In this document: piece after piece, positions 1 through 32,640 of the stretch | Numbering within the stretch: position 1 is the first letter of the stretch | How the letters are laid out: each line of letters opens with the position of its first letter | Source: a virus | Reading direction: 5' to 3' (one strand) | Virus record (IMG/VR): IMGVR_UViG_3300010885_022570 | Coordinates: 1-32,640 of that record | Length of the DNA stretch: 32,640 nt | Translations under genes and position numbers: made by a program | The notes under the pieces: generated by a model | Seen by the model: the letters and a program-made list of their open reading frames with translations, nothing else | Databases searched by the model: none | What the model was told of the DNA's origin: nothing

Positions 1-162
1 GATCCTGAAGTTGCTTTCTTTGGCGATTTGCGTAGGAAGCGTTTGACGCTTGAACATGTGAATCGTTTAAGAAAAATCAGAGATTTACGGAAATACGAAA
101 CAAAACAACGATTACAATTAGTCAAAAAAATGTATGCTCGCCCTGTCGAGCAGTCAATGTAA
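1..162 (+). CDS. C-terminal fragment, possible gp68-like prohead core protein (partial)
   Basis: The reading frame is open from the first base of the window and stops at TAA 160-162, giving the last 53 residues of a protein whose start lies outside. The fragment is very basic and helical (LRRKRLTLEHVNRLRKIR, then KKMYARPVEQ). It lies directly upstream of an acidic prohead-core-like gene and gp21, the position T4 uses for the small core proteins gp67 and gp68. The basic 'LTxEHVNRLRKIR' style is what I recall for gp68-like proteins of aquatic T4-like phages, so gp68 is my best guess. It could also be the tail of another gene between the portal and the core. No codon-use anomaly is evident. The ORF is certain, the function is not. 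Confidence 0.55.
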   Translation, partial: DPEVAFFGDLRRKRLTLEHVNRLRKIRDLRKYETKQRLQLVKKMYARPVEQSM

Positions 163-180
163 TAAAATTGTAATTTTCTA

Positions 181-204
181 GTAGAAAAACACCGTTTTTT
201 CTAC
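181..204 (+). other. AT-rich hairpin upstream of the core protein gene
   Basis: GTAGAAAAA (181-189) pairs with TTTTTCTAC (196-204) around a six-base loop, giving a perfect 9-bp stem just after the partial gene. The 3' arm contains a run of T, so it may act as a weak terminator or as a 3'-end stabiliser. A further small inverted repeat, CCAATA (228-233) with TATTGG (243-248), lies in the same leader. I see no TAAATA late motif in 163-293. Confidence 0.45.
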
Positions 205-293
205 CATATGAACTTCATTATAGTGTGCCAATAGTAAGTAGTTATTGGTAAAGCACATTCTTATGTGTGCCCCTTAGCGCAAGGAGACTAATA

Positions 294-1103
294 ATGAGTA
301 AAACAGTTCTAGAACAGGCATTAGATCATCTTTTGAATAAAGAAGAAGATAAAGCTAGTGCGTTGTTACATGATTACTATGTAAGCGTTGGTCGTCAGGT
401 CTATGAAGACATTATGACTGATGATGATCAAGAAGATCAACAACAAGAAGCCATCAATTCCGTAGACGAAGTTGATGCAGATTTAACACAAGAAGCCGAA
501 GGCGATGAAGAAGCCGGTATCCAAGATTTGGAAGTACCAGCTGATGATTTAGAAGCCGGCATGGACAATGGCGAAGAAGGTGCAGAACCAGTTAGTTCTG
601 ATGCCGCTGATGTTGCTGACGCAATGTTAGATGTAGAATCAGCCCTGGCCAAACTAAAAGCAGAATTTGAAGAGATGGTATCCGGTGAAGGTGACCAGGA
701 TTCAGAAATGGGTCCAGAAATGGGTGCTGACGACAATGCCGAAGAAATGCCAATGCCAACAGGCGAGTCTTTAGAAGAAGCTCTAGAATTACAACGAGTA
801 AAACTAGATGCCAATTCAGAAGGCCAAGCAGTAGGCGCCGGTTCAGGTGCAAATAGTGTAACAGGTGCTACTAATACTACTAGCCCAGTTGCAAAACGCA
901 ACCCAATGATGGCTCGTCCATCAACATCATTTGGTGGAAGCACAAGTGGAGAAGGCGTTGCCAGCGGCACATCACCAGCTAAAGCACCAAGTTCACAAGA
1001 TTTAGGCGGAACAACTCGCCCAGCAGTTAGCAAGGTTGCAAAACCTGGTGCCGCTCCTGGACGCGAAGCTGGTTCAAGTTCTTCAGTCTTACCAAAGGGT
1101 TAA
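294..1103 (+). CDS. Acidic prohead core protein, gp67-like
   Basis: A 269-residue acidic protein. I place the start at ATG 294 because AAGGAG at 281-286 sits seven bases upstream; a GTG at 267 is in frame but has no ribosome site. Residues 1-40 form a short helical region (LEQALDHLL...LLHDYYVSVGRQVYEDIM) of the kind seen at the N-terminus of T4 gp67. The middle is rich in Glu and Asp, and the last 90 residues are low-complexity Gly/Ser/Thr/Pro. T4 gp67 is only about 80 residues, so this is a much larger version, or a different core protein in the same position. It is followed after three bases by the gp21 protease, with scaffold and capsid genes next, which fits an internal core protein removed or cleaved during head maturation. 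Function is inferred mostly from position and composition. Confidence 0.6.
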   Translation: MSKTVLEQALDHLLNKEEDKASALLHDYYVSVGRQVYEDIMTDDDQEDQQQEAINSVDEVDADLTQEAEGDEEAGIQDLEVPADDLEAGMDNGEEGAEPVSSDAADVADAMLDVESALAKLKAEFEEMVSGEGDQDSEMGPEMGADDNAEEMPMPTGESLEEALELQRVKLDANSEGQAVGAGSGANSVTGATNTTSPVAKRNPMMARPSTSFGGSTSGEGVASGTSPAKAPSSQDLGGTTRPAVSKVAKPGAAPGREAGSSSSVLPKG

Positions 1104-1106
1104 ACC

Positions 1107-1748
1107 ATGCAGAACCTACAGCCACTACGCGAAAACTTATCTTTTGATCAAGCCCAAATGGTTCTTGAAACTAAAGACACGGCCAGTGGCGGTAAGGATC
1201 TCTACATGAAAGGTGTTTTTATTCAAGGTGGAGTACGCAATCACAATCAGCGTATCTACCCTGTAAATGAAATCACCAATGCTGTAGAGAGCATTCGTAA
1301 ACGATTAGATAGTGGTTTCTCCGTTCTTGGAGAAGCAGATCATCCAGACGATCTACAAGTGAACATTGACCGAGTAAGTCATATGGTCACTGAAATGTGG
1401 ATGGATGGCCCCAATGGTTATGGTAAATTAAAACTTATCCCAACCCCAATGGGTAACATTATCAAAACATTACTTGAAAGTGGTGTAAAGTTAGGCGTCA
1501 GCAGTCGCGGCTCAGGAAATGTCCAGGAATCTGGTAATGTTTCCGAATTTGAGATTGTCACTGTTGATGTGGTAGCACAACCAAGTGCTCCAGAAGCTTA
1601 TCCAACACCAATTTATGAACGAGTAATGGGCAGTCGTAGACGTGCCGCTCTAATGGATGTGGCCTACGCGGCGACCTACGATAGGTCCGCACAAAAACAC
1701 CTCGAAAATGAGGTTACTAGATTCATTACGAATCTAAAGAAAGTCTGA
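1107..1748 (+). CDS. 21: Prohead core protein protease (gp21-like)
   Basis: A 213-residue serine protease that cleaves scaffold, core proteins and the major capsid N-terminus inside the prohead. The family signatures are visible. GEADHP carries the likely catalytic His79, and GVSSRGSG carries the likely nucleophile (Ser132 or Ser133). VTVDVVAQPSAPEA contains Asp154, a candidate for the third catalytic residue. N-terminal residues 30-55 (GVFIQGGVRNHNQRIYP) also fit the T4 gp21 pattern. The length matches T4 gp21 (212 residues). It starts three bases after the core gene and is followed ten bases later by the scaffold gene, so the head genes form one operon. A cleavable Leu-Thr-Glu site is present in the gp23 protein downstream, consistent with an active enzyme. 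Confidence 0.93.
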   Translation: MQNLQPLRENLSFDQAQMVLETKDTASGGKDLYMKGVFIQGGVRNHNQRIYPVNEITNAVESIRKRLDSGFSVLGEADHPDDLQVNIDRVSHMVTEMWMDGPNGYGKLKLIPTPMGNIIKTLLESGVKLGVSSRGSGNVQESGNVSEFEIVTVDVVAQPSAPEAYPTPIYERVMGSRRRAALMDVAYAATYDRSAQKHLENEVTRFITNLKKV

Positions 1749-1758
1749 GGAAAAAACC

Positions 1759-2871
1759 ATGAGTAATTTTACAGAGATGTTGGGCTCAGTTGTTTTATCC
1801 GAAGAGGTGCGTGAGAATATCAACGCCGCTTGGGAAAAACATATAGCCGAAAGCCGTGAAACTGTAACGGCAGAATTGCGTGAAGAATTTGCTTCACGCT
1901 ACGAGCATGATAGAGGACAACTTATCGAAGCAATGGATAAGTTAATGCAAGATACTATCAATGCAGGAGCAACAGATTTAAAATCACTGCGTGAACAAGC
2001 AATTGTTCAGCGTGTGAAGTATGCTACAAAGATCAAAGAAGATGCTACAATGCTACAAAAATTGGTACTGGAAACACTTGCCAAAGAAATTGCAGAACTT
2101 CGTGGCGATCGTGGCGCACAAAAACAAAGTATTGCTCGCTTAGAAGAATTTGCATTACGCAAGTTAACAGGCGAATTAACTGAATTGCATGAAGATCATA
2201 AGGCATTGGTAAACGCTCGCGTAAAACTAGTGTCTGAGGGTCGTAAAGCAATTAATGAAACTCGTACAGCTTTCATTCAGAAAGCCAGTAGCAAGATCAA
2301 CGGTCTAGTTACAGAGTCATTCAAGAAAGAAATGTCACAGTTAAAAACAGATATTCGTGAAGCAAAAGAAAACAACTTTGGTCGTAAGATCATGGAAGCT
2401 TTTGCCGCAGAATTTATGGCATCTAAGTTTGCAGACGGTACTGCCGTTAGCCAGCTTAACAAATCAATTATCGAAATTCAAGGCCAATTGGCCGAGGCTA
2501 ATACAAAACTAACACATAAAGAAGTACAAATTAGCGAGTCGCTTCGTCGTCAGCGCATTGCGGAAGATCAAGCACAGCGAGTTCGCGTTATGCAAGAATT
2601 ATGTTCACCATTGTCGAAAGACAAGCGTGGCGTTATGGAAGAGTTATTAGAAGGTACTGATACCAGTAAACTAAAAGACCAATTCCAGAAATACTTGCCA
2701 TCTGTTCTAAACGAAGAAGTTCGTCGAGAGAAGAAACAACTAGTTGAAGGACAGCAATCACAGAAGACTGTGGTTACAGGTAACAAAGCTCTTAATGAGT
2801 CAGTTACTGCCCCAGCCGAAGCTGATGATACTATTCAGCAACTTCGTAAACTCGCTGGAATTAAGAATTAA
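1759..2871 (+). CDS. 22: Prohead scaffolding core protein (gp22-like)
   Basis: A 370-residue, highly charged, almost entirely helical protein with long coiled-coil stretches (about residues 20-130 and 185-260). It lies between gp21 and gp23, exactly where T4 keeps gp22, the main scaffold that guides assembly of the prohead and is then degraded. T4 gp22 is 269 residues, so this version is longer. GAGGA precedes the ATG by about seven bases. The extreme C-terminus reads DDTIQQLRKLAGIKN; the short LAGI element recurs three times in the acidic protein at 28490-29665 (see findings). Function is from position and architecture, as scaffold sequences diverge quickly. Confidence 0.88.
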   Translation: MSNFTEMLGSVVLSEEVRENINAAWEKHIAESRETVTAELREEFASRYEHDRGQLIEAMDKLMQDTINAGATDLKSLREQAIVQRVKYATKIKEDATMLQKLVLETLAKEIAELRGDRGAQKQSIARLEEFALRKLTGELTELHEDHKALVNARVKLVSEGRKAINETRTAFIQKASSKINGLVTESFKKEMSQLKTDIREAKENNFGRKIMEAFAAEFMASKFADGTAVSQLNKSIIEIQGQLAEANTKLTHKEVQISESLRRQRIAEDQAQRVRVMQELCSPLSKDKRGVMEELLEGTDTSKLKDQFQKYLPSVLNEEVRREKKQLVEGQQSQKTVVTGNKALNESVTAPAEADDTIQQLRKLAGIKN

Positions 2872-2888
2872 TTAAGGAGACATACAAA

Positions 2889-4088
2889 ATGTCACAAGCT
2901 CTATTTGAAGCTAAAAATTGGTCTGCTACCAAGCAGGCTTTGACAGAAGGCCTAACTGGACAACGCAAGTCCACAATGGAAGTCTGTTTAGAAAATACTA
3001 AAAAGTATTTGACAGAAACTGCAACTGCTGGTGCAACTGCACAGGGTAATGTTGCTGTTCTAAACAAGGTTATTTTGCCAGTTATTCGTCGTGTAATGCC
3101 AACAACCATTGCTAACGAATTAGTTGGTGTACAACCAATGCAAGGCCCAGTATCGCAGATCCACACATTGCGTGTGCGTTATGCAGATGCCGCATCCGCA
3201 AGTTCAGCCGTAAGCGGCAACGTCGGTAAAGCTATTACTGCAAATGATGAAGCTCTAAGCCCATTCAGCATTGCTACTCAGTATTCTGGTAGCTCAGCTG
3301 GTAAAGCTGAAACCACAGGCACATTAGAAGGTGCCGCTGGTAAGAGAATGAACATCCAGATCTTGAAAGAGACTGTAGAAGCTAAGAGCCGTAGGTTATC
3401 AGCTCGTTGGACATTTGAAGCCGCTCAAGACGCACAAGCCATTCATGGTGTTGACGTTGAAGCAGAAATCATGGCCGCTCTAGCACAAGAAATTACTGCT
3501 GAAATCGACCAAGAAATCATTGGTTCATTGATTGGTTTAGCAGGTAGTGTATTTGGTACATATGACCAAGGTGCAGTTTCTGGTACAGCCAACTTCGTTG
3601 GTGACCAACACGCCGCATTGGCTGTGTTGATCAACCGTGCCGCTAACGACATCGCTAGCCGTACACGTCGTGGTGCAGGTAACTACATTGTTATTAGCCC
3701 AACAGCGTTGACAATCCTACAATCTGCTACTACCAGCGCATTTGCTCGTACAACAGAAGGTACATTCGAAGCTCCTACAAATACAAAGTTTGTTGGTACA
3801 TTGAACAGTTCAGTTCGCGTATATGTTAACCATTACGCTGGCGACGCCGCTCCAGTTCTAGTTGGATACAAAGGTGCAAATGAGATGGATGCTCCTGCAT
3901 TCTATTGCCCATACATTCCATTGATGAGTTCTGGTGTTGTGTTAGATCCATCAACATTTGAACCAACTGTCAGCTTCATGACACGATATGGTTATGTTGA
4001 ATTATCAAATGCGTCAAACTCTTTGGGTAACGCTTCTGATTATGTTAACACAATTGCTATCGATGCAACTAACCTAAGCTTCATCTAA
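2889..4088 (+). CDS. 23: Major capsid protein (gp23-like)
   Basis: A 399-residue T4-type HK97-fold capsid protein. The motif MPTTIANELVGVQPMQGPVSQIHTLRVRYA (given here in parts: residues 75-89 and 90-104) matches the gp23 signature around T4 'GVQPMNSPTGQVFALR'. The N-terminal propeptide is short. LTE at residues 41-43 followed by TATAG aligns with the T4 cleavage site LTE/AEIGG, so the mature subunit should start at Thr44 and contain about 356 residues. T4 gp23 is 521 residues before cleavage, so this subunit is far smaller, presumably with reduced insertion and peripheral loops. A strong ribosome site (AAGGAG) precedes ATG 2889. No gp24 vertex paralogue is seen nearby. A strong terminator follows immediately. 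Confidence 0.95.
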   Translation: MSQALFEAKNWSATKQALTEGLTGQRKSTMEVCLENTKKYLTETATAGATAQGNVAVLNKVILPVIRRVMPTTIANELVGVQPMQGPVSQIHTLRVRYADAASASSAVSGNVGKAITANDEALSPFSIATQYSGSSAGKAETTGTLEGAAGKRMNIQILKETVEAKSRRLSARWTFEAAQDAQAIHGVDVEAEIMAALAQEITAEIDQEIIGSLIGLAGSVFGTYDQGAVSGTANFVGDQHAALAVLINRAANDIASRTRRGAGNYIVISPTALTILQSATTSAFARTTEGTFEAPTNTKFVGTLNSSVRVYVNHYAGDAAPVLVGYKGANEMDAPAFYCPYIPLMSSGVVLDPSTFEPTVSFMTRYGYVELSNASNSLGNASDYVNTIAIDATNLSFI

Positions 4089-4112
4089 TCTACTGATTAG
4101 TTAAGTTTATAC

Positions 4113-4138
4113 AAAAAGGGCTCTTCGGAGCCCTTTTT
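4113..4138 (+). terminator. Rho-independent terminator after gp23 (UUCG loop)
   Basis: AAAAAGGGCTC (4113-4123), loop TTCG (4124-4127) and GAGCCCTTTTT (4128-4138) form a perfect 11-bp stem ending in a T run. UUCG is an exceptionally stable tetraloop. It closes the head operon 24 bases after the gp23 stop codon. Confidence 0.95.
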
Positions 4139-4155
4139 CATTGCATAAGTACAGC

Positions 4156-4254
4156 ATGTTTGTAGATATAAAAACAAAATTGGAACGGGCCAGCCACTGT
4201 CAAAAGTGTGAATGGTACTATAGACCTGCAAGACAATGTAGACAATGTGGATGA
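4156..4254 (+). CDS. Tiny CxxC-CxxC zinc-ribbon-like ORF
   Basis: A 32-codon ORF between the gp23 terminator and the holin promoter. It encodes CQKC (residues 15-18) and CRQC (residues 28-31) spaced by nine residues including WYYRPAR, a typical arrangement for a small zinc ribbon. There is no clear ribosome site before ATG 4156. The reading frame stays open after the TGA at 4252-4254 for 34 more codons (to TAA 4357-4359), with CPIGKW in the second part. It could therefore be a gene interrupted by a nonsense mutation, two tiny genes, or chance. I favour a real small zinc-binding peptide because of the paired CxxC motifs, with modest confidence. Confidence 0.4.
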   Translation: MFVDIKTKLERASHCQKCEWYYRPARQCRQCG

Positions 4255-4342
4255 TTTATAAATTTTAAAATAATTTTAGAAAGCGAATCTTGCCCAATAG
4301 GTAAATGGACCAAAATACATACTGCAAAAACATCCGCTTTGG

Positions 4343-4363
4343 TAAATACTCCTAAATAAGGAG
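4343..4363 (+). promoter_or_regulatory. Late promoter motifs plus SD-masking hairpin of the holin gene
   Basis: Two TAAATA motifs (4343-4348 and 4353-4358) stand before the holin gene. CTCCT (4349-4353) can pair with AGGAG (4359-4363), which is the core of the holin Shine-Dalgarno. By T4 spacing, the first promoter would start RNA near 4354, just past the 5' arm, leaving the ribosome site free. RNA reading in from upstream would carry the whole hairpin. The stem is only five pairs but GC-rich. Motif and pairing are seen directly; start point and effect are inferred. Confidence 0.6.
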
Positions 4364-4369
4364 GCCGCA

Positions 4370-5044
4370 ATGCCAAAATTAGATGATTATGACGACAGTC
4401 ATGCAACGAATCCTGTAAGCGACACAGCTAAAAATTCGATCGCGAATAAGGTATCAAGTGGAACATCAACACTTGTTACAGCCACACCGTCAAGTTCTGG
4501 ATTTGGTTCAGCACCTGCCTCAGGTGGTTTTGGTAGTACTACCCCAGCAAGTGGATTTGGTGGCGCAAGCACTAGTGGATTTGGTGGCGCAAGCACCAGT
4601 GGATTTGGCGGGTCCGGTTTCAGTGGAGCAAGCGCCAGCGGCTTTGGTGCTGGCTCAAGTACCTTTGGTGCTAGTTCATCCAGCATGTCTCAAACAAATT
4701 CGTTCAGTGGCACTGGCCAATCCAATAGCAATTTAACAAGCACTGGCGGAGCCATGCAAGAAGGCGGTACCACGACAATTGAAGCATCAAAAGGATTTGG
4801 AGATTTTATCAATAGCAAATGGCGCCCAATGATGGCAGTGATTTATATGATTACCTGTTGCACAGACTTTGTAATATTTCCAGTGCTATGGTCAATAATG
4901 CAATCATTATTTCATGGGTCGGTTACAAGTCAATGGTCACCACTAACACTACAAGGCGCTGGCCTGTATCACATTGCCATGGGTGCTGTATTAGGTTTAG
5001 CGGCATATGGTCGTAGTCAAGAAAAGATTGCAGGTAAAGCATAA
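4370..5044 (+). CDS. GTA-type (3TM family) holin with FG-repeat N-terminal extension
   Basis: A 224-residue protein in two parts. Residues 150-222 read WRPMMAVIYM...GRSQEKIAGKA: a WRP start, a hydrophobic segment (about 153-181), a second (about 192-213) and a GRSxEKIAG end. This fits the 'holin of 3TMs, gene-transfer release' family. Such proteins sit in the inner membrane and open it for lysis. Residues 40-145 are low-complexity Ser/Gly/Ala/Thr with eight Phe-Gly dipeptides, mostly as SGFG or GGFG, resembling nucleoporin FG repeats in style. A 24-base unit is tandemly duplicated at 4559-4606. Family members are usually short, so the long N-terminal region is an unusual addition. The start ATG 4370 follows AAGGAGG. 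The stop overlaps the next start (TAATG). Confidence 0.72.
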   Translation: MPKLDDYDDSHATNPVSDTAKNSIANKVSSGTSTLVTATPSSSGFGSAPASGGFGSTTPASGFGGASTSGFGGASTSGFGGSGFSGASASGFGAGSSTFGASSSSMSQTNSFSGTGQSNSNLTSTGGAMQEGGTTTIEASKGFGDFINSKWRPMMAVIYMITCCTDFVIFPVLWSIMQSLFHGSVTSQWSPLTLQGAGLYHIAMGAVLGLAAYGRSQEKIAGKA

Positions 5045-6210
5045 TGACAATTAAAATTAATCACTCTCAAGAATCTTTTACACCAGAATCTGGTGTTTTA
5101 AAAATTGAAGGTAAAGGAGCCTTAAAGCTTCCCAGCGGGCCCGAATCAGACCGCCCAGTGATTAGTGCCGCCGGCTATGTTAGATTTGATCAAACTGTAA
5201 CCAAACCTGAATTCTTTGATGGCACCAATTGGCAAACAATCACAGATAAAGTTTATGTTGACAACAAGGTTGCAACAGAGTTGACCAGAGCAACCGGCGC
5301 AGAATCAGTGTTAGATCTTAAAATTGATAATTTAGATTTAAATGCATTGACTGATGTAAACATTACAAATCCAACAGACGGCCAAGTAATTACATTTGAC
5401 TCGGCACTGGGACTTTTTAGAACACAGACACAAGCATTCAGTGCAATCACAAAAATATTTTCTGGTGATGAATCAACAATGACATTTGATCTGCAGATGT
5501 CAGTGGCTGGAGTAAACAACTTGGTTGTATCTGTAAATGGAATACAACAAGAACCATTTTACAGTTTTAATTTGATTGATGGGCACATACTTGCATTTGA
5601 TGAACCTCCAGAACAAAATGATAGAATTTTAGTCAGGGTGTTGAAGAGCACAGTTTCAAGTGACAGGCCTAGACCCAACATTGTTGGATTGTATTATGCC
5701 ACTCTTTCTAATTTTACCACAATTACAATTGTTGCAACAGATATAACATATGGCACATCAGTTAAAATTGGCGGTAAGGCAATTACTAGAATTGATTATC
5801 CGTCATCAGACCGCATGCAAGTCATGATCGAAACTTCATTGATGTCAACTCAGTTTTGGCAACAGTCGCAGGATTTGACAATAGTCGACACCAGTGGCAA
5901 TGAGTTTGTGTTTCCAGGCCTTATTAGGGTAGGAACCAATCAGCCACATTGGACAGACTCAACCAGCTATATCGGAACATTTTCCGGTGGAGACAGCGTT
6001 ATTTTTCCAATTGGAGTAAATAATGCTACAAACTTTACTATTGATCCAGCATATGATGGAGAAGCCGCAATTTCGTGGCTATCAATTAGTGGAGGTAATA
6101 TCGTTGGTACTGCTCCTCAAAACAGTAGTCCAAGCAGATATGAAGTAAAAATTACAGCCAGTGATGGTAGCGTTTATATAACGAAAAACTACTGGTTGTT
6201 AGTGATATAA
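5044..6210 (+). CDS. Fibre/adhesin-type virion protein
   Basis: A 388-residue protein I recognise only as virion-fibre-like. Residues 25-75 (KLPSGPESDRPVISAAGYVRFD then EFFDGTNWQTI, in parts) form the 'RP...AAGYVRF...FFDGTNW' module common in phage tail fibres. Residues 160-200 contain VSVNGIQQEPFYSF and FDEPPEQNDRILVRV, a beta module that also closes the 1313-residue protein downstream (VNGLIQAPTYSY...EAPEQDDYIYIRV). The C-terminal third is Ig-like in pattern (ITASDGSVYITKNYWLLV). Its ATG shares one base with the holin stop (TAATG), so translation is probably coupled. Likely a structural adhesin or fibre-attachment protein, exact location unknown. Confidence 0.7.
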   Translation: MTIKINHSQESFTPESGVLKIEGKGALKLPSGPESDRPVISAAGYVRFDQTVTKPEFFDGTNWQTITDKVYVDNKVATELTRATGAESVLDLKIDNLDLNALTDVNITNPTDGQVITFDSALGLFRTQTQAFSAITKIFSGDESTMTFDLQMSVAGVNNLVVSVNGIQQEPFYSFNLIDGHILAFDEPPEQNDRILVRVLKSTVSSDRPRPNIVGLYYATLSNFTTITIVATDITYGTSVKIGGKAITRIDYPSSDRMQVMIETSLMSTQFWQQSQDLTIVDTSGNEFVFPGLIRVGTNQPHWTDSTSYIGTFSGGDSVIFPIGVNNATNFTIDPAYDGEAAISWLSISGGNIVGTAPQNSSPSRYEVKITASDGSVYITKNYWLLVI

Positions 6211-6255
6211 TATATTCTCATGTTGGTTGGCACCATACTTAAAAATGCCAAGATT

Positions 6256-6273
6256 AGAGTTCACTAGAACTCT
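6256..6273 (+). other. Leader hairpin before the long fibre gene
   Basis: AGAGTTC (6256-6262) and GAACTCT (6267-6273) form a perfect 7-bp stem with loop ACTA. It ends two bases before the ribosome site AAGAGG (6276-6281) of the gene starting at 6290. It may stabilise the mRNA or weakly terminate read-through. No TAAATA motif is seen in this 79-base gap. Confidence 0.5.
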
Positions 6274-6289
6274 TTAAGAGGATAAAAAA

Positions 6290-9200
6290 ATGCCAATTAT
6301 TAAAGCCAGGTCAAGTTCCCTATCAGGATCGTTGGACCTTCGTGGAACTCCTACGGCGCCAACCGCGTCACAGTCAGTACACACAACCCAAGTTGCTACA
6401 ACAGCCTATGTTGGAACAGCCGTAACAAATTTAATTAACTCTGCTCCTTCAGTACTAGACACACTATCTGAATTAGCAAGTGCGATTAACAATGATGCAA
6501 GTTTTACATCAACAGTCACTACAGCACTAGCTGGTAAACTGGCCAAAGCCGGCGACACAATGTCAGGTTTCTTGGTATTGAATGCTGATCCAGTTGCCAA
6601 CTTAGGTGCTACAACCAAGCAATATGTTGATTCGTTGATCAATGGAATTACAATTAATAGTACAGACGATGTACCAGAAGGTTCAAATAACCTATACTAC
6701 TTGACAACTCGTGTTCGTGGTGATATTTCATTGTCAAGCAATAACACCAGTGTTTTAGACTATAACAGTACAACTGGTGCGTTCACATACTCACATCCAA
6801 CAAGTGATGGCGTATTAGAAGGTACTACAAATGTATATTTTACCAATGCAAGAGCTAGAACAGCAGTTAGTTTAACAACCGACGACAACAGTATTTTAAC
6901 ATACAGCAGTAGTACTGGTGGATTTACTTTTGCTAAACCAGACACAGATAAAGTAGCAGAAGGTTCAACCCACTTATACTTTACAACAGCCCGTGCTCGT
7001 GCAAGTGTAAGCAATGGTTCCAATATTGCTTATGATTCAGCTACTGGTATTATCAGTACACAAGCCGCAGTTTGGTCAGTTAACGGACAAAACCACACAG
7101 TGGTATTGACAACTTCTGACATCGCCGAAGGTACAAATTTATATTATACAGATACAAGAGCCCGTGCCGCAGTAAGTTTAACAACTGGCAACTCTAATCT
7201 TTTAGCCTATAACGCAACAACCGGTATTTTCACATTTGTAGTACCAACTACAACTGATATCGCTGAAGGTACAAATTTATATTATACAAACACAAGAGCC
7301 AGAGCCGCAATCAGTGCAACAGGTTGGGATAGACTAAGTTATACTGCTGGAACAGGTGTTATCAATATTACTGCTCCAAACACAACCAATGTTGCAGAAG
7401 ATCCAGCCGCGACAGTATCAAGTGGTACCATGTATTTCACTAACGCTCGTGTCAAGGCCGCAATCAGTGCAGTTGATGCAGGTGGTGATGGTAGTTTTGC
7501 ATATGACTCTGCAACTGGTGCATTTACTTACACAGGTCCAAGTGATGCTGAAGTTCGCGCACACTTTAGTGCCGCAACAAGTGGAACTGGTTGGGGTGGA
7601 TTGACATATGACTCAGCAACTGGTGTTAATACATTTGCCAAAGTAACAGATGCAAATATTCGTCAAGCATTGAGCGCCGCAACAAGTGGTACTGGCTTTG
7701 GTGGATTGACATATGACTCAGCAACTGGTGTAGTTACATTTGCCAAAGTCACAGCCGCTGATGTTCGTGGCAATTTAAGTGCTACAACAGCTTCAGGTGC
7801 CACATATGACTCAGCAACTGGTGTTATTGCATTGGCTAACATTCCAAATGCAAGTTTGACAAACAGCAAAGTTACACTTAACACACATGATGTTTCATTG
7901 GGTGGTAGTTTAACATTAAATGCTGATGACATTGCTGAAGCTGTTGGTGGAACCAACAAGTACTTGACAGATGCACGATGGGATACAAGACTTGCTACTA
8001 AGACAACAACCAATCTTGCAGAAGGTACTAACTTATATTATACAACAGCTAGATTTGATACACAATTAGCCACTAAGACAACAACCAATCTTGCAGAAGG
8101 CACTAACCTGTACTACACAAATGCTCGTGCCAGAGCCGCATTAGTTGGTGGAACTGGTGTATCATACAATACTAGCACTGGCGAAATTGCAATTGGACAG
8201 GCTGTAGAGACATCAAGCAATGTTACTTTTGGTAATGTTACAGTTGGTGGTGATTTGACAGTTAACGGTACAATGACTGCTGTAAATTCAACAGTTGTTA
8301 CAATTGCTGATAAAAATATCACACTTGGTGCAGGTGCCGCAGATGCGTCAGCCGCTAACGGTGCTGGTATTACAGTAGATGGCGCAGGCGCAACAATTAC
8401 CTATGTTTCAAGTTCAGACAAATGGGCATTGAACAAAGGCTTGACTGTAGCAGGTGACTTGAGTATTACTGGTGGACTGGCCGCACCAAGCTTTACTGGT
8501 GACTTAAACGGTAGCGTATCGGGTGCGTCAGGTACATTTAGTTCGTTGATTAACGGACGAGTTGTATTTGCTGGATCTGCAGGCCTATTAAGTTCTGATT
8601 CAGATCTAACATTTTTAACTGACACACTAACTGCTACAAAAATAGTTGGCACAACAAGTGTTTCTACTGCTAGTTTGACAGCAAGCTCATTGACAAGCGG
8701 TCGTGTTACATTTGCTGGCACAGCTGGACTACTAAGCGATAATGCTGGTTTGACATTTGCCGCAGGTGTATTAACATCTACAGTTGGTTTTGCTGGTGCA
8801 TTGACAGGTAATGTTACAGGTAACCTGACTGGTAATGTAACTGGACAAGTTAGTGATATTAGTAATCACAACACAAGTCAATTAGCAGAAGATCCAGCCG
8901 CGACAGTATCAAGTGGCACCATGTACTTTACACAGGCCCGTGCCCGTAGTACTTTAAGTGTAGTTGATGCAGGTGGTGATGGCAGTTTTGCATATGACTC
9001 TGCAACTGGTGCATTTACTTACACAGGTCCAAGTCCAACTGAAGTTCGCGCACACTTTAGTGCCACAGCAAGTGGAACTGGTTGGGGCGATTTGACTTAT
9101 GCCGCAGGTGTATTCACATACGCAAAAGTAACAGATGCAAACATTCGTCAAGCAGTGAGCGCAACAACAGTAAGTGGTGTAACTTATAGTTCATCAACTG

Positions 9201-10231
9201 GTGTTATTGCACTAGCCGCTATTCCAAATAGCAGTTTGACAAACAGCAAAGTTACAATTAACACACATGATGTTTCATTGGGTACTAGCTTGGTATTGAA
9301 CACAGATGATGTACAAGAACTTGGTTCACCAACCAACAAGTACTTCACTGACACTCGTGCTAGAAATGCTATTAGTTTGACCACAAGCAAAAACACAGTA
9401 TTGTCATACAATGCCACAACTGGTGTATTTGTATTTGACTTGGCCCATACAACAACTGATGATGTTGCAGAAGGTGCAACCAACAAGTACTACACTGACA
9501 CTCGTGCAAGAGCCGCTATCAGTAACGGTGCCAACATTGACTATGACAACACAACAGGCGTTGTCAGCACACAGGCCGCTGTATGGTCAGTCAACGGACA
9601 AAACCACACAGTTGTTCTATCAAGTGATGACATTTCTGATCTTGGTCGTACAAACAAATGGTTTACAAATGCTCAGGCTCGTGCCGCAATTACATTAACA
9701 TCAAATGATACTAATGTATTAAGCTACAACGGTGGTACTGGTGTATTCACATACGCAAAACCAAATACTGATGCAGTTGCAGAAGGTTCAACTAACCTGT
9801 ACTATACCAATGCAAGAGCAGATGCTCGTATTGCAGCCGCAAGTATTAATGCATTGGCCGACGTTGACACAACAGTTGGTTTATCTGATGGTTACACACT
9901 GGTTTGGTCTGCCGCAGGAAGCAAGTTTGTTCCACAGAACATTGCTACTTCAAGTACATCATTGAACTTTACCGGTGATGGCACAACATTAAGTTACAGT
10001 ACTGGTGTTTTAGTAAGCTCAATTGACAATACACAAGTGTATGTCAACGGTTTAATCCAAGCACCTACATACTCTTATAGTATTTCTACTACAAGTGGTA
10101 TAACAAGTATTGTATTAACTGAAGCTCCGGAACAAGACGATTATATCTATATTCGCGTAAGTTCAGTCTCTGGCTTGACAGCTGGTGGTGTTCTAAATGA
10201 GTCTAGTACAATCGACGGTGGTACATACTAA
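6290..10231 (+). CDS. Giant repeat-rich fibre-like virion protein
   Basis: A 1313-residue protein built of about fourteen repeats of the form EGTNLYYTNARARAA followed by a YxSxTGxFTY-type strand. These repeats are common in long beta-helical fibre proteins of aquatic phages. Residues 1-130 contain 'TTKQYVDS', a frequent fibre element. The last 110 residues carry a VNGLIQAPTYSY...EAPEQDDYIYIRV module shared with the 388-residue protein upstream, and the protein ends in IDGGTY. Large stretches are duplicated within the gene almost identically at DNA level (see findings). A ribosome site AAGAGG precedes ATG 6290. Probably a trimeric tail-associated fibre or whisker. No enzymatic motif seen. Confidence 0.8.
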   Translation: MPIIKARSSSLSGSLDLRGTPTAPTASQSVHTTQVATTAYVGTAVTNLINSAPSVLDTLSELASAINNDASFTSTVTTALAGKLAKAGDTMSGFLVLNADPVANLGATTKQYVDSLINGITINSTDDVPEGSNNLYYLTTRVRGDISLSSNNTSVLDYNSTTGAFTYSHPTSDGVLEGTTNVYFTNARARTAVSLTTDDNSILTYSSSTGGFTFAKPDTDKVAEGSTHLYFTTARARASVSNGSNIAYDSATGIISTQAAVWSVNGQNHTVVLTTSDIAEGTNLYYTDTRARAAVSLTTGNSNLLAYNATTGIFTFVVPTTTDIAEGTNLYYTNTRARAAISATGWDRLSYTAGTGVINITAPNTTNVAEDPAATVSSGTMYFTNARVKAAISAVDAGGDGSFAYDSATGAFTYTGPSDAEVRAHFSAATSGTGWGGLTYDSATGVNTFAKVTDANIRQALSAATSGTGFGGLTYDSATGVVTFAKVTAADVRGNLSATTASGATYDSATGVIALANIPNASLTNSKVTLNTHDVSLGGSLTLNADDIAEAVGGTNKYLTDARWDTRLATKTTTNLAEGTNLYYTTARFDTQLATKTTTNLAEGTNLYYTNARARAALVGGTGVSYNTSTGEIAIGQAVETSSNVTFGNVTVGGDLTVNGTMTAVNSTVVTIADKNITLGAGAADASAANGAGITVDGAGATITYVSSSDKWALNKGLTVAGDLSITGGLAAPSFTGDLNGSVSGASGTFSSLINGRVVFAGSAGLLSSDSDLTFLTDTLTATKIVGTTSVSTASLTASSLTSGRVTFAGTAGLLSDNAGLTFAAGVLTSTVGFAGALTGNVTGNLTGNVTGQVSDISNHNTSQLAEDPAATVSSGTMYFTQARARSTLSVVDAGGDGSFAYDSATGAFTYTGPSPTEVRAHFSATASGTGWGDLTYAAGVFTYAKVTDANIRQAVSATTVSGVTYSSSTGVIALAAIPNSSLTNSKVTINTHDVSLGTSLVLNTDDVQELGSPTNKYFTDTRARNAISLTTSKNTVLSYNATTGVFVFDLAHTTTDDVAEGATNKYYTDTRARAAISNGANIDYDNTTGVVSTQAAVWSVNGQNHTVVLSSDDISDLGRTNKWFTNAQARAAITLTSNDTNVLSYNGGTGVFTYAKPNTDAVAEGSTNLYYTNARADARIAAASINALADVDTTVGLSDGYTLVWSAAGSKFVPQNIATSSTSLNFTGDGTTLSYSTGVLVSSIDNTQVYVNGLIQAPTYSYSISTTSGITSIVLTEAPEQDDYIYIRVSSVSGLTAGGVLNESSTIDGGTY
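7395..9345 (+). repeat. Long internal direct repeats in the fibre gene
   Basis: The block beginning at about 7395 (gcagaagatccagccgcgac) recurs at about 8887 with very few differences for roughly 180 bases. Related blocks continue in the same order to about 7970 and 9345. A separate tandem copy of about 66 bases lies at 7998-8118. Long runs of identical codons, not just identical residues, point to recent duplication or continuing recombination inside the gene. Confidence 0.8.
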
Positions 10232-10262
10232 TCTAATTTAGAATCTAAATTGGTTGAGTAAA

Positions 10263-10292
10263 AGGGAGGGCATAGGAAACTATGCCTTTCCT
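10263..10292 (+). terminator. 13-bp hairpin with GAAA loop, likely terminator/insulator
   Basis: AGGGAGGGCATAG (10263-10275), loop GAAA (10276-10279) and CTATGCCTTTCCT (10280-10292) pair over 13 positions, two of them G-U. The hairpin ends one base before the late motif CTAAATA (10294-10300). There is no long T run after it, so termination strength is uncertain. It may instead be a 3'-end stabiliser for the fibre mRNA. Confidence 0.7.
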
Positions 10293-10293
10293 G

Positions 10294-10300
10294 CTAAATA
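10294..10300 (+). promoter_or_regulatory. Late promoter motif CTAAATA
   Basis: A perfect CTAAATA, the late promoter type of T4-like aquatic phages (T4 itself uses TATAAATA). It is placed 34 bases before ATG 10334 and directly after a strong hairpin. Confidence 0.75.
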
Positions 10301-10333
10301 CTGCGTCAAATTGACTTTGAGGTAAGAGTATAA

Positions 10334-10834
10334 ATGCCAATATTTCGCGGTAGAAATTTAGTAAGTGCAATCTCAGACTATAAAGATAGTGCAAGAGTTG
10401 TGCTTCGTTCCCCTATTGACCTGGCCAATTCTGTTTTTACAATTGACGGAGTGACACTGAACGATAAAGATAGGGTATTGTTGGCTGGCCAAAGTCCAGC
10501 AACTACCAACGGAATTTATACCTGGTCGGCCAGCACTAATAAACTCACAAGATCAAAGGACGCAGATAGTAGCGTAGAGTTGACTTCCGGCGCCAAAGTG
10601 TATGTGGAAGAAGGAACTATTAACGAAAAAACAACATGGACTGTGATCACTGCAGGAAATTTTACAATTGGCACATCAAGTATTGTATTTGCCAAAGAAA
10701 GCAGAATTGGTCCAGTTGATTTATCTGGAGCCTACGGCGCTTCTACCAAAACCCTAACAATAACATTAAACGAGTCCGGCCAAATTGACTCAATCGCCCA
10801 ATCAGACATAGCTCTCGATGGCGGCGAATTCTAA
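10334..10834 (+). CDS. Short fibre-associated virion protein
   Basis: A 166-residue protein. Residues 18-120 match a module I know from many phage tail fibres: 'IDGVTLNDKDRVLLAGQ', 'ATTNGIYTW', 'TRSKDADSSVELTSGAKVYVEEG', then a TTWT...IGTSSIVF strand pair. In other phages this module is part of larger fibre proteins, so here it may be a stand-alone subunit. It ends in ALDGGEF, resembling the IDGGTY end of the preceding giant fibre protein. GAGG at 10319-10322 precedes the ATG. It sits alone in its own transcription unit between two late motifs. Probably a fibre-tip or connector protein. Confidence 0.68.
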   Translation: MPIFRGRNLVSAISDYKDSARVVLRSPIDLANSVFTIDGVTLNDKDRVLLAGQSPATTNGIYTWSASTNKLTRSKDADSSVELTSGAKVYVEEGTINEKTTWTVITAGNFTIGTSSIVFAKESRIGPVDLSGAYGASTKTLTITLNESGQIDSIAQSDIALDGGEF

Positions 10835-10857
10835 AATATTCAAGTACTACCACTGAT

Positions 10858-10917
10858 TATTGGTTGGTCCTGGTAAATAGCTTTGGAAAGAATGGACGAA
10901 ACCCATCAATAGACCAA
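10858..10917 (+). promoter_or_regulatory. Late promoter motif within a long inverted repeat
   Basis: GGTAAATAG contains the late motif TAAATA at 10874-10879, about 60 bases before ATG 10938. TTGGTC (10864-10869) can pair with GACCAA (10912-10917), which lies just before the ribosome site GGGAG (10921-10925). An alternative pairing of 10858-10867 with 10903-10911 also exists. The promoter would lie in the loop, as at gp13, but the stems are short and the loop long. The promoter is fairly likely, the structure doubtful. Confidence 0.6.
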
Positions 10918-10937
10918 AAAGGGAGTAGATACTCAAA

Positions 10938-13900
10938 ATGGCCAATCAAATCATTTTAAAGCGTAGTTCACAGGCGAGCAAAGTTCCAACAACAGCTCAA
11001 CTAGAATTAGGCGAAATTGCTATCAACACATATGACGGCAGAATTTTCATCAAGAAAAACAACGGAGCAACATCAGTTGTTGAAATTGGTGGTGTAACAA
11101 CCGTCAACACATACGGCGGCGCAGTAGTTCTAAATGCAGATGATGTATTAGAAAAAGCATCATCGCCAAATAATTTATATTTCACTAATGCTCGTGCAAG
11201 AGCCGCATTAAGTGGAACAGGTAGCATCAGCTACAGCTCATCAACTGGTGTTATCACAACTACCCAGTCAATCACAACTGCCGCTACACCAACATTTGCT
11301 GGTTTAACATTGACCGGCAACATGGGTATCACTGGTAACATTACACCAAGTGCAAGCAACACCTATAGCCTAGGTACTGCTTCATATCCGTGGAAAGACG
11401 TGTTTGTTGGTCCAGGTACATTGTATGTTAACGGCAAAGCAGTTATTCAGGACACATCAGGTACAATGACTTTCAGTACTGACACTGACCAAAACATGCG
11501 TATTACCACAGCTGGTACTGGTGTTTTACAATTGGGTTCAAGTACAACATTAACAGCAGTAAGCGGTACTTTACAAATTCAAAGCGGTAAGAATGTCACT
11601 GACAGCGCAGGCGTAGCAGTTTCGTTTGGTAATGCCATTAACATGAACACTGCCAAAATTATTGGCCTAGGTACTCCAAGTGCCAATACAGATGCCGCAA
11701 CAAAAGGTTATGTTGATAGTACAGTTGGCGCATTAAGCACAAGCAGTATCACACAAGGTAACTCAAGTGTTTCAGTAGTTGACACAGGAACAGGTTCAAT
11801 TACACTGACAGCAGATGGTTCAACAGCCATGACCGCTGATGCAACTGGTGTTACAATTTCAGGCAACTTGACAGTCAACGGAACAACAACCACAGTCAAT
11901 TCAAATACAATTAACTTAGCTGACAACATTATCACATTAAACAGTGATTGGACTGGCTCAGCCTCACAAAATGCTGGTGTTGAAGTCAATCGAGGTGATG
12001 ATTCCAAGGTATCATTGCGTTGGAATGAAGGTTCGGACATTTGGCAATTTACAAATGATGGCGCAACATACTATCCAATGGCAGTCAATACAGATGGATT
12101 GGCAGAAGGTAGTACAAACCAATACCATACAACCACTCGTGCTAGAGCCGCATTGAGTGCAACAACAGCAACTGGTGTTAGCTACAGTAGTGCAACAGGT
12201 GTAATCAGCTTGGGTTCTATCCCAAATACTGCATTGGCAAACAACAGCATCACTATCAATGGAACAGCAACAGCATTGGGTGGAACTCGTACATTGACAA
12301 CTAGCGATGTTGCCGAAGGTACAAGCTTATACTATACTGATACTCGTGCTAGAGCCGCACTCAGCGCAACAACTGCAACAGGCGTTGCATACAACAGCTC
12401 AACAGGTGTTATTTCTTTAGCCAGCGTTCCAAACTCATCGTTGACAAACAGCTCAGTCACAATTGGTTCAACTGCTCTAAGCTTAGGTGCAACATCAACT
12501 GTGTTTGCTGGCCTAACAAGTGTAACATCAACAAGTTTTGTTGGTGCGCTAACTGGTAATGCTACAACAGCTACTACATTGGCAACAGCCCGTACAATTA
12601 ACGGTGTAAGTTTTGATGGTAGCGCGGCAGTTACAGTTCATACAGCAGGTACAGGTATCAGCGTAAGTGGTACAAGTGTTGCAATTGATACTGCTGTAAC
12701 AGTTGATAAAACAACTACTCAGACTTTGACCAACAAAACATTAACAAGCCCAACAATCAACGGTGCAACAATTGGTGGTCATTTGCTTCCAAGCACTGAT
12801 GTTACATACAACTTGGGTAGTGCAACCTACAGATTCAAAGATCTATTCTTAAGCGGCAACACAATTCAACTTGGTACTGCAACAATCTCTGCCAGTGGCA
12901 GTGGTGTTGGTATGTCAAGCTTGGCACTAACTGGTGCAACAAGCGGTACTGTTACATTAACTCCTCCGGCAGTGGCAGGCACAACAGCAATTAGTATTCC
13001 AGCAACAAATGGAACATTGGTAACAACAGGCGACACAGGTACTGTTACAAGCACAATGATTGCCGACGGTACAATTGTCAACGGTGACATTAGTGCCAGC
13101 GCCGCAATTGCCTACAGCAAATTGGCACTAACTGGTGCAATTTTAAATGCTGACTTAGCTGGTAGTATTGCTACAAGCAAGATCACTGGTTTAGCTACAT
13201 CTGCTACAACAGATACAACTAATGCAAGTAACATTACTAGCGGTACATTACCAAATGCTCGTTTAGTAAGTGTTCCAAACAGCGCATTGGCAAACAGCTC
13301 AGTAACAGTTGGTACAACAGCAATTGCATTGGGTGCAAGCTCAACAACATTGGCTGGTTTAACTAGTGTTACATCAACTGGCTTTACTGGTGCTTTGACA
13401 GGTAATGCAGACACAGCAACAGCATTAGCAACAGGTAGAACTATTGCTTTAACTGGCGATGTCACATACACTAGCCCATCATTTACTGGTGCTGGCAATG
13501 TAACAGCGGCAGCTACACTGGCCACAGTCAACAGTAATACTGGTGCATTTGGTTCAGCAACGGCTATTCCAGTAATCACAGTCAACGGCAAGGGTTTAAT
13601 TACTGCAATTTCAACAACAGCAGTTTCTATTCCAAGTGGCGCTTTAACATTCACTGGTGATGTAACAGGTTCAGGTACAACTGGTAGTTCAACAGCATTG
13701 ACAATTGCCACCGGCGCAGTTACAAATGTCAAACTAGCAAACAGTTCTGTTACAGTCACAGCTGGTACAGGCATGTCAGGTGGCGGTGCAGTGGCATTAG
13801 GTAGCACAATTACATTGACCAATGCTGGTGTAACAAGTATCGTTGCTGGTACAGGTATTAGCGTAAGTGGTGCAACAGGTGCAGTTACAGTTACCAACAG

Positions 13901-14390
13901 TATCACAAACAACAACCAGTTGACAAACGGTTCTGGCTATGTTACATCAAGCGTCTTGGCAAGTACACACACTGGTGCATTGTCCACAAGTAGTGCTTGT
14001 GCAACAGGTGCTTTGACAGTTACTGGTGCTATTACAGCTACTGGTGAAGTTACAGCTTACTACTCAGACATTAACTTGAAGAAGGACATTGTAGAAATTA
14101 CAGATCCTATTGCCAAGGTAATGAGCTTGCGTGGTGTTACTTTCCGTCCAAATGATACAGCGTTGGCCTTGGGCATTGTTGACAAAGAAGAAGTTGGTGT
14201 TATTGCTCAAGAAGTTGAAGCAGTATTACCACAGCTTGTATCAGCCAGTGCATTTGAAGGTTATAAAACTGTTAAGTATGAGAAGTTGACAGCATTGTTG
14301 CTCGAAGCAATTAAAGCCCAACAGCTACAACTTGATGCCTTAACAGCTCAAATTGCTAAGTTAGGCGGTTCGGCTACAACCGAACTTTAA
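10938..14390 (+). CDS. Long tail fibre with C-terminal S74 chaperone domain
   Basis: A 1150-residue fibre. Residues 1-50 (QIILKRSSQASKVPTTAQL...GEIAINTYDGRIFIKKNNG in parts) form the N-terminal module typical of phage tail fibres. The middle is Thr/Ser/Gly-rich beta-repeat sequence, including three LYFTNARARAALS-type repeats shared with the 1313-residue protein. Residues about 1043-1150 start with SDINLKKDI and contain GVIAQEVEAVLPQLV and KTVKYEKLTALLLEAIKAQ. This is the intramolecular chaperone of endosialidase (peptidase S74) domain, which trimerises the fibre and then cuts itself off, most likely before Ser1043. The start follows GGGAG. Likely the receptor-binding or side fibre. Confidence 0.88.
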   Translation: MANQIILKRSSQASKVPTTAQLELGEIAINTYDGRIFIKKNNGATSVVEIGGVTTVNTYGGAVVLNADDVLEKASSPNNLYFTNARARAALSGTGSISYSSSTGVITTTQSITTAATPTFAGLTLTGNMGITGNITPSASNTYSLGTASYPWKDVFVGPGTLYVNGKAVIQDTSGTMTFSTDTDQNMRITTAGTGVLQLGSSTTLTAVSGTLQIQSGKNVTDSAGVAVSFGNAINMNTAKIIGLGTPSANTDAATKGYVDSTVGALSTSSITQGNSSVSVVDTGTGSITLTADGSTAMTADATGVTISGNLTVNGTTTTVNSNTINLADNIITLNSDWTGSASQNAGVEVNRGDDSKVSLRWNEGSDIWQFTNDGATYYPMAVNTDGLAEGSTNQYHTTTRARAALSATTATGVSYSSATGVISLGSIPNTALANNSITINGTATALGGTRTLTTSDVAEGTSLYYTDTRARAALSATTATGVAYNSSTGVISLASVPNSSLTNSSVTIGSTALSLGATSTVFAGLTSVTSTSFVGALTGNATTATTLATARTINGVSFDGSAAVTVHTAGTGISVSGTSVAIDTAVTVDKTTTQTLTNKTLTSPTINGATIGGHLLPSTDVTYNLGSATYRFKDLFLSGNTIQLGTATISASGSGVGMSSLALTGATSGTVTLTPPAVAGTTAISIPATNGTLVTTGDTGTVTSTMIADGTIVNGDISASAAIAYSKLALTGAILNADLAGSIATSKITGLATSATTDTTNASNITSGTLPNARLVSVPNSALANSSVTVGTTAIALGASSTTLAGLTSVTSTGFTGALTGNADTATALATGRTIALTGDVTYTSPSFTGAGNVTAAATLATVNSNTGAFGSATAIPVITVNGKGLITAISTTAVSIPSGALTFTGDVTGSGTTGSSTALTIATGAVTNVKLANSSVTVTAGTGMSGGGAVALGSTITLTNAGVTSIVAGTGISVSGATGAVTVTNSITNNNQLTNGSGYVTSSVLASTHTGALSTSSACATGALTVTGAITATGEVTAYYSDINLKKDIVEITDPIAKVMSLRGVTFRPNDTALALGIVDKEEVGVIAQEVEAVLPQLVSASAFEGYKTVKYEKLTALLLEAIKAQQLQLDALTAQIAKLGGSATTEL

Positions 14391-14406
14391 GCTCTGGTAA
14401 CTAGCA

Positions 14407-14420
14407 AAGGAGATATACAT
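14407..14420 (+). promoter_or_regulatory. Strong ribosome site resembling the T7 gene 10 leader
   Basis: AAGGAGATATACAT precedes ATG 14422 by one base. The same 14 bases stand before the T7 capsid gene start. It suggests a high translation rate for the small protein that follows. Shared ancestry is not implied. Confidence 0.7.
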
Positions 14421-14421
14421 T

Positions 14422-14613
14422 ATGGCAATCCTTCCAGCAACTGGATCGGCAATGACTTTTACTAATGTCAAAAAGGGCTACAGCAATGCGGCCCCAGGCG
14501 CAGGCTCAAATACCGCATTACGCGGTACACTTGGCGCTTACATTAGTATCAGTACAGGTGCCGTTAGTTTAAGTTCTACATTTGGCGGTCGAAGTACACC
14601 TTATGCAACTTAA
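14422..14613 (+). CDS. Small virion-associated protein, 63 residues
   Basis: A 63-residue Ala/Ser/Gly/Thr-rich protein (MAILPATGSAMTFTN at the start, SSTFGGRSTPYAT at the end). It resembles the 'LPxSGxISxxxV...' short proteins or modules that accompany tail fibres in aquatic T4-like phages, but the match is loose. It follows the S74 fibre by 31 bases, has a very strong ribosome site and is closed by a terminator, so it is probably made in quantity as a fibre-associated or decoration protein. No cysteines, membrane segment or catalytic motif are seen. Confidence 0.72.
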   Translation: MAILPATGSAMTFTNVKKGYSNAAPGAGSNTALRGTLGAYISISTGAVSLSSTFGGRSTPYAT

Positions 14614-14625
14614 TCGTTGATAAAC

Positions 14626-14655
14626 AAAGAAAGGGCGGCAACGCCCTTTCTTTTT
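14626..14655 (+). terminator. Rho-independent terminator after the fibre operon
   Basis: AAAGAAAGGGCG (14626-14637), loop GCAA and CGCCCTTTCTTT (14642-14653) form a perfect 12-bp stem followed by TT. GCAA is a stable GNRA loop. Confidence 0.93.
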
Positions 14656-14711
14656 GGTTATGATTTCAGAAAATATTTTGATACATAGTAAGTTATTAAA
14701 GGAGTTTACCC

Positions 14712-15224
14712 ATGCAACTATCACAAGTTGAAGTTCTAGCCAGTTCTAGAGCGTTATTGAAGAATGTACCATTCCGTACCAAATTTGAAAGAGAAAACTT
14801 TCTATATGGATCGGCCAGTGGTCCAAGACTATTGGTTATTCTTTGCCAAGAAATTGAAGCGTTGAATAATTTGTTCGAGCAAACCAGCAATGAAGACGAA
14901 CTAGCGTCAGTGCTAAATGAAATGAATATCATTCTAGAAAAAATTAATGAACTAAAGGCTGAAATTGGCACAGATATTGAAACAGCCTTGGAAAATGCAG
15001 AACCTGAATTCTGGGTAGAAGCATTGGCCAGAAAAGCCGCAATTGAAGCATTGACACAAAAGTTTAGTTTTGATAATATGGAACAGATGTTAAAATTACC
15101 AGCTGAACTGTATGAAGAAACAATTACCAAGTGCCAAAGTTTTCTTAATGTAATTAATAAGACCACCAGGTTAGCAGAACGCAAGGCAAATTTATCTAAT
15201 GTGCCAAGTGACGTGGGCGAATAA
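14712..15224 (+). CDS. Unknown helical protein, 170 residues
   Basis: I do not recognise this protein. It is 170 residues, acidic and predicted nearly all helical, with a heptad-like stretch at about residues 45-85 (EIEALNNLFEQTSNEDELAS). It has no cysteine cluster, membrane segment or known enzyme motif. ATG 14712 has a good ribosome site (AAAGGAG, 14699-14705). It lies after a terminator, so it needs its own promoter, but I see neither a TAAATA motif nor a convincing sigma70 promoter in the 56-base gap. The next gene, a glycosyltransferase-like ORF, starts three bases after its stop, so the two are probably co-translated. Confidence 0.75.
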   Translation: MQLSQVEVLASSRALLKNVPFRTKFERENFLYGSASGPRLLVILCQEIEALNNLFEQTSNEDELASVLNEMNIILEKINELKAEIGTDIETALENAEPEFWVEALARKAAIEALTQKFSFDNMEQMLKLPAELYEETITKCQSFLNVINKTTRLAERKANLSNVPSDVGE

Positions 15225-15227
15225 AAC

Positions 15228-15872
15228 TTGTTAAAGTCCGGGAAAACTATCTTTGATAAACAACCTGCTTTGAGTGAGCAGGTTGTAATCTGCATTCCAA
15301 CAAATGGAATGATGCATTCATTGAGTGCGTTTTGCCTAACCAACGCAATACGATTCACTGAAAAGCAAGGTATACCAGTAGTACTAGAAATGGATGCAGG
15401 TACAGTATTGAGCAATCAACGACAAGTATTGTTAGATAGTGCTATTAATACTCATCAAGCAGATCACGTCATGTGGTTTGATAGCGATATGACATTTCCA
15501 GAAGATGTCATTGTCAGACTACTTGAACACAATAAAAATGTTGTTTGTGCAACATACTCCAAGAGAGTAGAGCCATTTCATGTCACTGCTTTTTACAACA
15601 TTAATCCTGTTGAACCAGTGGATGTCAGCGGTCACGGTCTAGCTGAAATAAAATACACAGGAATGGGTTGTGTATTAATGAAGGCCAGTATCGTCAATGA
15701 AATTCCAAGCCCACATTTTCCTCTAAAGTGGCATGCACCCAGTTCTTCATGGCACGGCGAGGATATGGGTTTTTGCGAAGTGCTTTCGCAGAACAATGTT
15801 AAAATATTTTGCGACTTAGATCTTAGTCGAGAGATTGGGCATTTAGGGACACAAGAATTTTATGTGAAGTAG
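15228..15872 (+). CDS. GT-A fold glycosyltransferase-like protein
   Basis: A 214-residue protein with the layout of a small family-2-type glycosyltransferase. It has a first strand VVICIPTNGMM, the helix and strand IPVVLEMDAG, a metal-binding DxD-like motif in MWFDSDMTF (about residues 82-90), VVCATYSKR, and YTGMGCVLM followed by the acceptor-side GEDMGFCE. Such enzymes transfer a sugar from a nucleotide-sugar donor; the acceptor could be a virion protein, host surface sugar or DNA. The first possible start is TTG 15228, without a good ribosome site. ATG 15309 would cut off the first strand, so I keep TTG, perhaps driven by coupling to the upstream gene. Its 3' end overlaps the convergent minus-strand gene by 50 bases. 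Confidence 0.8.
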   Translation: MLKSGKTIFDKQPALSEQVVICIPTNGMMHSLSAFCLTNAIRFTEKQGIPVVLEMDAGTVLSNQRQVLLDSAINTHQADHVMWFDSDMTFPEDVIVRLLEHNKNVVCATYSKRVEPFHVTAFYNINPVEPVDVSGHGLAEIKYTGMGCVLMKASIVNEIPSPHFPLKWHAPSSSWHGEDMGFCEVLSQNNVKIFCDLDLSREIGHLGTQEFYVK

Positions 15873-16254
15873 GCAAGCTGACAAAAAATGAGCACCAGCG
15901 ATTTAATTTTTTAAGATTGATGCCTGCAGAAATATGATATTCTGGATACATATCATTGGCCAGCACACTACGCATACTTGCACCATCCAACACTGAGCTC
16001 ATTACAAGTTTAGTCTTGAGACTTTGGTCTAAAATTATACTATTGAGCAACGGATGGTACCACAATTCCTCATTGATGAGACGACGAATTTCCAAGTACC
16101 ATCTTTCTGTGTGACTGATAGAATTTTTATACAGATTATTTAGAAGAGGGTTGTTAAGCCACGGCTCCCAACAATGTTGATATTCTAGTTGGTGGTGGGG
16201 CCCTGTATAAATGTCAAGTAATTTTTTATTTGGCGCCTTAATTACTCTTAACAT
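15823..16254 (-). CDS. Unknown protein, 143 residues, end of leftward operon
   Basis: I do not recognise this protein. It is 143 residues and unusually rich in Trp, His, Tyr and Leu (HHQLEYQHCWEPWLNNPLL near residue 20). There is no membrane segment or known catalytic motif. It begins inside the last 17 bases of the Nudix gene, typical of a translated operon partner, and is last in the leftward gp14-gp15-Nudix block. The final 50 bases run through the 3' end of the rightward glycosyltransferase-like gene, with no terminator between them. Length, operon position and amino acid make-up argue that it is real. Confidence 0.62.
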   Translation of the reverse strand: MLRVIKAPNKKLLDIYTGPHHQLEYQHCWEPWLNNPLLNNLYKNSISHTERWYLEIRRLINEELWYHPLLNSIILDQSLKTKLVMSSVLDGASMRSVLANDMYPEYHISAGINLKKLNRWCSFFVSLPTSHKILVSLNAQSLD

Positions 16255-16669
16255 TGTTTAATAACCCTTCGAGCGTTTCTTTAAAACCTCTACTGTTAAA
16301 CATCTTGGCTGTATTGCGATGCAATGGCTGTGGCCACTCCCACATGTTTACCCAACAATAACCTGCACTCTCTGAATCAATGATGGGTACAAACTCGTCT
16401 TCGCATAAGATTAGATAACTGACATGTCTAAATCGTTTGTCTCTAGTGGTGAAAGTGTACACATGACTGATTGCAATAGTTTCTGGCACACCAGGAAAAC
16501 CTAGTTCTTCACACAGTTCTCTTTTGAGTCCATTGAGGTCACCTTCATTGCCTTCAAGCTTGCCGCCCCATATGCCCCAACACATGCTGTGTGATTCACT
16601 GGGACTTCGCAACTGCATCATTGCTCTGCCTGTTTTTTTACTTACGATTAGTGCGCCTACTGCTCTCAT
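16238..16669 (-). CDS. Nudix hydrolase
   Basis: A 143-residue enzyme with a complete Nudix box at about residues 36-58. The pattern G-x5-E-x7-REUxEExGU is met by GKLEGNE, seven residues, then RELCEELGF. These enzymes hydrolyse nucleoside diphosphates linked to another group (X), using Mg bound by the box glutamates. Substrates range from damaged dNTPs to ADP-ribose, and the present sequence does not settle which. WGIWGGKLEG is typical of MutT-like members. It starts nine bases after the gp15 stop and overlaps the next gene by 17 bases, so it is produced with late structural proteins, an unusual time for a nucleotide-pool enzyme. T4 has its own nudE elsewhere in the genome. Confidence 0.92.
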   Translation of the reverse strand: MRAVGALIVSKKTGRAMMQLRSPSESHSMCWGIWGGKLEGNEGDLNGLKRELCEELGFPGVPETIAISHVYTFTTRDKRFRHVSYLILCEDEFVPIIDSESAGYCWVNMWEWPQPLHRNTAKMFNSRGFKETLEGLLNNVKSN

Positions 16670-16678
16670 ACTTTGTAG

Positions 16679-18043
16679 TTAGTTGACTATGCGCCACCAG
16701 CCTTGTTCGAATATTCCTTCTATTGCCAATACCCAATCTGTGCCATTGAAGTATAACTTTTTCATTGTGTTGGCATTGGTAGTATAACCACTGGTGTTGA
16801 CAGCCCGTGCATCAAATGAAACAATCCAATTACTGCCGTTATACTCAATAATGTCATTGGTAAATGCTTCCAAGTTGCCCCACAAGCTATTCATAATCAT
16901 GTTGTTGGCCAATAGATATCGCTGTCCAACAGCCGGCACAGGAATATTGGCTGTGCCCGGAGAAGATCTTTCTGGATCAACTACACCGTTGATCATTGGG
17001 ATTGTATCAGTTGGCAATGTGCTGTTGTCCATAGAATAGCCAAGTACATTTTCATTTCCAGGAACTTCAACCACCCGTAAAATTATTTCGTTTGGATCCA
17101 GTGCATCGCCCAATTTCAATCGAAGTTCAGTAATGCCATTTCTAATGCCGCCGTGTATCTCAAAGTGTGATTTCCAACTTAGGTTTGCACCAGTGCTGTC
17201 GTCATTGTCTTTTGCAGTATTATCATTGTTCAGTAACTGAACAAAATCTTCATTTACCTTAATGTGACGATCTTTAAAAGTGATCCATTGTCTGCTGTTT
17301 GCAGTCTGCTCATTGAGCACAATGTTGTCAAGGAATGTTGTAGCATCAATTGGGCTGTTGAAAGCACTAATGCTGGCAAGAATACTATGGATAAGCACCT
17401 GTCTTTTGACCTTGGCAGGTGGTGTCAAATAAATTGGCAGGGAGAAGATTAAACTTGCTACGTCTATGATATCGTCTGTTCCTTGCGGAATACTACGAGC
17501 AGTCCAAGTAATGTTTACAAGTTCTACCACTGCCAAACTGGTCCAGTCATATGGATTCTGACTGCTTTGTAAGTTAACACTTGGATTGAACAATAGTAAA
17601 ATTTGCTCAAGTAACTGAAGCTTCTGTTCTGTATTACTGGTCCAAATGTCCACATTGATTGTTAGATCAAACGGAATAGGTGCATGTCTTTCTAAGGTAT
17701 AAGTTTCACCAATGCTATCTAGTACATTGCCCAGTGGGTCAACTGCCTTCTCATAAATTTGCACAGCATCTTGATGCGACGGATTTAGGCGGCGATCTGC
17801 ATTGGGCACAAGCTCTGCAATATAACAACTGATGGCAGGCACACTAAGAATTGTGTTCTCGCTGTTTTTGCGAAGTATGTGTTGACTCATACGATTCGTA
17901 TCACCGTAGCGTACCGGCACTTGATGATAGTAATCATCATTGTTTGCATCCTTGCCCATCTTAACACTGAAGCCGCCAAACACACGCATGAACTGAAGCA
18001 ACCAGCGTCTTATTTGTTGGTCGTAAAAATATTGTTGAGCCAT
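16679..18043 (-). CDS. 15: Tail sheath stabiliser/completion protein (gp15-like), extended
   Basis: A 454-residue protein whose first about 220 residues match T4 gp15, which caps the sheath and tube and joins tail to head. The pattern includes YFYDQQIRRWLLQFMRVFGG, PVRYGD, PIPFDLTINVDIWTSNTEQKLQLLEQILLLF and a final ...SLIFSLPIYLTPP (fragments given). T4 gp15 has 272 residues. The extra C-terminal part (about 250-454) is beta-rich and carries two Trp modules, IIEYNGSNWIVSFDA and LYFNGTDWVLAIEG, like those inserted in the sheath protein. It is translated after gp14 with a one-base overlap (TAATG), so gp14 and gp15 are made together. On the minus strand, unlike gp13 and gp18. Confidence 0.85.
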   Translation of the reverse strand: MAQQYFYDQQIRRWLLQFMRVFGGFSVKMGKDANNDDYYHQVPVRYGDTNRMSQHILRKNSENTILSVPAISCYIAELVPNADRRLNPSHQDAVQIYEKAVDPLGNVLDSIGETYTLERHAPIPFDLTINVDIWTSNTEQKLQLLEQILLLFNPSVNLQSSQNPYDWTSLAVVELVNITWTARSIPQGTDDIIDVASLIFSLPIYLTPPAKVKRQVLIHSILASISAFNSPIDATTFLDNIVLNEQTANSRQWITFKDRHIKVNEDFVQLLNNDNTAKDNDDSTGANLSWKSHFEIHGGIRNGITELRLKLGDALDPNEIILRVVEVPGNENVLGYSMDNSTLPTDTIPMINGVVDPERSSPGTANIPVPAVGQRYLLANNMIMNSLWGNLEAFTNDIIEYNGSNWIVSFDARAVNTSGYTTNANTMKKLYFNGTDWVLAIEGIFEQGWWRIVN

Positions 18044-19137
18044 TAATTATCTGCCTTAGGTTTTACAAATACTTTACTCAGGGCCTGGCGTTCAGGAACA
18101 GTATTAACAGTTCCACCAGCGCCTTGCGTAGTGGTAGTATTTGTATTGTTAATAAAATTGCCAGCGTTGACAGTATTGTTGATCCACTGCATTTCGTTCA
18201 AGTTGTCCATGACCCTATGCCATTTATTTCCACGATACACAAATAATCTAGTTGGAGTAAAATCTGCTCTTTGAAACAACATGCCCTGACTTGGCGCATC
18301 TGGAAAAGACAATCCACTGTCAACGCCTGTACGATCACTGGAATTTTCAGGGGTAGCAACATGAATGATACTTGTACTCTGTCCGCTCATTACATTTATT
18401 ACTGGAACATTTGTAATGTTATCAAATGGAGTATTAAGGTAGCCGGTGTTTGGAGTCATTACTTTTGCTGATTCAACAATGGCATTGCTAATTTGAATTT
18501 CTCGATTGTAGGTACTCAATGCATTTTTCAAGCTGTCTTCATCTTCTGGATTGCCTAAGATGCTACGATATTCCTGTGCATCATTCATTGGTGCCACTTT
18601 GATTCGCCAAAGATGCGACCACCAAGTTGGACCAAAGCCTTCTGCGGCTTTTGATGCATCCTGTACTACATAAAATTTGTTAATACTTTTTGCGTTGGCA
18701 TCTAATAGTAAATCGTCATTCAAGTGCGGCAACTCAATGACATCACCTGCCATTAATTTTCGCCCTAGATGTTTGACCATCTCATTGGTATGGAATGTGA
18801 TAAACAAGGTGTCAGCATTTAAAAATAAACCAAACTGACTCAAGTCAAAGTCTTGGTCGTTGACATTATAAGTACCACGCAATTCATAGATAGTGGTATC
18901 GTATACACGATCGCGGTTTTCCATAAACAAGATGTCTTGTATGTCCATTTCGTTAATTTCGGTCTGAGCCGCCAAATTTGGCTTGGCCGGATCTGATCCA
19001 TCCTCAACTGCCGCTGGTCCTAAATATTTGTGGACCAACATGCTGGTGCCGCTGGCATCTACCATGTCACGGATCACACGGTCCTGATAGTAATAGTCTT
19101 GCGTTTTAGCGTTTTTCCAAAGTGAGATTCTAGGCAT
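18043..19137 (-). CDS. 14: Neck protein (gp14-like), extended
   Basis: A 364-residue protein. Residues 1-200 resemble T4 gp14, a head-tail connector: LWKNAKTQDYYYQDRVIRDM near the start, YELRGTYNVNDQDFDLSQFGL, FITFHTNEM, GDVIELPHL and NKFYVVQDA with WWSHLWRIKVAPM (fragments). T4 gp14 has 256 residues. The extra C-terminal portion contains SQGMLFQRADF and LFVYRGNKWHRVMD, a Trp module of the type also found in gp15 and gp18 here. It is first in the leftward operon, preceded by GAGGAA and a leader hairpin, with a late motif at 19176-19181. The gp13 neck partner lies on the opposite strand 1.4 kb away. Confidence 0.85.
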   Translation of the reverse strand: MPRISLWKNAKTQDYYYQDRVIRDMVDASGTSMLVHKYLGPAAVEDGSDPAKPNLAAQTEINEMDIQDILFMENRDRVYDTTIYELRGTYNVNDQDFDLSQFGLFLNADTLFITFHTNEMVKHLGRKLMAGDVIELPHLNDDLLLDANAKSINKFYVVQDASKAAEGFGPTWWSHLWRIKVAPMNDAQEYRSILGNPEDEDSLKNALSTYNREIQISNAIVESAKVMTPNTGYLNTPFDNITNVPVINVMSGQSTSIIHVATPENSSDRTGVDSGLSFPDAPSQGMLFQRADFTPTRLFVYRGNKWHRVMDNLNEMQWINNTVNAGNFINNTNTTTTQGAGGTVNTVPERQALSKVFVKPKADN

Positions 19138-19146
19138 AATTTCCTC

Positions 19147-19163
19147 AGGTCCATTATGGACCT
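19147..19163 (-). other. Leader hairpin of the gp14 operon
   Basis: AGGTCCATTATGGACCT is a perfect odd palindrome (17 bases), able to form a 6-bp stem with a five-base loop. In the gp14 mRNA it lies between the predicted late start (about 19170) and the ribosome site GAGGAA, close to the RNA 5' end. It may protect the mRNA. Confidence 0.6.
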
Positions 19164-19175
19164 ATTCTATTGTGT

Positions 19176-19181
19176 TATTTA
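19176..19181 (-). promoter_or_regulatory. Late promoter motif for the leftward operon
   Basis: On the minus strand the sequence reads GCGGTAAATAACA, with TAAATA at 19181-19176, 39 bases before the gp14 start. It has the same GGTAAATA form as the gp13, holin and 10938 promoters. It lies back to back with the rightward sigma70 promoter. Confidence 0.72.
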
Positions 19182-19196
19182 CCGCTTAGATGTCGC

Positions 19197-19225
19197 TTGA
19201 CAGGTTCGCAAAGATAAGTTATAAT
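19197..19225 (+). promoter_or_regulatory. Consensus sigma70 promoter (likely early)
   Basis: TTGACA (19197-19202), a 17-base spacer and TATAAT (19220-19225): a full match to the bacterial housekeeping consensus with ideal spacing. RNA would start near 19232, 26 bases before ATG 19258. In T4-like phages, such promoters serve early transcription by unmodified host polymerase. Confidence 0.88.
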
Positions 19226-19257
19226 AGCATCTATACGCTACTAACTTGGAGTAAAAC

Positions 19258-20511
19258 ATGGCCACAGCAACTAAACGCACAGTCGCAAAACCCCCTAAAA
19301 AGAAAAAAACACTGGGCCGAAGCACTCGTACTGCCAGAGACTCTGGCACAGTAAAATTTGATGCCAATGGCAAGCCCAAGCTAAAAGCCATCCAAGTCAC
19401 TGACATTCATCGTATGGGGCACGAACCAGAATGGACTGAACAGGGCACATGGGATGAAGTGCAACGCAGAATTCAAATGAGCCGTGCGTTCAACTGGTAC
19501 AACTACTCCTGTGATCACAAAGATGCCAGGGCATTTTTTGAAGCATATTGTGCTACTAAAGAAGAATTGGCACATTATCCTGCCAAGTTCAAAGCAGTCA
19601 ATGACAGCCAGTATACTTTAACAGTTGGTTGGGTGTGCCGTATGGTGCTGGCAGGATTTGAACTGCAAAATGATGAGGAGCGTCACATCCATCAGCTAAT
19701 TGGAAACTTGGAAGCTCGTCTTGCTTCTGAGAAAAATGTGGTAGTTGATCCAGCGGTACCAGTGGTCAAAAAAGAAACAATCCAAGACAGGCTTGCTGAA
19801 AAGTTAAGTGAAGCAATGGGCGAGATTGAAGGAGCAATTGACGAGTTTATAACTGAAGGCAAAGAATTTTCTGCTTACAAATTCTTACAAGGGCAAAACA
19901 TTTCTGTGCAGTACATTGCCAAAGTGGCAGAATTCATCCAACCCAAAATTAACGAACTAAATGAATTGCTGGAAGGAAGGGACAGCCAGCTCATGGAAGG
20001 GTACAAACACATGAGCAAGCGTGATGTCAAAGCATTAATCAAGTTCTACGAGGCAATTATCAATGATGCTAGTGCATACAAAACTAGTAAAATTGCCACT
20101 CGTGCCAAGCCCAAGCGCAAGCCAGTGCCACCTGAGCGCCAAGTTAAAGGTCTAAAGTATCTTAGAGAGTTTGCTGAGCTTGGTCTCAAGAGCATTAACC
20201 CAACTGAGATCTTAGAAATGAGTGAGCTGTGGACTTACAATACCAAGACTCGCAAGTTGGGTCGCTTTGTTGTAGCCATGCATGGCGACATGGTAGTGGG
20301 ACAGTTGGGCGTTAAGGGCTCTGCTATCATTGGCTTTGATGAGATCAAGAGCACTTGCAAGACCCTGCGTAAACCCGCAGAAAAGCTGGCAGAGTTTAAG
20401 ACACAGGGCAAGCCCGGATTGCGTAAGTTTATGGACACCATTAGATCAGTGGAAACCAGGTTAAAAGGGCGCATTAGTCCAGAAACAATCTTGCTCCGAG
20501 CAATCAAGTAG
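19258..20511 (+). CDS. Unknown 417-residue protein under a sigma70 promoter
   Basis: I do not recognise a function. The first 30 residues are strongly basic (KPPKKKKTLGRSTRTAR), as in nucleic-acid-binding or self-assembling tails. A middle part (about 65-150) contains the WYNYSCDHKDARAFFEAYC and VGWVCRMVLAGFEL stretches. Residues 170-270 are helical and acidic. A second basic stretch (RAKPKRKPVPPERQVKGLKYL) starts at about residue 280, and the C-terminal part (TYNTKTRKLGRFVVAMHGDM...GQLGVKGSAIIGFDEIKS) looks like a small beta domain. I recall homologues in T4-like aquatic phages, always uncharacterised. The perfect sigma70 promoter and lack of a TAAATA motif suggest early expression, at odds with its structural surroundings. 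GGAG precedes ATG 19258. Confidence 0.85.
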   Translation: MATATKRTVAKPPKKKKTLGRSTRTARDSGTVKFDANGKPKLKAIQVTDIHRMGHEPEWTEQGTWDEVQRRIQMSRAFNWYNYSCDHKDARAFFEAYCATKEELAHYPAKFKAVNDSQYTLTVGWVCRMVLAGFELQNDEERHIHQLIGNLEARLASEKNVVVDPAVPVVKKETIQDRLAEKLSEAMGEIEGAIDEFITEGKEFSAYKFLQGQNISVQYIAKVAEFIQPKINELNELLEGRDSQLMEGYKHMSKRDVKALIKFYEAIINDASAYKTSKIATRAKPKRKPVPPERQVKGLKYLREFAELGLKSINPTEILEMSELWTYNTKTRKLGRFVVAMHGDMVVGQLGVKGSAIIGFDEIKSTCKTLRKPAEKLAEFKTQGKPGLRKFMDTIRSVETRLKGRISPETILLRAIK

Positions 20512-20520
20512 GTTTTGTGG

Positions 20521-20551
20521 AGTGTCTCCGGTAAATAGTCTCGGAGACACT
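20521..20551 (+). promoter_or_regulatory. Late promoter inside an SD-masking hairpin (gp13)
   Basis: AGTGTCTCCG (20521-20530) and CGGAGACACT (20542-20551) are a perfect 10-bp inverted repeat. The loop holds TAAATA (20532-20537), and the 3' arm contains GGAG (20543-20546), the ribosome site of gp13 seven bases before ATG 20554. RNA from the sigma70 promoter upstream would carry both arms and hide the site. RNA from the late motif should start near 20543 and lack the 5' arm. Sequence features are seen directly; the switch is inferred by analogy with T4 gene e. Confidence 0.8.
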
Positions 20552-20553
20552 AT

Positions 20554-21309
20554 ATGGCAGACGACACAAAAACATCCGAACGATCAAAAGTACAACGATT
20601 CATTGAGCTTAGTCTCGGTGGTGGCATGGTTGATATTGAGCTTGACAAAGAACACTACGATCTTGTGATTGATAAATCTATTGATTACTACCGCCAGCGA
20701 AGCAGTCGTGCAGTAGAAGAAAGCTTCATGATTTTAAATTTACAACCTGCCGAAAGCACATACTATCTGCCAGACGAAATCAATGAAGTTACCAATGTTT
20801 ACAGATCCAGTGGCGGCGGTATTGGAACCACGGCCGCATCATTTGAACCGTTTGAAGCTGGCTATCTTAATATGTATATGCTGAATGCCACAAGAGGCCA
20901 AGGACTTGCAACTTTTGAGTTATACATGGGTCAGCGCAAGATGCTTGGCTACTTTTTTGGTGCCAATTTGATGTTTACTTGGATTTCCGAAACAAAGCGT
21001 TTGACATTACATAGAAATATCAAAGGTGATGAACCAGTTATTTTACATACATTCAATTATCGTCCGGTTGAATCACTGCTGGCTGACACCCATTGCAAGC
21101 AATGGCTTAGAAATTACAGTTTGGCCAATGCAAAAATGATACTAGGACAAGCTCGTAGCAAGTTTGCAAGCTTGGCCGGACCGCAGGGTGGAGTACAATT
21201 GAACGGCAATGATCTGATCACACAAGCATCAGCTGAAATAGAAAAGCTGGAAGATGACTTGTCAAAATATTCAGATGGTGGCACACCACTGGGCTTCATA
21301 ATTGGCTAA
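20554..21309 (+). CDS. 13: Neck protein (gp13-like)
   Basis: A 251-residue protein matching the T4-like gp13 pattern, a head-to-tail connector that closes the filled head. Residues 12-45 give a helical start (FIELSLGGGMVDIELD then YDLVIDKSIDYYRQR), then ...NLQPAESTYYLPDEINEVTNVY (in parts), a mostly beta centre and a helical end (NYSLANAKMILGQARSKFASLAGPQGG near 185). The order and 'LG...VDIEL...ID.ALDYF' style fit gp13 of marine T4-like phages; T4 gp13 is 309 residues. Its promoter and ribosome site form the clearest SD-masking hairpin in the window. It stands alone: its partner gp14 is on the other strand, and a nucleotide kinase follows. Confidence 0.8.
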   Translation: MADDTKTSERSKVQRFIELSLGGGMVDIELDKEHYDLVIDKSIDYYRQRSSRAVEESFMILNLQPAESTYYLPDEINEVTNVYRSSGGGIGTTAASFEPFEAGYLNMYMLNATRGQGLATFELYMGQRKMLGYFFGANLMFTWISETKRLTLHRNIKGDEPVILHTFNYRPVESLLADTHCKQWLRNYSLANAKMILGQARSKFASLAGPQGGVQLNGNDLITQASAEIEKLEDDLSKYSDGGTPLGFIIG

Positions 21310-21316
21310 AAAATAA

Positions 21317-21345
21317 TTGACCTAGTGTCACAGTTGTGCTACACT
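21317..21345 (+). promoter_or_regulatory. sigma70-type promoter for the dNMP kinase
   Basis: TTGACC (21317-21322), a 17-base spacer and TACACT (21340-21345). RNA would start at about 21351-21353, i.e. at or just after the ATG of the kinase gene (21351). No ribosome site lies before that ATG. The mRNA may therefore be leaderless, or the first codons may also be translated from a longer RNA from the gp13 promoter. Confidence 0.65.
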
Positions 21346-21350
21346 TAGCT

Positions 21351-21971
21351 ATGACTACAAAAATTATTGGCGTATGTGGATTTATAGGGTCTGGTAAAGA
21401 CACAGCCGCAGACTATCTTGTTAACTTTCACGAATTTCGCAGAGATTCTTTTGCCTCAACCCTCAAAGATGCGGTAGCCGCCGTTTTTGGCTGGGATAGA
21501 GAAATGCTGGAAGGCCGCACTAAACAAGCCCGTGAATGGCGAGAACAAGTGGATCCTTGGTGGAGCACCAGACTTGACATGCCAAACCTAACTCCTCGCT
21601 GGGTTTTACAGTGGTGGGGAACTGAAGTTTGCCGTAAAAGCTTTCACGACGACATATGGATTGCAAGTTTAGAAGCTCGCTTACGAAATACCACAGATAA
21701 TATTGTAATTTCTGACTGTAGATTTCCCAATGAAATCAAAGCAATTAGAAATGCTGGTGGACAAGTGATCAGGGTAGTGCGAGGAGAAGATCCAGAATGG
21801 TACGATATTGCCATAAGTACAAATGCTGGTACTTTCAACCATATGGCCACTGCCTACTCAGATGTGCATGCCAGCGAATGGGCTTGGGTTGGTACCAAGT
21901 TTGATGCAGTAATTGACAACAACAGTACTGTGGATAATCTATATAAACAGCTAGAAATGGTTGTCCAGTAA
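21351..21971 (+). CDS. 1: Deoxynucleoside monophosphate kinase (gp1-like)
   Basis: A 206-residue kinase that phosphorylates dNMPs to dNDPs for phage DNA synthesis. The P-loop is GFIGSGKDTAADYL (about residues 9-22), as in T4 gp1 'GVKRSGKDTTADF'. It continues with FASTLKDAVAAVFGWDREML, then RWVLQWWGTEVCR and a DCRFPNEIKAIRNAGGQVIRVVR segment, which correspond to gp1 regions that bind the nucleotide. I chose ATG 21351, since a GTG at 21336 overlaps the -10 box. T4 gp1 is 241 residues. In T4 the gene also lies near late genes, next to gene 3. Its own sigma70-type promoter suggests early expression, as expected for a nucleotide enzyme. Confidence 0.87.
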   Translation: MTTKIIGVCGFIGSGKDTAADYLVNFHEFRRDSFASTLKDAVAAVFGWDREMLEGRTKQAREWREQVDPWWSTRLDMPNLTPRWVLQWWGTEVCRKSFHDDIWIASLEARLRNTTDNIVISDCRFPNEIKAIRNAGGQVIRVVRGEDPEWYDIAISTNAGTFNHMATAYSDVHASEWAWVGTKFDAVIDNNSTVDNLYKQLEMVVQ

Positions 21972-21992
21972 ATTATAAAATCAGTTGTACCG

Positions 21993-22072
21993 CTAAATAT
22001 CGTCATTTTTCGTTTTATAGCTAAATATCTTCATGAAGGGTAATGAGAATCCCTTAAGATTACGGAGATATT
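21993..22072 (+). promoter_or_regulatory. Tandem late promoters and SD-masking repeat of the sheath gene
   Basis: CTAAATA occurs at 21993-21999 and 22021-22027, inside a 15-base direct repeat with one difference (GCTAAATATCGTCAT and GCTAAATATCTTCAT). AATATCTTC (22024-22032), part of the second promoter, pairs with GGAGATATT (22064-22072; one G-U) which contains the sheath ribosome site GGAG. A smaller stem AAGGG/CCCTT (22036-22040, 22051-22055) nests inside. RNA from the second promoter should start near 22033, precisely past the 5' arm. RNA from the first promoter or from the kinase promoter would contain both arms. Confidence 0.72.
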
Positions 22073-22075
22073 AAA

Positions 22076-24457
22076 ATGGCTCAGCTAGTTTCCCCAGGCG
22101 TAAGTGTATCGATCATTGATGAAAGTGCATACGCATCTGCAGGCAATGGAACTGTACCTGTTATTGTTTTAGCAAGTGCTTCTAACAAGAAAGCACCAGA
22201 CGGAACAAGCGCAACTTACACTACAGCACCTTTTGCCCTTAAACCACTAATGCTCACAAGCCAGAGAGAATTAGTACAATTATATGGTGAACCAAATTTC
22301 ACTATCGTCGACGGCACACCAGTACACGGTCACGAATTAAACGAATACGGCTTGTTGGCCGCTTACTATTACTTAGGCATTGCCAACCGCGCAATTGTTG
22401 TGCGAGCAGATCTAAAGATGGAAGAATTAGAGCCATCAGCAATGGCACCAGTTGGTCCTCCAACCAACGGTCAATACTGGTTAGATACATTGTTTTCATC
22501 TTGGGGAATCTTTGAAGGCGACGGCAACAAGTGGATCAAGCAAAAAGTTAGAGTCACTGTTGGTGCGCCAGGCAACGGCGTTGGTGCCAACGGAGACTAT
22601 GCAGTAGATGCCAGTACCACAATGCGCCAGTTCTATAAAAAATTAGCTGGTGCCTGGGTACATTTAAGTTCAGCCGCAATTTCTGCCACTGTTACAATTA
22701 GTGCTCACTATAACCGTCCAACTCCAACACTTGGAAATGTTTGGTTTAAAGTAACAAGTCCAAATGCAGGATTTGCTCCAGTCATTAAGAAATACAATGC
22801 AAGCACAGAAACATGGACAAAACAAGTAATTGGTCCAAACGGTGCTGACATGAGAATTGGTTACGGCAACAACACACTTGCAACTACAGCATTTGGAGAT
22901 GCACTAAATGTAAATGATCTTTACATTGAATTTCCAGATAGCAACGAAGCAAAATTTCAAATTAGACGCTACAATGGTGATGCTTGGGTTGTAATTGATC
23001 CATCAGCAGGCGATGACAAACCAGCAGGCGCAATTCCAAATGGTAAGTTATGGTATGATGCCGGCGACACCGTTGACATCTATGTAAAAGATACAGTGGC
23101 AGGAACACCAATTTGGAAAGCAGTCAGTCAAGTTGATGTCAACACTGAAGAGCCAGCAAATCCAAGCTTTGGCGATGTATGGGTTGACACAAATGACATG
23201 GCCAACTATCCATTACTAAAAGTATATGATGGTAGTGCTTGGGTCGCTCGTGACAATGCAGACCAAACTACAGAAGAAGGTTGCTTGTTTGTTGATTTAA
23301 CAACAACATTGGGCGACACCACAGGAACACAAAATGGTGCAACAGCATTAGAGACAGCACCAAACCCAGCTTACTATCCAGATGATATGCTATTATGGAA
23401 CAGCGCAATGAGTTCTGGTAATGTTAAGAAATGGGTAGAAGACGGAGATATGAGCCGTTGGCACACAGAATCTGGCAATATCGATGCAGGCGCCAAAGCC
23501 GGTGCTCCTTACATGTTTGACAAGGCACAACGCCGAGTAGTTGTCAAGCGTTTACAAGAAGCATTGACAGACAATCCGGATCTTCGTGCAGAAACACTAG
23601 ACTTCAACTTAATTGCAACTCCAGGATATGTTGAATGTTTAGACGAAATGATCACATTGAATTATGATCGTAAGGAAACAGCGTTTATTATTGCCGACAC
23701 TCCAATGAAGTTATCAAGTAGAATGAGTGATGTTCATACTTGGGCATTGGGTACACAAGCAGGCAGTAACAGTGCCGATGGCCTAACAACTCGAAGTAGC
23801 GGAGCCGCAATTTACTATCCAAGCTGTTTATCAACAGACTTGAATGGCAACGATGTTGCAGTTCCAGCAAGTCATGCAGTATTGCGTGGCTTTGCCTACA
23901 ACGACCAAGTTGCTTATCCATGGTTTGCACCAGCTGGTTTAACTCGCGGTGCGCTAAGTGGCATCAGTAACTTGGGTCTAGTAACTTCTGAAAACGAATT
24001 CATGCCAATGGCATTGAATCAAGGTCAGCGAGATACATTGTATCTTGACAAGATTAACCCGTTGGTCAACTTCCCAGGCCAAGGTTTGTACATCTGGGGA
24101 CAGAAAACATTGTACGCGGCAGATACCGCATTGGATCGTGTTAACGTCGGCCGTTTATTAGCTTACTTGCGTAAACAGTTTGATATTATTGCTCGTCCGT
24201 TCATATTTGAACCAAACGATCAAAAGACTCGCGATCGTATTATTTCTGTATTCAACGGCTTCTTGGCAGATTTGTATAGCAAAAGAGCTGTTTATGACTT
24301 CTTAGTAGTTTGTGATTCAACAAACAATACACCAGCTAGAATTGATAGAAATGAACTGTACATTGATGTGGCAATTGAGCCAGTCAAAGCCGCAGAATTT
24401 ATCTACATTCCTGTTAGGGTAGTAAACACTGGCGCGATTGCCGGCGGCACTAAATAA
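22076..24457 (+). CDS. 18: Contractile tail sheath protein (gp18-like) with inserted Trp modules
   Basis: A 793-residue sheath subunit; T4 gp18 has 659. The N-terminus SPGVSVSIIDESAY and the C-terminal domain (LNQGQRDTLYLDKINPLVNF, GLYIWGQKTLYAADTALDRVNVGRLLAYLRKQF, FEPNDQKTRDRIISVFNGFL; fragments) are classical sheath signatures that build the contracting core. Residues about 125-395 form an insertion of some six short beta repeats, each with G-x-x-(W/Y)-x-D and a closing (Y/V)xGxxW, for instance NGQYWLDT, NGKLWYDAG, FGDVWVDT and YDGSAWVAR. In T4 the variable part of the sheath lies on the outside, so these are probably surface-exposed. The ATG follows CGGAG. Tandem late promoters upstream fit a protein made in great amount. 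Confidence 0.95.
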   Translation: MAQLVSPGVSVSIIDESAYASAGNGTVPVIVLASASNKKAPDGTSATYTTAPFALKPLMLTSQRELVQLYGEPNFTIVDGTPVHGHELNEYGLLAAYYYLGIANRAIVVRADLKMEELEPSAMAPVGPPTNGQYWLDTLFSSWGIFEGDGNKWIKQKVRVTVGAPGNGVGANGDYAVDASTTMRQFYKKLAGAWVHLSSAAISATVTISAHYNRPTPTLGNVWFKVTSPNAGFAPVIKKYNASTETWTKQVIGPNGADMRIGYGNNTLATTAFGDALNVNDLYIEFPDSNEAKFQIRRYNGDAWVVIDPSAGDDKPAGAIPNGKLWYDAGDTVDIYVKDTVAGTPIWKAVSQVDVNTEEPANPSFGDVWVDTNDMANYPLLKVYDGSAWVARDNADQTTEEGCLFVDLTTTLGDTTGTQNGATALETAPNPAYYPDDMLLWNSAMSSGNVKKWVEDGDMSRWHTESGNIDAGAKAGAPYMFDKAQRRVVVKRLQEALTDNPDLRAETLDFNLIATPGYVECLDEMITLNYDRKETAFIIADTPMKLSSRMSDVHTWALGTQAGSNSADGLTTRSSGAAIYYPSCLSTDLNGNDVAVPASHAVLRGFAYNDQVAYPWFAPAGLTRGALSGISNLGLVTSENEFMPMALNQGQRDTLYLDKINPLVNFPGQGLYIWGQKTLYAADTALDRVNVGRLLAYLRKQFDIIARPFIFEPNDQKTRDRIISVFNGFLADLYSKRAVYDFLVVCDSTNNTPARIDRNELYIDVAIEPVKAAEFIYIPVRVVNTGAIAGGTK
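24450..24456 (+). promoter_or_regulatory. Late promoter motif CTAAATA overlapping the sheath stop
   Basis: CTAAATA runs into the gp18 stop codon (TAA 24455-24457). RNA would start near 24462, giving a 13-base leader that begins with the ribosome site AAGGAG of the tube gene. Confidence 0.65.
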
Positions 24458-24474
24458 GGACAAGGAGAAATAAA

Positions 24475-25086
24475 ATGGCGGTCCAATTAGACAAATTTAA
24501 TGTACCAGGTGGTAGCTCAGGCGCTCTTGTTCAACCAAAGTTAGGTTATCGTTTTCGCGTAGTCCTAAATAACTTTGGCAATGGTGCTGATACACTTGAA
24601 CTAACAAGTCAGGTTGTTAGCGTAACTCGTCCAAGCGTAACGCACGACGATATCACAGTTGATGTTTACAATTCAAGAATTTTCTTGGCAGGTAAACACA
24701 CTTGGGATCCAATTACAATCACTGTAAAAGATGATGTAACTGGCAAAGTTGCAACAGCAATTGCAAAACAACTTGAAAGACAGCTGGACCATGCTAGTCA
24801 AGCCGGTGCAACATCTGGACAAGGCTACAAATTTGGTTTGCGTATTGAAAACTTAGATGGCGGAAATGGTGGCGAAGTTGTGTTAGATGGGTGGCACCTA
24901 GGTGGTGCATACATTCAAAACGTCAACTACGGTGAGAACAACTACTCAAGCAGTGATCCATTGAACATTACCATTGCCATCAAGTATGACAATGCCAACC
25001 ATATTGTAACGGATATCCCAGTACTAGAAGGTGACACACCAGACAACACAGCAGGCGTATCAACAGCAGGTGCTTCAGGCGGTTAA
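24475..25086 (+). CDS. 19: Tail tube protein (gp19-like)
   Basis: A 203-residue protein with the gp19 fold pattern: YRFRVVLNNF, then VVSVTRPSVTHDDITVDVYN, AGKHTWDPITITVKDD, YKFGLRIENLDGG, VLDGWHLGGAYIQNVNYGENN and LNITIAIKYDNANH (fragments). It polymerises into the inner tube through which DNA passes. T4 gp19 is 163 residues; the extra C-terminal residues (GDTPDNTAGVSTAGASGG) are Gly/Ala/Thr-rich and probably flexible. It directly follows the sheath gene, as in T4, and has an excellent ribosome site. A tetraloop hairpin and a terminator follow. Confidence 0.94.
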   Translation: MAVQLDKFNVPGGSSGALVQPKLGYRFRVVLNNFGNGADTLELTSQVVSVTRPSVTHDDITVDVYNSRIFLAGKHTWDPITITVKDDVTGKVATAIAKQLERQLDHASQAGATSGQGYKFGLRIENLDGGNGGEVVLDGWHLGGAYIQNVNYGENNYSSSDPLNITIAIKYDNANHIVTDIPVLEGDTPDNTAGVSTAGASGG

Positions 25087-25113
25087 TAACTAGCTTTAAT
25101 ATCAAGTGATAAG

Positions 25114-25141
25114 TAAGTGTAAGCAGAAATGCTTGCCCTTA
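25114..25141 (+). other. Hairpin with GAAA loop after the tube gene
   Basis: TAAGTGTAAGCA (25114-25125), loop GAAA and TGCTTGCCCTTA (25130-25141) pair at 11 of 12 positions, one of them G-U. It is followed within 12 bases by a second GAAA-loop hairpin, the terminator. It may act as an extra 3'-end stabiliser of the gp18-gp19 mRNA. Confidence 0.6.
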
Positions 25142-25152
25142 TTAGGAGAAAT

Positions 25153-25178
25153 AAAAAGGGCGAGAAATCGCCCTTTTT
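25153..25178 (+). terminator. Rho-independent terminator between gp19 and its paralogue
   Basis: AAAAAGGGCGA (25153-25163), loop GAAA and TCGCCCTTTTT (25168-25178) form a perfect 11-bp stem with a T run. A good ribosome site, AGGAGAAAT (25144-25152), stands right before it and the next ATG (25190) lies 11 bases after it. Confidence 0.92.
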
Positions 25179-25189
25179 CATTATAACAA

Positions 25190-26608
25190 ATGTCATATTC
25201 AAATTTAGCAACACGACTTATTGGCCGTCAGGAAAATGGACTTCCTCTTGAAAGCGGATTCCCTTACCTAAAATTTGCATGGGATGTTGTTCTCAGTGGT
25301 GAAGGCATTGGTTCAAGTCCCCCGTTGGTCGCTAAAACTTGTGAGTTGCCACGCTGGTCTACTGACACACAAATTATCAATGTCTACAACCATAAAACAA
25401 TTGTACAAACAAAATTCAACTACGAACCAATTACTATAAGCTTTTATGACCAGTGTAACAAAGTTGCAGATTCGGTGATTTGGAAATTTGTGCATGGTCA
25501 GTTTGATTGCACAGACGGCAGTAAAAAAGCAGACTTTGCGTCAATCGAAGTAAAAATTACGCAGAAGTCGTTGGGAGGTGGCCCTACCTCTGATAAAATA
25601 TACACATTGAAGAATGCATTCATTACAGATGCACAACACGATACTTTGGATTATGCAACTAGTGATGTGGTGTTATGGACAGTGACAATTAGGTATGAAA
25701 ATATGGAATCTGAATTTTGTGATGGACAGGCACAAGATGTTACCACTGGTGTTGGTGCTTCGGCGTTGAACAAGACTCAATCACCTCCAAATGCAATATC
25801 AACCCCAGTGAATCCAGCAGTTAACAAGCCAGCTGATAAACCTGTAAATGGCTGGGTGCAAAATGGCGGCGGTTCCGCCAATAACAGTGATCCGACTTCG
25901 GCGTCATACGGAATCCCAAGAGGAAGAGCTGGTCTACACAAGCTACCAGGTGATGTTGGATATGATCCAAATATAAATCCAGTCAAGCCAGGAAGCCTGG
26001 CCAGTCGTCGAACAACATTGCCACCAGATCCACATGCCAAGCCACCGACACCAACAGTGGAATCTTTTATGGCAAGAAGCTTTAGTACAACTACACCACA
26101 ATTTGTAAATACAGTTACAATTCCATTGGATAATAACACAGCAGAGCCAAGTTTGTATGATGCAAGCACTGGTACAGTTTCTCCTGCGACAAATAGTACT
26201 TTTCCAACTCGCACCGAGGCCAGCAAACAGTCAGACTTTTTGTCTAGACTAGAAAACATGCCCGACTTCAAGTCAAGCACTACAGAATGGCAAACTGCAT
26301 TTAAGAACAATTTTAATCCTGCCAGCGATTCTCCAAAGGATTTACAGATAGCAGTCAAGCAAGCTCAACTGGAAGCCAATACATCAACACAGAGATATGC
26401 ACCCGAAGTCAGAGTGGTCGATAGAGAAGTAATCTATAATACTGCGCTGAACCAACAAAAAGAAGCAATTGGTCCAGCTGTTGTCAACGGATATGCACCT
26501 GTCAACGCCAACGATACCAAAAGCAATACACTATCAAGCCAACAGGCCGCTCGACAACAAAGTTATCAAACAACTAATCCATTAAAGGGTAATTCAACAG
26601 TATGGTAA
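25190..26608 (+). CDS. Second gp19-like tail tube-domain protein with long disordered tail
   Basis: A 472-residue protein. Residues about 20-185 are a gp19-type tube domain: IINVYNHKTIVQTKFNYEPITISFYD matches VDVYNSRIFLAGKHTWDPITITVKD of the tube protein just upstream (fragments), and YTLKNAFITDAQHDTLDY with LWTVTIRYEN fits its second half. Residues about 190-472 are Pro/Asn/Thr/Ser-rich and apparently disordered, ending NPLKGNSTVW. T4 has two proteins of this make-up, the baseplate-tube initiators gp48 and gp54, so this may be one of them, but the long tail and the location next to gp19 are different. No ribosome site stands directly before ATG 25190; the nearest lies before the terminator hairpin. 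Its stop overlaps the next start by seven bases. Confidence 0.8.
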   Translation: MSYSNLATRLIGRQENGLPLESGFPYLKFAWDVVLSGEGIGSSPPLVAKTCELPRWSTDTQIINVYNHKTIVQTKFNYEPITISFYDQCNKVADSVIWKFVHGQFDCTDGSKKADFASIEVKITQKSLGGGPTSDKIYTLKNAFITDAQHDTLDYATSDVVLWTVTIRYENMESEFCDGQAQDVTTGVGASALNKTQSPPNAISTPVNPAVNKPADKPVNGWVQNGGGSANNSDPTSASYGIPRGRAGLHKLPGDVGYDPNINPVKPGSLASRRTTLPPDPHAKPPTPTVESFMARSFSTTTPQFVNTVTIPLDNNTAEPSLYDASTGTVSPATNSTFPTRTEASKQSDFLSRLENMPDFKSSTTEWQTAFKNNFNPASDSPKDLQIAVKQAQLEANTSTQRYAPEVRVVDREVIYNTALNQQKEAIGPAVVNGYAPVNANDTKSNTLSSQQAARQQSYQTTNPLKGNSTVW

Positions 26609-26886
26609 AAGTAATTCCACAAGTGGACTTTGACAAAGCAGTTCAAAAGATTTTATCAGTTGGACTGTCCAGGATTGCCGCAGAAAACATTGTGATTGTT
26701 TTTTGGAATGTGTGTGTAGAAAAAGATTTAAACTTTAAACAATTTGTTGACAAAGCTACCAGCACAGGTAAAATAGATGTTGATCAAAACATATTGGATT
26801 ATATCAATTTAACCTTGCCCAACACAGTTAGATATTACAAAGACAAACCTGCCAAATTGAGTACTGTAATTGCTCGTGAACTATAA
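26602..26886 (+). CDS. Unknown small protein, 94 residues
   Basis: I do not recognise it. It has 94 residues, helical N-terminal two thirds (VDFDKAVQKILSVGLSRIAAENIVIVFWNV) and a basic end. It is neither a membrane protein nor rich in cysteine. Translation is clearly coupled: its ATG lies within the last seven bases of the upstream gene, and its own TAA shares a base with the ATG of gp4 (TAATG). In the neighbourhood of tube and head-completion genes it is likely a late assembly factor or small virion protein. Size and position could fit a late-transcription or baseplate-hub accessory, but nothing in the sequence proves that. Confidence 0.75.
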   Translation: MVKVIPQVDFDKAVQKILSVGLSRIAAENIVIVFWNVCVEKDLNFKQFVDKATSTGKIDVDQNILDYINLTLPNTVRYYKDKPAKLSTVIAREL

Positions 26887-27335
26887 TGGCCAACAACTAC
26901 TCACAAGGGTTCTTTACTCCAACGCACCCGGAGAAATATGTAGGTAAAGGCACTCCTAAATACCGCAGTGGTTGGGAACTGACATTCATGCGTTTTTGTG
27001 ACAACCATCCGGGTGTAGTTAATTGGGCAAGTGAAAATGTACGCATACCTTATCGCAATCCTTTCACAGGAAAAGACACATTCTATGTTCCAGACTTCTT
27101 TGTTGTGTATCAAAATGCCAATGGTAGACATGCTGAACTGGTTGAAATCAAACCCAAGTCACAAGCAGTGATGGAACTTGCCCGTAGCCAGCAAGAAAAA
27201 GCCGCTGTTGCACTCAACATGTGCAAATGGGCGGCCGCCAAAGCATGGTGCCAGCGTATGGGTGCCACATTCCGTATTCTAACAGAAGAAGACATTTTTA
27301 ACAATGTAAATCCGACTCGGAAGAGACGCAAATAG
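26886..27335 (+). CDS. 4: Head completion protein (gp4-like)
   Basis: A 149-residue protein matching T4 gp4 (150 residues, also called gp50), needed to complete filled heads before tail joining. The fold is that of a TnsA-like/restriction-type nuclease. The matching features are HPEKYVGKGTPKYRSGWELTF (residues 14-34, in part), FCDNHPGVVNWASENVRIPY, a probable catalytic PDFFVVY Asp, and VEIKPKSQ with Glu and Lys of a PD-(D/E)xK site. The end is basic (NPTRKRRK). It overlaps the previous gene by one base and is followed 13 bases later by gp16. A CCTAAATACC string inside its coding region is due to the conserved codons and is not taken as a promoter. Confidence 0.9.
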   Translation: MANNYSQGFFTPTHPEKYVGKGTPKYRSGWELTFMRFCDNHPGVVNWASENVRIPYRNPFTGKDTFYVPDFFVVYQNANGRHAELVEIKPKSQAVMELARSQQEKAAVALNMCKWAAAKAWCQRMGATFRILTEEDIFNNVNPTRKRRK

Positions 27336-27348
27336 TCATAAGTAGTTC

Positions 27349-27852
27349 ATGACTAAAAAATTAGAAGAAGTGTTTGGCTTTGCACCGATTGACGAAGCCA
27401 ATGCTTTATTAGACACACAACCAACTGAAGTTCCTGTGGAAATACAGGAGGAAATAGATACTGCACTGGCAACCATTGACATGGCAACTCGTGTAGATAT
27501 TGCGTTGCCTACTGTAACAGATATGGCTTCAGCAGAGCGAGAGCTGGATGGACTTGCAAACAAAGCGCAGGAACAAAGCGAACGCTTGATGGATTTAGGC
27601 TTTAATGTAGATGATAGAAATGCGGGTAAGATTTTTGAAGTTGCCGCGCAATTGTTAAAAACAGCAGTGGATGCTAAGACTGCAAAGTTGGATAAAAAGC
27701 TCAAAATGGTTGAGTTACAATTGCGTAAGGCAAGAATGGATGGGGAAAAGGGCAACGATGATAATATCCTCGATGCAACAGACTCTGGCATGATCGGAAA
27801 CCGCAATGATATTGTCAAAGCCATCCTAAACCGTGTTGGTCACAATAAATAG
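27349..27852 (+). CDS. 16: Terminase small subunit (gp16-like)
   Basis: A 167-residue protein with the T4 gp16 layout: an acidic N-terminal third (KKLEEVFGFAPIDEANALLD), a central coiled-coil oligomerisation region (GKIFEVAAQLLKTAVDAKT and following, about residues 85-125) and a short C-terminal tail. The length matches T4 gp16 (164 residues). It recognises phage DNA and controls the gp17 motor during packaging. No good ribosome site precedes ATG 27349, so it may depend on translation of gp4, 13 bases upstream. Unlike in T4, two other genes separate it from gp17. A late motif overlaps its stop codon. Confidence 0.8.
   Translation: MTKKLEEVFGFAPIDEANALLDTQPTEVPVEIQEEIDTALATIDMATRVDIALPTVTDMASAERELDGLANKAQEQSERLMDLGFNVDDRNAGKIFEVAAQLLKTAVDAKTAKLDKKLKMVELQLRKARMDGEKGNDDNILDATDSGMIGNRNDIVKAILNRVGHNK
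27845..27851 (+). promoter_or_regulatory. Late promoter motif ATAAATA overlapping the gp16 stop
   Basis: AATAAATAG contains the gp16 stop codon (TAG 27850-27852). RNA would start near 27857, with a 16-base leader holding AAGAGG. TAAAT (27846-27850) and ATTTA (27865-27869) with TCT/AGA inside can form a weak AT-rich hairpin around this ribosome site. Confidence 0.55.
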
Positions 27853-27872
27853 TCTTATAAGAGGATTTAATT

Positions 27873-28493
27873 ATGCCAACCCTACTAGAGTATATAAGCA
27901 AGTTACAACAAGAACATCGCTATCGTATTAAGATGGTTTTTCAACCATCTGAAGCACAGTTAGAATGTTTAGAACGCCATATGAAAAAATATGATGCGTT
28001 AGAAGTAGGTCGCCCTGAAAAATTAATGCTACAAGCAGTACCAATGGACTTTCCACAATATGGTGGAGCAGAACTTGTTATTGTTGATGTAGTAACTCGC
28101 TTACCAATTAGTCCGCCAGTACTAGAAGCAGAGCTTCGTGGCCTACTATTTGTACGAGACGGAACCATTAAAGTATTTGGACGCGACGAGCCAATTGAAA
28201 AACAAATAGAAGATGACAAAGAGCCAAATCATGAGGCGCTACTTTGTGCAGATTATTCCAGCGCAGAAGCAAATGCTGTTTCAGCAGATGATGCCGCTGG
28301 AGATAAGTATAATCAAAGTCTATTAAAAGATTTAGATAATAACCGAGCCGAAGCTCGTAAGAATATTACACAATCTAAAGAGTCAGCAAAAACAAGCCCA
28401 ACTTGGGAATCGCCAGCAGATGGCAAAACCAGTCCAGTTGGAACAAAAAAACAGGATATACCATATCCAACCAAGTCAGGAGCTAAAAAATGA
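27873..28493 (+). CDS. Unknown protein, 206 residues, with disordered acidic/basic tail
   Basis: I do not recognise a function. Residues 1-110 look like a compact domain (EYISKLQQEHRYRIKMVF, ECLERHMKKYDALEV, LMLQAVPMDFPQYGGAELVIVDVVTRLPISPPVL; fragments), with alternating helix and strand. I recall similar domains in T4-like aquatic phages as uncharacterised proteins. Residues 115-206 are polar and low-complexity. ATG 27873 has the ribosome site AAGAGG. The stop overlaps the next start by four bases (ATGA), so the two unknown proteins are coupled and lie between the small and large terminase genes. Possibly linked to packaging or the virion, but this is position only. Confidence 0.78.
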   Translation: MPTLLEYISKLQQEHRYRIKMVFQPSEAQLECLERHMKKYDALEVGRPEKLMLQAVPMDFPQYGGAELVIVDVVTRLPISPPVLEAELRGLLFVRDGTIKVFGRDEPIEKQIEDDKEPNHEALLCADYSSAEANAVSADDAAGDKYNQSLLKDLDNNRAEARKNITQSKESAKTSPTWESPADGKTSPVGTKKQDIPYPTKSGAKK

Positions 28494-29665
28494 GTAATAA
28501 AAAATTAACTGAAGGTATTCGTGGCGCCAAAGAAGGCGTTGCTGAATGCTACACAGACGCTATGTCGCAAGGCGGCCAAGGTGAACAAATGTCGGTGACT
28601 ATTTCTATGCCCGGCAAGAATATCAGTGTTACCACAGACAGCGCCGACGAAATTGGAAACATCCTTCGTTTAGCTGGTATCAATGTTGGTGGCGCAAGTG
28701 CTGAACCAGAAATTGCCCTTGCAGTTGAACCAGGTGCCATGGGCGGCGAGGCTCCAGAAGCCGAGTTGCCACCAATGGGCGCACAAACAATGGGTCAACA
28801 ACCTCCAATGGATCCAAGGCTAGATCTGGATGGCGACGGCGACCATGACATGCATGACCATGAGTTAGAAGCTGAACAAGAAGCTGAACAAGAAGCTGAG
28901 CCAGATGTTGAAGAAGGTGCTGGAGCCATGCACTTCAAAGCACAACAGGCCAAAGCCGACGGTAAAGACAGTTTCAAGCTAGGCGACGAAGAATTTGATG
29001 TCGAAGAAGCGGCAGGCGATGTTTCAAGAACTTCCAAAGGTGGAACAGTAACACAAACTTCAACCGGACAAGTTCACAAAGCTGGTGCTGGCAACTATGG
29101 TGGATCAGACGATGATCACGACGATGACACACCAGTGCCAGCCGGTGCTGTTCCTGAAAAAGAAGATGAAGTTGACGAGTCCGCTCGTATACTTCAACTT
29201 GCTGGTGTAACTAACGAAGCACAAAGTGCCGCACAAAAAGCCGCATTCAAAGCCATGATTGACAAGAAGAATGGCAAGTCAGAAGACAAGGCAGATGACA
29301 ATGCCGAGGCAGATGACGAAGAAAAAGTTGAAGAAGCCACTGATGCAGTTCCAGCCGCAGGCAATGTATACGGCCAAGGTGTTTACGAAGGTCAACAAGA
29401 ATACAGTCGTATTTTAGCATTGGCTGGCATTAACGAATGGGCAAACAGTCCACAGGGTAAAGCAGACGACAAAGGTACTACATTTGATAAACTTCCAAGC
29501 AAGCCAGGTCAAGGCAGTGGTAGTGCCGACTACGGACAAAACCGTGCAAACGGTCAGGGCGAAAACCCAATGGGCAGAAAAGATGTTGGAGTTGAAGAAG
29601 CATTTGAAATTGCCATGGGTGAATACAGAAAATTTGTTTCAGAGAGCATTACTGATAAGAAGTAA
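28490..29665 (+). CDS. Acidic unknown protein with LAGI motifs and an EF-hand-like loop
   Basis: A 391-residue, very acidic, mostly disordered protein that I do not recognise. Visible features are three copies of a hydrophobic (I)LxLAG(I/V) motif at about residues 58-64, 234-240 and 308-314, one EF-hand-like loop DLDGDGDHDMHD at 112-123, and a repeat of EAEQ just after it. The region from about 150 to 220 is Gly/Asp/Thr-rich. The end (FEIAMGEYRKFVSESITDKK) looks like one helix. The same LAGI motif closes the scaffold protein gp22. The composition, together with these motifs, suggests a scaffold- or core-like internal protein, perhaps binding Ca. AGGAG stands eight bases before the ATG. It ends 12 bases before gp17. 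Confidence 0.78.
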   Translation: MSNKKLTEGIRGAKEGVAECYTDAMSQGGQGEQMSVTISMPGKNISVTTDSADEIGNILRLAGINVGGASAEPEIALAVEPGAMGGEAPEAELPPMGAQTMGQQPPMDPRLDLDGDGDHDMHDHELEAEQEAEQEAEPDVEEGAGAMHFKAQQAKADGKDSFKLGDEEFDVEEAAGDVSRTSKGGTVTQTSTGQVHKAGAGNYGGSDDDHDDDTPVPAGAVPEKEDEVDESARILQLAGVTNEAQSAAQKAAFKAMIDKKNGKSEDKADDNAEADDEEKVEEATDAVPAAGNVYGQGVYEGQQEYSRILALAGINEWANSPQGKADDKGTTFDKLPSKPGQGSGSADYGQNRANGQGENPMGRKDVGVEEAFEIAMGEYRKFVSESITDKK

Positions 29666-29677
29666 TACGGAGGCCTA

Positions 29678-31237
29678 ATGGCACTTGAAAATAATTTTGT
29701 CAAGGCACCGTTCCAAGTAGAAAAGTTCACGGACGAAAATGTCCGTGAACTTGCCTTGTGTGCCCAAGATCCAGTTTACTTTATTGATACCTACTGTTGG
29801 GTACAGCATCCAACCAGAGGTAAAGTTCCTTTTAAACTGTTTGATTATCAACGCGAACTAATCACTTGCTATCATGAAAATCGTTACAGTATCAACATGC
29901 TGGGTCGACAGATGGGCAAGACAGCATGTGCCGCGGCATACCTAGTATGGCGAGCCATGTTCATGGCAGATCAAACAATTCTTATTGCGGCACACAAGTA
30001 TGCAGGTGCTCAAGAAATTATGCAACGAGTACGATTTACATACGAAACTCTTCCAACATTTTTAAAAGCTGGAGCAGTCAGTTATAACAAAGGTAGCATT
30101 GACTTTGACAACGGCAGTCGTATTGTAAGTGCCACAACAACAGAAACAACAGCTCGTGGTATGTCACTGTCATTGATCTATTGTGACGAGTTTGCTTTCG
30201 TCAAGCCTAGGATTGCAACTGAGTTCTGGACATCAATCAGTCCAACATTGTCAACAGGTGGCAAGTGTATTATTACAAGCACACCTAACCAGGATGATGA
30301 TCAGTTTGCCCGTATTTGGAAAGAAGCAACAAAGAATGTTGACGAGTACGGTAATACAAATAACACAGGCATTGGCCGTAACGGATTTGCACACATTAAA
30401 TTTATTTGGAGCAAGCATCCAGACCGTGATATAGTATGGGCGCAAGTTGAACGCAGTAAGATTGGAGAAGAACGATTCCTACGCGAACACGAATGTGAAT
30501 TTATTATTGCTGATGAAACATTGATTCATCCAATGAAGCTTGTTAGCATGGAAGGCAAAGACCCAAGCAATAAAATGGGTCAGGTTAGAGTTTATAAATT
30601 TCCAGAGCGCAATGGATCTTATGTCATTGGATGGGATCCAAGTTTGGGCACAGGCGGAGATCCGGCCGCTATACAGATCTTCAAGATTCCAGAAATGGAA
30701 CAGATTGCAGAATGGCAACATAACAAAACAGACATGCAAGGTCAATTGCGTACACTTGTATCTATTTTAAAATGGCTAAAAGATGAAACAGGCAACAACA
30801 CAGAATTGTATTGGAGTGTTGAAAACAACACCATTGGCGAAGCCGCACTTATTAGTATTCGCGAATTTGGTGAAGAAAACATTCCAGGTACATTTGTACA
30901 AGAAATACGCAGAGCAGGACAGAGTCGAGGACGCCGCGGATTTGCTACCACACACAAGACAAAAATATCAGCATGCATGCGTTTAAAGAACTATGTAGAA
31001 GCTGATAAAATGACAATTCGTAGTCATAACTTGCTACGAGAACTGAAGAACTTCATTGCTCGTGGAGCCAGCTTTGCCGCAAAAGATGGCGAAACAGATG
31101 ACTTGGTAATGGCAACATTGCTGGTAATCAGGATAGTAGAAGTTGTTATGACATGGGATGTTGAAACCTACGAAAAGTTGGTTGATTATGGCTCAGAAGA
31201 GATGATGAAGCCCATGCCTATTGGCTTTTTAAACTAA
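29678..31237 (+). CDS. 17: Terminase large subunit (gp17-like)
   Basis: The 519-residue packaging motor and nuclease (T4 gp17: 610). The ATPase is at residues 50-215, with Walker A GRQMGKT (76-82), Walker B LIYCDE (166-171; Asp170, Glu171) and coupling motif TSTP (200-203). The RNase-H-like nuclease follows, with Asp320 in VIGWDPS, Glu382 in SVENN and Asp474/475 in ETDDLV as the expected catalytic triad. The N-terminus is short compared with T4, which explains the smaller size. A strong ribosome site (GGAGG) precedes the ATG. The stop TAA is part of a late promoter motif for the next gene. Confidence 0.96.
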   Translation: MALENNFVKAPFQVEKFTDENVRELALCAQDPVYFIDTYCWVQHPTRGKVPFKLFDYQRELITCYHENRYSINMLGRQMGKTACAAAYLVWRAMFMADQTILIAAHKYAGAQEIMQRVRFTYETLPTFLKAGAVSYNKGSIDFDNGSRIVSATTTETTARGMSLSLIYCDEFAFVKPRIATEFWTSISPTLSTGGKCIITSTPNQDDDQFARIWKEATKNVDEYGNTNNTGIGRNGFAHIKFIWSKHPDRDIVWAQVERSKIGEERFLREHECEFIIADETLIHPMKLVSMEGKDPSNKMGQVRVYKFPERNGSYVIGWDPSLGTGGDPAAIQIFKIPEMEQIAEWQHNKTDMQGQLRTLVSILKWLKDETGNNTELYWSVENNTIGEAALISIREFGEENIPGTFVQEIRRAGQSRGRRGFATTHKTKISACMRLKNYVEADKMTIRSHNLLRELKNFIARGASFAAKDGETDDLVMATLLVIRIVEVVMTWDVETYEKLVDYGSEEMMKPMPIGFLN

Positions 31238-31240
31238 ATA
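31234..31240 (+). promoter_or_regulatory. Late promoter motif CTAAATA overlapping the gp17 stop
   Basis: CTAAATA covers the gp17 stop (TAA 31235-31237). By T4 spacing RNA would begin at about 31246, the A of the next ATG, with no ribosome site in between. Either the mRNA is leaderless, or the gene is read by coupling from gp17 and this motif is not used. Confidence 0.5.
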
Positions 31241-31245
31241 CAATT

Positions 31246-32097
31246 ATGGCAACCGAACAAGATCTTTCAAGCGAAATAGCCGCCGCAGTTGCGGGCGTTA
31301 GTCACAATGCACACTATACAGATGCAGATGGTGCTGGTACCCTAAAACAAGCGGATGCTATCTATCAATACCTACCAGAGCAATCAGTTATGGTAATGGT
31401 TAATCACGATGAAAATAAAGTTGAAATTTGGTTTGATCCAATCAAAACAGATAAAGAATGGTTTGAAGAAACATTCAAACCAACCATAGAGGAAATTGCA
31501 CACAGGAACTTATACCAACTGGTAATTAGAAGTTATGCTGGTGATATTACTCCAAAAAAACTGATTCATCGTACAGATGTTGCAGAAAGCCGTAACACTA
31601 CAAAAACAAGTTACAAGCCATTGGGCGGCACCAAGCTAATTCTTCGCCACAGCAAACCTGTCACAGAAGAAAAGCCCGGTGCCCGTAGTCGCAACATTGG
31701 TGCAATATTTGTAGAGAAGGACGGCGAGCGTTTTCGCTATCCATACAACCATTTGCTTGGTGCCCGTGTCATGGCACTACATGTTGAGTCTGGTGGCAAG
31801 CCTTGGGACGACAACGGTTCTAAGATATTAGAAATTAGTCGTAGACGCAAGGACATTATGGAATTGCTTCGTTGGAGCAAGCGTCTGGATAACACTCAAC
31901 AAATTGATGAGATCCGTGAACGAGGACAAGCTGAAGTTGTGGCACTAAAGCGCACAATGGAAAGAGCGGCCCGTACAGGAGACTTGGTGGGTGTGTTTGA
32001 ATACCAACTACCACCAAAGGATTCGGTGACTGAGCAATCTATGGTCAGCGAAGCAGTTGCTGAATTAGACAACGCACTAAACAAGCTACTAGGTTAA
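31246..32097 (+). CDS. Unknown conserved-type protein, 283 residues
   Basis: I do not recognise a function, but I recall relatives in cyanomyoviruses and other aquatic T4-like phages, typically as larger structural or hypothetical proteins. Visible features include SVMVMVNHDENKVEIWFD and KEWFEETFKPTIEEIAHRNLY in the first half (fragments), then TKLILRHS, GARSRNIGAIFVEKDGERFRYPYNHLLGARVMA-type sequence (about residues 140-180; in parts) with a HVESGG loop, and a helical end. No catalytic or membrane motif is seen. It starts nine bases after the gp17 stop without a ribosome site, and is closed by a terminator. Likely a late protein of the virion or of assembly. Confidence 0.8.
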   Translation: MATEQDLSSEIAAAVAGVSHNAHYTDADGAGTLKQADAIYQYLPEQSVMVMVNHDENKVEIWFDPIKTDKEWFEETFKPTIEEIAHRNLYQLVIRSYAGDITPKKLIHRTDVAESRNTTKTSYKPLGGTKLILRHSKPVTEEKPGARSRNIGAIFVEKDGERFRYPYNHLLGARVMALHVESGGKPWDDNGSKILEISRRRKDIMELLRWSKRLDNTQQIDEIRERGQAEVVALKRTMERAARTGDLVGVFEYQLPPKDSVTEQSMVSEAVAELDNALNKLLG

Positions 32098-32101
32098 TTT
32101 A

Positions 32102-32123
32102 AAAAGCCCCTTGCGGGGCTTTT
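32102..32123 (+). terminator. Bidirectional terminator between convergent genes
   Basis: AAAAGCCCC (32102-32110), loop TTGC and GGGGCTTTT (32115-32123) give a perfect 9-bp stem with A and T runs on both sides. It can terminate the rightward block and, from the other side, the leftward fibre-type gene ending at 32150. Confidence 0.92.
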
Positions 32124-32149
32124 GTTATACCAGTCTCTCAATGCTGATA

Positions 32150-32640
32150 TTAAAGAGTTGTATAACCCCAATTTACAACTTGACTAGTTCCACTATTGTT
32201 AGTAATACCAAATGTAAATACATTGGCAGTCGTAGTACTAACTACAGCAGTACTAATATTGTTCTGAGTTCCAACAATCTGTGTAGGTATTGCTGTAAGT
32301 ACCAATGCATTACCGGCTGCATAATACCAACCATAACTACTGCCTAATACTGGAACATTGGTATTTGTAACAATCACTGTAGCAGTATATGTAACAATAC
32401 CATTTGGAATATTTCCTCTAACCCATATTGAGTAAGTACCATTTATCGGTACTGTGAGACTTACTGTGTTAGCACCTGCTGACAATGTCCAACTACCTGT
32501 TGTTTGTGTAGCGACATTCGAAAGTTGACTGCCATCACCTACAAATTTAACTGTTGATGCCGTTTGCGTAATACTACCAATTTTTGTGCCAGCCGCATTA
32601 AGGAAGTTAATGGCAGTGGTGTTATCATTGGTCGGTTGCA
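32150..32640 (-). CDS. C-terminal part of a fibre-type virion protein (partial)
   Basis: The minus-strand frame is open from the right edge of the window to TAA at 32152-32150, giving about 162 residues of the C-terminus; the internal TTG near 32485 is not a likely start since the frame continues upstream. It contains AINFLNAAGTKIGSITQ and TVKFVGDGSQLSNVA, typical of fibre-like repeats, then TTGSWTLSAGANTVSL and GTYSIWVRGNIPNGIVTYTA. It ends in NWGYTTL. This end domain is one I know from structural proteins of aquatic T4-like phages. It faces the gp17 block across a shared terminator. Presumably a tail fibre or decoration protein. Confidence 0.78.
   Translation of the reverse strand, partial: QPTNDNTTAINFLNAAGTKIGSITQTASTVKFVGDGSQLSNVATQTTGSWTLSAGANTVSLTVPINGTYSIWVRGNIPNGIVTYTATVIVTNTNVPVLGSSYGWYYAAGNALVLTAIPTQIVGTQNNISTAVVSTTTANVFTFGITNNSGTSQVVNWGYTTL

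Follow-up and report, generated by a model that had tools for sequence, protein, structure and literature searches.

A short peptide motif at the C-terminal tail of a phage scaffolding protein (gp22) recurs in three copies in an acidic protein encoded directly upstream of the terminase gene. We refer to the motif as LAG (strict form LxxLAG(I/V); fuller form phi-x-x-phi-x-x-L-A-G-phi). It is real and selected, is present clade-wide in gp22 and persists in syntenic counterparts of the acidic protein that are virion proteins. With a probability of about 0.5, the acidic protein is a structural component of the head that enters the prohead core by LAG docking at the site of the scaffold tail, is trimmed by gp21 and is retained, rather than a second scaffold.

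The LAG motif in a T4-superfamily jumbo phage

The stretch of DNA analysed here (the window) is a virus record of 32,640 bases. Judged from its genes for gp21, gp22, gp23, gp4-like, gp16-like and gp17 proteins, its source is a T4-superfamily jumbo phage. By gp22, the nearest named relatives are PA5oct-type Pseudomonas phages (40%), Phosso, Atu_ph07, GAP32/CBB, XaC1, RaK2 and 121Q-type phages. Features relevant to the motif are listed below, with arrows marking putative cleavage points.

1107..1748, plus strand: gp21-type prohead protease, assigned by position and annotated orthologues in relatives
1759..2871, plus strand: gp22 scaffold (phrog_10922, E=1.7e-82), between gp21 and gp23
2842..2862, plus strand: gp22 LAG motif LRKLAGI, residues 362-368, two residues before the stop codon; gp22 ends TIQQLRKLAGIKN
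2889..4088, plus strand: gp23 major capsid protein (Pfam Gp23, 3.3e-97), a candidate docking partner
27873..28493, plus strand: phrog_14802-family virion structural protein, neighbour of the acidic gene; its relative CBB_210 is in the virion
28490..29665, plus strand: open reading frame of the acidic 391-aa protein with three LAG motifs, mostly disordered
28490..28513, plus strand: N-terminal leader MSNKKLTE↓G, fitting the gp21-type consensus [LIV]xE↓[AGS]
28661..28681, plus strand: LAG copy 1, ILRLAGI, residues 58-64, preceded by a predicted beta hairpin
29189..29209, plus strand: LAG copy 2, ILQLAGV, residues 234-240, 99% column identity
29411..29431, plus strand: LAG copy 3, ILALAGI, residues 308-314; the NE that comes next gives INE↓W, likewise consistent with a gp21 site
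29534..29662, plus strand: C-terminal module ...GENPM...EEAFEIAMGEYRKFVSE, echoed by eye in counterparts (GDNPL...YKKF)
29678..31237, plus strand: gp17 terminase large subunit (Pfam Terminase_6N, 1.6e-18), directly downstream of the acidic gene

An initial annotation of the window had placed three ILxLAG(I/V) copies in the acidic protein and a fourth LAG at the C-terminus of gp22, and all of these positions were confirmed. It had also described the acidic-protein copies as isolated patches within disordered sequence. AlphaFold2 models the protein with a mean pLDDT of 41.6 and places each copy where a short helix ends (52-61, 230-237 and 300-311), with low-confidence sequence around it. Copy 1 is not fully isolated, since it follows a conserved predicted beta hairpin (34-49). 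LAG is predicted to be a short amphipathic helix with a glycine cap. Elsewhere in the acidic protein, a 12-nt repeat (window 28855-28914) codes EAEQ units and differs in length among relatives.

LAG ends the scaffold throughout the clade

The window gp22 has the family match, the position between gp21 and gp23 and the coiled coil of RaK2/PA5oct-like scaffolds. Its AlphaFold2 helices (15-202, 208-282 and 354-365) predict a long coiled-coil rod, a disordered linker (about 324-354) and a final LAG-bearing helix. In 63 metagenomic loci, every gp22 homologue whose 3' end is intact terminates in the motif, down to 41% identity (two at 41%), and the linker that precedes it is hypervariable among homologues. 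In named phages the protein ends VEELRRLAGIK (PA5oct), HELRRLAGIEK (Phosso), INDLKRLAGIKK (Atu_ph07), LDRLTKIAGIRK (Vibrio 2.275), LEELSILSGIIKK (RaK2) and LDEIAKLSGMDKKR (GAP32). The motif is missing from gp22 of T4, cyanophages S-H38 and P-RSM6, Rhizobium P10VF and ECML-4. Every complete gp22 read from the clade carries it, and the LAG tail is a clade-specific property.

A second short motif, (V/K/I)TG[ND][RK], lies near gp22 residues 338-343 within the variable linker of all clade members read (variants VTGNK, VTGDR, KTGNR and ITGNR).

Positional counterparts of the acidic protein retain the motif

The acidic protein had no match by tblastn against 50,697 phage records and 0 matches in PHROG and Pfam. 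Its close relatives (L002-L014 and contig G001) retain all LAG copies, except for truncated records and one LSGF variant. In other phages, the syntenic slot near the phrog_14802 gene, in several cases directly before gp17, is occupied by differing proteins that are mostly acidic and carry the motif. Such motif-bearing counterparts were identified in PA5oct (EST35_0203, with NINDILRLAGV and LDEISKLAGI), Phosso (410, with LHRMLDLAGV), Atu (AUZ94908, a short protein that is not acidic, with MDIERLKILAGL), GAP32 (GAP32_207), CBB (CBB_213), 121Q (121Q_560), RaK2 (RaK2_050), XaC1 (XaC1_284), Vibrio (NVP2275O_389) and L015. The sole exception among the phages compared is L016, whose counterpart lacks LAG and has LLRLMTKV. 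Across the sequences compared, then, the motif is retained in fast-diverging positional counterparts although almost nothing else is kept. The expectation of the initial annotation that the motif would recur in related phages is borne out both here and at the gp22 C-termini of the clade.

GAP32_207, CBB_213, 121Q_560 and RaK2_050 belong to phrog_15988, annotated as "virion structural protein". Like the window protein, members of this family are acidic (pI about 4.05), begin with a gp21-type leader, carry LAG-type motifs (two in phrog_15988) and are encoded near the phrog_14802 gene; unlike it, they are not adjacent to gp17, and the two families have no significant sequence match. A comparison of the families by hhalign gave a probability of 12% and aligned the motif alone, the likeness of the C-terminal module to that of the counterparts was not significant by HMM comparison, and HMMs of both terminal modules, iterated over six genomes, returned no significant distant match. 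We infer orthology of the window and phrog_15988 families from synteny, leader, LAG copies, acidity and a C-terminus that looks similar by eye, and the most distant counterparts are presumably homologous as well.

Two observations concern neighbouring genes. In divergent relatives (L015:5115-5657 and L016:5027-5611), the phrog_14802 protein starts with MKTFYEYLAE or MKTLKEYLTE, which resembles the capsid-targeting sequence (CTS) of T4, so that a CTS-like gene and a LAG-carrying gene stand side by side. In L016, the relative whose acidic protein lacks LAG, a phrog_13484 virion protein encoded after gp17 (L016:7899-9602) has the C-terminus ELARIKQLSGM.

LAG in other proteins

A broader reading, which we put forward tentatively, is that LAG is a general prohead address of the clade. 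The scaffold tail would set the site, and unrelated cargo would carry the peptide N-terminally, C-terminally or internally. Cargo of this kind would include a NUDIX enzyme of Atu_ph07 and small proteins with a leader and LAG encoded in L232 and L233. If this reading is true, LAG would add a further capsid-targeting code to the one known from the T4 CTS.

The Atu_ph07 NUDIX hydrolase AUZ95036 (L219:2574-3020) begins MNIDKLKKLAGI, with the LAG tag just ahead of the NUDIX match; in distant NUDIX relatives from phages, the alignment starts no earlier than residue 7. L232 (contig G001) encodes two adjacent small proteins with LERLKKLAGI and SRIRKLAGL, the second of which has the leader KQIVE↓G, and L233, at 58% identity, keeps both LAG motifs and a leader (QLNE↓G). 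The conserved protein of 67-82 aa in these loci (L232:3404-3604 and L233:3616-3861) has N-terminal LERLKKLAGI or LNRLKKLAGL followed by SPLTHGG(T/S)E and adjoins the second LAG protein. In L235-L239, the same C-terminal domain has another front end, MFDIKKFLE, without LAG. The PA5oct protein EST35_0335, an ATPase present in the virion, was not counted as a LAG carrier because its motif probably lies inside a folded domain.

Counterparts of the acidic protein are found in virions

PA5oct EST35_0203 is annotated as a structural protein from mass spectrometry and a second PA5oct motif protein, EST35_0235, is a virion protein by the same method; PA5oct gp22 carries no such mark. CBB_213 was detected in virions with 5 unique peptides and 18.9% coverage (PMC5259590). 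One peptide identified the 35.96 kDa protein gp267c in phAPEC6 virions (PMC7247149), and by mass and order this protein is probably the match of 121Q_560 (35.9 kDa). The initial annotation had made its proposal hinge on the presence of the acidic protein in heads; counterparts are indeed detected in virions of PA5oct, CBB and probably phAPEC6, in data that concern relatives and cannot separate the inside from the outside of the head. Cryo-EM of 121Q and phAPEC6 reveals an inner body within the head (PMC5646251, PMC7247149).

The acidic protein could alternatively be a neck, packaging or outer virion protein. LAG would then bind gp20 or gp17, with the gp22 tail nucleating the core at the same portal. 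The acidic gene does lie among gp4, gp16-like and gp17 genes in the window and several relatives, and virion mass spectrometry does not place the protein inside. In GAP32, CBB, 121Q and RaK2, however, gp17 is not adjacent and yet the protein stays beside the phrog_14802 neighbourhood, and the extra motif proteins sit away from the acidic-gene cluster. We therefore regard a neck, packaging or outer location as unlikely.

A protease-type leader and its relation to LAG

T4 gp21 cleaves after L/I-X-E, and T4 head proteins shed leaders of 7-65 residues (PMC9026906). The pattern [LIV]xE↓[AGS] occurs within the first 10 residues in 16/16 aligned members of both acidic families (for example, GAP32 MKKQINE↓A), compared to 2.7% of all proteins of these genomes. 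These sequences suggest that gp21 cleaves the leader of the acidic protein. In addition, many LAG copies read LAG[ILV]xE, so that a gp21-type site overlaps the motif.

This overlap raises the possibility that LAG is a recognition element for gp21 that positions [ILV]xE sites, with the scaffold tail recruiting or inhibiting the protease. The LAG[ILV]xE form, which matches the L/I-X-E rule, is found in most third copies of the window family and in several second copies of phrog_15988 (variants INE, LNE, LEE, LAE, VAE, VTE, IAE, IHE and LTE). But in gp22 tails LAG is not followed by a gp21 site, copy 1 reads LAGI[NQTS] with no site after it, copy 2 reads VTNE, which is out of register, and the terminal tags of other proteins (Atu MNIDKLKKLAGIKK) also lack a site. 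A role as protease element thus seems less likely still than a location at the portal.

Among other head proteins, the N-termini of clade gp23 (window 2889-3020) read MS..LFE↓(S/A)..W or similar.

The motif is rare and selected at the protein level

When the residues of the acidic protein were shuffled 200,000 times, one LAG copy arose in 0.5% of the shuffles and two or three copies never did; the C-terminal placement of the motif in gp22 was reproduced in 23/200,000 shuffles. No other plausible gene in the window carries the strict motif, whether in the picked set of open reading frames or in all six frames, where the remaining matches fall in a spurious 62-aa minus-strand frame (4221-4406) and two other minus-strand frames. 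The four window copies (three in the acidic protein and one in gp22) have 11-14 of 21 bases in common, and a search for a DNA repeat linking them found none, which excludes a DNA-repeat origin. Conservation is thus at the protein level, pointing to selection on the peptide. Within the window family, column conservation is 0.93, 0.99 and 0.77 at copies 1, 2 and 3, versus 0.39-0.56 in the flanking acidic stretches; at copy 1, column identity is 93%, compared to 44% in the flank after the motif.

LAG resembles a common helix C-cap, and about 1-2.4 strict single matches per genome are expected in folded proteins. Among size-matched proteins of six such genomes, a single core motif occurs in 4% and at least two in 0.4%. 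The full LAG-only motif is observed 20 times over six genomes versus about 3.3 expected. Placement of the motif across whole proteomes is weakly above shuffles at the C-terminus (12 versus a mean of 4.4 and a maximum of 12) and at the N-terminus (7 versus a mean of 2.1 and a maximum of 6), so that the case rests on orthologous retention and not on bulk enrichment. A looser motif, phi-x-x-[LIM][AST]G-phi, was dropped as evidence because its frequency is near chance. Our literature search found no description of a LAGI capsid motif.

Could the proteins have converged on a common helix-capping sequence without sharing a partner? Chance is not negligible (7 strict motifs are seen versus 2.3-2.4 expected in the 285-kb relative contig G001), and distant family profiles align at the motif alone. 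Retention at the gp22 C-terminus throughout the clade, multiple copies in disordered proteins, conservation of the motif columns above their flanks and survival of the motif in otherwise diverged proteins all speak against convergence, which we judge improbable. The least probable reading is a true second scaffold removed at maturation, the strict version of the internal or scaffold-like protein suggested initially. The protein is acidic and disordered and has the scaffold-tail motif and a protease-type leader, but classical scaffolds are lost from the particle, and counterparts of the acidic protein stay in mature virions of PA5oct and CBB and probably phAPEC6 (although scaffold traces were also detected in CBB and phAPEC6); an internal head protein or cargo fits better.

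A proposed docking model and its relation to known systems

How might the acidic protein enter the head? Docking to a common partner, as the initial annotation proposed, is plausible, with gp23, the gp22 core, gp20 and gp21 as candidates. In the model of an internal head protein, the LAG tail of gp22 would attach the scaffold rod to a surface of the prohead; the simplest candidate is the inner face of gp23, and the alternative is the gp22 core. The LAG helices of the acidic protein would imitate this tail, dock on the same surface and co-assemble, with one LAG on the flexible gp22 tail and several on the acidic protein providing avidity. Other cargo might co-assemble via the same helix. After assembly, gp21 would trim the leader MSNKKLTE↓G and motif-adjacent sites and would destroy or release the scaffold, and the acidic protein would stay inside the head. 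Several clade gp23 proteins contain (L/V).EGL(S/T)G(Q/N)RK, a vaguely LAG-like sequence that may mark a scaffold-contact region.

Scaffolding proteins of other tailed phages and herpesviruses have coat-binding C-termini. Like them, gp22 is predicted to consist of a coiled-coil rod, a flexible linker and a short C-terminal docking helix; unlike them, the docking tail here is common to a retained virion protein that has it in several copies, and coat binding is putative.

The closest functional analogy may be the T4 CTS of internal proteins IPI-III, a short peptide, associated with an L/I-X-E gp21 site, by which proteins other than those of the shell enter the prohead core (PMC9026906, PMC9958956). 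LAG may work like the CTS, and both are short peptides of T4-superfamily phages, though targeting by LAG is a proposal and LAG is not a member of the CTS class by position or sequence. The CTS is N-terminal, about 10 residues long and cleaved off, whereas LAG is a helix-cap motif whose position varies: C-terminal in gp22, and elsewhere internal in several copies or N-terminal. In the window it is internal (58, 234 and 308) or C-terminal (gp22), and N-terminal placement is confined to some relatives. With respect to the L/I-X-E ending of the CTS, the separate leader of the acidic proteins fits (16/16), and xE follows LAG in many copies, though not in the gp22 tails. LAG is also not in T4 gp67 or gp68.

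Inner-body and ejection proteins of phiKZ and SPN3US provide another parallel, as jumbo-phage head proteins that are packaged into proheads and cut by a gp21-like protease. The 121Q head shows a phiKZ-like inner body (PMC5646251), but phiKZ and SPN3US represent a different phage group.

The choice of proteins that enter the T4-type prohead core has been described as still mysterious (PMC9958956). A peptide common to scaffold and virion proteins across a clade that includes 121Q, with its unexplained inner body (PMC5646251), offers a direct and mutable handle on core entry. LAG would also allow head cargo to be predicted from sequence in genomes whose gene annotations mostly lack functions, and it might serve to tag proteins for loading into large phage heads.

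A final observation concerns the terminase gene beside the acidic gene. The window gp17 is uninterrupted, whereas relatives have gp17 interrupted just past the ATPase P-loop, as in the split Atu_ph07 open reading frames (L218:3369-3740) ending ...GRQLGKSVHKSTDITYND. RaK2 gp17 (W04 101758-104346) is an 893-aa frame with an insert. The interruptions in Atu_ph07 and RaK2 suggest an intein at this site.
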